Source of the DNA: Thalassomonas sp. RHCl1
GTDB taxonomy: Bacteria > Pseudomonadota > Gammaproteobacteria > Enterobacterales > Alteromonadaceae
Reading direction: 5' to 3'
DNA length: 64,000 nucleotides
Assembly (NCBI RefSeq): GCF_947387555.1
Contig: NZ_CANDNZ010000001.1
Location: 868,001-932,000, forward strand
This document shows, in pieces, positions 1-64,000 of this stretch. The translations under genes were made by a program, and so were the position numbers. A model generated the notes under the pieces. It saw nothing but the letters and a program-made list of their open reading frames with translations. It was not told where the DNA came from and did no database searches. The stretch's first letter is position 1, and each line of letters starts with the position of its first letter.

Positions 1-3
1 TCT

Positions 4-456
4 ATGGGGGGAGATGTCCGTAGCCGGATGGAAGAAATTAAAGATCTCAGTTTTCATAAGCTAAGGAGGTGGTTTGGGTTTCTTATTATTATATTCTTAG
101 TGAGCAAGTTACTTTTAGCTAAACTGTGGGACAACGCTAATCATTTATGGTTGTCAAACGATGCTTATGGATTTGTATCATTATTTATCGCACCCTTAGA
201 AATTCCCAGATGGCAAATCGCTTCAGCTACTAATGGACTAATCGTTTGGATGATTTTTTTTATCGCGGAGTTTGCGTTACATAATGCAAACAGAAATAAT
301 CTACCTGTAATTAGTAAAGGGTACGATGTTGCCGTTAGAGTATTATGGTTTTTGGGCTGTATTCTTACACTGTATACACTGTCAATTCTTTTATATAACG
401 CTGGCACAATACAGTGGGGCTTTATTCCTATCGGTGAAGACTGGTTTCCTTGGTAG
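4..456 (+). CDS. Small integral membrane protein of unknown function (possibly 5'-truncated)
   Basis: I do not recognise this 150-aa protein. It has three clear hydrophobic stretches, near residues 25-42 (FGFLIIIFLVSKLLLAKLW), 73-90 and 110-130, so it is probably an inner-membrane protein with three helices. It contains many aromatic residues and ends in WFPW. The reading frame is open to the left edge of the window, so the true start may lie outside; ATG at 4 and ATG at 28 are both possible and neither has a well-placed Shine-Dalgarno sequence. It belongs to the AT-rich accessory block left of the tRNA. No function is assigned. Confidence 0.55.
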   Translation: MGGDVRSRMEEIKDLSFHKLRRWFGFLIIIFLVSKLLLAKLWDNANHLWLSNDAYGFVSLFIAPLEIPRWQIASATNGLIVWMIFFIAEFALHNANRNNLPVISKGYDVAVRVLWFLGCILTLYTLSILLYNAGTIQWGFIPIGEDWFPW

Positions 457-560
457 CTCAACCAGCTAAGTTTTTTGTTTTTAAGAACTTGATTAGCAGG
501 TTGAAACTGGTTTTGGTCGACATTGTTCTTTCAATTTGTGACGCTTCTAGTGTGGCACTA

Positions 561-590
561 TTAGACCTAATGTTTTAGAGTTAGGTCTAA
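561..590. terminator. Perfect 10-bp inverted repeat (hairpin)
   Basis: TTAGACCTAA at 561-570 and its exact complement TTAGGTCTAA at 581-590 flank a 10-nt loop. The hairpin sits between the membrane protein gene ending at 456 and the minus-strand gene ending at 656, so it may terminate either transcript. There is no clean T-run on either side, so a protein-binding operator is an alternative. Confidence 0.4.
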
Positions 591-655
591 ATGTACATTT
601 TAACAATGTTACATCAACTATGAATCATAGCAGTTTAGTTAAACCGCTATATTTA

Positions 656-916
656 TTACTGATTAATACCTTTCATACGACCTGTCTTAATACTTCTCAT
701 AGTACAAGGAACTAGGTCTTTATCTTCACGGCATAAAGTAGCCATTAATTTAAAATCATCCTGGCAATGGTTAGGTACCCATATGGTGATTTTACTAAAA
801 TTATTTCTTCGCATTTCCTGTTCATACTTGGCATTTCTGCTGATCTTTTTAGGTACTGTCACTGGTGACACTATTTGGTTTTCAAAGTTCAGTTCCAGTT
901 GTTCTTCCTCCCTCAT
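656..916 (-). CDS. Small unknown protein, second gene of a two-gene unit
   Basis: This 86-aa protein is not recognised. The N-terminal third is acidic then basic. The central KITIWVP stretch followed by a predicted helix and ending in RSIKTGRMKG gives a beta-helix pattern that could fit a small DNA-binding fold such as ribbon-helix-helix, but I see no diagnostic motif. The ATG at 916 has AAGGAT upstream and overlaps the end of the preceding gene by 4 nt (ATGA), which implies translational coupling. Unit location in an accessory block suggests a mobile-element accessory gene; this is inference. Confidence 0.55.
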   Translation of the reverse strand: MREEEQLELNFENQIVSPVTVPKKISRNAKYEQEMRRNNFSKITIWVPNHCQDDFKLMATLCREDKDLVPCTMRSIKTGRMKGINQ

Positions 917-1101
917 GACAAAATATCCTTCTTTATGGTGTTACCTGGTAGCAGCTGCTCCAGTTCTTTAGTTTTGATGTGTCTTTGTTCTTCGGTTAAC
1001 TGGCAATAGTTGTGGCAGATACCATCGTGATATCTAACACAAAGGTTTTGGCATGGTTTTATTGGGTCTTTGGTTTGTGAAGTATTAATAGGTTTAGCCA
1101 T
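913..1101 (-). CDS. Small Cys-rich unknown protein, first gene of a two-gene unit
   Basis: This 62-aa protein has four cysteines in the pattern C-x3-C-x7-C-x3-C (PCQNLC, then GICHNYC) with two interspersed histidines, which looks like a small metal-binding knuckle. The ATG at 1101 has an AGAGGA ribosome-binding site about 7 nt upstream. It overlaps the next gene by 4 nt, so both are probably translated from one message. I do not recognise the family. Immediately upstream lies the hairpin-rich region 1141-1449. Confidence 0.55.
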   Translation of the reverse strand: MAKPINTSQTKDPIKPCQNLCVRYHDGICHNYCQLTEEQRHIKTKELEQLLPGNTIKKDILS

Positions 1102-1584
1102 GTGCAGATTCCTCTTAACTGTATCAAATTAAGGAAGTCCCGCTGCTTGCAGCGTAGGGGACGGCCTTGATTTGTTACAAACAAATCAGATTTCAAACGG
1201 GAATTGGTCAAGGGAAATCTCGGAGTGTCTGACAGCTATTTTTTGTCTCTTTAAAAAATCGCTGTTAGAAACCGTTATTTCCCTTGACCAAGTCACGTTT
1301 GAAGTCTCCAGCAATTAATTGCTGGCATGAGCTGATGAGGGGCTGGCACTTAGCTTATCTTTTGAATTTTCGCGCGCAGCGGCGAGAGGGCGAAGCCTGA
1401 GCACCGCGCGCCGCTGTGCGCGCGAATCCCCCGTGCTGTATTACGGGGGTAGATTAGGTTAATTAATGTGGGGTATAGAATTAATTATTGAATTAAGTAA
1501 AAAATGACCTGTATTTCTATTTTGATTAGTTTTATTCTTGTTACTGAAGGACTAATCAGTACTTTTGTTTAAGATAGGTATGTT
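1102..1584. other. Gene-free stretch holding the hairpin element
   Basis: No ORF with a credible start was found between the Cys-rich gene and the first copy of the duplicated unit. The interval is occupied by the hairpin-dense element (1141-1449) and then by AT-rich sequence of about 130 bp with no recognisable feature. Confidence 0.6.
1141..1449. repeat. Hairpin-dense non-coding element
   Basis: At least six inverted repeats follow each other with no coding sequence. CGCTGC/GCAGCG lies at 1141-1154. TGATTTGT (1169-1176) pairs with ACAAATCA (1181-1188). A 30-bp arm at about 1189-1218 (ending TTGGTCAAGGGAAAT) pairs with 1277-1306 with only about 3 mismatches, and encloses a second stem (ACAGC plus T-run against A-run plus GCTGT). 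The palindrome CCAGCAATT/AATTGCTGG is at 1308-1325. A GC-rich stem is TCGCGCGCAGCGGCG (1370-1384) against 1409-1425, and CCCCCGT/ACGGGGG is at 1428-1449. The GC-rich part contrasts with the AT-rich surroundings. It may be a replication or transfer origin, a structured RNA, or a recombination site. Confidence 0.6.
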
Positions 1585-1746
1585 ATGCGAACTGAAAATA
1601 CACAGCAGTTAATAAAAGAACTAAAGGCTTCTTTGTCCCGTAGCGAAGCCCTTGTTCTTGAATCTCTTGAGAGGCTAGGTATTACCTATGAGCAGTTTTT
1701 ATTGCTAAAGGCTAGTAGCTCACGTCAAAAGGTGTCTGTAAACTAG
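1585..1746 (+). CDS. Tiny 53-aa unknown ORF, repeat copy 1
   Basis: An ATG ORF of 53 codons ends with TAG at 1746 and is too short for routine callers. The peptide begins MRTENTQQLIKELKASLSRS, is predicted to be helical, and carries SLERLGITYEQFLLLKASSS. A second copy at 2280-2441 encodes an identical peptide; the two nucleotide differences between the copies are both silent in this frame. Its 3' end overlaps the convergent minus-strand ORF by 35 bp (1712-1746). The upstream AGATAGGTATGTT offers only a weak ribosome-binding site. Function unknown. Confidence 0.45.
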   Translation: MRTENTQQLIKELKASLSRSEALVLESLERLGITYEQFLLLKASSSRQKVSVN

Positions 1747-1975
1747 ATTGCGTACTTTCTAATTCTTCAGTTACAGCTTTTATTTTTTTGCGAGTGTCAT
1801 CGATTTTGAAGAGTAAGTTTATTTCTTGCTCTTCATCCTCAATAGATAAAAGCTGATGTTCGGTTTCTAAGTTACTCAACTGTATTTGTAGTTTGTGTGC
1901 TTGCTCTGCAAGTACATCAATTACGTTGTAACTTAGTTGGCTATTTTTGTTTTTTACTGGTTTAACTGTGTTCAT
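1712..1975 (-). CDS. 87-aa coiled-coil-like unknown protein, repeat copy 1
   Basis: The protein is Glu/Gln/Leu-rich and probably forms one long helix or coiled coil over residues 20-75 (EQAHKLQIQL, ELESTQSSL). The ATG at 1975 is preceded by an AAGGAG Shine-Dalgarno sequence at good spacing on the minus strand. It converges on and overlaps the 53-aa ORF. Compared with copy 2 it differs at four residues, all in the N-terminal quarter (N2, N9, S12, V21). No family is recognised. Confidence 0.55.
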   Translation of the reverse strand: MNTVKPVKNKNSQLSYNVIDVLAEQAHKLQIQLSNLETEHQLLSIEDEEQEINLLFKIDDTRKKIKAVTEELESTQSSLQTPFDVSY

Positions 1976-2023
1976 CGTACGTTTGTACTCCTTAAATTAT
2001 TTAAAAAAACTATTAAAAAGTAC

Positions 2024-2052
2024 TTGACAGGTGTTTTATGGCAACTTAGAAT
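2024..2052 (+). promoter_or_regulatory. Sigma-70 promoter inside repeat copy 1
   Basis: TTGACA at 2024-2029, a 17-nt spacer and TAGAAT at 2047-2052 form a close match to a housekeeping promoter. It reads rightward towards the second 53-aa ORF (ATG at 2280), giving a leader of about 220 nt. It lies in the leader region of the oppositely oriented 87-aa gene. Confidence 0.6.
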
Positions 2053-2279
2053 TTGTTTTGATTAAACACAAAGTTAAATACCTACCAAGTATCCCCGTTA
2101 TTGAATGTTGCTGTAAGTGGTGAGAAACTATAGCAATTTATTCAATGGTTCTCGTGAGCATGTCATACAAAAGTTTAAAGTAAAATTATTTGGTTTAATT
2201 TTTGTATGCAAGCGAATTATGTTTATTTAATTTTGTTTGCTGATAATGGATATTCCTCCTTTTTAGAAAAGGTACTGTT

Positions 2280-2441
2280 ATGCGAACTGAAAATACACAG
2301 CAGTTAATAAAAGAACTAAAGGCTTCTTTGTCTCGTAGCGAAGCCCTTGTTCTTGAGTCTCTTGAGAGGCTAGGTATTACCTATGAGCAGTTTTTATTGC
2401 TAAAGGCTAGTAGCTCACGTCAAAAGGTGTCTGTAAACTAG
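2280..2441 (+). CDS. Tiny 53-aa unknown ORF, repeat copy 2
   Basis: The peptide is identical to that of 1585-1746. This copy has AAAAGG upstream of the ATG at workable spacing and lies downstream of the strong sigma-70-type promoter at 2024-2052, so it is the better candidate for expression. It overlaps the convergent 87-aa ORF by 35 bp. Function unknown. Confidence 0.45.
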   Translation: MRTENTQQLIKELKASLSRSEALVLESLERLGITYEQFLLLKASSSRQKVSVN

Positions 2442-2670
2442 ATTGCGTACTTTCTAATTCTTCAGTTACAGCTTTTATTTTTTTGCGAGTGTCATCGATT
2501 TTGAAGAGTAAGTTTATTTCTTGCTCTTCATCCTCAATAGATAAAAGCTGATGTTCGGTTTCTAAGTTACTCAACTGTATTTGTAGTTTGTGTGCTTGCT
2601 CTGCAAGTGCATCAATTACGTTGTAACTTAGTTGGTTATTTTTGCTTTTTACTGGTTTAACTGTCTTCAT
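2407..2670 (-). CDS. 87-aa coiled-coil-like unknown protein, repeat copy 2
   Basis: Paralogue of 1712-1975 with four amino-acid differences near the N-terminus (K2, S9, N12, A21) and the rest identical. It keeps the AAGGAG ribosome-binding site. Predicted largely helical; family not recognised. Confidence 0.55.
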   Translation of the reverse strand: MKTVKPVKSKNNQLSYNVIDALAEQAHKLQIQLSNLETEHQLLSIEDEEQEINLLFKIDDTRKKIKAVTEELESTQSSLQTPFDVSY

Positions 2671-2718
2671 CGTACGTTTGTACTCCTTAAATTATTTAAA
2701 AAAACTATTAAAAAGTAC

Positions 2719-2747
2719 TTGACAGGTGTTTTGTGGCAACTTAGAAT
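2719..2747 (+). promoter_or_regulatory. Sigma-70 promoter inside repeat copy 2
   Basis: The TTGACA-N17-TAGAAT promoter of copy 1 is preserved. Here it points towards the 3' end of the minus-strand endonuclease gene, so any transcript would be antisense to it. Confidence 0.5.
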
Positions 2748-2882
2748 TCGTTTTGATTAAACACAAAGTTAAATACCTACCAAGTATTCTCGTTATTGAA
2801 TGTTGCTGTAAGTGGTGAGAAACTATAGCAATTTATTCAATGAACTTGCCGATTATAACATAAAATAATTAAAAGTCAACTT

Positions 2883-3473
2883 TTATTTAACAAAAGGGTT
2901 CTTATTCCCTTGAATCACTTCAATTTTGTTATTTCTCCACTGCTCTTTGTCATTGGAAGGGTAATTATTTGCCCATTTCAGCATTAAAAGCTCTAACTCA
3001 TGATCTGGTAACTGGTATTTCCAGATCATATAAAGGATAGAACGGGCAATTTTTCCCTTGGCATAATCTCTAGGTTCGACTCCATTTTTTGAGCTTTCAA
3101 AATCACATTTATCTTCCGGGAAGCGCATTACTTCCCCTGGGATTTCAATAAACGGTAATTTTCCCCGGCTGCTGTTATAACGGGCTAGGGCAGGCCAAAG
3201 ATTATGTAGATCTGAACTTACCTGTTTGTAGGCTTCTGTATCGCAATTTTTGCGACTTTCACAGCCATTGGCTTGTGCTATCCAGTGTGCCGGGTAAATA
3301 TGCTCTACAGTGACTTTTTGGCCAGCTTCTTTGCTGACGGCACAATAAAGTGTGTGATAGCTTTGGTTATATAATTGGGGCCAGAATATTTCATCCCGGA
3401 CACGTTCATATTCACTGTCATTGGCTAGGTTAGATATACTGGTTACTGCCAAAATAACCGGCAAGAATTTCAT
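2883..3473 (-). CDS. Secreted/periplasmic endonuclease I family protein
   Basis: The 196-aa protein has a short N-terminal signal peptide (MKFLPVILAVTSISNLA). It also has the hallmarks of the endonuclease I family (EndA/NucM/Dns, beta-beta-alpha-metal nucleases): EHIYPAHW near residue 57, with the catalytic His and metal-coordinating region, and DLHNLWPA near residue 90. Members degrade DNA non-specifically in the periplasm or medium. At 196 residues it is a little shorter than the usual 210-235. It stands alone, facing the repeat block. ATG at 3473 starts the signal peptide. Confidence 0.85.
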   Translation of the reverse strand: MKFLPVILAVTSISNLANDSEYERVRDEIFWPQLYNQSYHTLYCAVSKEAGQKVTVEHIYPAHWIAQANGCESRKNCDTEAYKQVSSDLHNLWPALARYNSSRGKLPFIEIPGEVMRFPEDKCDFESSKNGVEPRDYAKGKIARSILYMIWKYQLPDHELELLMLKWANNYPSNDKEQWRNNKIEVIQGNKNPFVK

Positions 3474-3581
3474 CCAATATCCTTATTTGAGAAATGTAAT
3501 AATTTATGAATTGTAGGTTTTGATAGTCAAAAAAGGTAGGTCGAAAAAAGCTGGCGGGTACTTTTCGGGTACTAAAATAAA

Positions 3582-3611
3582 ACCCTTTATAACCTATTGA
3601 TTGTAAAGGGT
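3582..3611. terminator. Hairpin between two minus-strand genes
   Basis: ACCCTTTA (3582-3589) is complementary to TAAAGGGT (3604-3611) with a 14-nt loop. It lies downstream of the 137-aa gene on the minus strand and may be its terminator. Confidence 0.35.
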
Positions 3612-3651
3612 ATTGTTTGGTGGGGCGGGGCGAAACCCGGACTAATATCTT

Positions 3652-4065
3652 TTAAATATGGGATCCCAAAGCTTGTTTTACTAATGTTTGAATTGTAGTT
3701 ACACCGACTACAGATGCTCCTTTTAATAAAGCAGCACCTACTGAGCTTTCTTCTTTTAGGCTCTCAGGAACTGAATTAAGAGCTAAAAGGCCTTTAGGGG
3801 ATAATGTCGCTTGAACAGAGTAATTGCCTTTCGGATCAATATCGGTCCATACATATCCTGCTTCTTTCAGCCATACAAGCGTATATTGGGCTATTTGAAA
3901 CTCAATATCTGACATGTTTATTGTATTGGGGTCATCTATCGGATAATACTGTTTAACTTTTTCACCCAGGTCGAGCCGCGACAGTTTTGCAGGCAAAGGG
4001 AAAGTTCTATAGCACTCTCCAAGAATCTCTGCCACTGCTTGATTAAACATTTGTATATTTTGCAT
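3652..4065 (-). CDS. Unknown 137-aa protein
   Basis: Not recognised. The N-terminal 95 residues look like a compact alpha/beta or winged-helix-like domain (IAQYTLVWLKEAGYVWTD, then SVQATLSPKGLLALNSVP). The C-terminus (residues 107-133) is small-residue rich and hydrophobic and could be a membrane-associated helix. ATG at 4065 is chosen as the first start; a tandem 11-bp repeat sits 18-39 bp upstream and may be its operator. It lies between the endonuclease gene and the tRNA. Confidence 0.55.
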   Translation of the reverse strand: MQNIQMFNQAVAEILGECYRTFPLPAKLSRLDLGEKVKQYYPIDDPNTINMSDIEFQIAQYTLVWLKEAGYVWTDIDPKGNYSVQATLSPKGLLALNSVPESLKEESSVGAALLKGASVVGVTTIQTLVKQALGSHI

Positions 4066-4082
4066 AGCTTTCTTTGATTTTG

Positions 4083-4104
4083 TTGGTGCACTTTTGGTGC
4101 ACTT
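4083..4104. promoter_or_regulatory. Tandem 11-bp repeat with GTGCAC palindromes
   Basis: TTGGTGCACTT occurs twice back to back (4083-4093 and 4094-4104), perfectly. Each copy contains the palindrome GTGCAC. The spacing of one helical turn and the position just upstream of the 137-aa gene suggest a cooperative operator. Confidence 0.5.
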
Positions 4105-4203
4105 ATTATCGGATTTATGCGTATAAATGCGCTTTTTCTTGTTGTTTTTATTTTGCGTTATGCTCAGTTGTGAGTATAAATCACTGAATAAAAAAGAAAA
4201 ATA

Positions 4204-4280
4204 TGGCGACCTCGGAGGGAGTCGAACCCACGACCTGCCCCTTAGGAGGGGGCTGCTCTATCCAGCTGAGCTACGAAGTC
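4204..4280 (-). tRNA. tRNA-Arg (anticodon CCT)
   Basis: The 77-nt minus-strand sequence folds as a cloverleaf. The acceptor stem is GACTTCG/CGAGGTC, the D arm is GTAGCTCAGCTGGATAGAGC, the anticodon stem is GCCCC/GGGGC around the loop CTCCTAA (anticodon CCT), and the T loop is TTCGACT. CCA is encoded at 4206-4204. Oddities are a T.G wobble in the acceptor stem and a T.T mismatch in the T stem (GTGGG against CCCTC), both involving the 3' half. It reads AGG codons. Its 3' end faces the accessory block at 1-4200. Confidence 0.9.
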
Positions 4281-4466
4281 ACACTTGAGAAGGCAAAGAT
4301 TATCAAATATTTGTCGGCAGTAAAGGGCTAAATGGTATTTTTTTCACTTTACTGCCTTATGTTTATATCTTTTGAGCGATTTGTGTGCGATTTTTATCCT
4401 CGGTTGGGGTGAAACTATTCTATTTATCCTGGATTTACTCTTTCGTTTTTTCCTAATAGAGAATAA

Positions 4467-5630
4467 TCAATAACGAACAACCAGATCGTTTACCTGAATA
4501 TTGCCCAGCAAATGATCATCGGTTGTGGTCGCGCTCGCACTTTGGCGGTTAACTTGAGTGACTTTGACTTTATAAGAGCTGACATTAAAGCCGGCATATT
4601 GTTTACCGTTATCTGCTTCAAAATTATTCAGGTGTAATAAGGAGAATTCATCACCAATCTTAACACCGTGCTGGCTGCCTAAGTTGAAGGTGAGTTCATT
4701 GCCGCTGACCTTGACGATTTTACCCCGGGTGGGCTCGCACATCATGTTTTCATCAAGCAGGCGGACAAATTCATTCAGGGTTTGCTCTGTCATTAAGCCA
4801 TAGTGGCTTTGCCAAAAATCCCTCCCGGCTAAATCTACTACCTGACGGCGGCCAAAGGTCCAGGGAGCTTTTCTTTGATATTGCTTTTCCAGGATCATCT
4901 CGCCGTTGATGCCGTTATATAAATAGAAAGACAAACCTAAGTGGCGGTCATAAATGTTTTCCTGCCAAAACTGCCACTGGTTGTTATTTTCATTGGCAAA
5001 AGACAAGTCGGCTATTTCTGTAAACAGTATGTACTGGCTGTCGGTGAGATTCGCCAGCGACATACTCAGGGCTTTAATTTCTTCGTATGCCAGGCTTTGG
5101 TTAAGTCTGGAAAAATTGGTTTTGTTTTTAAGGGCAAGCTTGGTTTTTATATACTGGCTGTCTGATTTTAATTTTTTAGACAGTACTTTCATTAACATGG
5201 CATCAAGGGCATAGATCTCGCCGATATTGGCCTGCTCCCTGTGTATTAAGTTGCTTTTGGTTAAGAGCAGGGACTTGCTAAAATCAGCAGAAAAGCATTG
5301 TTTTTCCTGCGGAAAGATATCTGCCCGGATAGTGATGTTTACTTGGTTACCGCTATAGCTTTCATCAACGATTTCTATGGAGTTAACGCTGCCGCTGGCC
5401 CTAATGCTCAGTTCATCCTGTAACAGCAAACCGTTTACCACTTGCTGAACGCTTGATACCGAAGCTCCCGCGACTAACAGGGCTTTTTTCAGGGCATTTT
5501 CCATCGCCTGTGTCCGCGCAGTGGCCTTATCATTGTCGAGGATAAAAGCTTGCCCCTGCGTTTCATACCACTGACTGTTCACGGAAAAACTCGAGACAAC
5601 TAAAGCAAATATAACTAGCCATTGACGCAT
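4467..5630 (-). CDS. flgT: Flagellar assembly protein FlgT (H-ring)
   Basis: FlgT is a periplasmic protein that builds the H ring around the LP ring of sodium-type polar flagella and helps to place the motor ring proteins. The frame is open to ATG at 5672. I choose ATG at 5630 (387 aa) because it begins directly with the signal peptide MRQWLVIFALVVSSFSVNS and because the upstream ATG lies next to the candidate sigma-54 promoter at 5675-5690. The N-terminal domain contains the repeating pattern A...AL.KALL.AGASV, and the C-terminal domain (residues about 320-387, GKIVKVSGNELTFNLGSQHG) is the FlgT C-type beta domain. It is divergent from flgP; flgO, often beside it in Vibrio, is absent. Confidence 0.85.
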   Translation of the reverse strand: MRQWLVIFALVVSSFSVNSQWYETQGQAFILDNDKATARTQAMENALKKALLVAGASVSSVQQVVNGLLLQDELSIRASGSVNSIEIVDESYSGNQVNITIRADIFPQEKQCFSADFSKSLLLTKSNLIHREQANIGEIYALDAMLMKVLSKKLKSDSQYIKTKLALKNKTNFSRLNQSLAYEEIKALSMSLANLTDSQYILFTEIADLSFANENNNQWQFWQENIYDRHLGLSFYLYNGINGEMILEKQYQRKAPWTFGRRQVVDLAGRDFWQSHYGLMTEQTLNEFVRLLDENMMCEPTRGKIVKVSGNELTFNLGSQHGVKIGDEFSLLHLNNFEADNGKQYAGFNVSSYKVKVTQVNRQSASATTTDDHLLGNIQVNDLVVRY

Positions 5631-5674
5631 ATTGATGTCACTTCTTTGAGGGATCTGTTCATGCTCTATCAATA

Positions 5675-5690
5675 TGCAGGTTTTGTGCCT
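5675..5690 (-). promoter_or_regulatory. Candidate sigma-54 promoter of flgT
   Basis: On the minus strand AGGCACAAAACCTGCA places GG and GC exactly 10 nt apart, with GGCAC at -24 and CTGCA at -12. The predicted start would be near 5664, just before the ATG at 5630. Confidence 0.5.
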
Positions 5691-5718
5691 GTTTGATTAT
5701 TTACTGTTGAGGGGCTTT

Positions 5719-5734
5719 TGGCATGGAATATGCC
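5719..5734 (+). promoter_or_regulatory. Candidate sigma-54 promoter of flgP
   Basis: TGGCATGGAATATGCC has GG and GC separated by 10 nt; the -24 element is good and the -12 element (ATGC) deviates from TTGC. It would give a leader of about 310 nt before the flgP ATG, so it is only a candidate. Confidence 0.4.
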
Positions 5735-6062
5735 TGCTTATAGCCGTAGTGAGGATTCGGCTAATCAACCCTGTATTGTTATTTTAGCCGGCGGGTTGCT
5801 TTGCAATAAAGAGTTTATCAGGGCAGGGAGCGCGAAGCTGGAAAGCAGAACGAAAGTTTGTAAAACAAATCTGGCGCTACGTTGTTGCAGATGTCAGATA
5901 ATTGACATAAAAGCTGAGCAGCTGAAGCCTTGGTTTATAGCACTAAGTTGGCTCCCGGGTATGGGAAAGCAGGGTTTTACTCTGCGCCGGTATATAAACG
6001 CTAATGATCATAACCTGACAATAATGTCTGTGGTTGTAGTATTGAAACATATGGTAAAGATT

Positions 6063-6530
6063 ATGAATAAAGTTAACGGTAAAGTGATATTTCTGACCTT
6101 GTCTCTGGGGTTGGTCTCTGGCTGCTCTTCGGTTTATGATAAGCATGTGTCATGGGAGTCGGTTGAACCGGAAACTTTTCCGGTGATCCATGCGGTAGGT
6201 TATGCGCCTATCAGTTTACAGAAATCCGAGCATGAAACCCAGCGTATGCTGATGGCGATAAAAGCGTCCAAATTGGCGGCTTATGCCGAACTGGCAGAGC
6301 AGGTATACGGTCAGCAAGTAAGCAGTAAGGTCTCTATGGCGGATTTATTGGTCCAGAACAATCAGCTGTCGTCTTCGGTACAAGGGGTGATCCGCGGGGC
6401 TAAAGTTGTCAAAAGTTATGCTGTTGGCGATACCTATACCACAGAAATGACTTTAGATTTTAAAGAGGTCTATGATATTTATCTGTCCTTTAAGCGGGAT
6501 AAAAAAATCAAAAGCGTCAGATACTACTAA
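6063..6530 (+). CDS. flgP: Outer-membrane lipoprotein FlgP
   Basis: FlgP is a lipoprotein (LPP20 family) needed for the outer-membrane-associated disk or H-ring part of the polar flagellum. The 155-aa form starting at ATG 6063 (MNKVNGK) has a lipoprotein signal with lipobox LVSGC, acylation at Cys21. ATG at 6051 in the same frame is an alternative that keeps the lipobox. The body has the LPP20-type core (AIKASKLAAYAELAEQVYGQ; VIRGAKVVKSYAVGD). The frame runs open further upstream, but that extension would bury the signal peptide. It is divergent from flgT and convergent with flgNMA. Confidence 0.85.
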   Translation: MNKVNGKVIFLTLSLGLVSGCSSVYDKHVSWESVEPETFPVIHAVGYAPISLQKSEHETQRMLMAIKASKLAAYAELAEQVYGQQVSSKVSMADLLVQNNQLSSSVQGVIRGAKVVKSYAVGDTYTTEMTLDFKEVYDIYLSFKRDKKIKSVRYY

Positions 6531-6587
6531 TTAGTGCTGGTCGTATTGCCGGCAATGCCGGCTGTTGCTGGAGTTTCTTTAGATGGT

Positions 6588-6608
6588 GCCTGAAAAGATC
6601 AGGCTTTT
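6588..6608 (+). terminator. Terminator after flgP
   Basis: GCCTGA, loop AAAGA, TCAGGC, then TTTT. It overlaps the stop codon of the convergent flgN gene. Confidence 0.5.
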
Positions 6609-7030
6609 AATCCTAAACTGCTTAAGCCGCCGCTTTTTTTCCCTTTGCTGTCATAGGTAAGCGAGGTTTTGCTGTGACTTTCAAGCAGGCTGGTTTTCAT
6701 GCGTTCAACGGTTAGCTGGGATTGCTGGATAATTTGACCGTTTAGCTGGTTTTGCTTTTGGCAAGACTCCAGCACTGAGGCGATTGCCTTTAATTCTTCA
6801 CTAAACTTGCCGTCTCTTTTATCCTGAATAAATTGCCTGTTTTGGCCAATGTGGCTATCCAGGGTTTGAATGGCCATTAACAGATCATTTTTTTTCGCGG
6901 TAACTTCATTAAGCGCATCGGGAGATTGCTTGATGATAATGTCTTTTTCACTTTGCAATAATGTTTCTAATGCCTGCAACTGGGATAATTGCCGGGCAAG
7001 GAGTTGTTCTGGGGTATTGTCAACAGACAT
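6599..7030 (-). CDS. flgN: Flagellar export chaperone FlgN
   Basis: FlgN is a cytoplasmic chaperone for the hook-filament junction proteins FlgK and FlgL. The 143-aa protein is nearly all alpha-helical with heptad-like spacing (LARQLSQLQALETLLQSEKD), as expected for FlgN-type chaperones. It lies 25 bp downstream of flgM on the same strand, the usual flgMN pair, and should be transcribed from the sigma-28 promoter at 7407-7433. Low sequence conservation in the family means that position contributes much of the assignment. Confidence 0.8.
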   Translation of the reverse strand: MSVDNTPEQLLARQLSQLQALETLLQSEKDIIIKQSPDALNEVTAKKNDLLMAIQTLDSHIGQNRQFIQDKRDGKFSEELKAIASVLESCQKQNQLNGQIIQQSQLTVERMKTSLLESHSKTSLTYDSKGKKSGGLSSLGLKA

Positions 7031-7055
7031 AAAACCGGTGCCTTAGATTAGGAAG

Positions 7056-7367
7056 TTACAGCAAATTAAACTCAAAGTTGGAGATGCTGGCCGCCAGTTT
7101 CTCCGGGTTGACTTTATATTCGCCGGAAGAAATGGCCATTTTTAATTTTTCAATTTTCTTTTGATCCATTACCGGTGCATCCGCCGCTTTTTTCTGCAAC
7201 TCAGTCAGCTGTTTTGCCTGTGGGGTAATAGAGACAGAATCCTGGCGGGCAAGTTTTGCCTGCTCGGTGCTGGCGGCTTGTGCGCCGTCGCTTTTTACCT
7301 TTGATTGTTGTTCAAGGTTTTGCTTAACTTGATTGTTCGCATTCAAGTTGTTGATATTTATGGCCAT
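7056..7367 (-). CDS. flgM: Anti-sigma-28 factor FlgM
   Basis: FlgM binds FliA (sigma-28) and blocks late flagellar transcription until it is exported through the finished hook-basal body. The 103-aa protein has the disordered Gln/Asn/Ala-rich N-terminal half and the conserved C-terminal sigma-binding half (IEKLKMAISSGEYKVNPEKL). ATG at 7367 follows AAGTTC weakly. A perfect sigma-28 promoter lies immediately upstream, giving the known negative feedback loop. It is followed by flgN. Confidence 0.92.
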   Translation of the reverse strand: MAININNLNANNQVKQNLEQQSKVKSDGAQAASTEQAKLARQDSVSITPQAKQLTELQKKAADAPVMDQKKIEKLKMAISSGEYKVNPEKLAASISNFEFNLL

Positions 7368-7406
7368 AATAAGTTCCCATGCAACTCGTCATTTTCTACT
7401 ATCTTG

Positions 7407-7433
7407 TTATCGGCAAAACTTGAGATAACTTTA
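7407..7433 (-). promoter_or_regulatory. Perfect sigma-28 (FliA) promoter of flgMN
   Basis: On the minus strand the sequence reads TAAA (7433-7430), 15 nt, GCCGATAA (7414-7407): an exact match to the consensus with exact spacing. It lies about 40 bp upstream of the flgM ATG and inside the short flgA-flgM gap. Confidence 0.9.
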
Positions 7434-7439
7434 GAAAAA

Positions 7440-8132
7440 TTATAAATCAATTATTACCTGGTTAATAGCACTAATTCTGGCGCTGATGGTTTTACCTGAG
7501 CGCTTGTTTTTAACCCTGATTTGTTCACCGATATTACCGTCTTTAAGGGCGATGCCTGAAGTTTTAATGGAAAAGCTGTCTGAGCGGGCAACAATAGTGA
7601 CACTGTCGCCTTTGCATACCATGCAGATATTGCGTTTGGTAATTAAGGTGCCCTTTGAAATAGACCTTTTAGCTTTGCCGCCAATCAGGTTATCGGTATT
7701 ATCCTGCCATTCACCGCGTATTTTCTTTTGCTGGTGGTAGACTAATTCAAGGTTGCTGTCGTCGAGTAAGCTGCCTTTGCTGATATTTTCTTTGGCAACG
7801 ACAACCGCAATGGTGTTGATGATTTTCACCGGCAGATAAATGTACCATGACTTTGAATCAACACAACTTATTTTAACATTTACGTTTCGGCTGTTGTGAT
7901 TTTCAGGTATATTTGCCTGTAGTGGTGATTCGCATGGTTTGATCTGTATCCTGGGGTCTATCGCGGATACTATCACTTCCATTTTTCCGTTGGGCGGTGC
8001 GGTAATGTGTTTTTCAACATATTGTTTGGCAAAATTTTCGATATAGGACCTGTCAAAAGTCATTGAATGAACTGATATTGATATCAAAGTGACTAATGAT
8101 AAAAATGGTAGAAAAATCTTTATTTTGCTCAT
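7440..8132 (-). CDS. flgA: P-ring assembly chaperone FlgA
   Basis: FlgA is the periplasmic chaperone for polymerisation of the P-ring protein FlgI. The 230-aa protein has an N-terminal signal peptide (MSKIKIFLPFLSLVTLISISVHS), then a SAF/CpaB-like domain in the second half (VVAKENISKGSLLDDSNLEL, later GDSVTIVARSDSFSIKTSGIALKDG), which is the FlgA hallmark. Length fits the family. It is first in the minus-strand flgA-flgM-flgN group, divergent from cheV; the sigma-28 promoter downstream allows flgMN to be expressed separately. Confidence 0.92.
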   Translation of the reverse strand: MSKIKIFLPFLSLVTLISISVHSMTFDRSYIENFAKQYVEKHITAPPNGKMEVIVSAIDPRIQIKPCESPLQANIPENHNSRNVNVKISCVDSKSWYIYLPVKIINTIAVVVAKENISKGSLLDDSNLELVYHQQKKIRGEWQDNTDNLIGGKAKRSISKGTLITKRNICMVCKGDSVTIVARSDSFSIKTSGIALKDGNIGEQIRVKNKRSGKTISARISAINQVIIDL

Positions 8133-8218
8133 AAATTTTATGTTCTATATGCTAGGGAAATACAAATACTGGACTATGCTTAATTTAAGCTAATGTAATT
8201 ACAATTTGTGTCAAATAA

Positions 8219-8265
8219 AAGGCACATATCTTCGAATTTACATTTACTATCAAGAAATGTGCCTT
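8219..8265. promoter_or_regulatory. Inverted repeat in the flgA-cheV divergent region
   Basis: AAGGCACAT (8219-8227) and ATGTGCCTT (8257-8265) are exact inverted repeats 29 nt apart, 48 bp before the cheV start. They could act as an operator or as a leader hairpin; no T-run supports a terminator. Confidence 0.4.
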
Positions 8266-8312
8266 CTCTAATTCTTTTATAAATGAGGGGCATGGTTCGA
8301 AACGAGGTTTTT

Positions 8313-9239
8313 ATGGCAGGCATTTTAGATTCAGTGAACCAGCGAACTCAGTTGGTTGGACAAAACAGACTCGAATTATTGATGTTTAAATTGGTGGGCA
8401 GACAGCGGTTTGGTATCAATGTTTTTAAAGTGCGGGAAGTACTGCAATGTCCTCGTTTGACCAATTTACCCAAGCAAGATAAGTATATCAAAGGGGTTGC
8501 CCATATCCGGGGGCAGACCATTTCGGTGATTGATTTAAGTAAGGCCACCGGCGGTCCTGAGATAGAGCAGACCGATGATTGCTTTATTATAATTGCCGAG
8601 TATAACCGCAGTGTTCAGGGCTTTTTAGTTTCCGGGGTGGAGCGTATTATCAACATTCGCTGGCAAGATATTTTACCGCCGCCTGAAGGGGCGGGGAAAT
8701 CCAGTTATTTAACCGCGGTCACAGAAATTGACGAAGAAATGGTGTCAATTTTAGATGTCGAGAAGATCTTAAATGAGATCAGTCCGGTGTCGACCGAGCT
8801 CAGTGAAGAAATTGTGGATGAAACGGTTGGTGAAAGCATAGGTGATAAAGTGATCATGATCGCCGATGACTCCACCGTTGCCCGCAACCAGGTGCGCCGG
8901 GCATTAGAACCTTTAGGTTTAAATATGGTGTTGGCCAAAAATGGTCAGGATGCCCTGGATCAGCTTAAGGCCATAGATGCCGAATGTGAGCATGCTATCG
9001 GTGAAAAAGTCGCCCTGCTGATCTCGGATATTGAAATGCCGGAAATGGACGGTTATACCTTAACCGCTGAAATTAAAAGTAATGAAAGGTTGCGTGATAT
9101 GCCGGTGATCCTGCATACCTCCCTCAGTGGTGTTTTTAATAATGCCATGGTGGAAAAAGTGGGGGCCCAGGATTTTATTCCCAAGTTTCATCCGGACGAG
9201 TTGGCAACTGCCGTGAAAAAATGGTTGAAACTTGACTAG
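8313..9239 (+). CDS. cheV: Chemotaxis coupling protein CheV
   Basis: CheV couples chemoreceptors to CheA and adds a receiver-domain brake. The start at ATG 8313 (MAGILDSVNQRTQLVGQNRL, the typical CheV N-terminus, with GAGG 5 nt upstream) is preferred to the in-frame ATGs at 8283 and 8292. Of 308 residues, about 20-165 form the CheW-like domain and about 185-305 a receiver domain (IMIADDSTVARNQV; phosphoacceptor in LLISDIEMPEMDGY; Lys in FIPKFHP). It forms a pair with cheR as in Vibrio. Confidence 0.93.
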   Translation: MAGILDSVNQRTQLVGQNRLELLMFKLVGRQRFGINVFKVREVLQCPRLTNLPKQDKYIKGVAHIRGQTISVIDLSKATGGPEIEQTDDCFIIIAEYNRSVQGFLVSGVERIINIRWQDILPPPEGAGKSSYLTAVTEIDEEMVSILDVEKILNEISPVSTELSEEIVDETVGESIGDKVIMIADDSTVARNQVRRALEPLGLNMVLAKNGQDALDQLKAIDAECEHAIGEKVALLISDIEMPEMDGYTLTAEIKSNERLRDMPVILHTSLSGVFNNAMVEKVGAQDFIPKFHPDELATAVKKWLKLD

Positions 9240-9280
9240 AGCGTTAATGTTGGCAGTAATTAAACAGGCAGGTGCATATA

Positions 9281-10114
9281 GTGTTATCTAAGGAGCTTGA
9301 TGATAAAAGCTATCATCAGTTTAGAACTTTTCTCGAACAGCAATGCGGCATAGTGCTCGGGGAAAACAAGCAATATCTGGTAAAAAGTCGTTTAGCCCCT
9401 TTGATGGCCAAATTTGAGGTCGCGACCTTAGGCGCCCTGGTCAGCAGAACCCTGTCTCCGGTAGAGCGGCAATTACGTGCCGCTGTTATCGATGCCATGA
9501 CCACTAATGAAACCTTATGGTTTCGCGATGATTATCCTTTTGAATTATTAAAAAAACGTCTGCTGCCGGAATTTACCGGCCGCAGGACGCCGGTAAAAAT
9601 ATGGTCGGCGGCCAGCTCTTCCGGGCAGGAGCCCTATTCCATTGCCATGTCGGTGCTGGAAATGCAGCAATCCCAGCCGGGGGCTTTTCCCGGCGGCGTA
9701 CAAATCACCGGCACCGATATCTCCAATACTATGCTTGAGCATTGCAAATATGGTCATTACGACAGTTTGGCAATCGTACGCGGTTTGTCGGCGGAAAGGA
9801 AACGTCAGTTTTTTGAACCGGGCGACAATGGCATGTATAAGGTCAAAGACCAGGTCAAAAAAATGGTCAGCTTCCGCCAGCTAAACCTGCTGGGCAGCTA
9901 TAGCCTGATAGGGCGCTTTGATATTGTTTTTTGCCGTAATGTGCTTATCTATTTTTCCCCGGAAATTAAAGCCAAGATCTTGAGTCAAATTCATGGCTCC
10001 TTGAATAACAAAGGTTATTTATTTCTCGGCGCTTCTGAATCTCTCTCCGGACTCAACCAGGATTTTGACATGCTGCGTTGTAATCCCGGCATCGTTTACC
10101 AGAAAAAAACGTAA
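9281..10114 (+). CDS. cheR: Chemoreceptor methyltransferase CheR
   Basis: CheR methylates glutamates of chemoreceptors using S-adenosylmethionine, the reverse of CheB. The N-terminal helical domain (FRTFLEQQCGIVLGENKQYLV) is followed by the catalytic domain with the SAM-binding stretch (KIWSAASSSGQEPYSIAM), GTDIS, and FDIVFCRNVLIYF. GTG at 9281 (277 aa) has AGGTG 7 nt upstream; the GTG at 9272 has poor spacing. It lies between cheV and flgB as in other polar clusters. Confidence 0.92.
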   Translation: MLSKELDDKSYHQFRTFLEQQCGIVLGENKQYLVKSRLAPLMAKFEVATLGALVSRTLSPVERQLRAAVIDAMTTNETLWFRDDYPFELLKKRLLPEFTGRRTPVKIWSAASSSGQEPYSIAMSVLEMQQSQPGAFPGGVQITGTDISNTMLEHCKYGHYDSLAIVRGLSAERKRQFFEPGDNGMYKVKDQVKKMVSFRQLNLLGSYSLIGRFDIVFCRNVLIYFSPEIKAKILSQIHGSLNNKGYLFLGASESLSGLNQDFDMLRCNPGIVYQKKT

Positions 10115-10130
10115 ATTTGACGTTCAGCCT

Positions 10131-10146
10131 TGGCATAATTATTGAA
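10131..10146 (+). promoter_or_regulatory. Candidate sigma-54 promoter before flgB
   Basis: TGGCATAATTATTGAA has the right GG position and spacing, but the -12 dinucleotide is GA instead of GC. The position, 32 bp before the flgB ATG, is where polar flagellar clusters have a sigma-54 promoter. Confidence 0.4.
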
Positions 10147-10177
10147 TGAGTACTGTCATCTAATTGGAGGTGGCAGT

Positions 10178-10576
10178 ATGGCTATTAATCTTGACAAGGC
10201 ATTTGGACTTCACGCAGACGGGCTGGTATTACGCTCAAAGCGTGCAGAAGTCATTGCCAGTAATATCGCAAATGCGGATACTCCAGGGTATAAAGCAAAA
10301 GGTATGGACTTTCAAAAAGCCCTGGCCCAGGCCTCCCAAAGACAATCTATGGGTATGACCCGCACCAACGAAAAACATTTTGATGTTCGCATGGAGCTCA
10401 ATAATGGTGTGGAGTTTCGGGTACCTGATCAGCCGGATACCGGTGATGGTAACACCGTAGATGTACAAGTGGAACGAAACTTGTATCTAGAAAACTCATT
10501 AGAATACCAATCAAGCTTTCAATTCCTTAACGGTAAAATCAAGGGACTGAAAAAAGCGATCACCGGAGGGCAATAA
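10178..10576 (+). CDS. flgB: Proximal rod protein FlgB
   Basis: FlgB forms the first part of the flagellar rod on the MS ring. ATG at 10178 (132 aa) is preceded by a strong GGAGG; the upstream in-frame TTG at 10142 is rejected. The rod-type N-terminal motif is SNIANADTPGYKAKGMDF and the C-terminal motif is LENSLEYQSSFQFLNGKIKGLKKAI. It is the first gene of the flgB-to-flgE run and is separated from flgC by 2 nt. Confidence 0.95.
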   Translation: MAINLDKAFGLHADGLVLRSKRAEVIASNIANADTPGYKAKGMDFQKALAQASQRQSMGMTRTNEKHFDVRMELNNGVEFRVPDQPDTGDGNTVDVQVERNLYLENSLEYQSSFQFLNGKIKGLKKAITGGQ

Positions 10577-10578
10577 CA

Positions 10579-10998
10579 ATGAGCCTGTTTAACGTTTTTG
10601 ACATTACCGGCACTGGCATGAGCGCACAATCCGTGCGTTTGAATACCACGGCAAGTAATATTGCAAATGCCGATAGTGTCAGCAGTAGTATCGACCAAAC
10701 TTACCGGGCACGGCATCCGGTTTTTGCCGCAGAGATGCAAAAAGCTGCCGGGGGGCAAAATGCTTCCGTTGGTGTGAATGTCCTTGGCATAGTCGAAAGT
10801 GATAAACCGCTTAATGTTGAGTATTCTCCCGAACATCCCATGGCTGACAGCGACGGTTATATTTATAAGCCTAATGTCAATGTCATTGAAGAGATGACCA
10901 ATATGATTTCGGCGTCGCGCTCTTACCAGACCAATGTCCAGGTGGCGGAGTCGGCAAAAAGTATGGTCACGAAAACCCTGACCTTAGGCCAAAGGTAA
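10579..10998 (+). CDS. flgC: Proximal rod protein FlgC
   Basis: FlgC is a rod subunit exported by the flagellar type III system. The 139-aa protein has the rod N-terminal signature TTASNIANADS and the C-terminal signature MTNMISASRSYQTNVQVAESAK. Length is normal. It starts 2 nt after flgB, indicating translational coupling. Confidence 0.95.
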   Translation: MSLFNVFDITGTGMSAQSVRLNTTASNIANADSVSSSIDQTYRARHPVFAAEMQKAAGGQNASVGVNVLGIVESDKPLNVEYSPEHPMADSDGYIYKPNVNVIEEMTNMISASRSYQTNVQVAESAKSMVTKTLTLGQR

Positions 10999-11015
10999 CT
11001 GATTAGGAGCGCAAT

Positions 11016-11705
11016 ATGGTGGATACAGTAAGTGGTGGTAGTGCCCTAGACAGTCTGCGTTGGCAACAGGAGAGTTATAAAGTTGCCGAGAAAGACGACG
11101 GAATGCTGACACAGGAAGACTTCTTTGCCTTATTAACCAAAGAGCTTTCCTATCAGGATCCGACCAAGCCGGTGGAAAATAACGAAATGATTTCGCAAAT
11201 GACCGCTTTTTCAACCACAGACGGGGTCACCCAGTTAAATGATCAGTTTACTGACTTTGCCTCTTCTATGTCTTCGGGGCAGGCTTTGCAAGCCTCGTCC
11301 CTGGTGGGGCGCAGTGTTATGGTGGAAGATAACAGCTTTACCCTGACAGAAGGTGAAATGCCAAAAGGTAAATTAATTACCGAAGAGCCTGCCAGTAGTG
11401 TCGTGATTTATGTGGAAAATGCTGCCGGTGAAGTGGTGCAGACAGTACCGGTAGGCAATATCGGTAGCGGTGAGTCTTCTTTTACCTGGGATGGTACAGA
11501 GTCAAGTGGTTATGCGGCGCCTCCCGGGGATTACCGTTTCCGTGTTTCCGCCCTGGTTGACGGCAAGGCCTCGGAATTGCAGGCCATGACTTATCGCAAA
11601 GTCGACAGTGTGACCCTGGCAGGTGCCGGTGGTAATATTTTATTAAATTTAAATGGTGGTAGCTCAATGGCGTTAGCTGACGTTGTTGAAGTATCCGAAG
11701 GTTAA
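11016..11705 (+). CDS. flgD: Hook assembly scaffold FlgD
   Basis: FlgD caps the growing hook and is released when the hook is finished. The 229-aa protein shows the N-terminal signature FFALLTKELSYQDPTKPVENNEMISQMTAFSTTDG (cut here at positions 31-65) and a C-terminal FlgD Ig/Tudor-like portion (FTWDGTESSGYAAPPGDYRF). AGGAG precedes ATG at 11016. Confidence 0.95.
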   Translation: MVDTVSGGSALDSLRWQQESYKVAEKDDGMLTQEDFFALLTKELSYQDPTKPVENNEMISQMTAFSTTDGVTQLNDQFTDFASSMSSGQALQASSLVGRSVMVEDNSFTLTEGEMPKGKLITEEPASSVVIYVENAAGEVVQTVPVGNIGSGESSFTWDGTESSGYAAPPGDYRFRVSALVDGKASELQAMTYRKVDSVTLAGAGGNILLNLNGGSSMALADVVEVSEG

Positions 11706-11733
11706 TCCAAAGTAGTTTTTCTGGAGTGTAATT

Positions 11734-13113
11734 ATGTCTTTTAATGTAGCCTTGAGCGGGTTGAACGCTGCTCAGAAAGATCTTGATGTAACGTCTAACA
11801 ATATCGCCAACGTGAACACCACGGGCTTTAAAGAATCACGTGCCGAGTTTGTCGATGTGTATGCTTCTTCTTTATTAGCCTCGGGTAAAACCAAAGTTGG
11901 TGACGGTGTATTAACCTCGGAAGTGGCCCAGCAATTCTCCCAGGGTAGTGTACAGTTTACCACCAATGCGCTGGATTTAGCGATTACGGGCAACGGCTTC
12001 TTTTCTACCGTACCGACCCTGGACAGTGTCGATAAGTCCTATACCCGTGCCGGTGAGTTTAAACTGAACGACAGTAACTTTATTGTGAACTCTGCCGGAG
12101 AGTTCTTATTGGGCTTTCCGGTGAATGCTGATGGCTCTTCCGCTTCAGTCAGTTTAAGTACGGCAACGCCGATACAAATCCCGACGTCTTCCGGCGCGCC
12201 GACCCAGACCAGTGAAGTGGATATCAAAATGAATTTACCGGCAGGAGATTCCGTTGTCGGACCGCTGGCGGAGTTCGATGCCACAGATCCGCTGACCTAT
12301 AACCATTCTACCTCGGTTACTATTTATGACTCGCTTGGTGACAGCCATGTGATGACCTATTACTTTGTCAAAGAAGCCCCGGTAGGGACCACGAACCCCT
12401 GGGTGATGTTTGCCGCTGTCGATGGCCAGTTGGTGGACATAGATCCTGGCGCAGGACCGGCATTACCTGTCGGTGGTGGTACCCCGGCCACTGTGCCGAC
12501 GGTTAGCGGTGCCCGCCTTAATTTTGACTCATCAGGTGATTTTATTTCACAGGAACCCTCTCTGGCTAATGGTGGTATAGTGACCACGGCCTTAGGTACC
12601 GACTCTTCGGGTAATCCTTTACTTGTTAATGGTTCCGATATTACCCAAACTGTAGAAATTGATTTTAACATCGATACAACCGGGCCTAATGCCAATGAGC
12701 CAACTCAGTTTGCTTCAAACTTTGAAGTGACGGCGTTAGAGCAGGACGGTCTGGCTGTGGGCCGGTTAACCGGTATTGAAATCGACAGCGACGGTCTGGT
12801 ACTGGCCAAATACAGTAACGGCACTTCGACCCCCTTGCAACGTATTGCCCTGGTTAATTTTGCCAATGAGCAAGGGCTGACCCAAATCGGCGGTACCTCG
12901 TGGAAGGAAAGTGTCGCCTCGGGTGAAGGCTTGGCGGGCGAAGCGGGCTCAGGAACCTTTGGTACCATTAACTCGCAGGCCCTGGAGCAGTCCAATGTTA
13001 ACCTGACTACGGAATTGATTGATTTGATTTCTGCCCAGCGTAACTTCCAGGCGAACTCAAGGGCACTGGAAGTGGATAACCAGCTTAACCAGACTATCTT
13101 GCAGATCCGGTAG
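11734..13113 (+). CDS. flgE: Hook protein FlgE
   Basis: FlgE is the hook subunit. The 459-aa protein has the N-terminal axial motif (ALSGLNAAQKDLDVTSNNIA), a beta-rich middle, and the C-terminal motif (NLTTELIDLISAQRNFQANS, ending LNQTILQIR). A GGAG ribosome-binding site precedes ATG at 11734. It is the last gene before the terminator at 13133-13167, so flgBCDE may form one transcript. Confidence 0.95.
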   Translation: MSFNVALSGLNAAQKDLDVTSNNIANVNTTGFKESRAEFVDVYASSLLASGKTKVGDGVLTSEVAQQFSQGSVQFTTNALDLAITGNGFFSTVPTLDSVDKSYTRAGEFKLNDSNFIVNSAGEFLLGFPVNADGSSASVSLSTATPIQIPTSSGAPTQTSEVDIKMNLPAGDSVVGPLAEFDATDPLTYNHSTSVTIYDSLGDSHVMTYYFVKEAPVGTTNPWVMFAAVDGQLVDIDPGAGPALPVGGGTPATVPTVSGARLNFDSSGDFISQEPSLANGGIVTTALGTDSSGNPLLVNGSDITQTVEIDFNIDTTGPNANEPTQFASNFEVTALEQDGLAVGRLTGIEIDSDGLVLAKYSNGTSTPLQRIALVNFANEQGLTQIGGTSWKESVASGEGLAGEAGSGTFGTINSQALEQSNVNLTTELIDLISAQRNFQANSRALEVDNQLNQTILQIR

Positions 13114-13132
13114 GTTTATTTTCTTAGTGGTT

Positions 13133-13167
13133 AACCCGGAAGTTTGCTTGAGCTTTCGGGTTTTTTT
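13133..13167 (+). terminator. Terminator after flgE
   Basis: AACCCG and CGGGTT pair across an 18-nt loop whose ends (GAAG/CTTT) extend the stem; seven T residues follow. Confidence 0.75.
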
Positions 13168-13421
13168 ATACATGGATGTATTTCAGCCTGTTCTTCAGGA
13201 GAAGAGAGCTCCCGGCGCCGGCGTAAGCTAAGCACCTGCATCCTGTAAGTAATCTTGCGATCATATGGATACAAAGGAGCAGGGGGTATGCTCAGGATGA
13301 AGGGCATGGATGGCAGCATGTCAGCCGAGGAATGGCGATTGGCTCTTTACTTAGCTGTTCAGCTTTAGTACTGCTGGTATTTTTTCTTTATAAACACTTC
13401 ATTTAATTCTTTTCTTTTTTT

Positions 13422-13437
13422 TGGCACTCTTGTTGCA
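13422..13437 (+). promoter_or_regulatory. Sigma-54 promoter of flgF
   Basis: TGGCACTCTTGTTGCA matches the sigma-54 consensus at both -24 (TGGCAC) and -12 (TTGCA) with GG and GC 10 nt apart. It lies 38 bp before the flgF ATG and splits the flg region into two transcription units. Confidence 0.85.
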
Positions 13438-13474
13438 TCATTAACCATATAGTTTTAATTGACCGGAATTCATT

Positions 13475-14218
13475 ATGGATAAGATGCTTTATATTGCCAT
13501 GAGTGGCGCCAAGCAGAATATGCAGGCCTTATCAGTGAATGCCAATAACCTGGCAAACGCAAAAACCACGGGCTTCAAGGCTGATCTGGCGCAGGCGCGC
13601 TCGATGCAGGCCTTTGGTGAAGGCTTACCGACCCGGGTTTTTACCAGTACCGAACGTGCCAGCCAAAACTTTGACAGTGGTGCTTTACTCACCACCGGCC
13701 GTCCTTTGGATGTGGCTATCGAAGGAGACGGCTGGTTATCGGTACAGGCAGAAGATGGCTCTGAAGCCTACACCCGCTCGGGCCAGTTAAGGTTAACGGC
13801 AGAAGGGGCGTTGGAAACCAATAACGGTGAGCTGGTTTACGGCGATCAAGGGCCGCTTTTTATCCCTTTGCCGGTCAATAATATTCAAATTACCCGTGAC
13901 GGCATCATTATGATCCAGCCGGAAGGGGCGCCGAATGCGGTACAGGAAGAAGTTGGCCGGCTTAAGCTGGTGAACCCCGATAACCGCATGATGGAAAAAG
14001 GCAATGACGGTTTATTCCGTCGAAAAGATGGTGAAGTGGCTGAAGCCGATATTAATGTCAGTGTGCTTAGCGGCACGTTAGAAGGCAGTAATGTCAGCCC
14101 GGTAGGGGAGATGACAGAAATGATCGCCCTGCAACGGCAATTTGAAATGCAATTGAAAATGATGAAGACCGCTGAAGAAATCGATGCCAGTGCATCCTCT
14201 TTGCTGCGCGCTTTCTAA
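13475..14218 (+). CDS. flgF: Distal/proximal rod protein FlgF
   Basis: FlgF is a rod subunit. The 247-aa protein has the N-terminal axial signature (ALSVNANNLANAKTTGFKAD) and the C-terminal signature (SNVSPVGEMTEMIALQRQFE). It is the first gene behind the sigma-54 promoter at 13422-13437 and is followed 21 bp later by its paralogue flgG. Confidence 0.94.
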   Translation: MDKMLYIAMSGAKQNMQALSVNANNLANAKTTGFKADLAQARSMQAFGEGLPTRVFTSTERASQNFDSGALLTTGRPLDVAIEGDGWLSVQAEDGSEAYTRSGQLRLTAEGALETNNGELVYGDQGPLFIPLPVNNIQITRDGIIMIQPEGAPNAVQEEVGRLKLVNPDNRMMEKGNDGLFRRKDGEVAEADINVSVLSGTLEGSNVSPVGEMTEMIALQRQFEMQLKMMKTAEEIDASASSLLRAF

Positions 14219-14239
14219 CTTAACTTTACGAGGTGATTT

Positions 14240-15028
14240 ATGAATCCTGCATTATGGATCAGTAAAACTGGCTTAGACGCTCAGACTAAAGATATCGCGG
14301 TGATTTCCAATAACCTGGCCAATGCCAGCACCGTAGGTTTTAAGAAAAGCCGTGCGGTATTTGAAGATTTACTTTATCAGACAATCAACCAGCCGGGCGG
14401 GCGTTCGGCGCAAGATACCGAAATGCCGTCGGGTTTAATGTTAGGTGCCGGTACTAAGGTAGTGGCGACCCAGAAGATGCATACCCAGGGGGATATGCTG
14501 ACCACAGACAATTCTCTGGATCTGATGATCCAGGGGGAAGGCTTTTTTGAAATTGCGCTGCCGGACGGCACCTCTGCCTATTCTCGCAACGGTCAGTTTA
14601 CCCTGGATGAAGAAGGCAATATGGTTACCCCTGGCGCAGGTTATCTGCTGCAGCCACAAATAACCATTCCGGAAGACGCCCAGGAAATTATTGTTTCACA
14701 AGACGGTGAAGTCTCGGTGCGACTGCAGGGGCAGGCAGAAAATGCCGTAGTCGGCCAGCTTAATACCATTAATTTTGTTAACCCCACAGGCCTGGAGCCG
14801 GTAGGGCAAAACCTCTATGTGGAAACCGCGGTCAGTGGTGCCCCACAGGAAGGTGTCCCGGGATTAGACGGTTTTGGCATGATAGTGCAGGGAGCGCTGG
14901 AAACCTCCAATGTTAATACCACAGAAGAGCTGGTTAACCTGATCGAAAGCCAGCGAGTCTATGAAATGAACTCTAAAGTCATTTCCGCGGTTGATGAAAT
15001 GCTTAGCTACATCAATCAACAACTTTAA
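14240..15028 (+). CDS. flgG: Distal rod protein FlgG
   Basis: FlgG forms the distal rod that crosses the P and L rings. The 262-aa protein has the N-terminal signature (VISNNLANASTVGFKKSRAV) and the C-terminal signature (SNVNTTEELVNLIESQRVYE). Length is typical (about 260). An ACGAGG site precedes ATG at 14240. Confidence 0.96.
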   Translation: MNPALWISKTGLDAQTKDIAVISNNLANASTVGFKKSRAVFEDLLYQTINQPGGRSAQDTEMPSGLMLGAGTKVVATQKMHTQGDMLTTDNSLDLMIQGEGFFEIALPDGTSAYSRNGQFTLDEEGNMVTPGAGYLLQPQITIPEDAQEIIVSQDGEVSVRLQGQAENAVVGQLNTINFVNPTGLEPVGQNLYVETAVSGAPQEGVPGLDGFGMIVQGALETSNVNTTEELVNLIESQRVYEMNSKVISAVDEMLSYINQQL

Positions 15029-15045
15029 GCACTGAGGAGCCGGCT

Positions 15046-15732
15046 ATGAAACTTTCCGTTATTACCGCCTTATTATTGACGTCACTCGTTACCGGCTGTG
15101 CCAGCACCGAGCAGGCACAGGTATTGCCCAATGACCCTGACTTTGCTCCTATCCTGCCGGAAGAAGAAGAAGACAGCATAATACCGACCGGTTCTTTATT
15201 TAAAGCCAATTATGTCAATAACATATATTCAGACTCTAAAGCTCATAAGGTGGGAGATATTATCTCGGTGATTTTAAGCGAGAGTACCCAGGCAAGAAAA
15301 AGTGCCAAAACCGAGATCACCAAGGAAAACTCTGCTTTGCTTGATCCCATCACCGGATTTGGCGGTAACGCCATTAACTTCAAAGGGGATGCTATTCAGT
15401 TCGGCCTGAATCAAGAGTCTGATTTTTCAGGAGATTCAAAATCAGATCAGGGAAATAGTTTATCGGGCAACATTTCGGTACATGTCTTGCGTGTATTACC
15501 CAACGGTAACTTGATGATCCGCGGGGAAAAATGGATGACCTTAAATAACGGTGACGAATATATCCGCCTGACCGGCATTATCCGCGCCAAAGATATCAGC
15601 TCGGATAACACCATTATTTCCAGCAAGGTGGCTAATGCCCGTATCCAATATGCCGGTACTGGTGCTTTTGCCGAGGTGCAGGAGCAGGGATTAATTACCA
15701 AATTCTTTAATAGTTCATGGTGGCCTTTGTAG
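15046..15732 (+). CDS. flgH: L-ring lipoprotein FlgH
   Basis: FlgH makes the outer-membrane L ring. The 228-aa protein has a lipoprotein signal (LLTSLVTGCAS, acylated Cys18). Family motifs are SLFKANYVNNIYSDSKAHKVGDI (residues about 48-70) and a C-terminal IQYAGTGAFAEVQEQGLITK. It follows flgG by 17 bp. Confidence 0.95.
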   Translation: MKLSVITALLLTSLVTGCASTEQAQVLPNDPDFAPILPEEEEDSIIPTGSLFKANYVNNIYSDSKAHKVGDIISVILSESTQARKSAKTEITKENSALLDPITGFGGNAINFKGDAIQFGLNQESDFSGDSKSDQGNSLSGNISVHVLRVLPNGNLMIRGEKWMTLNNGDEYIRLTGIIRAKDISSDNTIISSKVANARIQYAGTGAFAEVQEQGLITKFFNSSWWPL

Positions 15733-15754
15733 GGTCTAAGGTTCAGGTGCTGTA

Positions 15755-16885
15755 ATGAAAACGATTTTTCAATTTCCTGCTGTTAGAATGGCATTGGCTT
15801 ACCTAGTGGTATGCGGCCTGATGATATATAGCCTGACGCCAACTTTGGTTCAGGCACAGCGTATCAAAGATTTGGCGGATGTTGCCGGTGTGCGTTCGAA
15901 CCAATTAGTGGGTTATGGCCTGGTAGTCGGCCTGCCGGGCACCGGTGAGCAAAGTCCGTTTACCGAGCAAAGCTTTAAAACCATGTTAAGTAACTTCGGT
16001 ATCACCATGCCGAGTAATTTAAAACCAAAGATTAAAAATGTTGCCGCCGTGGCGGTGCATGCCGAGTTGCCGGCCTTTACCAAACCGGGACAAAAAATTG
16101 ACATAACCGTTTCTTCTATGGGCAGTGCCCAGAGCCTGCGCGGTGGTACCTTGATTCAGACTATTTTAATGGGTATTGACGGTAATGCATATGCGGTTGC
16201 CCAGGGCAGTTTAGTGGTAGGCGGCCTGGGAGCCGAAGGGCTGGATGGTTCAAAAATTGTCATCAATACCCCGACCGTAGGCCGTATTGCCAATGGCGCA
16301 ACGGTCGAGCGGGAAGTAAAATCTCCCTTTAGCACTGGCGATCATATCACCTTTAATTTACGCAACTCTGACTTTACTACTGCCAAACGCCTGGCGGATA
16401 CCATCAATGAGTTGATTGCCGGCTCGGCCAGGGCGATAGATGCGACTTCGGTAAGGGTTAATGCCCCAAGAGATGCTGCCGACCGCGTTGGTTTCTTGTC
16501 GGTACTGGAAAACCTGGAATTTGAACCAGACTCTCCGGCCGCGAAAGTGATCGTAAATTCACGCACCGGTACCATTGTTATCGGCTCTGATGTACGTTTG
16601 TTAGCGGCGGCCATTACCCATGGCGGTATTACCGTGACCATTAACGAGCAGCAGGAAGTTTCTCAGCCGGATGCCTTTTCTGAAGGGGATACGGTGACTA
16701 CCACCTCGTCGATTATTGATGTACGCCAGGATGACTCGCGTATGTTTGTCTTTAATCCCGGGGTTACCCTGGACACCCTGGTACGGGCCATCAATGAAGT
16801 AGGTGCCGCGCCGGGAGATGTGATGGCGATTCTTGAAGCCCTTGATCAGGCGGGCGCTTTACGCGGCCAGTTGATCATTATTTAA
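15755..16885 (+). CDS. flgI: P-ring protein FlgI
   Basis: FlgI forms the periplasmic P ring. The 376-aa precursor has a long N-terminal signal peptide (hydrophobic core [17 protein letters not shown], cleavage near AQA) and then the family start [20 protein letters not shown]. The C-terminus [20 protein letters not shown] is diagnostic. It is followed 19 bp later by flgJ. Confidence 0.96.
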
Positions 16886-16904
16886 GGCGGCTGAGGGTAC
16901 TCTT

Positions 16905-17897
16905 ATGACAACTGAACTGGCTAATGCACGTAACTTCCTGGAAATTAATGGCTTAAACTCCATTCGTCAGCAGTCCCGCGCCGATGATGAAGGTGCCAAG
17001 CAGGCGGCATTAAAAGAAGCGGCCAAACAGTTTGAAGGTATCTTCACGCAAATGCTGCTCAAAAGCATGCGCAGCGCCCAGGATGTGCTTGAGTCAGACA
17101 GCCCGTTCAACTCCCAAAGCACTAAGTTTTACCGGGATATGCATGATCAGCAGCTGGCGCTGGAATTGTCCGCCAACGGCTCTTTGGGGTTATCGGATTT
17201 GATTGTCCGCCAGCTTGGCGGCAGCGATGACTTTACCCCAAGCAGCGTGATACGCGGTGACGGCCAGTTAGACTCACGCCATATGGGGAACACTGGTGCG
17301 GCTAATGTTGCCGCCAATGTTGCCAATAAGGCCGAACAGTTTTTAGCGGCTGAGCAGGTGTCAAAAAATCGTCAAGTGGATATTCCTCTGGCTGCGGCCA
17401 GTAATAATACTGCACAAACAGAAAGATTTGAGCAACCGCAGGATTTTGTTACCGCATTAACCGAGCCTGCGAAAATGGTGGAGAAAAAGCTCGGCGTGCC
17501 CTTTGAAGTGGTGATTGCCCAGGCGGCGTTAGAAACCGGTTGGGGACAAAAAATCATCCAGACCCAAGAAGGGAAAAGCTCCAACAACCTCTTTAATATC
17601 AAGGCCGACAGCCGCTGGCAGGGAGAAAGCGCCACTAAAGATACCCTGGAATTTGAGCAGGGTGCTATGGTGAAGAAATCGGCGCCGTTTAGGGTTTATC
17701 AATCCCTGACGGAAAGCGCCCAGGATTACATTAATTTCCTTTCAAATAACGACAGATACCAAGCCACCCTAGAAAAATCTGGTGATGTGGAACAGTTCCT
17801 GCATAGTCTACAGAAAGCCGGTTATGCGACGGATCCTAATTACGCGAACAAGATTTTAGGCACCATGCGCAAAGTGACCAGCTTACTTAATAACTAA
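16905..17897 (+). CDS. flgJ: Rod cap and peptidoglycan hydrolase FlgJ
   Basis: FlgJ caps the growing rod and cuts the cell wall. This is the dual-domain form (330 aa). The N-terminal rod-binding domain (residues about 30-100, KQFEGIFTQMLLKSMRSAQD) is joined by an Ala/Asn-rich linker to a C-terminal glucosaminidase domain (about 180-328), with the presumed catalytic Glu near residue 210 in QAALETGWG. No truncation is seen. Confidence 0.95.
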   Translation: MTTELANARNFLEINGLNSIRQQSRADDEGAKQAALKEAAKQFEGIFTQMLLKSMRSAQDVLESDSPFNSQSTKFYRDMHDQQLALELSANGSLGLSDLIVRQLGGSDDFTPSSVIRGDGQLDSRHMGNTGAANVAANVANKAEQFLAAEQVSKNRQVDIPLAAASNNTAQTERFEQPQDFVTALTEPAKMVEKKLGVPFEVVIAQAALETGWGQKIIQTQEGKSSNNLFNIKADSRWQGESATKDTLEFEQGAMVKKSAPFRVYQSLTESAQDYINFLSNNDRYQATLEKSGDVEQFLHSLQKAGYATDPNYANKILGTMRKVTSLLNN

Positions 17898-17983
17898 CAG
17901 CAATCACTTAAAGCAATTTCTTAAAGCAGGCATGAACAAAAACAAGGCCTGTTGTTAAGGCTTGCATGTGCAGGAGCCCGGGT

Positions 17984-19975
17984 ATGGCAATCGATCTATT
18001 TAATACTGGTACCAGCGGACTATTAGCGTCCCAGCAACAGTTAGCCACTGTTGGTCATAATATTGCCAATGTTAATACCGACGGTTACAGCCGTCAGTCG
18101 GTGGAGCAAAACCAGGCGCTGGGCAATTACCAGGGCAATAACCTGATAGGCTCAGGTACCTATGTCCAGGACATCTCCCGGGTTTTTAATTCCTTTACCT
18201 ACCGCGAGCAGCTGATCACCCAAAACAATGCCAGTTATAGCAATAAATTAAGTGACCAGCTCGATCAGCTTGACGCTACAATGAGTACTTACGGCACCCA
18301 GATTTCCAACTCGTTAGACAGTTTTTATGGCGCCTTGCACAGTATTGCCGAGCAGCCGGATGATATTACCCTGCGCAGCATGGCATTAACCCAGGCCGAG
18401 TCGATAACGGTTCAGGTGCAGGATCTGCAGTCGAACATGACCAACTTGACCAAGACCGCCAATAATGAACTGGTACAAATGGCAGATCGCATTTCGGCGA
18501 TATCAGCGGAAATCGGTCAGTTAAATGTCGAAATCTCCGGTATGCAGGCGGGTAATCTTAGCGGTGAACCCAATGATTTGCTGGATCAGCGCAACCGGCT
18601 GCTCAATGAGCTTAATGATTATGTCAAGGTGACCACGCTTGAAGATCCCAATAACGGCGTGATGACGGTGATGATAGGGGAAGGACAAACCCTGGTAGCC
18701 GGTACCACAGCGTTGTCTATGTCAGTGGTTGCCGGCGACCCGGATCCGTTAGACGTCCAGCTGCAAATGAACAGCATCAACAGCAGCTATACCCTGCAGG
18801 GAGATACTTTAGGCGGGGCGGTCGCGGCGGTGTTTGATTTTCGCGATAATACCTTAAAGCAGGCTTCAGCAGATATCGACCTGCTGGCGATGAGCATCAC
18901 CGATACCATGAACCAGGTCCAGGCAGATGGTCTGGATCTCAATGGCTTGCAGGGGGCAGATATTTTTGCCGATATCAATACCACCTCGGCAACCCAAAGC
19001 CGCTCTATGGGTCATAGTGATAATCCCAGTGCTACTTCCCTGGCAGTGACGATCACCGATATGACTTTAGTGACCACCGATGAATATGAAATGAAATATA
19101 ACGGTGTCAACTACGAGTTAACCAATTTATCAACCGGCACTACGACCGCCTTAGGGGCTACAGGTGCCGGACCTTTTGCCATCCCTGCCTTGGGCATTGA
19201 GATCTCTGAAGTGACTCCCGGAACGGCGATGGACGGCGACACGTTTCTTATCCGGCCTACGCAAAATGCGGCTGAAGATTTTAAAGTCAACTTAACGGAT
19301 CCCGAGGCGATTGCTGCCAGCTCTCCCATTCAGGTGACTGCCGATGAAAATAATGTCAGCGCCGGTAGTGTCACTATTACCGATATTACCGACCCGGTAT
19401 TGGCGCAAACCTTTGCCCAGACCAATGCCCCTATTACCGTAGATGTTTATGAAAGTGCTCCCGGTGTTTTTAGTTATCAGGTAACTGATTCAACCGGGCC
19501 TTTGCTACCACCTGTGACCGGTACCTATCCTGCCGGCGGCTCTTCAGGCCCTATTACCATAGCAGGCGCTGGATTTGAGTTTGAAATTACCGGTGACCTG
19601 GCAGGGCTTGGCCCCAATGCCAGGGAGCAGTTTGTCATTGGTGACGCCTTCGGCGCCGGTAACGGCAACAATATGTTGGCGATGGCCGCTACCCAGAATG
19701 AGGCGGTGGTCAACGGCAGTACGCAAACTTTTGCCCAGTTAGTCGCCAGCAGTGTTTCGACCGTGGGCTCTGAAGCATCTTTGACAGAAAACCAGGCACT
19801 GACCGCAGATGCCATGTTTGAACAGGCACAGAGCCGGCACCAGGCCGTATCCGGGGTTAACCTCGATGAAGAAGCCGCCAATATGCTCAAGTACCAGCAG
19901 GCTTATCAGGCATCGGCGCAGATCATTACCGTTGCCCAAACTATTTTCGACACTATTTTATCGTCAGTGCGCTAA
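17984..19975 (+). CDS. flgK: Hook-filament junction protein FlgK (HAP1)
   Basis: FlgK is the first hook-associated protein. The start at ATG 17984 (663 aa) has AGGAG upstream; the frame extends 6 codons further to 17966 but with no ribosome-binding site. The N-terminal signature is TVGHNIANVNTDGYSRQSVE and the C-terminal signature is EEAANMLKYQQAYQASAQII. It is longer than enteric FlgK (about 547 aa) through a central beta-rich insertion, which is common in marine species. flgL follows 8 bp later. Confidence 0.95.
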   Translation: MAIDLFNTGTSGLLASQQQLATVGHNIANVNTDGYSRQSVEQNQALGNYQGNNLIGSGTYVQDISRVFNSFTYREQLITQNNASYSNKLSDQLDQLDATMSTYGTQISNSLDSFYGALHSIAEQPDDITLRSMALTQAESITVQVQDLQSNMTNLTKTANNELVQMADRISAISAEIGQLNVEISGMQAGNLSGEPNDLLDQRNRLLNELNDYVKVTTLEDPNNGVMTVMIGEGQTLVAGTTALSMSVVAGDPDPLDVQLQMNSINSSYTLQGDTLGGAVAAVFDFRDNTLKQASADIDLLAMSITDTMNQVQADGLDLNGLQGADIFADINTTSATQSRSMGHSDNPSATSLAVTITDMTLVTTDEYEMKYNGVNYELTNLSTGTTTALGATGAGPFAIPALGIEISEVTPGTAMDGDTFLIRPTQNAAEDFKVNLTDPEAIAASSPIQVTADENNVSAGSVTITDITDPVLAQTFAQTNAPITVDVYESAPGVFSYQVTDSTGPLLPPVTGTYPAGGSSGPITIAGAGFEFEITGDLAGLGPNAREQFVIGDAFGAGNGNNMLAMAATQNEAVVNGSTQTFAQLVASSVSTVGSEASLTENQALTADAMFEQAQSRHQAVSGVNLDEEAANMLKYQQAYQASAQIITVAQTIFDTILSSVR

Positions 19976-19983
19976 GGAGCTAA

Positions 19984-21246
19984 ATGATGAGAGTTTCCAC
20001 GTCACAATTTTATCAGTTTAGTACCAACAATATGGGCCGGCTGCAATCTGATGTTACCAAGCAGACGGAATATCTTTCTACCGGCAAGCAGGTGTTAACG
20101 GCAAAAGATGCCCCCGTCGGAAATTTGTCGCTGCTCGGCTTTAAAGAAGAGCTGATGTCGATAGAGCGTTTTAATAAAAATATTACCCAGGCAGAAAGCC
20201 GCAATAACCGTCAGGAAGTTGCCTTATCTAATGCCCAGGATATTTTGCTGCAGGTAAAAGATATAGTCATTCAGGCTAATAACGGTTCATACAGTGAAGA
20301 AGAATTTACCTCGCTTGCCCAGCAATTAAATTCCAGTCTGGATCAGCTGCTCGATGTCGGTAACACCAAAAGCGAGTCCGGCGAATATATTTTTGCCGGT
20401 TATCAGACCCAGCAAAGGCCATTTTCAATAGCCCCGGACAATAGCGTGAGTTATTCGGGGGACAATGGCCAGTCTGACTTGCAGATAGCACAAAATATTT
20501 ATGTGCCGATCAACCAGGCCGGGGATGATGTCTTTATGCTGGTGGACAATATTGTCGGTGACTTTATGCCGACCTATACCGATAACCTGACAATACCGGT
20601 GGATGATATCGACCCTGAAGAGCCGGATATCTATGTTGAACGGGCGGTGGTTGTTGACCGTGAAACCTATAACGGCGCCGGTATGACCCCGGGGTTCCAG
20701 TTTGATTTCGCCGATGATGGTGCCGGCGGCATTGACGTGACGGTAACCGATGCCAATGGCGCGGGCGCCGCGGTTTACGGCCCGGCCACATATACCGCAG
20801 GGCAAGCCATTGCCTTTAACGGCATGGAGGTGAACATAGACGGCAATCCTTTGCCGGGAGATCAGTTCACCTTAAATGAGCAGGATAAAGTCAGTATCTA
20901 TGACACCTTGAAAGATGCCATTGACTGGGTAGATGCTGCCAGCACGAACCTGAGTGATCCCAAACAGCATCAGGTGGATTACAACCATATTATTACCCAG
21001 CTCGACGAGGCTTTCAGTCACATCACCAACCAAAGGGCAGAAGTGGGCACAACACTTAAAACCATTGATACACAAAGAAATATTGCCCTGGATACCGAAG
21101 TGCTGGTGAACAGTTCGCGTGGTAAAATTGAAGATTTGGACTTTGCCGAAGCCATTTCGGTTTTTGAACAGCAGAAGCTGTCGCTCCAGGCTGCGCAGCA
21201 AACCTTTTCACAAATTCAGGGCTTAAGTCTGTTTAATTTCATCTAA
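19984..21246 (+). CDS. flgL: Hook-filament junction protein FlgL (HAP3)
   Basis: FlgL is the second junction protein, between FlgK and the filament. The 420-aa protein shows flagellin-like terminal helices: STSQFYQFSTNNMGRLQSDV at the start and DFAEAISVFEQQKLSLQAAQ near the end. Two adjacent ATGs (19984, 19987) are possible; the second is better spaced from AAGGAG. The middle is rich in Asp and Gly. Confidence 0.93.
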   Translation: MMRVSTSQFYQFSTNNMGRLQSDVTKQTEYLSTGKQVLTAKDAPVGNLSLLGFKEELMSIERFNKNITQAESRNNRQEVALSNAQDILLQVKDIVIQANNGSYSEEEFTSLAQQLNSSLDQLLDVGNTKSESGEYIFAGYQTQQRPFSIAPDNSVSYSGDNGQSDLQIAQNIYVPINQAGDDVFMLVDNIVGDFMPTYTDNLTIPVDDIDPEEPDIYVERAVVVDRETYNGAGMTPGFQFDFADDGAGGIDVTVTDANGAGAAVYGPATYTAGQAIAFNGMEVNIDGNPLPGDQFTLNEQDKVSIYDTLKDAIDWVDAASTNLSDPKQHQVDYNHIITQLDEAFSHITNQRAEVGTTLKTIDTQRNIALDTEVLVNSSRGKIEDLDFAEAISVFEQQKLSLQAAQQTFSQIQGLSLFNFI

Positions 21247-21266
21247 TACCTTTCTTTTTTTATAAG

Positions 21267-21282
21267 TGGCATCACCTTTGCA
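21267..21282 (+). promoter_or_regulatory. Sigma-54 promoter of flagellin 1
   Basis: TGGCATCACCTTTGCA matches at -24 and -12 with GG and GC 10 nt apart. The predicted transcript starts near 21294, some 305 nt before the ATG. Confidence 0.8.
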
Positions 21283-21325
21283 TTCTTATAGTCAGAGAGT
21301 TAACAAAATGACGGTTTTATAACGT

Positions 21326-21464
21326 TTAACGCTTGTTTTTACTCGGTTTATGTCGGTGTTTTGACATTTATTTACCGCTTATGGTGGCAAAAGTTTGCCA
21401 GCGGCAAACGCCACCATCCGAACGGTTGATAACCGAAGAGCTAACAGGCAGGAACAAGCGTTAA
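21326..21464 (+). ncRNA. Structured leader element of flagellin 1 (multi-hairpin)
   Basis: A perfect 12-bp closing stem, TTAACGCTTGTT (21326-21337) with AACAAGCGTTAA (21453-21464), encloses a two-step hairpin, ATGGTGGC (21381-21388)/GCCACCAT (21410-21417) and GTTTGCC (21393-21399)/GGCAAAC (21403-21409), and a small CGGTT/AACCG hairpin (21423-21435). The arrangement resembles a multi-way junction in the 5' untranslated leader. Role unknown; it could control translation or stability of the message. Confidence 0.5.
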
Positions 21465-21599
21465 CGGCAAAGGTTGATTCTTAGACAACAACTTTTAACA
21501 ACAACGTTTATCGGCAAAGCAATTTGAAGATAACAGAAGAGGCTTCACTTTGCAGGCTTCTAATAACGTAGAGATAATTGAAATCATTAGGAGTTTACT

Positions 21600-23033
21600 A
21601 TGGCTTTATCAGTAGTTACCAATACCTCGTCAATTAACGCCCAGCGTAATTTGTCCAGATCCAGTGAAGGCTTGGCGACGTCCATGCAACGTTTATCTTC
21701 GGGTATGCGTATTAACAGTGCCCGTGATGATGCTGCGGGTATGCAGATCGCCAACCGTTTGACCTCTCAGGTAAATGGTCTCGGAGTGGCCCAGCGTAAT
21801 GCCAACGACGGTATTTCTATGGCGCAAACCGCAGAAGGGGCGATGCAGGAATCTTCTTCTATTTTACAGCGTATGCGTGATTTGGCGCTGCAATCTGCCA
21901 ACGGCTCTAACTCTTCTGAAGACAGGGACGCCCTGCAAAAAGAAGTGGCCGATTTACAGCAAGAATTAACCCGTATCGCCGAAACCACGAAATTTGGTGG
22001 TACCAGCTTGCTAGACGGTACTTTTGGTACCAAGCAGTTCCAGGTAGGGGCTAATGCCAATGAAACTATTAATGTTTCATTACAAAACATGTCTGCAGAC
22101 CAGATAGGTGCTTATGAGGTCTCTGGAGTTGGTGCAACCGGTATAGGTGTTGCCGCCGTCGGTACCACCTTGGCAGCTCAGTTAACAGCTGGTGTGGCAG
22201 GGGATACCATGACAGTAAACGGCACCAGCGTGACTTATGCTGCAGCTGCCGGGGCGGCCACGATAGCAACTGCTATCAATGATGCCAATACCGGTGTTAC
22301 CGCAACCGCCAATATTGATGTGACCATAGGTAATATGGTGGCTGCCGATGACGGTACCCTGGCATTGGGGGCCGACAGTTATGCCTTAGCTAACTATGGT
22401 GGCGATATTGACCGTTTAGCAGAGGATTTACAAGCAGATGGCTACGATGCTGTAGTCAATGATGCCGGTACCGAAATAAGGTTAAAAGCCGATGGTGTTG
22501 ATGGTGTTGAAATCACCGGTGCTACGGCAGGCACCATTACATTAGATAACAATAATGTGGCGAGCGCCCCTGTGGCGGCAGTTACCGCAGGTAATGTTGC
22601 TATCGCTGCACAGCTGGATTTATCTTCATCAGAAAAAATTGGTATTTCCGGTGCTGCCGTAGATGATATTTTAGGTGGCGGCATGCTTGCTACCGGCGGA
22701 TCAGGCGTTTTGAATAATGTCGAAACCATAGATATTTCCGGTACCGATGCTACCGGAGCACAAGATGCTATCAGTGTTATCGATGCGGCGCTGGCGCAAA
22801 TTGATAAATCCCGTGCCGGTTTAGGTGCTGTGCAAAACCGTTTCAGCCACACTATTAGTAACCTGGCCAATGTTCAGGAAAATGTCTCCGCTTCTCGTAG
22901 CCGGATCCAGGATACTGATTTTGCCTCGGAAACGGCACAAATGACGAAAAACCAGATCTTACAGCAGGCTGGTACGTCGATTTTGTCGCAAGCAAACCAG
23001 ATCCCTCAAGCAGCGGTTAGTCTGCTGGGGTAA
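21600..23033 (+). CDS. fliC: Flagellin, paralogue 1
   Basis: Filament subunit, 477 aa, exported by the flagellar type III system. The conserved D0/D1 N-terminus (residues 1-165, [40 protein letters not shown]) and C-terminus ([20 protein letters not shown], ending QAAVSLLG) flank a variable, Ala/Gly/Asp-rich centre of about 220 residues. A GGAG site precedes the ATG. It is the first of three tandem paralogues; a sigma-54 promoter places it in an earlier class than paralogue 3. Confidence 0.95.
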
Positions 23034-23068
23034 TGATTCAGTAAAGCCCATTTGGGCTGCTGAAATGA

Positions 23069-23098
23069 CAAAAAGGAAAACTTCGGTTTTCCTTTTTG
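23069..23098 (+). terminator. Terminator after flagellin 1
   Basis: CAAAAAGGAAAAC and GTTTTCCTTTTTG form a 13-bp stem closed by a TTCG tetraloop, an exceptionally stable hairpin, followed by a weak T-rich tail. Confidence 0.85.
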
Positions 23099-23422
23099 GT
23101 TTTCTGAGCAGGACAATTTTCCTTCATTAATAGCAACTTTCTGACTAGCTTAATTTTCATTTATCAACCTGAGTGCATTACCAGTCATTTTGTCAGCCAG
23201 AGGCTTTTATTCTTCTAGCCTGACTGGGGTTTTAGTTCCTGCTGCTTCTTTGCACCTCCAACCTTAACTTTTCTTTGGGCTCCCTTAAATCTGGATGAAA
23301 GTTTATTGCTATTCCGGTCACTTTTTTGACGATCTATGCGCTGCTTTTCAATCGGTTGAAAATACCGTCAAAAAAAACGCCCCTTTCTTTTATTTCGTTG
23401 ATTTTTATGGTGTTTTTTGTTT

Positions 23423-23438
23423 TGGCCTGTTTTTTGCT
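23423..23438 (+). promoter_or_regulatory. Sigma-54 promoter of flagellin 2
   Basis: TGGCCTGTTTTTTGCT has GG and GC 10 nt apart and a good -12 (TTGCT); -24 is TGGCC instead of TGGCA. Confidence 0.65.
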
Positions 23439-23615
23439 CAACTACAGGTACCAGGAATGCCAAATTGCAGATAGATGATAAAAGAGCAGTTTGGTCGTAA
23501 TAACTCCTGAGCAGCGATGGTTAAGCATTAACTGCACCTCGTGAGTACTCAGGAATTGAAAGACAGAGGCTTAGTTATGTGCGGGCTTCTAAAGTAAAAG
23601 ATTAGGAGTTTTATT

Positions 23616-25055
23616 ATGGCTTTATCAGTAATTACCAATACCGCATCGCTAAATGCCCAGCGTAATTTAGGTAAATCTAGCGATGGCTTAGCCACCTCAA
23701 TGCAACGCTTGTCATCGGGGATGCGTATTAACAGCGCAAAAGACGATGCCGCCGGTATGCAAATTGCCAACCGCCTGACCTCGCAGATTAATGGTCTTGC
23801 GGTAGCCCAGCGTAATGCCAACGATGGTATTTCCATGGCACAAACTGCGGAAGGGGCGATGCAGGAGTCTTCATCCATATTACAGCGGATGCGTGACCTT
23901 GCCCTGCAATCCGCCAACGGTTCCAACTCTTCCGAAGACAGGGATGCGCTGCAAAAAGAAGTTGCCGATTTGCAACAGGAACTCACCCGGATCGCCGAAA
24001 CAACCAAGTTCGGTGCCACCAGCTTACTGGACGGCTCTTTTGGAACCAAACAATTCCAGGTGGGCGCCAATGCCAATGAAACCATTAACGTTACTTTAAG
24101 GAATATGGCGGCAGATGTAATAGGCGCCAACCAAATTAATGGTGCGGGTACTGTTTTAGGGGATGTGCAAAACACTACCTTAGCCGCAAACATGAATACC
24201 ACCGGGGATACCTGGAGCTTGAATGGCACAGCTGTGTCTTTTAATAACAATGATGGCGCATCAACCATTGCCAATAATATTAATGATGCCTCTGCCGGTG
24301 TTGATGCCAAGGCGGTGTTAACCACCCGAATTCAAGGATTGTCGGCTGCCGATGCAGGTACATTTAACGTTTATAAAAATGGTGCGGTAGAGGACACATT
24401 CCTACTTTCTTCTTATGGCGGTGATATGGAGCGGCTGACGGAAGATTTGCAGGCCGCAGGTTATAATGCCGTTTTTGATGCCGATTTAAATGGCGGCGCC
24501 GGGGGAATTGATGTTGTCGCAACGGGAGTAGACGGTTTTGAAGTGACCGCTTCAGCAGGGGCGACCATTGAAATGGGACCTCCGCCAACTCCCACTGCCG
24601 CCGGTGCCGGTGCTTTATCACATTCTGCCGAACTGCATCTATCATCTTCAGATAAAATCGGTATTTCTGGTACTACCGTAAATGAAGTGTTAGGAGGCAC
24701 TATTGTCGCCGCCGGCGGGACAAGTTCATTAAACTCGGTAGAATCTATCGATATTTCAGGCATTGATTCATCAGGGGCACAATCTGCTATTGAAGTGATT
24801 GATGCGGCACTGGCACAAATTGATGAAAACCGTGCCGGTCTTGGTGCGGTACAAAACCGCCTAAGCCACACTATCAGTAACCTGGCCAATGTTGAAGAAA
24901 ATGTTTCTTCTTCACGCAGTCGTATTCAGGATACTGATTTCGCCAAGGAAACCGCGATTATGACGAAAAACCAGATTTTGCAACAAGCCGGTACTTCTAT
25001 TCTGTCGCAAGCAAACCAGATCCCGCAGGCGGCAGTAAGCCTGTTAGGTGGTTAA
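23616..25055 (+). CDS. fliC: Flagellin, paralogue 2
   Basis: 479-aa filament subunit. The N-terminal 165 residues are almost identical to paralogue 1 ([20 protein letters not shown]) and the C-terminus also matches ([20 protein letters not shown], ending QAAVSLLGG). The central domain differs and is Asn/Asp/Gly-rich. AGGAG precedes the ATG. A long minus-strand frame opposite it is a composition artefact. Confidence 0.95.
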
Positions 25056-25099
25056 TTTTTCATTAGCTGATTTGCGTTAGCTAAAGCCATGTTCCCTTC

Positions 25100-25137
25100 G
25101 GCTGCACGAGAGACTCCTGGTAGTGCAGCCACTTTTT
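25100..25137 (+). terminator. Terminator after flagellin 2
   Basis: GGCTGCAC (25100-25107) and GTGCAGCC (25123-25130) pair, followed by a T-run at 25133-25137. Confidence 0.75.
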
Positions 25138-25260
25138 CCTCTGAATATTTATCTTGCTTTATTTGACGTGCAACGCCCGTTTTACAGGCTTTCACTACGA
25201 CTTATGCCTATTTGACTTAGTCATTTTTATTGCTGTTTGGTAATTTTTTAAAAAAAAGAT

Positions 25261-25287
25261 TAAAGGTATTTTTCCCCTTGCCGTTAA
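25261..25287 (+). promoter_or_regulatory. Sigma-28 (FliA) promoter of flagellin 3
   Basis: TAAA (25261-25264), 15 nt, GCCGTTAA (25280-25287): 11 of 12 consensus positions with exact spacing. The leader is about 80 nt. Confidence 0.88.
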
Positions 25288-25375
25288 CACTTAATAGCAG
25301 GGGCTAGTAATCATTATCTCAGCACCTGATACAAACATAACGAGTTTATTACGACATGTAATCAGGAGTTTTAAA

Positions 25376-26815
25376 ATGGCTTTATCAGTAATTACCAATA
25401 CCGCGTCACTGAACGCACAACGTAACTTGTCTAGATCAAGTGAAGGCTTAGCCACCTCAATGCAACGTTTATCTTCTGGTATGCGTATTAACAGCGCAAA
25501 AGATGATGCTGCCGGCCTGCAAATTGCCAACCGTTTAACCTCGCAAATCAATGGCCTAGGCGTAGCACAACGAAATGCCAATGACGGTATTTCAATGGCA
25601 CAAACCGCAGAAGGTGCGATGCAAGAATCTTCATCTATCTTACAGCGTATGCGTGACCTGGCTCTGCAATCTGCCAACGGTTCAAACGGTGCCGATGAAC
25701 GTGATGCGCTGCAAAAAGAAGTTGCAGATTTGCAGCAAGAGCTTACACGTATCGCTGAGACAACTCAGTTTGGTGGCACTCAGTTACTAGATGGGTCATT
25801 TGGTACCAAACAGTTCCAGGTAGGGGCGAATGCTAATGAAACGATCAATGTATCTTTAAAAGATATTTCAGCCGATCAGGTTGGTGCTTATGAAGTTCAG
25901 GGCGGGGCCGTTGGTTTAGGTAAGATCGCTACGGCACAAACCTTAAATGCGGGACTAACCGCAGACCAAGCTAATACAGGTATTACCTTAAACGGTACGG
26001 CTGTAACTTATGCTGCTGCCAGTGGGGCCGGAACGATAGCAGACGCGATTAATGCCGCAGCTACAGGGGTTACTGCAACGGCTGAGCTGGATGTGACGCT
26101 TACTGGCTTGTCTTCGGCCGATACAGGTACCATTGAAATGAGAAAAGGTGGCGGTGGTGCCACTATTGTTGACAGTTATGTGTTAGCTGATTTTGGTGGC
26201 GATAGCGACCGCTTAGTCGAGCAAATGCAGGCGGATGGTTATGATGCGGTCAACGATAATGGTACCATAACGCTAAAAGCAACCGATGTTGATGGCATTA
26301 ACATCAGTGGCGGTACTGCCGGTTCCACTATCACCCTGGAAAATAATTTAGTCGCTACCCAGGTGGCAGGTACCAACGCAGACATTTCAGTAGCCGCTGA
26401 ACTGAAGTTATCTTCACCGGATCAAATTGGTATTTCCGGTACCGATGTTGATGACATTTTAAACTTAGCCGCTACTGGTGGTAATGGTGCGCTGACAACT
26501 GTCGAAAGTATCGATATTTCAGGTACCGATTCTACAGGTGCACAGGCTGCGATAAATACTATTGATGCAGCATTGGCACAGATTGATAACCAACGGGCTA
26601 CCTTAGGTGCGGTACAGAACCGTTTCAGTCATACAATTAGTAACTTGTCTAATGTTTCTGAAAATGTGTCAGCATCACGTAGCCGTATCCAAGATACCGA
26701 TTTCGCTTCTGAAACGGCGCAAATGACTAAAAACCAGATCTTGCAACAAGCCGGTACCTCGATTTTGGCACAGTCGAACCAGTTGCCACAAGCGGCGCTT
26801 AGTTTAATCGGGTAA
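25376..26815 (+). CDS. fliC: Flagellin, paralogue 3
   Basis: 479-aa filament subunit with the same conserved ends as paralogues 1 and 2 ([40 protein letters not shown]), and DAAGLQ where the others have DAAGMQ. The centre (residues 175-390) is Thr/Ala/Gly-rich. It is the only one of the three with a sigma-28 promoter, so it should be the late-class filament subunit under FlgM control. AGGAG precedes the ATG. Confidence 0.95.
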
Positions 26816-26836
26816 TTTATTACAAGTTAAGCATCG

Positions 26837-26867
26837 AAAAGGAAGGCGTTTTTATAGCCTTCCTTTT
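26837..26867 (+). terminator. Terminator after flagellin 3
   Basis: AAAAGGAAGGC and GCCTTCCTTTT form an 11-bp stem with a 9-nt loop and a T-rich end. Confidence 0.85.
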
Positions 26868-26925
26868 ATGCTTTAAGTACTTTTACCCTAACCTTGATTT
26901 TTAGCCTTTGTTTAGGCAATGTGAT

Positions 26926-26952
26926 TAAAGTTGCTGAAACATTAATCGTTAA
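26926..26952 (+). promoter_or_regulatory. Weak sigma-28-like site before flaG
   Basis: TAAA, 15 nt, ATCGTTAA: correct spacing but only five of eight bases at -10. Candidate only. Confidence 0.3.
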
Positions 26953-27016
26953 TGGCCTGGTTATTAAGTAGCTAAACGTCAGGGTAAAGCGTAAAATGGT
27001 AATAAAGGAGTAAGAA

Positions 27017-27484
27017 ATGAGTAATGTACTAAACGGACAGCAAGCGATTAATAACCTGAATTTTGATTTAGGCAAATCTTCTGCTGCCGCTCAGGCGGAT
27101 AATGCTCAGGTTAACTCTCAGGCTCATACTGAAGCCGCTAAAGCTGAGCTAAAAAACGAACGTCAGCAGACTATTAATACTGAGCGGCAAAAGGCAACCA
27201 ATAAAGCTGAGCAAGCTTTAGGCACCGGCAGCGATGCAGAATCGGAAAAACCACAAGTTAATAGCGAACAGCTTGAGGTTGTGGCGCAAAAATTGCAAGA
27301 GTTTGTCAGTGGTATGAACCGCGGCCTGGAATTTTTAGTCGATGAAGATTCCGGTCGTGACGTGATTAAAGTTATCGATAAAAATACCGGCGACTTGGTC
27401 AAACAGTTCCCTTCAGAGGAAGTGCTGGAATTGGTTGCTAACTTGACGGAAGCCACTGGAAATTTTGTTGATTCAAAAATTTAA
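27017..27484 (+). CDS. flaG: FlaG family protein
   Basis: FlaG proteins influence filament length and are encoded next to fliD in polar clusters. The 155-aa protein has a Gln/Ala/Lys-rich, low-complexity first half (residues 15-85) and the conserved FlaG C-terminal half (LQEFVSGMNRGLEFLVDEDS, then VKQFPSEEVLELVANLTE). GGAG precedes ATG at 27017. fliD follows 64 bp later. Confidence 0.9.
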   Translation: MSNVLNGQQAINNLNFDLGKSSAAAQADNAQVNSQAHTEAAKAELKNERQQTINTERQKATNKAEQALGTGSDAESEKPQVNSEQLEVVAQKLQEFVSGMNRGLEFLVDEDSGRDVIKVIDKNTGDLVKQFPSEEVLELVANLTEATGNFVDSKI

Positions 27485-27548
27485 TAGAATCTGTATCTGA
27501 GATTTATTATTCGTGCTCTTAAATTAAGCTAGGTAAAATGGTGTTATT

Positions 27549-28982
27549 ATGGCTGGTATATCATTTCCCGGGGTAGGTTCCGGATTACAAGTAAGTGAAA
27601 TTGTTACTGCAATTGTTAACGCAGAAAAAGTGCCATATCAAAACCGGGTTACCCAAAAGCAAGCCGAATTTACGACCGATATTTCTGCCGTAGGCTCATT
27701 AAAGTCAGCTTTGCAAGAAGTGAATACTTCTCTGGAAGCTTTGGGTGATGCCGATAACTACCAGCAACGTAAAGCCACCGGTCGCGATGACTTTATTGGT
27801 ATAGATACCACCAAAGATGCTGCTGTTGGCAATTATTCCATTGAAGTAAAAGCCTTATCTCAATCTCATAAATTAATGTCCGGTGCTATCGACAGTTCAG
27901 CTGCTGTAGGTGAAGGTACTATGACTATTGCTGTTGACGGTGACAGTTTTGACATCGCCACTACTGCCACGACTACCCTCAGTGAATTACGTGATTTAAT
28001 TAACGATAGCGAGTCTAATGATTCCGTTGTCGCGACCATAATTACCGATGGTACCGATCAGCATTTGGTACTTAACAGTAAAGAAACCGGTGTCAGTAGT
28101 GAAATAAAGATCACCGTTGATGATAATGACGGTAATGATACTGACGGTACGGGCTTGTCTCAGCTCGCTTATGATGCCTTGGCTGCGACTCCGGTATTAA
28201 ACCTGTCAGAAGTAGATAAGGCACAGGATGCTGAAATTATTATTGATGGCAGTGTAACGGTAAACAGCAGTACTAATGAGTTTAAAGATGCCATCGACGG
28301 CGTAACCATCACCGCAAATAAAGCGCATGACATTGCCGGTGGCGATGATTTAAGTAAGGCGACAATCTCCGAAGATAATAGCAACGTGGCTACCGGCATC
28401 AATGCCTTTATAGAAAGTTTTAATGCCCTGGTTGATCTCAGTAAGCAGTTGGGAGCTTCAGAAGATGGCGCTGTAGGTGCATTAGCCGGTGATTCCATGT
28501 TGCGTAATGTGATGACGAAAATCCGCTCTCAATTTACCACTGATTTTGAAACCGGCGTTAGCAGCTCAGGCAAGACTACGCACTCTATGCTGGCTGAGCT
28601 TGGGGTACGCACAGAACGTAGCGGACACTTGAGTTTAGATTCTGATGCTCTAAATGATATACTTGATGCGGATCCAAGTGATGTACAAAACTTTTTTGTC
28701 GGCACGGATACCGGTACCGGTTTTGTTGAAAGTATGGATGATTTGATTGGTTTTTATACCGAATCTGATGGCTTAATTGATAGGCGTGTTGAGGGTAACA
28801 ATACCCAGATTTCCAAGTTAGAAAAAGATGTTGAAGCATTTAATATTAAAATGGATGCTCTGGAAGCTCGTTTATATGCCCAATACAATTCTATGGATAC
28901 CTTAGTTGCACAACTAAATAATACCGGCAGTTATATTACCCAACAGCTAGATAATATGCCGGGTGTGGTAAAAGACTCTTAA
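27549..28982 (+). CDS. fliD: Filament cap protein FliD (HAP2)
   Basis: FliD caps the filament and helps flagellin to insert. The 477-aa protein has the N-terminal signature (PGVGSGLQVSEIVTAIVNAE) with coiled-coil tendency, a flagellin IN-like repeat in the middle (VNSSTNEFKDAIDGVTITAN), and the C-terminal coiled coil (DALEARLYAQYNSMDTLVAQ). The length fits the family. A terminator follows at 29004-29034. Confidence 0.94.
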   Translation: MAGISFPGVGSGLQVSEIVTAIVNAEKVPYQNRVTQKQAEFTTDISAVGSLKSALQEVNTSLEALGDADNYQQRKATGRDDFIGIDTTKDAAVGNYSIEVKALSQSHKLMSGAIDSSAAVGEGTMTIAVDGDSFDIATTATTTLSELRDLINDSESNDSVVATIITDGTDQHLVLNSKETGVSSEIKITVDDNDGNDTDGTGLSQLAYDALAATPVLNLSEVDKAQDAEIIIDGSVTVNSSTNEFKDAIDGVTITANKAHDIAGGDDLSKATISEDNSNVATGINAFIESFNALVDLSKQLGASEDGAVGALAGDSMLRNVMTKIRSQFTTDFETGVSSSGKTTHSMLAELGVRTERSGHLSLDSDALNDILDADPSDVQNFFVGTDTGTGFVESMDDLIGFYTESDGLIDRRVEGNNTQISKLEKDVEAFNIKMDALEARLYAQYNSMDTLVAQLNNTGSYITQQLDNMPGVVKDS

Positions 28983-29003
28983 TTTTTCAAAAACTATCCC
29001 TGC

Positions 29004-29034
29004 AAAACCAGTTACTCCCAGATTAACTGGTTTT
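29004..29034 (+). terminator. Terminator after fliD
   Basis: AAAACCAGTTA (29004-29014) and TAACTGGTTTT (29024-29034) form an 11-bp stem with a 9-nt loop, ending in T residues. Confidence 0.8.
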
Positions 29035-29158
29035 ATTCTCAAGCCTTAATTTGGCAAGCATAGCTGGTTTTAGTCATTTTTTCATTCCTTCAATAGTCCC
29101 TGTGCATTGTTATCAACAGAGCTTGACCTCCTCAAAAAGCAATGATGTTTTTCCTTAT

Positions 29159-29174
29159 TGGCCTTTTTCTTGCT
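29159..29174 (+). promoter_or_regulatory. Candidate sigma-54 promoter of the PEP-CTERM genes
   Basis: TGGCCTTTTTCTTGCT has GG and GC 10 nt apart and TTGCT at -12; -24 is TGGCC as in the flagellin 2 promoter. It lies 119 bp before the ATG. Confidence 0.5.
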
Positions 29175-29292
29175 GAACCCAATGAGATGGCATTTTTTTG
29201 TCGTTTTCTGCCGGGAGAGTAGAGTAAGTGGTTTGAATACTTCTTGTACTGCGTTGTTATCGGTGGGGAGTCTTATTAAATGGAGCAGTTGT

Positions 29293-30018
29293 ATGAAAAC
29301 CATTATAAAAACAAACATGAGTAAAGTAACTAAGGGCATAGTCTCAATCGGCTTGTTCAGCGCTATTTTAGCAGTCTCAACTTATGCCAATGCAGGTTTA
29401 TTTCTTCGTGATGGCGGCATGGTTTATGATGATGTCTTAGATATCACCTGGTTGCAGGATGCTGATTATGGGAGAACATCTGGTTATTATGCCGGCAAGG
29501 GAATGACTTGGGAGCAGGCCAATGTTTGGGCAAATGATTTGGTTTATGGCGGATATGATGACTGGCGTCTATTTAATGCCGCACCAGATGACTCAAATTG
29601 TTCTCACTCAAGAGTTAGTGATGCAGGAATTAGTGCAAACTTTGGTGCTAATTGCACTAAGAATGAATTTGCGCACCTCTTTTACGAAGATTTTGGGCTA
29701 ACTGAATCCCAGTCCCTGGCTGATATGGCTGATGCTACGGGGCAAGAGCTTAGCAACTATAACTTATTTGAAAATATTCCGATCACTAATTATTGGTCAG
29801 CTACAGATTACGCCCCTCTGGCTACCAGTGCGTTTTACTTTAATCCCACTAATGGTCATCAAAGCTTTGGCAGTAAAGATTATAAGCTAACCGCTTGGGC
29901 TGTTCGTGATGGCGATGTGACCAAGACCGGCGTAGTAAGTGAAGTGCCTGAACCCGGCTCATTAGCTTTATTAGGGTTGGCGGTATTGGCTTTAAGTACA
30001 CGCCGTTATAATCGATAG
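29293..30018 (+). CDS. PEP-CTERM sorted secreted protein (DUF1566-like), paralogue 1
   Basis: A 241-aa exported protein. ATG at 29293 has TGGAG upstream and starts a signal peptide (hydrophobic core VSIGLFSAILAVSTYANA). The mature part starts with LFLRDGGMVYDDVLDITWLQ and shows the DUF1566/Lcl pattern: WEQANVWANDLVYGGYDDWRL, a YWSATDYA motif and AWAVRDGDV. The C-terminus is a textbook PEP-CTERM sorting tag: VPEPGSLALLGLAVLAL followed by basic RR. Such tags are cut by an exosortase and are linked to exopolysaccharide or biofilm systems. No exosortase is in this window. Role near flagella unknown. Confidence 0.85.
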   Translation: MKTIIKTNMSKVTKGIVSIGLFSAILAVSTYANAGLFLRDGGMVYDDVLDITWLQDADYGRTSGYYAGKGMTWEQANVWANDLVYGGYDDWRLFNAAPDDSNCSHSRVSDAGISANFGANCTKNEFAHLFYEDFGLTESQSLADMADATGQELSNYNLFENIPITNYWSATDYAPLATSAFYFNPTNGHQSFGSKDYKLTAWAVRDGDVTKTGVVSEVPEPGSLALLGLAVLALSTRRYNR

Positions 30019-30074
30019 TCAGCGTGTAATGCTCAGTTTTTCCTTTGCTAGCGAGCAATAAGGCTAATTAAGAA

Positions 30075-30105
30075 TCGCTTTGTCTTAGTTGTTATTTCAA
30101 AGCGA
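30075..30105 (+). terminator. Hairpin between the two PEP-CTERM genes
   Basis: TCGCTTTG (30075-30082) and CAAAGCGA (30098-30105) form an 8-bp stem with a 15-nt loop. No T-run follows, so it may be a processing or attenuation site rather than a full terminator. Confidence 0.4.
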
Positions 30106-30200
30106 GTTCAGTTCCCCTATTTATTAATAAATCTATTTCAAAGTTTATCTGTTGTCAGGAGTCATTTTTCCTGATTTTGAATATTAAATGGAGTATCAAG

Positions 30201-31043
30201 ATGAAAACCAAACTAAAACAGCTTGCTCAGGCAAGTGTATTATTAACTACCTTAATAGCATCAACCCAGGCAAGTGCCAGCTTAATCGTAAGAGATGGCG
30301 GCATGGTTTATGACGATGTTCTCGATATTACTTGGCTATTAGATGCTAATTATGCCAAAACATCGGGTTATGCTGCTGACAATCAAAATGGCAGTGCAAA
30401 TTCGACATCAACGAATATCCAAGCCGATGGCCGCATGGGCTGGGATGCGGCAATAACCTGGAGTGAACAACTTGTTTATGCTGGTTTTGATGACTGGCGC
30501 TTGCCGACTTTACAGCCTCTTAGTTGTGCCGGTCAAACAAACTGTACCGATGATTTTAACTACCCATTTGCTTATGACGGCAGCAGAGACCATGGCAGTA
30601 ATATTACCAGCCCAATGTCTGAACTTGCTTATATGTTTAATGTTAATCTTGCGTTGCCTGGTCAATGTGATCCGGTATTATCAACAGCGGATACCTGTGT
30701 AACAAATGATGCCTGGACCCGTTATTACCAACAAAATATTCCTGCTAGTTTTATTGACGCTGCCACGGGAGATACCGTAGAGGTAGATAATCTGATGGGA
30801 GAGCGTTACTGGTATGATCTAGAGTATAAGAATAATATTGGCGTAAGTTCATGGGTTTTTGGCATGTATGATGGTTCGCAAGGGCACAATGGCAAGTCAA
30901 ATAGTATGTATGCCTGGGCAGTACGCGATGGTGATGTCGCAAACTCAGCGGGCAGTGAAGTGCCTGAACCTGGTTCTCTGGCGTTATTCGGTTTAGTTAT
31001 GTTAGGTTTGGGAGCAAGGCGTTTTACTTCTGCCTCCAACTAG
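30201..31043 (+). CDS. PEP-CTERM sorted secreted protein (DUF1566-like), paralogue 2
   Basis: 280 aa, clearly paralogous to the preceding gene: RDGGMVYDDVLDITWL is shared, as are WSEQLVYAGFDDWRL, YAWAVRDGDV and the terminal EVPEPGSLALFGLVMLGLG-ARR tag. The short upstream sequences are also alike (TAAATGGAG before each ATG). ATG at 30201 starts the signal peptide (LAQASVLLTTLIASTQASA); the frame extends to 30177 without better support. This copy has extra loops with Cys pairs (SCAGQTNCTDD, QCDPVL...DTCVTND) that may form disulphides outside the cell. Confidence 0.85.
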   Translation: MKTKLKQLAQASVLLTTLIASTQASASLIVRDGGMVYDDVLDITWLLDANYAKTSGYAADNQNGSANSTSTNIQADGRMGWDAAITWSEQLVYAGFDDWRLPTLQPLSCAGQTNCTDDFNYPFAYDGSRDHGSNITSPMSELAYMFNVNLALPGQCDPVLSTADTCVTNDAWTRYYQQNIPASFIDAATGDTVEVDNLMGERYWYDLEYKNNIGVSSWVFGMYDGSQGHNGKSNSMYAWAVRDGDVANSAGSEVPEPGSLALFGLVMLGLGARRFTSASN

Positions 31044-31080
31044 TCAATATGCTAAAGTGAATTACCAAGTTACCGTCAAA

Positions 31081-31106
31081 AACAAAGCCCCGTTAGGGGC
31101 TTTGTT
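31081..31106. terminator. Bidirectional terminator between PEP-CTERM gene 2 and fliT
   Basis: AACAAAGCCCC, GTTA, GGGGCTTTGTT: an 11-bp perfect stem with T- and A-rich ends, able to serve both converging transcripts. Confidence 0.85.
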
Positions 31107-31222
31107 TTATCTGAGTGAGGGAAAAACGTAGAGAATAAATCTCTATATGAGGTTGCAATAAAGGTAATTTTTATAAATAACTGTCAGGAGAAGTAAAGGA
31201 ATTTCTTGGGATAATGGCGAAG

Positions 31223-31576
31223 CTATTTATTACCTTTATAGGCATTAACCGCCTTTTGATTCTTTTTAAAACCTACCAATTGGTCTGCTACTGTTTGCTT
31301 GTATTCGTTGCAGCGTGTCAATATTTGCCGATCGAGTTGTTGTAGGGTATTTAATAACGGATTTTCTGCCTGATAAGCATTTTTGTCATAAGCCTGAAAA
31401 AAATGCTGCACACCCGCAAACCTCTGCTCTTCTTTCTTGGCGAGTAAGAGCACATCAATTTCTTCTGCCTGAGTAATTGCCAGTATTTCTTCAGATAAGG
31501 CGATCAACGCCAGTAGCTCCTGTTTTAGGGCTTGTGCTGGCGTTTGCTCTGTGTTTATTGCAGGCTCTGTAGTCAT
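31223..31576 (-). CDS. fliT: FliT-like flagellar chaperone (FlaI-type)
   Basis: A 117-aa, mostly helical protein downstream of fliS on the same strand, where polar clusters encode the FliD chaperone FliT (called FlaI in Vibrio). Helical stretches include ALKQELLALIALSEEILAIT and NTLQQLDRQILTRCNEYKQT. The family is poorly conserved, so the name rests on size, helicity and position. Unusually, the pair is on the minus strand, opposite to fliD. Confidence 0.6.
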   Translation of the reverse strand: MTTEPAINTEQTPAQALKQELLALIALSEEILAITQAEEIDVLLLAKKEEQRFAGVQHFFQAYDKNAYQAENPLLNTLQQLDRQILTRCNEYKQTVADQLVGFKKNQKAVNAYKGNK

Positions 31577-31606
31577 ACTTTTAGGCGTTTATTACAGTGA
31601 ATCAGG

Positions 31607-32014
31607 TTAAACCGATTCAAAGCTAACTTTATCCTGCTCTTCTTTAGGAATGCTGTCCCAGCCGGCTTTTATCGGCAATAAAATTTGAATGATCTCATCC
31701 AGCAAGGCTTCATCATTGTTGGTGTTGGCTTCCACCAGTTTATCCGAGCAGAAAATATAAAGATCGGACAGGTTACGGGAAATATCCCCGCCTTGTTCAA
31801 AATCCAGTGAACCCTGCAGTACCCCTATGATGGTAATCGCCTTTGACAACAAATCACCTTTTTTGGCGTGATCTTTCTGCTGGATAGCTCCTTTCGCTGA
31901 AGCAATATTACCCAGTAATTTTTGGAACAGCATGGCCACGAGCTGGTAAGGGTTTGCTTCTTTCGCCGCGCTCACCGTAGTTTGCTGATATTTTTTAACT
32001 GATATATGTGCCAT
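31607..32014 (-). CDS. fliS: Flagellin export chaperone FliS
   Basis: FliS binds the C-terminal helix of flagellin before export. The 135-aa protein has the family core: YQLVAMLFQKLLGNIASAKG near residues 22-41, KAITIIGVLQGSLDFEQGGD and LSDLYIFCSDKLVEANTNND. It begins at ATG 32014 with a GGAG site, is followed 30 bp later by fliT, and is divergent from flrA. Confidence 0.92.
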   Translation of the reverse strand: MAHISVKKYQQTTVSAAKEANPYQLVAMLFQKLLGNIASAKGAIQQKDHAKKGDLLSKAITIIGVLQGSLDFEQGGDISRNLSDLYIFCSDKLVEANTNNDEALLDEIIQILLPIKAGWDSIPKEEQDKVSFESV

Positions 32015-32483
32015 AAGTGTACTCCACCAAGTGTCCGCTACTTCATCTTAACAGTGTAAGAAATACCGGTAAACTTGTCATTTGATATTTGATTAATCCG
32101 GCACTTGCCTGACTAATACCTGAATTATTGCTATTTGTTATTAATAAGCATTTATTATGCCTGTTTTTATCGTTTTAGTGTTTTTTACTGGTTTTAAGTA
32201 AAAATAACACATCATCCGCTTTGATATACCTTATATAACGGCGAAAGGTGAATTTTCTCCAATGAATTTAGCAAAAGTCTTGTTTAAACATCGGTAAAGT
32301 TACTCTCCTTTGCTGTTAGTTTACTTGTTCTGGCCTTTTATTAAATGCTTATATGAATTTATTCAAATCAAAGTCAAAAAAATGTCATTGCCCGTAAAAA
32401 GCGTCATAAATTTGTTGCTAATTTTGTTCTACTCGCTAAAATCACATAATACGTGATATAAATTAGTGGTTTATCAGGGTATT
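32015..32483. other. Divergent region fliS / flrA
   Basis: About 470 bp, AT-rich, with no gene. It must hold the promoter for flrA, the master regulator, and that for fliST. I saw no sigma-54 or sigma-28 match on either strand, which fits a housekeeping-sigma promoter for flrA. Confidence 0.5.
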
Positions 32484-34016
32484 ATGCAAGAGCAAAAACA
32501 TATAATAGTGGTTGATAGCGATGACGCCAGGCGTGGGCAAGTTGAAACGGTTTTGTCTTTTGTCGGTGAGCACTACTATGCCCTGGATGAAGGCCGGTTA
32601 TCCGCTTACCTGCTGGATAAGACCACCACAGGCTCCGCTGCTAAAACCAGGGAGAATCATCCTGTATTAACCGTGATCCTCTGCGGCCGGTTGTCTCCTG
32701 AACTGGTACAAACGGTACAGCAATATCCGGCGATCCCTTTTGTTATTCACGATGTCTTAGATCAACAGCCGTTAACGTCCTGCGTCAATATTATCGGTGA
32801 ATTAAAAAAACCGCTCAATTATGCCCAGCTGACCGAACTGATCCATCATTGTCACCAGTATCATAATAAACTACCGTCCAAACAGGGCAAGAATAAGCCT
32901 GCTACCGCCTTGTTCCGCTCACTGGTAGGCGTCAGTGAAGCCATGAACCAGGTACGCTTTTTAATCGAGCAGGTGGCCGATACCAATGCCACGGTTTTGG
33001 TCTTGGGGGAGTCGGGCACAGGTAAAGAAGTGGTGGCTCGCAATATTCACGATCTTTCCGATCGTTCAGGTGCGGCTTTTGTGCCGGTGAACTGTGGCGC
33101 CATTCCGGGAGACTTGCTGGAAAGTGAGCTGTTTGGTCATGAAAAAGGGGCCTTTACCGGCGCCATTTCTGCCCGTAAGGGACGTTTTGAGTTGGCGGAA
33201 GGCGGTACCCTGTTCCTTGATGAAATCGGGGATATGCCGCAACCTATGCAGGTGAAGCTGTTAAGAGTCCTGCAGGAGCGCACTTTCGAGCGGGTAGGGG
33301 GCAGCAAAAGCATTAAGGCGGATGTCCGTATTATTGCCGCCACCCACCAGCAGCTTGAAGGCATGATCAAAACCGGGGATTTTCGTGAAGATTTGTTTTA
33401 CCGCTTAAATGTCTTCCCCATCGAAACCCCGGCGCTTAGAGAGCGTCAGGAAGATGTGCCGCTATTGTTGCAGGAGTTGGTGAAACGTTTCGAGCAGGAG
33501 CAGGGGCATAGTGTCCGCTTCACCGATCAGGCAATAGAGTCACTGCAGCAGCATCCCTGGTCCGGAAACGTCAGGGAATTGTCGAATTTAATCGAACGTA
33601 TGATCATCATGTACGGCGACCAGGTGGTCAATGTCAGTGAGCTTCCGGCCAAATACCGCCATATAGAAGTAGAAGAATACCAGCCTGAATACCCGGAAGA
33701 GCTGCAGGAAAGAGAAGCTATTAACGAGTTGTTTTCCGGTTTCGACTATGACGAAGAGGATGAAAGCACTGCGCCGGGTACAGAGTCATTTGGCAGTTTT
33801 GATGCATTTCCGCAGGAAGCTTCAACCGATGGTTTATTACCGGCTGAAGGCTTGAACCTGAAAGAGCATTTGGCCGAGTTAGAAGTTTCCCTGGTTACCC
33901 AGGCATTAGAGCGTCATGACTGGGTGGTAGCCCGGGCGGCTGAGCTTCTGGGTATGAGACGTACCACCTTAGTGGAGAAAATGCGTAAATATCAGCTGCA
34001 AAAAGACAGTGACTAA
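32484..34016 (+). CDS. flrA: Master flagellar regulator FlrA (FleQ family)
   Basis: FlrA is the sigma-54-dependent activator at the top of the polar flagellar cascade. ATG at 32484 (510 aa) follows AGGG. Residues 1-130 form the FleQ-type degenerate receiver ([14 protein letters not shown]). The AAA+ domain follows (about 150-385) with Walker A GESGTGKE, the sigma-54 contact loop GAFTGA and DEIGDMP. An acidic linker (about 395-455) leads to the Fis-type helix-turn-helix ([20 protein letters not shown]). By homology it responds to cyclic di-GMP; that is family knowledge. Confidence 0.93.
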
Positions 34017-34068
34017 GCGAAGCATTACACCAGGTAATTGCTCATCCAAATATAGTGTTAGATAAGAG

Positions 34069-34100
34069 GCCTGTTCTGCTGTTATATGAGCAGAGCAGGC
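34069..34100 (+). terminator. Hairpin after flrA
   Basis: GCCTGTTCTGCT (34069-34080) and AGCAGAGCAGGC (34089-34100) form a 12-bp stem with one G.T wobble; T-run weak. Confidence 0.55.
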
Positions 34101-34242
34101 TTCGCCATTTTACTGCCGACCATTACCTAAAGCGACCAACCACAGGCCGGTATTGATAAACTTCCCGCCCCAGCCAATTTATTGACAAGGCTTTTCTTTA
34201 AATAATCCCTAGTAATTCACTGTAAATAAAGGAAAAAATTAT

Positions 34243-34258
34243 TGGCACAGAAGCTGCA
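34243..34258 (+). promoter_or_regulatory. Sigma-54 promoter of flrBC
   Basis: TGGCACAGAAGCTGCA has a consensus -24 and GG/GC spacing of 10; -12 is CTGCA. It lies 37 bp before flrB and agrees with control of flrBC by FlrA. Confidence 0.75.
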
Positions 34259-34294
34259 TTGCTGAACTCGTGATTATTTATTGAGTGAAGTCTT

Positions 34295-35461
34295 ATGGCA
34301 GTTGCATTACATAAAACGACTGAAAATTTTTTCAACCAAGGCGATGTGTCGTTTCATTATCAAAGAAACGCCCTGCAGCAAGAAGCCTATCCGGGGGAAT
34401 TAGAGCAGTTACGTCAGCAAAGCGGTCAGTACGGACAGATCATTGATGTCATGCCTACGGGTATGGTGATGCTCGACGGTGACGGCGTGGTGGTTAAAAT
34501 CAACAAGGTTGCCAGGCTGCTGCTCGATGAACCTATTTTAGGCCAACCCTGGTTTGACGTTATCCGCCGCTCGTTCAAACCCCGTGCCGATGACTGGCAT
34601 GAAGTCTCGTTAAAAGACGGTCGCCGGGTAAAACTGGAAATTACCACCTTAGGGGATCAGCCGGGCCAGCTTATTATGATCACAGATCTTACCGAAACCC
34701 GTTTGCTGCAGGATAAAATGGCGCAGATGCAGCGCTTATCTTCCCTGGGGCGCATGGTATCTTCCCTGGCACACCAAATCCGTACGCCGTTGTCTGCGGC
34801 CATGTTGTACGGCGCCAATTTGAGTAACGGCAAGTTAAACGACCAGGCCCGGGATAATTTTCAGAGTAAGCTCATGTCGCGGCTGCAGGATCTGGAGCAA
34901 CAGGTTAACGACATGCTGTTATTTGCCAAAAGCGGCAAGGAGCAGGTGGTGAATGCCCTCTCGGTGAATGACATTATTGAAGAATCCGTTGCCGGTATTG
35001 ATGTGCTGGCGATAAAAGAAAAAGCGCAAATCACCGTGCTGCCCTGTGAAGGCGACTGCCAGATTTTGGGTAATAAAACCGCGCTCAGCGGCGCTATCCA
35101 AAACCTGATCCATAACAGCTTACAGGTAATGGAGCAGCAAGGTGAAATTACCATTGCCAGCCGCTGTACCAGCTCACATGCCTTGATCAGTGTCCGGGAC
35201 AACGGCCCGGGAATCAGCAAAATACAGGCAGAAAAAATATTCGAGCCTTTTTATACCTCAAAGGTGCATGGCACAGGTTTAGGCCTGGCCGTGGTCAAAG
35301 CGGTGGCCAATGCCCATCACGGCAGTGTGCACTTGATCAGCAGCCCGGGTGAAGGGGCTAACTTTTGTTTAAAAATTCCGTTACTGACAAACCAGCCACA
35401 AGGGCAAGTGTCAGCAACAACAGAACAACCTATAGAGCGACCCCAGGAGGCAGCCTTATGA
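34295..35461 (+). CDS. flrB: Flagellar sensor kinase FlrB
   Basis: FlrB phosphorylates FlrC in the cytoplasm. The 388-aa protein has a PAS-like N-terminal part (IIDVMPTGMVMLDGDGVVVK), a HisKA domain with the phospho-His in SSLAHQIRTPLSAAM (residues about 155-169), and a HATPase with NLIHNSLQVM, DNGPGI and GTGLGLAVVKA. There are no membrane segments. It overlaps flrC by 4 nt (ATGA). Confidence 0.93.
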   Translation: MAVALHKTTENFFNQGDVSFHYQRNALQQEAYPGELEQLRQQSGQYGQIIDVMPTGMVMLDGDGVVVKINKVARLLLDEPILGQPWFDVIRRSFKPRADDWHEVSLKDGRRVKLEITTLGDQPGQLIMITDLTETRLLQDKMAQMQRLSSLGRMVSSLAHQIRTPLSAAMLYGANLSNGKLNDQARDNFQSKLMSRLQDLEQQVNDMLLFAKSGKEQVVNALSVNDIIEESVAGIDVLAIKEKAQITVLPCEGDCQILGNKTALSGAIQNLIHNSLQVMEQQGEITIASRCTSSHALISVRDNGPGISKIQAEKIFEPFYTSKVHGTGLGLAVVKAVANAHHGSVHLISSPGEGANFCLKIPLLTNQPQGQVSATTEQPIERPQEAAL

Positions 35462-36846
35462 TCACCAGTAAATTATTAGTGGTTGAAGACGACGCAGGCT
35501 TACGTGAAGCCTTAGTTGATACCTTATTATTAGCCGGTTATCAGTGCCTTGAAGCCGAATCCGGTGAAGCAGCCTTGTTGCAGCTTAAAAATCAGCATAT
35601 CGACCTTGTCGTCAGCGACGTTAATATGGGTGGTATGTCGGGTTTGTCTTTGCTGAAAAGCATTAAGAGCAACTACCCCAATATGCCGGTACTTTTGATG
35701 ACGGCATACGGTACCATAGACGATGCGGTGCAGGCCATGAAAGACGGCGCCTGTAACTATATGGCCAAACCTTTTGCGCCAGAAGTGTTATTAAATATGG
35801 TTTCGCAATATGTGCCGCTGCAGGTGGTGAACCATGAAGCGCCGATTGCCGAAGATGTCCGCTCGAAAGAGTTGCTGACCCTGGCCCAGAAAGTGGCCTC
35901 AACCGATGCCTCTGTAATGGTCTTGGGGCCAAGCGGCTCGGGTAAAGAAGTACTGGCGCAATTTGTCCATTATAATTCTCCCCGTGCGGATCAGCCGTTT
36001 GTCGCCATTAACTGTGCGGCGATACCGGAAAATATGCTCGAAGCCACCTTGTTCGGTTATGAAAAAGGCGCCTTTACCGGTGCTATTCAGGCCTGTCCGG
36101 GTAAGTTTGAGCAGGCGCAGGGCGGTACCATCCTGCTGGATGAAATCACTGAGATGGATTTAGGCCTGCAGGCGAAAATCCTTCGGGTATTGCAGGAGCG
36201 GGAAGTCGAGCGCCTGGGCGGGCGTAAAACCATTAGCCTGGATGTGCGGGTGATTGCCACCAGTAACCGCGATCTTAAAGAAGCGGTTGCCGAAGGCGTA
36301 TTCCGTGAAGATTTATATTATCGTTTAAATGTTTTTCCGCTGACCTGGCTGCCGCTGGGACAACGCCGGGATGATATTTTACCGTTGGCGAAACATCTGG
36401 TGAAACGTCACAGTCAAAAAAATGGCAATAGTCATACCGAGATTGAATTCTCCCCCGCTGCCCGCAGCAAGCTCATTGCTTATCAGTGGCCGGGTAATGT
36501 CCGCGAGCTGGATAATGTGATCCAAAGGGCGCTGATATTACACACAGATAATGTGATCGATGCCACAGATTTGCTCATTGAAAACTTTGATACCATGAGT
36601 ATTAATACCAGCCTTAATCACCAGCCGGTGCAGGCACAGGTACAGCAGGCACAACCGGTCGTTCCGGCGGCTGACGATAAACTCGGCAGCGAGCTGAAAT
36701 TGCAGGAGCATCAGATCATTCTCGATACCTTGCAAACCTGCCGCGGCAGCCGTAAGGAAGTGGCGGACCGTTTAGGCATAAGCCCGCGTACCTTAAGGTA
36801 TAAAATTGCCCGAATGCGCGACAGCGGTATCCAGATCCCGGCATAA
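35458..36846 (+). CDS. flrC: Flagellar response regulator FlrC
   Basis: FlrC is the sigma-54 activator for the middle (hook, flagellin) genes. ATG at 35458 (462 aa) has a strong AGGAGG upstream; the frame extends upstream within flrB but without sense. The receiver domain has phospho-Asp54 (VVSDVNM). The AAA+ domain has GPSGSGKE, GAFTGA and DEITEM, and the C-terminal helix-turn-helix is RKEVADRLGISPRTLRYKIA. Followed by a strong terminator. Confidence 0.94.
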   Translation: MITSKLLVVEDDAGLREALVDTLLLAGYQCLEAESGEAALLQLKNQHIDLVVSDVNMGGMSGLSLLKSIKSNYPNMPVLLMTAYGTIDDAVQAMKDGACNYMAKPFAPEVLLNMVSQYVPLQVVNHEAPIAEDVRSKELLTLAQKVASTDASVMVLGPSGSGKEVLAQFVHYNSPRADQPFVAINCAAIPENMLEATLFGYEKGAFTGAIQACPGKFEQAQGGTILLDEITEMDLGLQAKILRVLQEREVERLGGRKTISLDVRVIATSNRDLKEAVAEGVFREDLYYRLNVFPLTWLPLGQRRDDILPLAKHLVKRHSQKNGNSHTEIEFSPAARSKLIAYQWPGNVRELDNVIQRALILHTDNVIDATDLLIENFDTMSINTSLNHQPVQAQVQQAQPVVPAADDKLGSELKLQEHQIILDTLQTCRGSRKEVADRLGISPRTLRYKIARMRDSGIQIPA

Positions 36847-36935
36847 CATAAGGATAAAACAGGCCATTGAACTGTCAAAGTGATGCCTTGAAGCGTTAAC
36901 CCCGGGGTTAGCGCTTTTGTTTATCTCTTTCTTCC

Positions 36936-36965
36936 AACAAGCAGCACTCTCGCTGCTTGTTTTTT
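36936..36965 (+). terminator. Terminator after flrC
   Basis: AACAAGCAGC, loop ACTCTC, GCTGCTTGTT, then T-run: a 10-bp perfect stem. A second palindrome, TAACCCCGGGGTTA, lies just upstream near 36897-36910. Confidence 0.88.
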
Positions 36966-37063
36966 GATAATTTCACCCGGCGTTAAATTATCGTCATTGT
37001 TTTTACTGTTACCAGCCTCAATCAAGTTGTTGTTTTTAATTGTTTATTTTTGTTGTTTTATTT

Positions 37064-37079
37064 TGGCATTACCTTTGCA
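37064..37079 (+). promoter_or_regulatory. Sigma-54 promoter of fliE
   Basis: TGGCATTACCTTTGCA: good -24 and -12, GG/GC spacing 10, 52 bp before fliE. It probably drives the long fliE-to-fliJ run. Confidence 0.85.
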
Positions 37080-37130
37080 TCATTAGGCTTATATCAGTAA
37101 GCACAAGAAATTGACATAAGCGAGTAAGCC

Positions 37131-37454
37131 ATGGATATTACAAACAATTCCCTATACGCACAGATGCAGAGCATGTCTCTGGAGGCGGCAGGTAATAATA
37201 TCACCTCGATGCCTAAAGTGAATCAATCTTCAAGTGACTTTGGCAACATCCTCCAGGATGCGGTAAAATCCGTGAACGAACTGCAAAAAGATGCGGGCGC
37301 GAAGAAAACAGCGTTTGAATTGGGCGACCGAAGTGTTACCCTCGCTGAAACTATGATTGCCAGTCAAAAGGCCGGTATTGCCTTTGATGCAACGGTTCAG
37401 GTACGCAACAAGTTTGTCGAAGCATATAAAGAAATTATGAGTATGCCTGTTTAA
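37131..37454 (+). CDS. fliE: Basal-body junction protein FliE
   Basis: FliE joins the MS ring to the rod. The 107-aa protein shows the family C-terminus (SVTLAETMIASQKAGIAFDA, VRNKFVEAYKEIMSMPV). It is the first gene of the fli operon, 41 bp before fliF. Confidence 0.94.
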   Translation: MDITNNSLYAQMQSMSLEAAGNNITSMPKVNQSSSDFGNILQDAVKSVNELQKDAGAKKTAFELGDRSVTLAETMIASQKAGIAFDATVQVRNKFVEAYKEIMSMPV

Positions 37455-37495
37455 GACAGTGGCTAAGCAAATAAACGGGTAAACGGAGAAGTACA

Positions 37496-39217
37496 GTGGC
37501 AGATACATCAGGTTCAACAGGTTTAGCAGTGGCCGACGGCGGCGCGGATTTAATTGCTTCGGAAAATGGCGATAACATTGAAGAGCAAAAGTCCGGCTTT
37601 GCCGCCAGCCTGGGTAATGTTGATGTTTTACGTCAAATTACTCTGGTGATGGCGCTGGCCATTTGTCTGGCCATCGCGGTATTTGTCATTATGTGGGCTA
37701 ACCAGCCGGAATACCGTATGCTGACTAAATTGCCTACCGAGCAATTAATCGAAACCATGGATTTTCTTGACGCCAACAAGGTGGAGTATCGCCAGGAAAG
37801 CAATACCATCTCGGTACCCGCCGAAGATTATCAAAACATTAAGCTGTTGCTGGCCCGCGAAGGGTTAACCGATGAACCCAAAGAAGGTTCGGAAATTCTG
37901 ATGCAGGATATGGGCTTTGGCGTCAGTCAGCGCCTGGAAAGCGAGCGCTTAAAACATGGCCGCGAGCAGCAACTGGCCAGAACCATAGAAGAATTACAGT
38001 CTATTTCCCGTGCCAAGGTATTACTGGCGATCCCAAGAGAAAATGTTTTTGCCCGCCGGGCAAAAAGTCCCTCGGCAACCGTTGTGCTGACCATGCAAAG
38101 AGGCCGGGTATTGGCAGAAGAGGAAGTGGATGCCGTGGTCGATATTATTGCCTCGGCGGTACAGGGGTTAGATCCTAACCGGGTGACGGTAACCGATCAA
38201 AACGGCCGCTTGCTTAATTCCGGCAGCCAGGACTCTATTTCCTCCCGCTCACGTAAAGAGTTTGAAATCGAACAAAAACGTGAGCAGGAATATATGGATA
38301 AAATCGATACTATCCTGATCCCTGTGGTTGGCCTGGGTAATTATACCGCTCAGGTGGATGTTACTATGGATTTTACCAATACCGAAGAAACCCAGCGCCG
38401 CTATAACTCAGACTTACCTGCGTTGCGCAGTGAGATGAAGGTAGAAGATAATTCTATCGGCGGCGTGTTAGGCGGCATTCCCGGCGCCCTGACCAACCAG
38501 CCGCCGCTGGAGTCGGACATTCCTGAAAATGCCCTGGGTAATAATCAGCAAAGAACCATGCCCAGCCGTAAGCATACCGAGTCGACGAAGAATTACGAGT
38601 TAGATGAAGCTATCAGCCATACCAAGCAGCAGGCGGGGGTGATTCGCCGCATCAGTGTCTCGGTGGCGCTGGATTACCTGCCGTCGACGCCGGCAGAAGG
38701 TGAGCCGACTATGGTGCCGCGCTCGGTACAGGAGCTGGCCAATATCCGCCGTTTGCTTCAGGGCAGCATAGGGTTTGACCTGCAGCGCGGTGATGTGCTT
38801 GAAGTGGTCACCCTGCCGTTCTCCCGTGCCGATTTAGGGGTACAGGTTGAGCCGCCGATTTATGAGCAGCCCTGGTTTATGAAAATGGTCAAACTGGTGT
38901 CCGGCGCCTTAGTGATCATCGTCTTGATTGTTGCGGTTGTCCGTCCTATGCTCAAACGTTTAATCTACCCGGATCAGTCGCCGGCGGATTATGGTGATAA
39001 GTCACTGGACAGCCATATAGATCTGGGCGATGAAACCATGGATATGTTAACCTCAGATTTTGACGCCGGTGCGGTAGGATTTGCGCCGGATGGTAGCCTG
39101 CAATTACCGGATCTGCACAGAGACGAAGATGTCCTTAAAGCGGTACGGGCATTGGTGGCAAATGAACCTGAATTATCCTCCCAGGTTGTGAAAAGTTGGT
39201 TGAGCGAAGATGAGTGA
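37496..39217 (+). CDS. fliF: MS-ring protein FliF
   Basis: FliF is the inner-membrane MS ring on which the motor is built. The 573-aa protein starts with GTG at 37496, with CGGAGAA upstream. It has an N-terminal membrane helix (ITLVMALAICLAIAVFVIMW), the periplasmic domain (ARTIEELQSISRAKVLLAIP), a second membrane helix (LVSGALVIIVLIVAVV) and a C-terminal FliG-binding tail. It overlaps fliG by 8 nt. Confidence 0.95.
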   Translation: MADTSGSTGLAVADGGADLIASENGDNIEEQKSGFAASLGNVDVLRQITLVMALAICLAIAVFVIMWANQPEYRMLTKLPTEQLIETMDFLDANKVEYRQESNTISVPAEDYQNIKLLLAREGLTDEPKEGSEILMQDMGFGVSQRLESERLKHGREQQLARTIEELQSISRAKVLLAIPRENVFARRAKSPSATVVLTMQRGRVLAEEEVDAVVDIIASAVQGLDPNRVTVTDQNGRLLNSGSQDSISSRSRKEFEIEQKREQEYMDKIDTILIPVVGLGNYTAQVDVTMDFTNTEETQRRYNSDLPALRSEMKVEDNSIGGVLGGIPGALTNQPPLESDIPENALGNNQQRTMPSRKHTESTKNYELDEAISHTKQQAGVIRRISVSVALDYLPSTPAEGEPTMVPRSVQELANIRRLLQGSIGFDLQRGDVLEVVTLPFSRADLGVQVEPPIYEQPWFMKMVKLVSGALVIIVLIVAVVRPMLKRLIYPDQSPADYGDKSLDSHIDLGDETMDMLTSDFDAGAVGFAPDGSLQLPDLHRDEDVLKAVRALVANEPELSSQVVKSWLSEDE

Positions 39218-40259
39218 TGAAATCCAAGAATTAGCGCCTATGGCGCCGGGCTTTGATGTTGATAAACTTGACGGCATCGAGCGGGCGGCCATTTTATTAC
39301 TGAGCTTGTCTGAAGAAGATGCGGCCCAGATCTTAAAGCACTTAGAGCCCAAGCAGGTGCAGCAAGTGGGTATGGTGATGGCGGGTATGGAAGACTTTAC
39401 CCAGGAAAAAATCACTGCGGTCCATAAGCTGTTTATCAATGAAATCCAGAACTTCAGTACCATAGGCTTCCAGAGTGAAGAATTTGTCCGTAAAGCATTA
39501 ACGGCGGCCTTAGGTGAAGATAAAGCCGGTAACCTGATTGACCAGATCATCATGGGCAACGGCGCCAAAGGTCTGGATTCCTTGAAATGGATGGACTCAA
39601 AGCAAGTAGCAAATATTATCCGCAACGAGCATCCGCAAATCCAAACCATAGTATTGTCCTATTTAGAGCCGGAGCAATCGGCGGAAATCCTCGGTCAGTT
39701 TGCCGATAAGGTCCGCCTGGATCTGATGATGCGTATCGCCAACCTTGAAGAAGTCCAGCCGGCGGCCTTGCAGGAATTAAACGAGATCATGGAAAAACAA
39801 TTTGCCGGTCAGGCAGGCGCCCAGGCTGCGAAGATGGGTGGTCTCAAAGCCGCGGCAGATATCATGAACTACTTAGATACCAATGTTGAAGGTATGTTGA
39901 TGGACTCTATCCGTGAACACGACGAAGAAATGAGTCAGCAAATTCAGGATCTGATGTTTGTCTTTGAAAATCTTGCCGATGTTGATGACCGCGGTATCCA
40001 GGCCATTCTGCGCGATGTGCAGCAAGACGCCCTGATGAAAGCAATTAAAGGCGCTGATGAAGCCCTGAAAGAGAAAATTCTTAATAACATGTCTAAACGT
40101 GCGGCAGAAATGCTGGCGGATGATCTCGAAGCTATGGGGCCGGTGCGTATCAGTGAAGTGGAAGCGGCGCAGAAAGAGATCTTATCTGTGGCCAGACGCT
40201 TATCCGATGCCGGTGAAATCATGCTTGGCGGCGCCGGTGGCGGCGATGAGTTCCTCTAA
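39210..40259 (+). CDS. fliG: Motor switch protein FliG
   Basis: FliG is the C-ring rotor protein that touches the stator. The 349-aa protein contains IERAAILLLSLSEEDAAQIL near the N-terminus, the middle-domain EHPQ motif (RNEHPQIQTIVLSYL), and the C-terminal torque helix with charged residues (DRGIQAILRDVQQDALMKAI). The start overlaps the fliF end by 8 nt. Confidence 0.96.
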   Translation: MSDEIQELAPMAPGFDVDKLDGIERAAILLLSLSEEDAAQILKHLEPKQVQQVGMVMAGMEDFTQEKITAVHKLFINEIQNFSTIGFQSEEFVRKALTAALGEDKAGNLIDQIIMGNGAKGLDSLKWMDSKQVANIIRNEHPQIQTIVLSYLEPEQSAEILGQFADKVRLDLMMRIANLEEVQPAALQELNEIMEKQFAGQAGAQAAKMGGLKAAADIMNYLDTNVEGMLMDSIREHDEEMSQQIQDLMFVFENLADVDDRGIQAILRDVQQDALMKAIKGADEALKEKILNNMSKRAAEMLADDLEAMGPVRISEVEAAQKEILSVARRLSDAGEIMLGGAGGGDEFL

Positions 40260-40325
40260 TCTACAGTTAATTTCAATGCTATATTTGCCGGCTGCCACGG
40301 CCGGCTGTTCCTTTAAGGCTTTTTT

Positions 40326-41126
40326 ATGAGTAATGACATTCGCCCCACCGTGCACCAGGTGATCAAAAAGCAATCCGAGGAAGGTTTAGATGTCTGGCCT
40401 TTGCCTACGGTGGAAAAACCGTTGACGCCGGAGGAAGAAGCGAAAACCAATGCCATTGGCAAGAAAAGCAACTGGCGCTATGAGCCCCCGGAAGAAATTG
40501 AGGTGGAAGAGCCGCAGCCGCTGACGGCAGAAGAAATCGAAGAAATCCGCCAGGCGGCCCATGAAGAAGGTTTCAGCCAGGGCAAAGAAGAAGGCTTTGC
40601 CAAGGGTTATGAAGAAGGCTTGGCTAAGGGACATGAAGAAGGGCTGGCCAAGGGCCATGAAGAAGGCGTGGCCACCGGATTGGAAGCGGGTAAAGAGACC
40701 ATAGACGGCTTAAGCCAGAACTGGCAAATGATGATCGAGCAGCTGCATCACCCTATGGCCAATGTCGATAAAAATATCGAAGAGCAGTTGCTGGCGCTGG
40801 TGGCGCAATTAACCGAAGCCGTGGTATTGCAGGAAGCGAAAACCAATCCCGATATTTTGATGGCGGCGATCAGCACCGGCATCAAGGTTTTGCCCGGACA
40901 GGAAACACAAACTCAGATCCATTTGCATCCCGAAGATATCCGCCTGGTGGAGCAGCAATTTGGCAGCGAGCATATTCACGAAAGCGGCTGGCGCTTGTTA
41001 CCGGCGCCGCAGCTGGAGCGGGGCAGTTGCCAGATTGAAAATAGTACCTCCAATATCGACTTACAGATAAAATCCCGTTTAAAGCAGGTGCTGGACAGCT
41101 TTCTCGAACAGGCCTTGCACCAATAA
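40326..41126 (+). CDS. fliH: Export ATPase regulator FliH
   Basis: FliH binds and restrains FliI and docks it to the C-ring. The 266-aa protein has an acidic N-terminus, a run of glycine-spaced repeats at residues 79-123 (EEGFAKGY, EEGLAKGH twice, EEGVATGL: an 8-residue period of GxxxG type), and a C-terminal FliH/V-ATPase-E-like domain (ALVAQLTEAVVLQEAKTNPD). Such repeats are a known FliH feature, here unusually regular. Confidence 0.92.
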   Translation: MSNDIRPTVHQVIKKQSEEGLDVWPLPTVEKPLTPEEEAKTNAIGKKSNWRYEPPEEIEVEEPQPLTAEEIEEIRQAAHEEGFSQGKEEGFAKGYEEGLAKGHEEGLAKGHEEGVATGLEAGKETIDGLSQNWQMMIEQLHHPMANVDKNIEEQLLALVAQLTEAVVLQEAKTNPDILMAAISTGIKVLPGQETQTQIHLHPEDIRLVEQQFGSEHIHESGWRLLPAPQLERGSCQIENSTSNIDLQIKSRLKQVLDSFLEQALHQ

Positions 41127-41278
41127 GATCACCTCGGGTAAGTTTTGCCAACCATTGACGATAATTCAGGTCTAAGTAAATTACCGGGTCTTTGCCTTGG
41201 CATATTTGAAATGTTGGAGCATTTCTTGCAGAAAATTTGGCAATAAACCTTGTTCGTTATTTTTGTCAAAGAGTTGTC

Positions 41279-42664
41279 ATGGTCGATACCGCCCGTATTA
41301 CACAAAGGCTGCAAGCCTGCCAGCAATATATCCACCCCTATAAACAGTCGGTTGCCGGCCGCCTGGTGCGGGTGGTGGGCCTGACCCTGGAAGCCGTAGG
41401 CGTTAAAGCGCCTGTGGGCAGCCAGTGCCTGGTAGAAACCTCCCAGGGAGATCTGATCGCCGAGATTGTCGGTTTTTCCCAGGACAAAACTTATCTGATG
41501 CCGGAGCAAAGCGTGCAGGGCGTTTTACCGGGTGCCCGGGTACTGCCGTTATCCACTAAGGCCAAATTGCCGCTCTCCATGGATTTGCTCGGACGGGTTA
41601 TTGACGGTGTCGGTAATCCCCTCGACGGCAAAGGGCCGATCAAAAACAGCGACAGTTATCATTACAATACCCGGCCGATCAACCCCTTATCCCGCCGGGC
41701 GATATCCCAGCCCCTGGATGTCGGGGTACGCTCCATCAACAGTTTTATTACCGTAGGCCAGGGCCAGCGTATGGGGCTTTTTGCCGGCTCAGGGGTCGGT
41801 AAAAGTGTGCTGCTGGGCATGATGACCCGGGGCACCACCGCCGATGTGATAGTCGTTGGCCTGGTCGGTGAGCGTGGCCGTGAAGTAAAAGAATTTATTG
41901 AAGAGATCCTTGGCGAAGAAGGCCGGGCAAGATCTGTGGTAGTGGCGGCGCCTGCAGATAATTCACCGCTCATGCGCCTTAAGGGCTGTGAAACCGCGGT
42001 ACAGATCAGCGAATATTTTCGCGATCAGGGGCTTAATGTCCTGCTGTTATTAGACTCGCTTACCCGTTACGCCCAGGCCCAGCGGGAAATCGCACTGGCG
42101 GTGGGCGAGCCGCCGGCAACCAAAGGCTACCCGCCTTCGGTGTTTTCCAAGCTGCCGCAACTGGTAGAGCGGGCCGGTAACGGCGGCGAAGGGCAGGGCT
42201 CCATTACCGCCTTTTATACCGTACTGACTGAAGGGGATGATTTGCAAGACCCCATCGCCGATGCCTCACGGGCGATATTGGACGGTCATATCGTACTGTC
42301 ACGGGCGCTGGCAGATGCCGGTCACTTCCCGGCAGTGGATGTCGAAGCTTCCATCAGCCGGGTAATGCCTATGGTAACCAGTGACGAACACCAGCAATTG
42401 GCGCGTAATTTAAAGCAGGTCTATTCCTTGTACCAGCAAAATAAAGACTTGATTGCCATTGGCGCCTACAGCAAAGGCAGCGATCCGCGTATCGATCAGG
42501 CAATCCAGTTGCTGCCGGTGATCAATTTCTTCCTGCAGCAAAAAATGCGTGAAGTGATCCCCTATGATCAAAGCCTGACCCAGTTGCAGGAAATTATTTC
42601 CGCTGCCCAGGCCAATGCCAATAATCAACAGGGTGCAGCTGCCCAGCAAGCAGCTGGTGCTTAA
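41279..42664 (+). CDS. fliI: Flagellar export ATPase FliI
   Basis: FliI powers the first step of flagellar type III export. ATG at 41279 (461 aa) is preferred to the in-frame upstream start at 41237, which would add a hydrophobic stretch absent from the family. Walker A is GSGVGKS (about residue 170), Walker B lies in [20 protein letters not shown], and the C-terminal domain is normal. A gap of about 150 bp to fliH has no visible feature. Confidence 0.95.
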
Positions 42665-42688
42665 AAAACGGTGCTAGGATAAGATGTT

Positions 42689-43129
42689 ATGCCGATGAGA
42701 CAGTTAAACACCCTGCTTAAATTTGAGCAGGATAAAGAAGCCACCGCCGCTCAGAAATTGCAGGCGGCAGAGCTGGATTACCAGCAGAACCTGCAAAGGT
42801 TAACCGGGGTGCAGGATTATCGCCTGGAGTATATGAAGCGCTTAAGTCAGCGCTCACTTTCGGGGATAGACAGTGCCACCTACAGTCATTTTCATGGTTT
42901 TATTGCCAAACTCGACCATGCCGCCGAGCAGGTACAGATCGCCATTAAACAGGCAAAATCTATGCTGGAACTGAGAAAGAAACAATGGCTGGCACAACGC
43001 CAGAAAGTGAAGGCGGTGGAGCACCTTAAAGAACAGCAATTAAAGAAAGTCGCTGTGCTCGCGGAAAAGCGCGAACAGAAAATGTTTGATGAAATTGCCA
43101 CCCAACAGTTTATCCGCCGTAACTATTAG
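42689..43129 (+). CDS. fliJ: Export chaperone FliJ
   Basis: FliJ is the coiled-coil stalk of the export ATPase. The 146-aa protein is a long helical hairpin (LNTLLKFEQDKEATAAQKLQ, MLELRKKQWLAQRQKVKAVE) rich in Lys, Gln and Glu. ATG at 42689 or 42695. It follows fliI by 24 bp. Confidence 0.92.
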   Translation: MPMRQLNTLLKFEQDKEATAAQKLQAAELDYQQNLQRLTGVQDYRLEYMKRLSQRSLSGIDSATYSHFHGFIAKLDHAAEQVQIAIKQAKSMLELRKKQWLAQRQKVKAVEHLKEQQLKKVAVLAEKREQKMFDEIATQQFIRRNY

Positions 43130-43139
43130 GATTCATTGT

Positions 43140-43155
43140 TGGAGTATTTTTTGCT
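43140..43155 (+). promoter_or_regulatory. Weak sigma-54-like site before fliK
   Basis: TGGAGTATTTTTTGCT has correct GG/GC spacing and a good -12 element but a poor -24 (TGGAG). It is 108 bp before fliK. Candidate only. Confidence 0.3.
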
Positions 43156-43262
43156 TAATTATTATAACTAAGCTTGCCAGCGCCGGTTGGCCGGTAAAGC
43201 GAGATTAACCTTGATAGACGTTTTTATTTGTTGGCTTAATTCAATTTAAAACTGGGATTGTT

Positions 43263-45218
43263 ATGAATCAAATTAATTTTTTATCACAAGATCTTATCAA
43301 AGCTGCTGATAATAAAGCAGATAGTTCAGGTGTTGAATCAAGATCCCAGGACAGGGACGACAGCTTTTCTTCCCTGGTAGAGCAGCACAGCCAAAATGAT
43401 CCCCACAATAAAACCGAGCGGCAAAGCAATAAAAGCGGCAACTCAACCGGCAATGACAGCGGCAATCGCGTTGCTGATAAAAGCGTGAAAGACGTCTCGC
43501 GGCCAAAAGATAGTAGCAAAGCCGGCGAACCTGTGGAGCCGGCAGATCAAAACGCGGAATCCGTGGTCAAAGAAGCTCCGGAGACTGACAGTCAGGTGGC
43601 CAAAGAAGCCGAAAATATTGATAATGCCGAGCCCGGAGCGAGCGGCAAGCCGGATAAAGCCAAAGATCCCCAGAACCTGATCGACCTGCTTGGCGCTTCG
43701 GCCAAGTTGTTGCAGCAGCAAGTCATGGGCGAAGGCGCCGGTAAACAGGAGTTAACCGGTGATGTCAATATCGATGCCGACTTGCTGGAGACAAGTTCAG
43801 GAGAAACTTCTGTGCTTGCCAAGCTCAAGGGCTTGGTAAGCCAGCCGACACCGGCAAAAGAAATAAATGTACAGCTTGAAGGACAAGCAGCCGGGGGAGA
43901 AAATCTGGAAGCCGAAGGCACTGAGGCAGAAACCTTAACCGCAGAGCAGGCGGCAAAACAGACTAATAAGGCACAAACAAGTGCACAAGATGCTGAATTA
44001 TTGGCAAAACTAAAAGGCGGAGAAGCCGAAGCAGCAATGAAAGACAAAGCCGGACAGCTGGAAGTCCCTTTGAGTGACAAGAAATTGTCACCCCAGGAAC
44101 TTATGGCTAAGGTGCAGCAAACCCTGGCGGCAGAGCTAAAAGCTAAAGCCGCTGCCGACAAGGGTGACAGTGAAACCGGTGAAGCAGCTGATGATATCTT
44201 GATGGAAAAAACATTCACGGCGGGCAAGGTGCCCCTGGCTGAAGGCGATACCAGTGCTAAAAAGTCGATTCAAGTGAATAAGGCCCTGGGGGATGTAACT
44301 AAAGGGGGTGGGGCTGCAGTGCTGGCCCAGTCTGCGGCGAATAATCAGTCCCCGGATGAAGCCGTGGCAGAGATTGACCCTGCTGTGGCAGATAAGCTAG
44401 CTGTTGCCGATACTAAACCCGCAGCTATGCAAAACCAAGGCGGCGGCACAGAAAGCCACCGGCCTTTAGGTTTGGCGGCTGAGCATGGCGGGCAAGGCGC
44501 CACCAGCCAGGGCGGCAGCGAGCAGGGAAAAAATAACGGCAACCCCTCGGGGCAGCAGGCAAGCTCCGCTGAGGCGTTAATGGCGAAAGAAGACACCAGT
44601 CAGGTCCAGCAGCATAAAGTGGCGACTACTCCCTTGAAGGAGCAAAGCGCATTGGCGGCGCAAATGAATAATTCCGCCCTGGCCAATTCGGAAACACCGC
44701 AGGCGCATAATTCTGAGCATGTCCTGGATTCGGTAGCCACTAAGGTGAATGCCGAAAATTTGCAGACGCAAAAAAACAACCTGACCACCCTGAATGAAGC
44801 CCTGAACCTGCGTAAAGATTTTGTTGGCCCGATGAAAGAAAAAGTCATGATCATGATTAACCAGAAAATCCAGCAGGTGGAAATACGGCTTGATCCGCCG
44901 GAGCTGGGCAATATGCATGTCAGGGTGAATCTGCAAAATGAGCAGGCGGCGGTGAACTTTTTAGTGCAAAACCAGCAGGCCAAAGAAGCGCTGGAGCAGG
45001 GCATGGGCAAACTTAAAGATATGCTTTCAGAAAGTGGTGTTGATGTCGGCGATGCCAATGTTGCCCAACAGCAGCAGGGCTCCGGGGATAATGAACAGGG
45101 TTTTGGCCACGATCAGCAAGACAATGGCCGGGAAAATCATGGGCTGGAACAGCAGGAGTTGGTGATGCAGGCAAGTTTTGAGCAAGGCACAGCTTCCGGG
45201 GTTGATTATTATGCCTAG
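43263..45218 (+). CDS. fliK: Hook-length control protein FliK
   Basis: FliK measures the hook and switches export specificity through FlhB. The 651-aa protein is low-complexity and Ala/Glu/Lys/Gln-rich over residues 1-510 (ruler part). It has the conserved C-terminal Flg_hook domain (MKEKVMIMINQKIQQVEIRL, then DPPELGNMHVRVNLQNEQAA). A long antisense frame is a composition shadow. It is longer than enteric FliK (about 400 aa). Confidence 0.92.
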   Translation: MNQINFLSQDLIKAADNKADSSGVESRSQDRDDSFSSLVEQHSQNDPHNKTERQSNKSGNSTGNDSGNRVADKSVKDVSRPKDSSKAGEPVEPADQNAESVVKEAPETDSQVAKEAENIDNAEPGASGKPDKAKDPQNLIDLLGASAKLLQQQVMGEGAGKQELTGDVNIDADLLETSSGETSVLAKLKGLVSQPTPAKEINVQLEGQAAGGENLEAEGTEAETLTAEQAAKQTNKAQTSAQDAELLAKLKGGEAEAAMKDKAGQLEVPLSDKKLSPQELMAKVQQTLAAELKAKAAADKGDSETGEAADDILMEKTFTAGKVPLAEGDTSAKKSIQVNKALGDVTKGGGAAVLAQSAANNQSPDEAVAEIDPAVADKLAVADTKPAAMQNQGGGTESHRPLGLAAEHGGQGATSQGGSEQGKNNGNPSGQQASSAEALMAKEDTSQVQQHKVATTPLKEQSALAAQMNNSALANSETPQAHNSEHVLDSVATKVNAENLQTQKNNLTTLNEALNLRKDFVGPMKEKVMIMINQKIQQVEIRLDPPELGNMHVRVNLQNEQAAVNFLVQNQQAKEALEQGMGKLKDMLSESGVDVGDANVAQQQQGSGDNEQGFGHDQQDNGRENHGLEQQELVMQASFEQGTASGVDYYA

Positions 45219-45390
45219 TTTAACTCTGCCCGGCTGTAGCCTGTTTGGTTAAAACCCAGCGGTTATGCTGGTTAAAGCCTGTGCAATTGGCCTTGATTCG
45301 CTTATAAAAAATGATAAATTCATTGGCTCAGTGGCTATTCAAGGATATAGTCTAGTGTAGATTGGCTAATTTTAAGAAAAAGGGTCACAA

Positions 45391-45930
45391 ATGGCTGATG
45401 ACAAAGAGTTAGAGCTGGATAAACCGGCAAAAAATAAAAAAATTATCATCATCGCTGCCGTAGTTGCCGTTCTTGCCCTGGCAGGCGGTGCCGCCTTCTT
45501 TTTTCTCGGCGGCGATTCGGTTAGTGAAGCCGAATTAGAAGCAGCACTCGATACTGCAGATCCGGCGGTGGTCGCTGCCCAGGTAGAAGAAGCAGCGGCG
45601 GCAGAAGCCGGCACGGCCTTGTATGTGCCTATGCCGCGTCCGTTTCGTTTCAATGTTCCGGGTGCTTCCCGTGACCGCTTTGTTGAAATCCGGGTACAGT
45701 TACTGGTACGCGGCGCAGACAATGAAGAAACCGCGAAAAAACACGTGCCTTTGCTGGAAAGCACCCTGTTAGGGGTCTTCTCGCAGGCCAATGCCGATGA
45801 CCTTTCCACCAGTGCCGGGAAAACCTCGCTGAAGCAAAAATCACTGGCGGAAGTGCAAAAAATTATGATGGATATCGCCGGTAATAAAATTATTGAACAG
45901 GTATTGTTTACCGGTTTTGTCATGCAATAG
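45391..45930 (+). CDS. fliL: Basal-body protein FliL
   Basis: FliL is a membrane protein that associates with the stator. The 179-aa protein has one membrane helix near residues 18-38 (IIIIAAVVAVLALAGGAAFF), an Ala/Glu-rich periplasmic linker, and the stomatin-like C-terminal domain (FVEIRVQLLVRGADNEETAK, KIIEQVLFTGFVMQ). fliM follows 29 bp later. Confidence 0.93.
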   Translation: MADDKELELDKPAKNKKIIIIAAVVAVLALAGGAAFFFLGGDSVSEAELEAALDTADPAVVAAQVEEAAAAEAGTALYVPMPRPFRFNVPGASRDRFVEIRVQLLVRGADNEETAKKHVPLLESTLLGVFSQANADDLSTSAGKTSLKQKSLAEVQKIMMDIAGNKIIEQVLFTGFVMQ

Positions 45931-45959
45931 CAATTTGGCTGCAAAAAGAGTACTACTGA

Positions 45960-47021
45960 GTGAGTGATTTATTATCGCAAGACGAGATCGATGCGCTACT
46001 TCATGGTGTCGACGATGTCGAAGAAGAAGAGATAGTAGAGGAGTCCGTCGAACAGGAAGGGACTTCCGACTATGATTTTTCCTCACAGGACCGTATCGTT
46101 CGCGGCCGCATGCCGACCCTGGAAATGGTGAACGAACGTTTTGCCCGTCATATGCGTATCAGCTTGTTTAATATGATGCGTCGCAGCGCCGAAGTATCCA
46201 TCAATGGTATCCAGATGATCAAGTTTGGTGAGTACGTACATACCTTGTTCGTACCGACCAGCTTGAATATGGTGCGTTTCAGACCGCTTAAAGGTACGGC
46301 GCTGATCACCATGGAAGCCCGCCTTGTGTTTATTCTGGTGGATAACTTCTTTGGTGGCGACGGCCGTTACCATGCCAAAATCGAAGGGCGCGAATTTACC
46401 CCGACCGAGCGCCGTATTATCCAGATGTTGCTTAAGCTGATCTTTGAAGATTATAAAGAAGCCTGGTCGCCGGTGATGGATGTTTCTTTTGAATACCTGG
46501 ACTCCGAAGTGAACCCGTCGATGGCCAATATCGTCAGTCCTACTGAAGTGGTGGTGATCAGCTCTTTCCATATCGAGCTTGATGGCGGCGGCGGCGACTT
46601 CCACGTGGCCTTGCCTTATTCCATGCTTGAGCCGATACGTGAACTGCTTGATGCCGGTGTGCAAAGTGATAAAGAAGATACCGATATGCGCTGGTCCAAG
46701 GCGCTGCGGGATGAAATTATGGATGTGCCGGTAGAGCTCTCGACTAAGTTCCTGGAAGTGGATTTACCCCTTTCTCAGGTAATGGAGCTTGAAGCCGGCG
46801 ATATTATTCCGATTGAAATGCCGGATCATATTACCGTGCTGATTGAAGACCTGCCGTCGTTCAGGGCCAAGCTTGGCCGCAGCCGCGACAATGTTGCCCT
46901 GAAGATAGAATCGAAAATCAAGCGTCCTGAGTCGGTGAAATCCGAACTGACGATATTAACCAAAGGCGGTAAACGTCTGGACAGCGATGCCGAGTTGCAT
47001 CTGTTAGAAGATGATTTATAA
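45960..47021 (+). CDS. fliM: Motor switch protein FliM
   Basis: FliM is the C-ring protein that binds CheY-P. The 353-aa protein starts with GTG at 45960. The N-terminal CheY-binding segment LLSQDEIDALL, the middle domain (MPTLEMVNERFARHMRISLF) and the C-terminal SpoA domain (LPLSQVMELEAGDIIPIEMP) are present. Confidence 0.96.
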   Translation: MSDLLSQDEIDALLHGVDDVEEEEIVEESVEQEGTSDYDFSSQDRIVRGRMPTLEMVNERFARHMRISLFNMMRRSAEVSINGIQMIKFGEYVHTLFVPTSLNMVRFRPLKGTALITMEARLVFILVDNFFGGDGRYHAKIEGREFTPTERRIIQMLLKLIFEDYKEAWSPVMDVSFEYLDSEVNPSMANIVSPTEVVVISSFHIELDGGGGDFHVALPYSMLEPIRELLDAGVQSDKEDTDMRWSKALRDEIMDVPVELSTKFLEVDLPLSQVMELEAGDIIPIEMPDHITVLIEDLPSFRAKLGRSRDNVALKIESKIKRPESVKSELTILTKGGKRLDSDAELHLLEDDL

Positions 47022-47130
47022 AAGATTCGTTAACAAGTGAATGTATAACAGATTAATGACTTAGGGAAGACTTGACCCTTTGAGGGATTTTTTAAGTGAT
47101 TAAGATCATGAATGTATTGAGGTAAGTGCC

Positions 47131-47541
47131 ATGAGCAATGAAAATGATGATGATCTGGGGATGTGGGACGAGGCACTGAATGAACAAGCTGCCGCCAAAG
47201 CCCAGGCAAGCGGCGATTTAGATGCCGAAAAGGTTGAGCTGGAAGAGCTCGAAGAAGATGCCCCGATTTCCGGCGAAGAAAAACGTAAACTGGATGCGAT
47301 TTTAGATATCCCGGTCACCATTTCCATGGAAGTGGGCCGCAGCCATATCAGTATCCGTAACTTGTTGCAGCTGAACCAGGGCTCTGTGGTAGAACTTGAC
47401 CGGGTGGCCGGTGAGTCGTTAGACGTGCTGGTTAACGGTACCTTGATTGCTCACGGCGAAGTGGTTGTGGTGAATGACAAGTTTGGTATTCGCCTGACGG
47501 ATGTCATCAGCCAGATAGAAAGAATCAAGAAGTTAAAATAA
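47131..47541 (+). CDS. fliN: Motor switch protein FliN
   Basis: FliN forms the base of the C-ring. The 136-aa protein has an acidic N-terminal extension (residues 1-55) and the SpoA core (DIPVTISMEVGRSHISIRNL, then DRVAGESLDVLVNGTLIAHG). fliO follows 9 bp later. Confidence 0.95.
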   Translation: MSNENDDDLGMWDEALNEQAAAKAQASGDLDAEKVELEELEEDAPISGEEKRKLDAILDIPVTISMEVGRSHISIRNLLQLNQGSVVELDRVAGESLDVLVNGTLIAHGEVVVVNDKFGIRLTDVISQIERIKKLK

Positions 47542-47550
47542 AGGCGGGAT

Positions 47551-48057
47551 ATGATGCGGTATATACTTGCCTGTTTTTTATTGATGTTTTCCTTTGTGAG
47601 TTTTGCCCAGGAAACGGCCCAGACAACAGCCCAGGAAAAGGCCGGGCAAACGCCTGCGGCTGCGGCGCAGCAAGCCCCCGGGCAGGACAAGGTGCAGGCC
47701 GCGCCTGAAGCCGCTCCCACCGAAGTGGGAAAGCATGTCGGCACCAACATGGACTCGATGAGTTTTATCCTGTCGTTTTTGATGATACTGGCGCTGATTT
47801 TTGTTTGCGCCATGCTGTTAAAGAAATTTCAGCCGGGTTTGCAGCAGCAAAACGGTTTGAAGGTCATCACCAGCTTAAGTTTAGGGGCAAAAGAACGCGT
47901 TGTTGTGGTCCAGGCGGGTGAGCAGCAATTATTATTAGGGGTGACCGCCCATCAAATCACTTTGCTTGACTCCCTTGAAGAGCCTTTGGCCCAGGGCACG
48001 CCGATCACCGGCGACCTCGGTCAGTCATTCGCTAAGTTATTAAGAAAGTCGTCATAG
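47551..48057 (+). CDS. fliO: Export apparatus assembly protein FliO
   Basis: FliO helps to assemble the FliP core of the export gate. The 168-aa protein has a signal-like N-terminus ([15 protein letters not shown]), an Ala/Gln/Pro-rich linker, a membrane helix ([19 protein letters not shown]) and the FliO cytoplasmic part ([20 protein letters not shown]). ATG at 47551 or 47554. Confidence 0.9.
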
Positions 48058-48074
48058 GGCGGGTGAGTGGATTT

Positions 48075-48872
48075 ATGAAACAAACAAATGCCAGAGCAAC
48101 GGGCGCCATCAAAAACATTATCCCTGGTCTGACCCTGTTGCTGGGCCTGCTGTTACTGTTTGCCGGCCAGGCTTATGCGGCAGATGATCTCGGCATGTCG
48201 GCCTTAAAGTTGACCACCAATCCGGACGGCTCCCAGGAATATTCCATCACCCTGCAAATCCTGATCTTTATGACGGCGCTGGGTTTTATTCCCGCCGCGG
48301 TGATCATGATGACCTCTTTCACCCGGATTGTGGTGGTGATGGCGATTTTGCGACAGGCAATAGGTTTACAGCAAACCCCTTCCAACCAGGTAGTGATCGG
48401 CCTGACCCTGTTTATGACGTTATTTGTGATGACTCCTGTCTATAATCAAATCAATGAAGTTGCTATCCAGCCCTACCTGGCGGAGCAAATGACTTCGATT
48501 GAGGCGGTCGATCAAGCCAAAGTGCCCCTTAGGGCCTTTATGCTGGAGCAAACCCGACTCAAGGATTTGGATACCCTGGCGCAAATGGCAGGTGTAGAAG
48601 CCGAACAGCCGACGGATCTGCCGATGACAGTGATCATTCCGGCTTTTGTGATCAGTGAATTGAAAACCGCGTTTCAAATCGGGTTTATTTTATTTATTCC
48701 CTTTTTGATCATTGATTTGGTGGTGGCCAGTATCTTGATGGCGATGGGGATGATGATGTTATCGCCCATGATAGTGTCCCTGCCGTTTAAACTGATGTTA
48801 TTTGTGCTGGTGGACGGCTGGAACCTGGTGATAGGCACCATAGCCACCAGTTACGGTATGGGTTCAGTGTAA
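48075..48872 (+). CDS. fliP: Export gate protein FliP
   Basis: FliP is a core component of the type III export channel. ATG at 48075 (265 aa) is preferred to the GTG at 48063, which is too close to a GGCGG site. It has a cleavable signal peptide ([15 protein letters not shown]) and family motifs [20 protein letters not shown] and [20 protein letters not shown]. fliQ follows 12 bp later. Confidence 0.95.
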
Positions 48873-48884
48873 AGGAGTCTTGGT

Positions 48885-49154
48885 ATGGGACCCGAAGTTT
48901 TTGTTGATATCTTACGTGATGCCCTGTTCCTGGTGATTGTGCTGGTGAGCGCGGTGATCGTGCCCAGTTTGCTGGTCGGTCTGGTGGTGGCGATTTTCCA
49001 GGCGGCCACCTCGATTAACGAACAAACCCTAAGCTTTTTACCGCGCCTGCTGGTAACCCTGATGGCGCTGATCGCCGGCGGCCATTGGCTGGTGCAAAAA
49101 TTAATGGATTATACTTTCCGCCTGATCGCCAGTATTCCCAGTGTGATCAGCTGA
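48885..49154 (+). CDS. fliQ: Export gate protein FliQ
   Basis: 89-aa protein with two membrane helices (ALFLVIVLVSAVIVPSLLVG and LLVTLMALIAGGHWLV), as in the FliQ family. AAAGGAG precedes the ATG. It overlaps fliR by one nucleotide (TGATG). Confidence 0.95.
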   Translation: MGPEVFVDILRDALFLVIVLVSAVIVPSLLVGLVVAIFQAATSINEQTLSFLPRLLVTLMALIAGGHWLVQKLMDYTFRLIASIPSVIS

Positions 49155-49942
49155 TGGAATTTACCGAATCAGTTGTTAACCAGTTTATGGCTGATTTTCT
49201 CTTGCCTTTGTCGAGGATCACCGCACTGGTGATGACCATGATAGGCTTGAGCTCGCAAACGATACCGGCGCCGATCAAACTGGCGTTCTCTGTAGCCATC
49301 ACAGTGGCGATTATGCCGGCCATTCCCCCTTCAAATGTCGGGAATTTATTTTCCTTTGCCACCGTGATCCTGGTGGCGAAACAAACCATTATCGGCGTCC
49401 TGATCGGCTTTGTGACGGTTTTGGTGATCAATACCTTTACCCTGGCGGGCCAAATCATCGCCATGCAGACCGGTTTAGGTTTTGCTTCATTAGTAGACCC
49501 CGTCAGCGGTATGAATGTCCCGGCGGTGGGGCAATTTTTCCTGATCTTATCTTCCTTATTATTCTGGGCGATGGACGGGCACCTTATTTACCTGCAATTT
49601 ATTACCGCCAGCTTTGAGACCATTCCGGTTTCCAGCACCCATATCTACCCCAGTGTCCGTTTTAAAGAGCTGGTGGAATGGGCCAGCTGGATGTTTGCCA
49701 CCTCCTTGTCCTTGTCGCTTGCGCCGCTTACCGCCATGTTGCTGGTAAATTTTTCTTTTGGCATCATGACCCGGGCGGCGCCGCAGCTGAATATCTTTGC
49801 CATAGGTTTCCCTATTACCATGTGTGCAGGATTAATTATCATGTGGCTGACGATGGGCAACTTTCTTACTCACTTTGAACTGCAATGGCAGCGCGCGGTG
49901 GATTTTAGTTGTTACCTGATAAATTGCCGGGCGACATCATGA
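49154..49942 (+). CDS. fliR: Export gate protein FliR
   Basis: FliR completes the PQR core of the export gate. ATG at 49154 (262 aa, MEFTESVVNQF) overlaps the fliQ stop; the frame open upstream to 49085 lies inside fliQ. It has several membrane helices (about 6) and the motif TGLGFASLVDPVSGMNVPAV. No fusion to FlhB. Confidence 0.94.
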   Translation: MEFTESVVNQFMADFLLPLSRITALVMTMIGLSSQTIPAPIKLAFSVAITVAIMPAIPPSNVGNLFSFATVILVAKQTIIGVLIGFVTVLVINTFTLAGQIIAMQTGLGFASLVDPVSGMNVPAVGQFFLILSSLLFWAMDGHLIYLQFITASFETIPVSSTHIYPSVRFKELVEWASWMFATSLSLSLAPLTAMLLVNFSFGIMTRAAPQLNIFAIGFPITMCAGLIIMWLTMGNFLTHFELQWQRAVDFSCYLINCRATS

Positions 49943-50100
49943 TGTCGTCAAGGCCAGATACGCTGATTATATCGACTATTTTATTGTCTGTTTTATCGGT
50001 AAGGGGTAAGCTTTTTATTCAACTTGAGCAGCAGCGGCAACAGGTTTCAGCTTTTAGTCCTGGCATACTTTCCTGCTTAAGTGATCATGAGGCAAAGTAG

Positions 50101-51231
50101 ATGGCTGATTCTGACAGCGGAGAAAAGACCGAAGAACCGACGGCGAAAAAGCTGTCGGACGCCCGAAAAAAGGGCCAGATAGCCAGATCCAAAGAGCTGG
50201 GCACTATGTTTGTGCTGGTTGGCAGTGCCAGCGCCTTGTTGATGACCGGAGAGTCCCTGGTAGCGGCTTTATCTACTATGATGAAGCGGCTGTTTAGTCT
50301 TTCCCGCGAGGAAACTATGGATATCCACGCCCTGTACCAGGTGGTCAGCGATAGTGTTGCTTCGGTAGCCGCGCCTTTGCTGTGGATGTTTTTCATTATC
50401 ATGTTGGCGGCCTTTATCGGTAATACCTTGCTTGGCGGTATGAGTTTTTCCTGGGGGGCGATGGCGCCCAAATTCAGCAAACTCTCACCTTTGGCGGGTT
50501 TTAAGCGTATGTTTGGGGTGCAGGCCATGGTGGAGTTTGTCAAATCCCTGATGAAATTCTTTGTTGTCTTTATCGTCGCCTACCTGCTGTTGTCCGGATT
50601 ATTTGATCAGATCTTGGGGCTAAGTCTGGAGTCTATTCCGAATAATTTTGGTCATGCGGTGGATATGCTGTTGTGGATGTTTATGGCGCTGACCTTCTCG
50701 TTAATCATCATTGCCGCCGTTGATGCCCCTTATCAAAGCTGGAATCATAACCGCCAGTTAAAAATGACCAAGCAGGAAATCAAGGATGAGATGAAAAACT
50801 CCGAAGGCAACCCGCAAACCAAAGGGCGCATTCGCCAGAAGCAATATGAGATGTCGCAGCGGCGTATGATGCAGGAAGTGCCCAATGCCGATGTGGTGGT
50901 GACCAACCCCACCCATTATTCGGTGGCATTAAAATATGATGCCGACCAGGGCGGGGCGCCGGTTGTCGTGGCCAAGGGCATAGACGAGATGGCCATGCAT
51001 ATCCGCACTATTGCCAAAGAACACGGGGTGGAAATAATCCAGTCGCCGGCGCTGGCCCGTTCCCTCTATTATACCGCGGAAATCGATCAGGATATTCCGG
51101 AAGAGCTTTTTGCTGCGGTGGCGCAGATCCTGGCATTTTTATTTCAGCTTAAGGCCCATAGAAAAGGTAAGGGACGCAGGCCTCAGGCGCTGGCGAAAAA
51201 CCTGCCTATTCCTGAAGAATATCGGTACTAG
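50101..51231 (+). CDS. flhB: Export switch protein FlhB
   Basis: FlhB switches substrate specificity of the export system. The 376-aa protein starts MADSDSGEKTEEPTAKKLSD, has four membrane helices, and has the autocleavage motif NPTH at residues 269-272 in VVTNPTHYSVALKY. Length and motif are intact. A gap of 158 bp to fliR shows no credible gene. Confidence 0.96.
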   Translation: MADSDSGEKTEEPTAKKLSDARKKGQIARSKELGTMFVLVGSASALLMTGESLVAALSTMMKRLFSLSREETMDIHALYQVVSDSVASVAAPLLWMFFIIMLAAFIGNTLLGGMSFSWGAMAPKFSKLSPLAGFKRMFGVQAMVEFVKSLMKFFVVFIVAYLLLSGLFDQILGLSLESIPNNFGHAVDMLLWMFMALTFSLIIIAAVDAPYQSWNHNRQLKMTKQEIKDEMKNSEGNPQTKGRIRQKQYEMSQRRMMQEVPNADVVVTNPTHYSVALKYDADQGGAPVVVAKGIDEMAMHIRTIAKEHGVEIIQSPALARSLYYTAEIDQDIPEELFAAVAQILAFLFQLKAHRKGKGRRPQALAKNLPIPEEYRY

Positions 51232-51323
51232 TTATCTTCGATGTTCGTCAGATTTATCTATTTACATTTCTGTAACGGTAATCTGGTTAAGCTTTGTTCA
51301 CTTGGTTTTAGTTCTCTATAAAC

Positions 51324-51339
51324 TGGTCTACTTATTGCT
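51324..51339 (+). promoter_or_regulatory. Candidate sigma-54 promoter of flhA
   Basis: TGGTCTACTTATTGCT has GG/GC spacing of 10 and TTGCT at -12; -24 is TGGTC. It is 40 bp before the flhA ATG, where related polar clusters have a sigma-54 promoter. Confidence 0.5.
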
Positions 51340-51378
51340 TTTTACTGCCAGGCGTCAAAATTTTATCAAGAAGTAACT

Positions 51379-53481
51379 ATGCAATTAGCAGCGTATTTTA
51401 ATAAATTCGACAAAAGCAAATTAAACTATTTTTCCGGCTTAGGCACACCTTTATTGGTGATGGCAACCTTAGGCATGGTGATCTTGCCGATGCCTGCTTT
51501 GCTCCTCGATGTACTCTTTTCCTTTAATATCGCCCTGGCGCTGGTGGTATTACTTATTACTGTTTATACCTTAAAACCCCTGGACTTTGGCTCTTTCCCC
51601 GCCGTGTTGTTGATTGCAACCATATTGCGGCTGGCGCTAAATGTTGCCAGTACCCGGGTGGTTTTGCTTGAAGGCCATGAAGGCGGTGATGCCGCGGGCA
51701 AAGTTATCGAAGCTTTCGGCTCCGTGGTGATCGGTGGTAATTATGCCGTCGGTTTAGTGGTGTTTTTAATTCTGATCATTATCAATTTTGTCGTGGTCAC
51801 CAAAGGTGCCGGCCGGATTTCGGAAGTTACCGCCCGTTTTACCCTGGATGCGATGCCGGGTAAACAAATGGCAATTGACGCCGATTTAAATGCCGGTTTT
51901 ATCAACCAGGATCAGGCGCGTGCCAGACGTGAAGAAGTCACCAATGAAGCTGATTTTTATGGCTCTATGGACGGTGCCAGTAAATTTGTCAAAGGGGATG
52001 CCATTGCCGGTATCCTGATCCTATTTATCAATATTATCGGCGGCTTAATCATAGGCATGGTACAGCATGGCTTGTCTTTTGATAATGCCGTTGAAATTTA
52101 TACCCTGCTGACCATAGGTGACGGCCTGGTGGCGCAAATCCCAGGTTTGCTGCTATCGGTTGGCACCGCCATCGTTGTTACCCGACAAAATACCTCGGAA
52201 GATATGGGCTCCCAGGTCAGCGGTCAGCTGGGCCAGGAGAAGTCTTTATATATTGCCGCCGGTGTAATGTTTGTTATGGGCATAGTGCCGGGCATGCCAC
52301 ACTTTGTCTTTTTATTCTTTGCCGCAGTGATCGGCGCCGGTGCTTATTTTGGTGGTAAGCATAAGGCGAAGAAGGCGGTAGAGCTGGCTCAGGCACAGGA
52401 GCAGGAGCAGGTTGAAACCCAGCAGCAGGAAGCGGAAGTGAAAGAGCTGGACTGGGATGATGTCAACCATGTCGATATTATCGGTCTGGAAATAGGTTAC
52501 CGGTTAATTCCTCTGGTGGATAAGGCGCAGGGCGGTGAATTGCTTAGCCGCATCAAAGGGGTGAGGAAGAAGCTTTCTCAGGAATTCGGCTTCCTGGTAC
52601 CTGCGGTGCATATCCGGGATAACCTGGACTTAGACCCTAATTGTTATCAGATTTCCCTGATGGGAGTGGCGGTAGGTACGGCGGAAATTCGTCACGATCA
52701 GGAGCTGGCTATTAACCCCGGGCAGGTCTTTGGTCAGCTCGAAGGTACGGTCACCAAAGACCCTGCTTTTGGCCTGGATGCGGTATGGATCAATCAAAAT
52801 CAGCGTGAACATGCCCAGACTCTAGGTTATACCGTGGTGGATGCCGCAACTGTGCTGGCGACCCATTTAAGTCAGATATTAACCAATAATGCATCTCAGT
52901 TACTGGGTCATGAAGAAGTGCAAAACTTGATGGATATCCTGGCGAAAAGTTACCCTAAACTGGTGGAAGGCCTGATCCCGGATATCCTGCCGTTAGGGAC
53001 TGTGGTTAAAGTATTGCAGAACCTGATGAATGAAGGGGTTGCCGTACGCGATATGAGAAGCATAGTCCAGACCCTGGTGGAGTATGGTCCCAAGAGCCAG
53101 GATACCGAAGTATTAACCGCCGCGGTGCGTATTGCTATCCGTAAATTTATTATCCAGGACCTGGTAGGCCCTGCGGTTGAAATCCCCGTCATAACTTTGT
53201 CACCTGAGTTGGAACAGATGTTGCATCAGTCTATGCAGATGGCCGGAGATGATGGCGCAGGCATAGAACCAGGTTTGGCAGAACGCATGCAAAAATCATT
53301 ATCCGAAGGGGTACAGCAGCAGGAAATGGCTGGCGACGCCCCGATATTACTGACATCAGGGATTTTACGCTCGGTACTGGCGAAATTTACCAAGTATACG
53401 ATTCCAAGTCTGCGGGTGGTTTCCTATCAGGAGATTCCCGACGACAAACAAATTAAGATTGTCAGTGTTATCGGCCAGTAA
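51379..53481 (+). CDS. flhA: Export gate protein FlhA
   Basis: FlhA forms the nonameric export gate ring. The 700-aa protein has about eight N-terminal membrane helices, the FHIPEP family signature (ATILRLALNVASTRVVLLEG; RISEVTARFTLDAMPGKQMA) and a cytoplasmic domain from about residue 340 that binds chaperones. Length normal. It precedes flhF. Confidence 0.96.
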   Translation: MQLAAYFNKFDKSKLNYFSGLGTPLLVMATLGMVILPMPALLLDVLFSFNIALALVVLLITVYTLKPLDFGSFPAVLLIATILRLALNVASTRVVLLEGHEGGDAAGKVIEAFGSVVIGGNYAVGLVVFLILIIINFVVVTKGAGRISEVTARFTLDAMPGKQMAIDADLNAGFINQDQARARREEVTNEADFYGSMDGASKFVKGDAIAGILILFINIIGGLIIGMVQHGLSFDNAVEIYTLLTIGDGLVAQIPGLLLSVGTAIVVTRQNTSEDMGSQVSGQLGQEKSLYIAAGVMFVMGIVPGMPHFVFLFFAAVIGAGAYFGGKHKAKKAVELAQAQEQEQVETQQQEAEVKELDWDDVNHVDIIGLEIGYRLIPLVDKAQGGELLSRIKGVRKKLSQEFGFLVPAVHIRDNLDLDPNCYQISLMGVAVGTAEIRHDQELAINPGQVFGQLEGTVTKDPAFGLDAVWINQNQREHAQTLGYTVVDAATVLATHLSQILTNNASQLLGHEEVQNLMDILAKSYPKLVEGLIPDILPLGTVVKVLQNLMNEGVAVRDMRSIVQTLVEYGPKSQDTEVLTAAVRIAIRKFIIQDLVGPAVEIPVITLSPELEQMLHQSMQMAGDDGAGIEPGLAERMQKSLSEGVQQQEMAGDAPILLTSGILRSVLAKFTKYTIPSLRVVSYQEIPDDKQIKIVSVIGQ

Positions 53482-53547
53482 TAGATGAATTAACATTATT
53501 GCAGAGCAGTATTCAGTCACCAGCAGCTGGATGATAAGGGGTTATCA

Positions 53548-55179
53548 GTGAAAATTAGACGTTTTGTAGCGAAAGATATGCGAACAGCATTAACGCAAAT
53601 AAAAGAAGAGTTAGGTGCTGATGCCGTTATTATGTCCAATAAAAAGATCCCGGAAGGGGTCGAGCTGATGGCGGCGGTTGATTATAACCAGGTGGTACCG
53701 GAAGCCCGTAGCGATGAAGCGGAAGTGGCAAGCGGCAATCCTGCTGCCGCTATGTCCCAGTCAGCCAATGGCCGGGCGATGGAAAATGATGTGGTGATGT
53801 TGGGTCAGCAAAAGGCCGCCGCGATTCAAAATGCGATGACGCAACAGGGAATACCACAAGCGGCTATGCCTCAAGCCGCAGCTGCACCGGCAAGTACTGA
53901 TAGCGCGAGTGTACCGGCAGACAGCTTATCGGCGTTACTGCAGCGCCAGGCCCAAAGCAATGCCAATAGCGCAGCTCAAACCCCTCAAGCCGCTGTGGCC
54001 CAAGCACCGAGTCCGCAGCAAGAAGCGCCGTTAGGCAGTATCGAAGAGCAATTTAAAAACTTTACCCAGAGATTGGAACAATCAAATGTTGGCGCGGATG
54101 ACAATAATTTGGCGCGCAATAACGGTCAAGAAAGTGCCGGTCAAGAAAGTGACATCTTTGCCGACTTGGATAATGGCTTTGACAGCCAAACCCAGGCAAG
54201 CACCCTGAGCTCAGCAGCCATGAACCCCCATGGCGGCGCCGTTGCTCAGCAAGACTTTGACAATATGAAGAAAGAAATGGCTTCTATCCGCCAATTACTT
54301 GAGCATCAGGTCTCCGGTTTGATGTGGCAGGATATGGCGCAAAAAGATCCCTCTCGCGCACTCTTGGTAAGCCGGCTAAAAGCGATTGGCGTGACCGAGC
54401 AACTGGCGGATCAAATTGCCGGTTATGTGCCGGCTAATGTTAATGAAGAGGATGCCTGGGAGCAGGCCTGTGAACTGATGGCCCGGCAGATCAATACTAC
54501 CAATAACGATATTATTCACCGCGGCGGTGTGGTGGCCTTAGTCGGCCCCACCGGCGTAGGTAAAACCACGACCGTGGCCAAACTGGCTGCCCGCTTTGCC
54601 CAGATCCACGGCGCCGACCAGGTGGCAATGATTTCAACCGATACCTATCGCATCGGCGGTTATGAGCAGCTTGCCACTTATGGCCGCATTATCGGCTGCC
54701 AGGTTAAGCAGGCGAAAGATGCCCAGGCCCTGGATGCCCTTATCCAGCAATTTGGTAAAAAGAAACTTATCCTTATCGATACCGCGGGTATGGGGCAAAG
54801 AGATATGCGTTTAGCGCAACACTTAACTACCTTAATTGCCAATGCCCGTGTTAGAATCAGAAACTATCTGGTATTAGGCGCCAATGCGCAGCAAAGAGTG
54901 ATGCAGGAAAATGTTGAGCGCTTTAAAAAAGTGCCTTTATCGGGATGTATTTATACTAAACTTGACGAAAGTCTAAGTATTGGCGAAATTATCTCTACAT
55001 CCATTCAAAATGGCTTGCCAATAAGTTATCTTACTGACGGTCAAAGAGTTCCTGAAGATATTAAAGTTGCAAATGCCGAGAAATTAGTTACTCTTGCTGA
55101 TAAAATGGCAAATAAAGTCGCAGGTAATAATCCCGGGGGATGGCAATCAGTATCGATGAACCCTGCAGCAGTTGTATAA
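53548..55179 (+). CDS. flhF: Polar flagellum GTPase FlhF
   Basis: FlhF places the flagellum at the pole. The 543-aa protein starts with GTG at 53548 (AAGGGG upstream) and MKIRRFVAKDMRTALTQIKE, the conserved B-domain start. A Gln/Ala-rich linker (about 80-230) leads to the N domain and the SRP-type G domain with GPTGVGKTTTVAKLA (about residues 330-345), DTYRIGGYEQL and DTAGMGQRD. The linker is longer than usual. Confidence 0.95.
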   Translation: MKIRRFVAKDMRTALTQIKEELGADAVIMSNKKIPEGVELMAAVDYNQVVPEARSDEAEVASGNPAAAMSQSANGRAMENDVVMLGQQKAAAIQNAMTQQGIPQAAMPQAAAAPASTDSASVPADSLSALLQRQAQSNANSAAQTPQAAVAQAPSPQQEAPLGSIEEQFKNFTQRLEQSNVGADDNNLARNNGQESAGQESDIFADLDNGFDSQTQASTLSSAAMNPHGGAVAQQDFDNMKKEMASIRQLLEHQVSGLMWQDMAQKDPSRALLVSRLKAIGVTEQLADQIAGYVPANVNEEDAWEQACELMARQINTTNNDIIHRGGVVALVGPTGVGKTTTVAKLAARFAQIHGADQVAMISTDTYRIGGYEQLATYGRIIGCQVKQAKDAQALDALIQQFGKKKLILIDTAGMGQRDMRLAQHLTTLIANARVRIRNYLVLGANAQQRVMQENVERFKKVPLSGCIYTKLDESLSIGEIISTSIQNGLPISYLTDGQRVPEDIKVANAEKLVTLADKMANKVAGNNPGGWQSVSMNPAAVV

Positions 55180-55196
55180 TAACGAGAAGTAGTTAG

Positions 55197-56039
55197 ATGA
55201 TAGATCAAGCGAGTGGCTTACGAAAAATGCAAGATTTACAACAAATCAAAGTCATTGCTGTATCAGGAGGAAAAGGGGGGGTCGGTAAAACGAATGTTTC
55301 ACTTAATACCTCTATTGCTCTGGCACAACAAGGCAAACGAGTTTTAGTACTTGATGCCGATTTAGGTTTAGCCAATGTCGATGTGATGCTGGGCCTGAGA
55401 GTTCAGCGCAACCTGTCCCATGTCTTGTCCGGGGAATGTGAACTCGATGATATCATTATCAAAGGGCCCGCCGGCATTAATATCATTCCGGCCAGTTCCG
55501 GCACCCAGTCCATGGTAGACCTGACGCCGGCAGAGCATGCCGGTTTGATCCGTGCCTTTAGTGATATGCACGGTCAGTTTGATGTGCTGGTGGTGGACAC
55601 TGCCGCCGGTATTTCCGATATGGTGCTTAGTTTTTGTCGCGCTGCCCAGGATGTAATGTTAGTGGTGTGTGATGAACCCACGTCTATTACCGACTGCTAT
55701 GCTCTGATGAAATTATTAAGCCGGGACCACGACGTTTTTAAATTTAAAGTTGTCGCCAATATGGTACGCAGTCCTAAGGAAGGGCAACAACTTTTTGGTA
55801 AGCTGACCAAGGTTACCGACCGTTTTCTCGACGTTGCCCTGGAGTTGGTGGCGGTGATCCCCTTTGATGAACATATCCGCAAATCGGTAAGAAAACAGAA
55901 GGCGGTTATTGAAGCATTCCCCGAGTGCCCTGCCGCACAAGCCTTTAAAGCGCTGGCAAAACGCGTTATCAGCTGGCCTGTTCCGAAACAGGCGTCGGGC
56001 CATTTAGAGTTTTTTATCGAGCAGTTATTAGAGCATTAA
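55197..56039 (+). CDS. flhG: Flagellar number regulator FlhG (MinD-like)
   Basis: FlhG (FleN) is a MinD-family ATPase that limits the number of polar flagella by acting on FlhF and FlrA. The 280-aa protein has the deviant Walker A KGGVGKT at residues 26-32, LVLDADLGLANVDVMLGL and VVDTAAGISD, and a C-terminal amphipathic region. It starts 17 bp after flhF. Confidence 0.95.
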   Translation: MIDQASGLRKMQDLQQIKVIAVSGGKGGVGKTNVSLNTSIALAQQGKRVLVLDADLGLANVDVMLGLRVQRNLSHVLSGECELDDIIIKGPAGINIIPASSGTQSMVDLTPAEHAGLIRAFSDMHGQFDVLVVDTAAGISDMVLSFCRAAQDVMLVVCDEPTSITDCYALMKLLSRDHDVFKFKVVANMVRSPKEGQQLFGKLTKVTDRFLDVALELVAVIPFDEHIRKSVRKQKAVIEAFPECPAAQAFKALAKRVISWPVPKQASGHLEFFIEQLLEH

Positions 56040-56062
56040 TTTCATAGACTGGTGGAGCAAGC

Positions 56063-56782
56063 GTGGTCAAAACAAATGCTTATAACATGCATAACGACAA
56101 ATCTGCACTTCTGGAGCGGCATAGCGTATTAGTCAAACGTATTGCCTACCATTTACTAGCCAGGTTACCTTCAAGCGTACTTGTTGATGACCTGATCCAG
56201 TCCGGTATGATAGGCTTATTTGAAGCCGCCAATAATTTTGACGGCAGCAAAGGGGCAAGTTTTGAAACCTTTGCCGGTATCCGCATTCGCGGCGCCATGC
56301 TCGATGAAATTCGCCGCGGTGATTGGACTCCGAGATCTGTCCATAAAAACAGCCGGTTGATCAGTGATGCTATCCGGGCGCTGGAAGCTGAATTGGGACG
56401 AGATGTTACCGATATAGAAGTCGCTGAAAAACTTGATATTTCATTGAATGAATACCATCATATACTTAACGAAGTCAGTAGTGGCAAAATAATAGGCATC
56501 GCAGACCTTGGTGCCAGTGAAGATACCATCAATTTTGATGAAGACAGCCACGTTGATGATCCTTATCAAAACATCGAGCAGGTTGCCTTTAAAAAAGGGT
56601 TGAGCGAGTGTATTTCTACTTTACCTGAGCGAGAAGCTTTAGTACTGTCCTTGTATTATGATGAAGAATTAAATTTGCGTGAAATTGGCCAGGTACTGGA
56701 TATCAGTGAATCCAGGGTCAGCCAAATTCACTCTCAGGCGATGCATAGGTTAAAAGCACGTATGCAATCCTGGAAAAGTTAA
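56063..56782 (+). CDS. fliA: Flagellar sigma factor FliA (sigma-28)
   Basis: FliA transcribes late flagellar genes; its targets here are flgMN and flagellin 3. The 239-aa protein starts with GTG at 56063. Region 2 is LVDDLIQSGMIGLFEAANNF through FETFAGIRIRGAMLDEIRRG, and region 4 is LSLYYDEELNLREIGQVLDI with SESRVSQIHSQAMHRLK. Neighbours flhG and cheY match other polar clusters. Confidence 0.96.
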   Translation: MVKTNAYNMHNDKSALLERHSVLVKRIAYHLLARLPSSVLVDDLIQSGMIGLFEAANNFDGSKGASFETFAGIRIRGAMLDEIRRGDWTPRSVHKNSRLISDAIRALEAELGRDVTDIEVAEKLDISLNEYHHILNEVSSGKIIGIADLGASEDTINFDEDSHVDDPYQNIEQVAFKKGLSECISTLPEREALVLSLYYDEELNLREIGQVLDISESRVSQIHSQAMHRLKARMQSWKS

Positions 56783-56829
56783 GTAGAATATAATATAAAT
56801 CGATTTTTAACGTTTCACCGGAGGGTGCC

Positions 56830-57213
56830 TTGGATAAAAATATGAAAGTTCTTGTAGTTGATGACTTTTCAACGATGAGACGAATAGTTAAAAACTTGTT
56901 ACGAGATTTAGGTTTCACTAACATTTCAGAAGCGGATGACGGCAGCACGGCTTTGCCTATGCTTCAGGGTGGAGACTTTGATTTTGTAGTAACCGACTGG
57001 AATATGCCCGGCATGCAGGGGATTGACCTGCTAAAGGCAATACGCGCCGATGAGCGTTTGGCACATATCCCGGTATTGTTGATCACCGCCGAAGCGAAAA
57101 AAGAACAAATCGTCATGGCAGCGCAAGCCGGCGTTAACGGTTATATTGTTAAGCCGTTTACTGCTGCGACCTTAAAAACAAAACTTGATAAGATTTTTGA
57201 ACGTTTAGGTTAA
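56830..57213 (+). CDS. cheY: Chemotaxis response regulator CheY
   Basis: CheY-P binds FliM and reverses the motor. The start is TTG at 56830: it has a perfectly spaced GGAGG, and the encoded MDKNMK matches the known N-terminus of Vibrio CheY; the later ATG at 56842 has no such site. The 127-aa receiver has D11/D12, phospho-Asp56 (TDWNMPG), T86 and K108. cheZ follows 33 bp later. Confidence 0.95.
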
Positions 57214-57246
57214 TACGTTCTGGTTGTCAATATGTAAGGACGTAGC

Positions 57247-57990
57247 ATGACAAAATTGATGAGTGGCCATGTTTCTCTGGAACAGGCCAAGTTACTGGTG
57301 GAGTATTTAGATAGCGGCCAGCAGGAAAAGGCTGATGAGCTTATAGCGGAAATACAAAATCCTATTAATTCTGAGCTTTTTGCTGAAATTGGCAAGCTAA
57401 CTCGTCAGTTGCATGACTCGTTGATGAATTTTCAACTTGACTCGCGTCTGAATGATTTAGCAACAGCGGATATTCCTGACGCGAAAGAACGCTTGAATTA
57501 TGTCATTACCCGTACTGAAGAAGCAGCCAACAAGACCATGGATGCGGTTGAGTCTATCTTTCCTGCGATAGACTCTCTTCAGGATAAGGTGAAAACAGTC
57601 AATCCGCTTTGGCAAAAGTTGATGGACAATCAACTTAATCTGGGCGAATTTAAAAATCTTTGCCTGGATATAGATACATTATTGAAAATCACCGGGACGG
57701 AATCCGACCGTATCCATTCCCTGATGACCGATGTGCTGATGGCTCAGGACTTCCAGGATTTAACCGGACAGGTTATTCGCAAAGTCATTGACTTGGTGAG
57801 GGAAGTAGAAGACAGCCTGATCGGCATGTTAACCGCGTTTGGTATTTCGTCAACTACAGGGCAGGCGATTGCCAAACCGAGCGTCGGCGATAATCTGGTT
57901 GAAGGGCCGATCGTCAATACCGAAGAAAGAGATGATGTTGTCAGTGATCAGGATGACGTAGATGATCTTTTGTCTAGTCTAGGATTTTAA
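57247..57990 (+). CDS. cheZ: CheY-P phosphatase CheZ
   Basis: CheZ dephosphorylates CheY-P. The 247-aa protein is a long helical hairpin with the catalytic segment AQDFQDLTGQVIRKVIDL (Gln in the DFQDLTGQ motif) and the C-terminal CheY-binding helix DDVDDLLSSLGF. Length normal. Confidence 0.95.
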   Translation: MTKLMSGHVSLEQAKLLVEYLDSGQQEKADELIAEIQNPINSELFAEIGKLTRQLHDSLMNFQLDSRLNDLATADIPDAKERLNYVITRTEEAANKTMDAVESIFPAIDSLQDKVKTVNPLWQKLMDNQLNLGEFKNLCLDIDTLLKITGTESDRIHSLMTDVLMAQDFQDLTGQVIRKVIDLVREVEDSLIGMLTAFGISSTTGQAIAKPSVGDNLVEGPIVNTEERDDVVSDQDDVDDLLSSLGF

Positions 57991-58003
57991 GGGGAATAAA
58001 AGT

Positions 58004-60175
58004 ATGTCCTTTGAAGCAGATGAAGAAATTCTTCAGGATTTTTTAATAGAAGCTGGTGAAATACTCGAATCTCTGTCTGAGCAGTTGGTTGAACTGGAGA
58101 ATGATCCCGATAATGCAGAGCTGCTCAATGCCATTTTTAGGGGATTCCATACCGTTAAGGGCGGAGCCGGCTTTTTATCATTAACCGAGCTGGTTGATGT
58201 TTGCCACGGCGCAGAAAATATTTTCGATATCTTGCGCAATAATCAACGCTCGGTGACCTCTGAGTTGATGGATGTTATTTTACAAGCGCTCGACTCCATT
58301 AACGAAATGTTTGAAAATGTCAAAGAGCGTATTCCACTGGAGGCTGCCGAGCCGGAATTGCTGGCTGAGCTGCACCGTTTAAGCGTACCCGAAGGGGCTG
58401 CTGAATCAGTGGCAAATGAGGAAACCCCTGCCGCCGATCCCGAGCCTGCCTTTGAAGAATTTGATCAAGATGATGATTTTGAGGCGGCAACACCGGACGA
58501 ACCGGCAGATGCTTCTGATGAAATGACCGAAGATGAATTTGAGCGCTTACTTGATGAGCTCCATGGCAGCGGTAGTCCCGGAGCGAGTGAGCAGGGCAAG
58601 GCTGCTGATACCAACAGTGGTGACATTACCGACGATGAATTTGAGTCTCTGCTTGATGAGCTCCACGGGCAAGGGGCGTTTTCCCCCGGCGTTGGTGCTC
58701 CGGTTGCAACGTCAAGCGGCGGCGATGAAATTAATGACGCAGAATTTGAAGATTTGCTTGATCAGATCCATGGTAAGGGACAGGCACCTAAATCGGTGAT
58801 CCCCGCAGCAGATACTGCGCCGCCGCCACCTGCCGCTAAAGCCGAGAAAGCTGAGCCTAAACCTAAAGCCGTTCCTAAAGCTGTACCTGAGAAAAAAGCC
58901 GCCCCGGCACCAGCCAAAAAGGTCGCGAAACCTGCGGCTAAAGGCAGTGATGATAAAAAAGCGCCAGCCACGCCAACCCCGCAAGCAGAAACGACCGTAC
59001 GTGTTGATACCAAACGTTTGGATCAGATCATGAATATGGTGGGTGAGCTGGTATTGGTGCGTAACCGTCTTACCAGTTTAGGTATGACCAAGGAAGATGA
59101 AGATCTCACCAAGGCCGTTTCTAATTTAGATGCCGTGACCACAGATTTGCAGGGCGCGGTAATGAAAACCCGGATGCAGCCGATTAAGAAGGTCTTTGGC
59201 CGTTTCCCTCGGGTGGTAAGGGATCTGGCACGCAGCCTGAAAAAAGAAATCAAGTTAGTGCTTGAAGGGGAAGAAACCGATTTAGATAAAAATCTGGTTG
59301 AAGCGTTAGCGGATCCTCTGGTGCATTTAGTGCGCAACTCGGTCGACCATGGTGTTGAAGAGCCGGATGTACGTCAGTCTTTGGGTAAGCCACGCGAAGG
59401 TACGGTAATTCTTTCTGCTTCCCAGGAAGGGGATCATATCCTGTTAACCATCAAAGATGATGGTGCCGGTATGAATGCCGAGAAGCTTAAAGAAATAGCG
59501 ATAGAACGCGGGGTATTAGATGCTGATGCTGCAGCGCGTATGTCGGATAAAGAAGCTTTTAGCCTGATTTTTGCCCCGGGATTTTCTACCAAAACGGAAA
59601 TTTCGGAAGTCTCCGGCCGTGGTGTCGGCATGGATGTGGTGAAAACCAAGATTACTCAGCTTAATGGTACCGTCAATATCGACTCCGAACTTGGCGTTGG
59701 TACTGTGTTGGAAATCAAGGTACCGCTGACACTGGCAATCTTGCCGACCCTGATGGTGGTTGTAGGCGAGCAAACTTTTGCCCTGCCGCTTGCCGGGGTT
59801 AATGAGATATTCCATCTCGATTTAACCAATACCAACAGCGTTGATGGTCAGTTGACCATTATTGTCAGGGAAAAAGCGATCCCGCTGTTTTATCTTGACC
59901 AATGGCTGGTGAAAGATTTCGAGGAAAAGAGTCGCGACAAGGGACATGTGGTGATCGTTCAGCTGGGCAATCAGCAAGTCGGCTTTGTAGTTGACAGCTT
60001 AATCGGCCAGGAAGAAGTGGTGATCAAACCTCTTGATCGTTTGCTTCACGGCACGCCGGGTATGGCGGGGGCAACGATCACCAGTGATGGCGGCATCGCC
60101 CTGATCCTGGATGTTCCTAATATGCTGAAATATTACGCGAAGAAGTCGCCAGTAAATAAAAAATTGCGCTCATAA
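58004..60175 (+). CDS. cheA: Chemotaxis histidine kinase CheA
   Basis: CheA phosphorylates CheY and CheB. The 723-aa protein has the P1 Hpt domain with phospho-His49 (FRGFHTVKGGAGFL), then an acidic region with three copies of a DEFExLLDELHG-type motif (residues about 172-188, 207-222, 242-257) and a Lys/Pro/Ala linker (about 270-335). P3 follows (VDTKRLDQIMNMVGELVLVR), then P4 (VHLVRNSVDHGV, DDGAGM, GRGVGMDVVK) and the P5 CheW-like domain. I see no recognisable P2 domain; the three repeats occupy its place. Confidence 0.95.
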   Translation: MSFEADEEILQDFLIEAGEILESLSEQLVELENDPDNAELLNAIFRGFHTVKGGAGFLSLTELVDVCHGAENIFDILRNNQRSVTSELMDVILQALDSINEMFENVKERIPLEAAEPELLAELHRLSVPEGAAESVANEETPAADPEPAFEEFDQDDDFEAATPDEPADASDEMTEDEFERLLDELHGSGSPGASEQGKAADTNSGDITDDEFESLLDELHGQGAFSPGVGAPVATSSGGDEINDAEFEDLLDQIHGKGQAPKSVIPAADTAPPPPAAKAEKAEPKPKAVPKAVPEKKAAPAPAKKVAKPAAKGSDDKKAPATPTPQAETTVRVDTKRLDQIMNMVGELVLVRNRLTSLGMTKEDEDLTKAVSNLDAVTTDLQGAVMKTRMQPIKKVFGRFPRVVRDLARSLKKEIKLVLEGEETDLDKNLVEALADPLVHLVRNSVDHGVEEPDVRQSLGKPREGTVILSASQEGDHILLTIKDDGAGMNAEKLKEIAIERGVLDADAAARMSDKEAFSLIFAPGFSTKTEISEVSGRGVGMDVVKTKITQLNGTVNIDSELGVGTVLEIKVPLTLAILPTLMVVVGEQTFALPLAGVNEIFHLDLTNTNSVDGQLTIIVREKAIPLFYLDQWLVKDFEEKSRDKGHVVIVQLGNQQVGFVVDSLIGQEEVVIKPLDRLLHGTPGMAGATITSDGGIALILDVPNMLKYYAKKSPVNKKLRS

Positions 60176-60189
60176 TAAAGAGAATATGA

Positions 60190-61296
60190 ATGACCTATAA
60201 AATACTCGTTGTTGATGATTCGAGTTTTTTCAGACGTCGTGTCACTGATATCTTAAATAAAGATCCTAATCTCGAAGTGATTGATGTTGCGGTAAACGGC
60301 AAGGAAGCCGTTGAAAAAGCGAAACTTTTAAAGCCTGATGTTATCACTATGGATATCGAGATGCCGGTGCTAAACGGCATTGAGGCGGTTAAGCAGATCA
60401 TGGCTGATTCGCCTGCGGCTATTATCATGTTCTCTTCCCTGACCCACCAGGGAGCGAAAGCCACCCTGGAAGCACTGGACGCCGGTGCGTTGGACTTTTT
60501 GCCTAAAAAGTTTAATGAAATCGCGCAAAATAATGAAGAGGCCGGCAGCGTGTTAAGGCAGAGAGTTTCTCAGCTGGCCCGGCGCAGGGCTTTTGCCGTT
60601 CGCCGTCCGCTGAGAAGCAGTATAACCCGACCTGACAGGGAAGCCGTTAAAGAGAAGGCCACTGTCACGCCGGCAAAAGAAACCATTGTCAGCAGAAGAG
60701 CACGAGTTTCCGGTAAGGAATATAAGCTCTTGGCCATAGGCACGTCCACCGGCGGGCCGGTGGCGCTGCAAAAAATACTTACCCAGCTGCCTGCTAACTT
60801 TCCTGTCCCTATTATTATGGTGCAGCATATGCCGGCAGCCTTTACCCAGGCTTTTGCCAACCGTTTGAATTCCCTGTGCAAAATTGAGGTCAAAGAAGCC
60901 AGTGATGGCGACGTGCTCAAGCCGGGCCATGCTTATCTGGCTCCGGGAGGCAGGCAAATGCTGCTTGATGGCAAGGAAAGCAATGCTAGATTAAAGATTG
61001 TTGATGAGCTGGCGGCGAAAGTGGCTTATAAACCCAGTGTTGATATCAGTTTTGGCTCTGCGGCCAAAGTTTTCCAGGGCAATGTTCTGGGGGTGATCTT
61101 AACCGGCATGGGTTCCGATGGCCGGGAGGGCTCGCGTATGCTTAAAGGCAAAGGTGCGACTATCTGGGCCCAGGATGAAGAAACCAGTGTGGTTTATGGC
61201 ATGCCGCAGGTGGTAACCGCTGCCGGTATTTCTGAATTATCCCTGCCGCTGGATAATTTTGCCGAGTCTATCCTCAAGGAAATGCAGCATGGATAA
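60190..61296 (+). CDS. cheB: Chemoreceptor methylesterase CheB
   Basis: CheB removes methyl groups from receptors and deamidates glutamine. The 368-aa protein has a receiver domain ([11 protein letters not shown]; phospho-Asp in VITMDIEMP) and a C-terminal esterase domain with the catalytic triad region: Ser in [11 protein letters not shown], His in [11 protein letters not shown] and Asp in [10 protein letters not shown]. The last 8 nt overlap the start of motC. Confidence 0.95.
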
Positions 61297-62035
61297 ACTC
61301 AGTATCGCTGGCCTGGTTATCGCGATTCTGGCAATTTATGTCGGTTTTAGCGTTGAAGGCGGTACTGTTTCTGCATTATTTGAGTTACCGGCGTTTTTGA
61401 TTGTTTTTGGCGGTACCCTCGGGGCGGTCATGCTGCAATCATCCACCAAGCAATTTTTTCATGCCATGTCCCTGCTTAAGTGGGTTTTTACCCCGCCGGT
61501 TTATGATATTGACCAGGGGATAAAAAATATTATCTCCTGGGCCGAAAAAGCACGTGAGTCCGGTTATCTGGCATTGGAGAATATCGCCCTGGATGAAAGA
61601 GATAGCTATATCTATAAAGGCCTTAACCTCTTGGTGGATGGCGCTGAAATTGAGAATTTCAGGGTGTCACTGGAGCTGGACTTAGAGCTTTACCGGGAGC
61701 ACAATTTGAGATCCGCCCATGTTTTTGAATCTATGGGGGGTTATAGCCCGACCATAGGTATCCTTGGCGCGGTACTTGGCCTGATCCAGGCGCTGGGTAA
61801 TCTCAGTGATCCCGACTTATTGGGGCAAGGGATCGCTACTGCTTTTGTTGCTACTATTTATGGGGTCGGCTTTGCCAATCTGATTTATTTGCCGATAGCC
61901 AATAAAATGAAAGATATTATTCATCAGCAGACTTTATACCGGGAAATGATCGCTGAAGGGCTTATTGCCATCGCTCATGCCGAAAATCCCCATGCTATTG
62001 AAAATAAGCTTTCTGCTTTCAGGTTACAGCAATGA
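61289..62035 (+). CDS. motC: Flagellar stator protein, MotA family (MotC-like)
   Basis: A MotA/TolQ-type stator subunit that conducts ions through the inner membrane to drive the rotor. ATG at 61289 (248 aa) has AAGGA upstream. Four membrane helices are visible ([77 protein letters not shown]). The position after cheB and before a ParA gene is that of motCD in Pseudomonas. The driving ion cannot be read from this. Confidence 0.85.
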
Positions 62036-63003
62036 ACAGGTCCCGCAGCAGAAGGCACAGTGTCGAGCATGACGATGTTCATCGTTGGCTGGTGTCTTAT
62101 GCCGATTATATGACCTTGCTGTTTGCCTTGTTTGTGGTGTTATATGCCATGGCGATCGTGCATGACAAGCCTTTTGAGACCATCACTGAATCTTTGGGGC
62201 GGGTATTTCAGGCGGATCAGGAGCTCACTAAAAATAAGGGGCATGGCGACGATATTCTGCTGGTGAACACGAAAAAAAGCAATAAACCCCTCTACGGTGA
62301 CGGTTTGCTTGAAGATCCCGGCCCTGAACTGTATGAAGGTGAAAATGAACTTTCCAATATTAAAGACAGCCAGGTAGGCTCTAACTTATCTGTGCTGGAA
62401 GAAGAGTTACATGCGGCATTATTTGAGCTGGAGCAGTCGGGTTATGCCAAAATGCAAATTGACGGCGACTGGCTGGAAATCGAATTAAACAGCGGTTTGT
62501 TATTCCCGAGCGGCTCGTCGTCGGCGACCCTGGCGGCAAAATCTATCTTAACGGAAATATATAAGGTAATAGGCCCGGCGACTAACTTTATCCGTATTCG
62601 GGGTTATACTGATAACCAACCGATTAATAATGAGATTTTTTCGTCAAACTGGGAGTTATCGGTTTATCGCGCCACCGCGATTTTGCGCATGCTGGAGCAG
62701 ATGTCCCTTAACCCGGCCCGCATGGCAATAGAAGGTTATGGCCAGTATTACCCGAGTGCCGACAACAGCACCGCACAAGGGCGTGCACAAAACCGTAAAG
62801 TAGTAATAGCCATTTCTAAATATGGGTTGCAGCAGGCGAAGTTGCTGGAAGAGCCGGGTATAGCGGTAGAAAACTTGCAAAGCCAGGCACAGGAAATTGC
62901 GCCGGCGGCGGGGGAAGATGCGGTCAAAATCATTCAGCTGGAAAGTGGTGGTATTCGTATCACCACCCGGGATGAAGAACAACAACCAGAACCAGATAAT
63001 TAG
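62032..63003 (+). CDS. motD: Flagellar stator protein, MotB family (MotD-like)
   Basis: The MotB-type partner anchors the stator to peptidoglycan. The 323-aa protein has one N-terminal membrane helix with the ion-binding Asp in VSYADYMTLLFALFVVLYAM, a periplasmic linker and an OmpA-like domain (FIRIRGYTDNQPINNEIFSS, then RMAIEGYGQYYPSADNSTAQ). It overlaps motC by 4 nt (ATGA). Confidence 0.87.
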   Translation: MNRSRSRRHSVEHDDVHRWLVSYADYMTLLFALFVVLYAMAIVHDKPFETITESLGRVFQADQELTKNKGHGDDILLVNTKKSNKPLYGDGLLEDPGPELYEGENELSNIKDSQVGSNLSVLEEELHAALFELEQSGYAKMQIDGDWLEIELNSGLLFPSGSSSATLAAKSILTEIYKVIGPATNFIRIRGYTDNQPINNEIFSSNWELSVYRATAILRMLEQMSLNPARMAIEGYGQYYPSADNSTAQGRAQNRKVVIAISKYGLQQAKLLEEPGIAVENLQSQAQEIAPAAGEDAVKIIQLESGGIRITTRDEEQQPEPDN

Positions 63004-63012
63004 GATGCAGCC

Positions 63013-63789
63013 TTGGTCATTTGGACGATAGCAAATCAAAAAGGCGGCGTGGGTAAAACGACGTCTACCATAACATTAGGTGGCTTACTGGCCGAGCAGG
63101 GGCACAGGGTCTTATTAGTAGATACCGACCCCCATGCGTCGTTAAGCTATTATTTTGGCATAGAATCGGAAGATCTTGAGCTCAGTGTCTTTGACTTGTT
63201 TGTTCAGGTATCCACCAAAGAGCAAATCGAGCAAAGCCTGTGCCCGACCCGGTATGAAAACATCGATATCCTGCCGGCGACGATGGCGTTGGCGACCTTA
63301 GATCGTTCCCTCGGCAGTAAAGGGGGCATGGGCCTGGTATTAAAAAAGGCCATGGAGCAGCTGAGCGATGAGTATGATTATGTGCTGATGGATTGCCCGC
63401 CGGTGCTCGGGGTCTTGATGGTCAATGCCCTGGCCGCGTCAGATCGTATTTTAGTACCGGTGCAAACGGAATTCCTTGCCCTTAAGGGCCTGGACCGGAT
63501 GATGAAAACCCTGGATATCATGCAGGGAGAACAGGATAAGCCTTTTTCCTATACCATAATTCCGACCATGTATGATAAAAGAACCAAGGCATCCCTGCTG
63601 GCTTACCGCTCTTTGCAGGAAATGTACGGGGATAAGGTCTGGTCAAGTGTGGTGCCTATCGATACCAATTTCAGGAATGCCAGCGTTGAGCAAAAAGTCC
63701 CGTCAGACTATGCACATTCAACACGCGGCGTATATGCTTATAAAAAACTGTTAAATTATTTGATGAATTTGCCTGCGGTGAACAGATAA
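63013..63789 (+). CDS. parC: ParA-like ATPase ParC, chemotaxis array positioning
   Basis: In Vibrio, ParC is a ParA-family ATPase that places chemotaxis arrays at the cell pole (not the topoisomerase of that name). The start is TTG at 63013, with TAGGATG upstream, giving MVIWTIANQKGGVGKTTSTI: the deviant Walker A KGGVGKTT at residues 10-17. Also visible are VDTDPHASLSYYFG and VLMDCPPVLGVLMVNALAA. Length 258 aa is normal. It lies before parP. Confidence 0.9.
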   Translation: MVIWTIANQKGGVGKTTSTITLGGLLAEQGHRVLLVDTDPHASLSYYFGIESEDLELSVFDLFVQVSTKEQIEQSLCPTRYENIDILPATMALATLDRSLGSKGGMGLVLKKAMEQLSDEYDYVLMDCPPVLGVLMVNALAASDRILVPVQTEFLALKGLDRMMKTLDIMQGEQDKPFSYTIIPTMYDKRTKASLLAYRSLQEMYGDKVWSSVVPIDTNFRNASVEQKVPSDYAHSTRGVYAYKKLLNYLMNLPAVNR

Positions 63790-64000
63790 ATGAGTAAACC
63801 TTTAGCGGCCAGTAAAAAAGTGATGCAAAACTATCTGTCGGAATTATTGACGGATGAAAGCGCTGAGCCGGCACAAACAAGTGAAAAAGAACAAAAACTG
63901 GAAAAGCTGCTGCAAAATGTTGCTGCGCCCCAGGCTGAACTGCCGCCCAGGGCTTTGTCACGTAAACGAAAAACTACGGTTAAGGCAAAAGTCAAAACGG
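63790..64000 (+). CDS. parP: Chemotaxis array partner ParP, N-terminal part (cut by window end)
   Basis: ParP links ParC to CheA and receptors and ends in a CheW-like domain. Only the first 70 codons are inside the window: ATG at 63790, then SKPLAASKKVMQNYLSELLT, and a Lys/Glu-rich linker. The ATG starts directly after the parC stop. The assignment rests on gene order and on the N-terminal helix. Confidence 0.7.
   Translation, partial: MSKPLAASKKVMQNYLSELLTDESAEPAQTSEKEQKLEKLLQNVAAPQAELPPRALSRKRKTTVKAKVKT

Follow-up and report, generated by a model that had tools for sequence, protein, structure and literature searches.

Marine bacteria encode many PEP-CTERM proteins, and a function or a regulator is known for few of them. 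In the available text of the description of the PEP-CTERM/exosortase (EpsH) system, a sigma-54 site is given as a mark of PEP-CTERM genes and a further upstream element, motif 1, is attributed to the regulator PrsR, so that sigma-54, motif 1 and PrsR appear in association (Haft et al., 2006; PMC1569441). One such gene, pepA of Aquincola tertiaricarbonis, has been tied to floc formation and, in the accessible part of the report, not to swarming or biofilm (PMC9850573). A domain that also occurs in PEP-CTERM proteins of the present study, DUF1566 (Lcl_C, PF07603), is known from Legionella Lcl, where it belongs to a trimeric domain with affinity for sulphated glycosaminoglycans; its general role is called unclear in the accessible text of that study (PMC11162425). 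Among open-access titles and abstract openings, no description of PEP-CTERM genes in a flagellar cluster was found.

This report deals with two PEP-CTERM genes, pep1 and pep2, located among the flagellar genes of Thalassomonas sp. RHCl1 in a stretch of 64,000 nucleotides (the window). The reading favored here, with a probability of roughly 0.65, is that pep1-pep2 is a small unit of exosortase substrates resident in the convergent fliD/fliT junction of the genus, and that it belongs to a genome-wide PEP-CTERM surface programme and not to flagellum building. The comparison covers the genome of the window (G000; 7,557,691 bases in 39 contigs), three other genomes of the genus (G013, G061, and G095) and genomes of the wider family.

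The pep1-pep2 Locus

The features of the locus are collected in Table 1. The original prediction, of two paralogous DUF1566-like PEP-CTERM proteins behind a sigma-54 site, is borne out: both proteins exceed the Pfam cut-offs for Lcl_C (PF07603; 47.2 bits for pep1 and 36.2 for pep2, cut-off 34.9) and for the PEP-CTERM tag (PF07589; 26.8 and 27.9 bits, cut-off 20.7), as well as that of TIGR02595 (21.2 bits each, cut-off 16), and the site TGGCCTTTTTCTTGCT, which lies 134 nt before the pep1 ATG with correct GG/GC spacing, reaches 11.5 out of a maximum of 20 with a matrix built on the sigma-54 consensus. The site precedes pep1; pep2 has none of its own (best score -0.0), and its transcription probably starts at the pep1 promoter. 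The two proteins are 43% identical in a two-sequence alignment and 35% identical by BLASTP over 283 columns. Searched against the sequences of solved structures, the pep proteins gave weak, unconvincing matches only (best E 0.01), and an AlphaFold2 model from a two-row alignment had a mean pLDDT of 35.9. A third pep1-like gene of the same genome (L150 7201 onward, G000 C2:627207) stops shortly past the Lcl_C body and has lost the PEP-CTERM tag, which its G061 counterpart retains.

Table 1. Features of the pep1-pep2 locus and its flanks (window coordinates).
Feature	Position	Strand	Description
fliD, upstream flank	27549..28982	+	best NCBIfam matches are FliD models, under equivalog cut-offs
Terminator-like hairpin 3' of fliD	29004..29034	+	folding, -12.2 kcal/mol, z -3.69
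Sigma-54 (-24/-12) promoter site TGGCCTTTTTCTTGCT	29159..29174	+	score 11.5; counterparts in G013 and G061
Block TTTTTGTCGTTTTCTG	29195..29210	+	between sigma-54 site and pep1 ATG; alignment-based
pep1	29293..30018	+	ATG 29293, 241 aa; signal-peptide-like N-terminus, Lcl_C (DUF1566), PEP-CTERM tag 29944-30006
pep2	30201..31043	+	ATG 30201, 280 aa; pep1 paralogue of the same architecture; PEP-CTERM tag 30960-31022
Terminator-like hairpin 3' of pep2	31079..31108	+	folding, -21.5 kcal/mol for 31060-31115, z -4.97
fliT-like gene, downstream flank	31223..31576	-	named by place
fliS, downstream flank	31607..32014	-	TIGR00208, 74.7 bits (cut-off 53.75); inverted relative to fliD

The predicted position between fliD and fliST also holds, with the correction that fliS and the fliT-like gene (which has no NCBIfam match) are encoded on the minus strand, so that the pair occupies a convergent junction. 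The FliD sequence is 51-52% like those of Colwellia and Pseudoalteromonas. Since hairpins follow both fliD and pep2, pep1-pep2 looks like a self-contained transcription unit; these hairpins are absent from a consensus terminator scan whose yield was about that of shuffled sequences. Folding of the intergenic region from 30050 to 30180 revealed no marked structure (z -1.18).

The PEP-CTERM Gene Set of the Genome

The genome holds 62 PEP-CTERM tags above the cut-off (of 68 matches), distributed over 53 loci and 20 contigs; at E 0.005 or better the count is 60, compared with 57, 44, and 50 in the sister genomes. The exosortase, which had been expected elsewhere in the genome, was indeed located there in one copy (C15:87834-88571; PF09721, 164.7 bits, cut-off 25.7; TIGR02602, 148.6 bits, cut-off 105.55; 181.1 bits with the XrtA model, below its cut-off of 208), and all four genus genomes encode one. 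The contig of the exosortase also carries, at a distance of about 24 kb from it, adjacent genes for PrsR (749 bits, cut-off 502.6) and PrsK (722 bits, cut-off 300). The premise that PEP-CTERM genes are normally tied to exopolysaccharide and exosortase loci finds no support in this genome, where 2 of the 62 tags are 25 kb or less from the exosortase; scatter of these genes is the rule here.

A sigma-54-like site scoring at least 8 precedes 38 of 60 PEP-CTERM genes (mean of 7.35 in shuffles) as compared with 7 of 68 other genes, and therefore the pep1 site fits the PEP-CTERM class. At a score of at least 11, the level of the pep1 site, the control is 1 of the 68 non-PEP genes (400 upstream bases) and a mean of 1.8 of 60 in shuffled PEP-CTERM upstream regions. 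The 68 control genes come from a subset of genomic regions; of the 62 tags, one in a 29-residue frame and one whose gene lies at a contig end and has a doubtful start were excluded, and start codons were assigned by a heuristic, except that of pep2, which was set by hand. These figures bear on the proposal that the site points to the flagellar activators FlrA/FlrC: the same site is usual for PEP-CTERM genes in this genome and is their published mark (available text of PMC1569441), so that the site alone does not point to FlrA/FlrC, and with the published connection of motif 1 with PrsR, flagellar control no longer follows directly from the presence of a sigma-54 site. Where most PEP-CTERM genes carry such a site, finding one beside flagellar genes says little about flagellar control.

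Promoter Elements at the Flagellar Locus

Comparable sites precede the homologous genes at the same locus of G013 (14.3) and G061 (two genes, with scores of 10.8 and 14.0), and the best score in the junction of G095, which has no pep gene there, is 3.8. Four of the five intact pep genes of the flagellar locus thus keep the site, pep2 being the exception, and TGGCCTTTTTCTTGCT is taken as real. The flagellin gene fla1 carries a similar site, TGGCCTGTTTTTTGCT, 193 nt before its start. The likeness of the pep1 core to that of fla1 was weighed as an argument for FlrC and then set aside: it is not discriminating, because 11 of 37 other PEP-CTERM sites are at least as fla1-like. The leaders of the locus promoters are long (134, 191, 146, and 96 nt, against a median of 81 nt in 37 other PEP-CTERM genes; one-sided p 0.02 with rows that are not independent).

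An unsupervised motif search recovered a strong motif close to TGTCAGTTTTTTTTACA upstream of many PEP-CTERM sigma-54 sites. This box ends in TTTACA and matches the motif 1 of PEP-CTERM genes as given in the available published text (PMC1569441). It scores at least 12.8 in 31 promoters, in 16 of which it stands 80-83 nt before the sigma-54 site, and is found in 2 of the 68 non-PEP genes. In a leave-one-out scoring of the other sigma-54-positive PEP-CTERM promoters, the box reaches at least 9 in 20 of 35 (among them one on contig C17 with a possibly false match, which coincides with a terminator-like hairpin) and at least 12.8 in 19 of 35. In G061 it is present in 9 of 13 among 19 genes scored, which are largely counterparts of those of G000 and not independent of them (20 regions were fetched, one was cut too short, and the scored row L199 has a doubtful start).

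At the flagellar locus, the box is absent from all four promoters: those of pep1, the G013 gene, and G061 pepA and pepB. For pep1 the best score is 4.0 in the fliD-pep1 gap and 6.7, in the wrong place, within 400 bases (random 400-base pieces of the window have a median of 3.3 and a 90th percentile of 7.3); the other three promoters score at most 5.3. This absence is a real difference, yet no proof of flagellar control, because the box is also missing from two off-locus members of the pep1 clade (C2:627 kb in G000 and 3386 kb in G061) and from 15 of the 35 other sigma-54-positive PEP-CTERM promoters. Four PEP-CTERM genes of G000 (C5:246290, C2:5598, C7:130226, and C2:844769) have sigma-54 sites scoring 15.3-18.0 and no PrsR-type box, and may answer to other activators. 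A second motif shared by the box-less sigma-54 PEP-CTERM promoters rose only slightly above shuffles.

Alignment also revealed a block, TTTTTGTCGTTTTCTG, common to the upstream regions of pep1, the G013 gene and G061 pepA, and weaker in G061 pepB. Its pattern has one exact match in G000, that of pep1; with up to one mismatch it occurs there 26 times against 22 for its reversed control, without enrichment, and the paired counts for the four genus genomes are alike (26/22, 26/22, 24/21, and 23/29). The block was rejected as a shared enhancer or regulon motif, being no commoner than its reversed control, and by eye it was not found at fla1.

The Locus in Related Genomes

The comparison of gene order around fliD that had been proposed as a check was supportive, with genes of this family at this place in three of the four genus genomes. 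The order fliD(+)/fliTS(-) is constant in all four; a pep pair is present in two, one gene with a probable remnant in one, and none in the remaining one. Relative to the window, the other three genomes have a fliD 89% identical, a fliS 97-100% identical and a fliT-like gene 80.9-82% identical, and the pep genes of the locus are only 49-51% identical to their counterparts between genomes, which argues that they do not evolve like flagellar parts. A phylogenetic tree groups pep1 with the G013 gene, G061 pepB and two off-locus copies (support 100/100), and pep2 with G061 pepA and two other off-locus copies (90/86); the two gene types consequently stand in opposite order in G000 and G061. The stretch 3' of the G013 gene (L133 9427-10049) matches pepA in two short segments, which are collinear and differ in frame (26.9 and 22.3 bits, the best of 200 shuffles reaching 25.0), and is a probable decayed remnant of the pep2 type. 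G095 has no pep remnant at the locus. The place is thus an old one within the genus, and the genes in it turn over fast.

Outside the genus, fliD and fliS are convergent also in Colwellia psychrerythraea ND2E and Pseudoalteromonas sp. MMG007, neither of which has the pep genes. FliD was matched at 1e-60 in 13 of 118 family genomes, nine of them from other genera; in these nine loci no pep1/pep2 homologue occurs within 1.5 kb on each side of the fliD match, and fliD and fliS are convergent in five of the six where fliS was seen, the two being on the same strand in G034 (L161). Inverted fliS is recorded at 31223-32014 of the window and in L121, L122, L154, L156, L157, L158, and L160. In two of the nine loci (L153 and L155), the junction contains a flagellin-like sequence, which is not on the fliD strand but on the other one. 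Matches to pep1 at E 0.001 are present in 24 of 196 family genomes. Neither fliD, fliS nor flagellin was found near any of the 17 off-locus homologue regions inspected (13 from other genera and four from the genus, chosen among the stronger matches); one of them, L145, encodes NtrC-type regulators. A second fliD-fliS pair, about 31-33% identical, lies at C11:120185-121915 of G000, and the other three genomes of the genus each have a counterpart of it, which suggests a second flagellar system.

Proposed Mode of Action and Alternative Explanations

If pep1-pep2 forms part of the PEP-CTERM surface programme, sigma-54 polymerase would wait at 29159 until an enhancer-binding protein opens the promoter, and pep2 would come from the same transcript as pep1. 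By analogy with their families, both proteins would exit via Sec and be halted in the inner membrane by the tag, at which the exosortase would cut and hand them over to the cell surface or the polysaccharide matrix, where the Lcl_C body may hold glycans or neighbours. The foremost candidate for the activator, at somewhat less than an even chance, is some other sigma-54 activator; that the site goes unused is very unlikely.

PrsK/PrsR may drive the pair through a diverged or distant enhancer, PrsR then acting without a recognisable box. Both proteins are encoded, the sigma-54 site is of the usual PEP-CTERM type, the association of sigma-54, motif 1 and PrsR is published (available text of PMC1569441) and the Aquincola PEP-CTERM gene is RpoN-dependent (accessible part of PMC9850573), but the low box scores at all four locus promoters count against membership of the PrsR regulon and make this activator doubtful. 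The same missing boxes favor FlrC (or FlrA) acting within the flagellar hierarchy, with products that coat or decorate motile cells or prime attachment. The position of the locus between fliD and fliS/flrA and the similar site of fla1 are in line with it, and the long leaders fit, without proving anything, a regulator whose sites in Vibrio typically lie downstream of the transcription start according to the available text (PMC6504787). However, the fla1 likeness is matched or surpassed at other PEP-CTERM sites, boxes are missing as well from the off-locus pep1-clade copies and from many further promoters, and the block is neither a genome-wide motif nor evident at fla1; flagellar control is accordingly unlikely. 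A more elaborate version is slightly less probable still: the exosortase-anchored, possibly glycan-binding pair of this genus would have left the PrsR enhancer and come under FlrC via an enhancer in the leader, and swimming cells would produce a coat for attachment at the same time as the filament cap and flagellin.

The position may also be devoid of meaning, a PEP-CTERM gene having been inserted by chance into a convergent junction that tolerates it and kept there as a neutral passenger. With 53 scattered loci, a 64-kb window would include one or more with a probability of about 0.36, the junction has admitted a flagellin-like gene in two of nine other-genus loci, and the decay in G013, the absence from G095 and the opposite gene order in G000 and G061 all agree with such a history. 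Against it stand the retention in three of four genomes, with a sigma-54 site each time, the lower probability for the 14-kb core (0.09), and the shared block after the site, which chance placement leaves unexplained; this explanation is a serious one, if judged a little below even odds. The persistence in three genomes could reflect a tie to flagella, and a link of pep1-pep2 to swimming is possible. The favored reading of an exosortase-substrate unit in a genome-wide surface programme accommodates the class of the promoter, the architecture of the proteins and the scatter of their relatives.

If some sigma-54-driven members do answer to an activator other than PrsR, the PEP-CTERM set would be split between programmes, and a flagellar member, if true, would connect motility with proteins of the matrix or of attachment.

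Comparison with Known Systems

The Vibrio class III promoters controlled by FlrC (PMC6504787) share the sigma-54 site, the long leader and the place in a flagellar cluster, but unlike the genes that they serve, pep1 and pep2 are not flagellar parts. Legionella Lcl (PMC11162425) has in its C-terminal domain the same Pfam domain (PF07603/DUF1566), whereas pep1 and pep2 carry a PEP-CTERM tag and no collagen-like stalk was noted in them. A. tertiaricarbonis pepA (PMC9850573) is a PEP-CTERM gene under sigma-54 control, as pep1 probably is; it adjoins prsT, unlike pep1/pep2, whose products score 33.9 and 30.9 bits with the floc_PepA model, below its cut-off of 80.

The PEP-CTERM/exosortase (EpsH) system (Haft et al., 2006; PMC1569441) is alike in the C-terminal tag, the exosortase, PrsK-PrsR, the sigma-54 site and the scattered genes; what sets the locus apart from it is that the pep1 promoter, together with its counterparts at this locus in G013 and G061, is without a box of the motif 1 type. 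The parts of the pep1-pep2 locus are all of known kinds, and the two proteins are best described as ordinary exosortase substrates in a genus-specific place.
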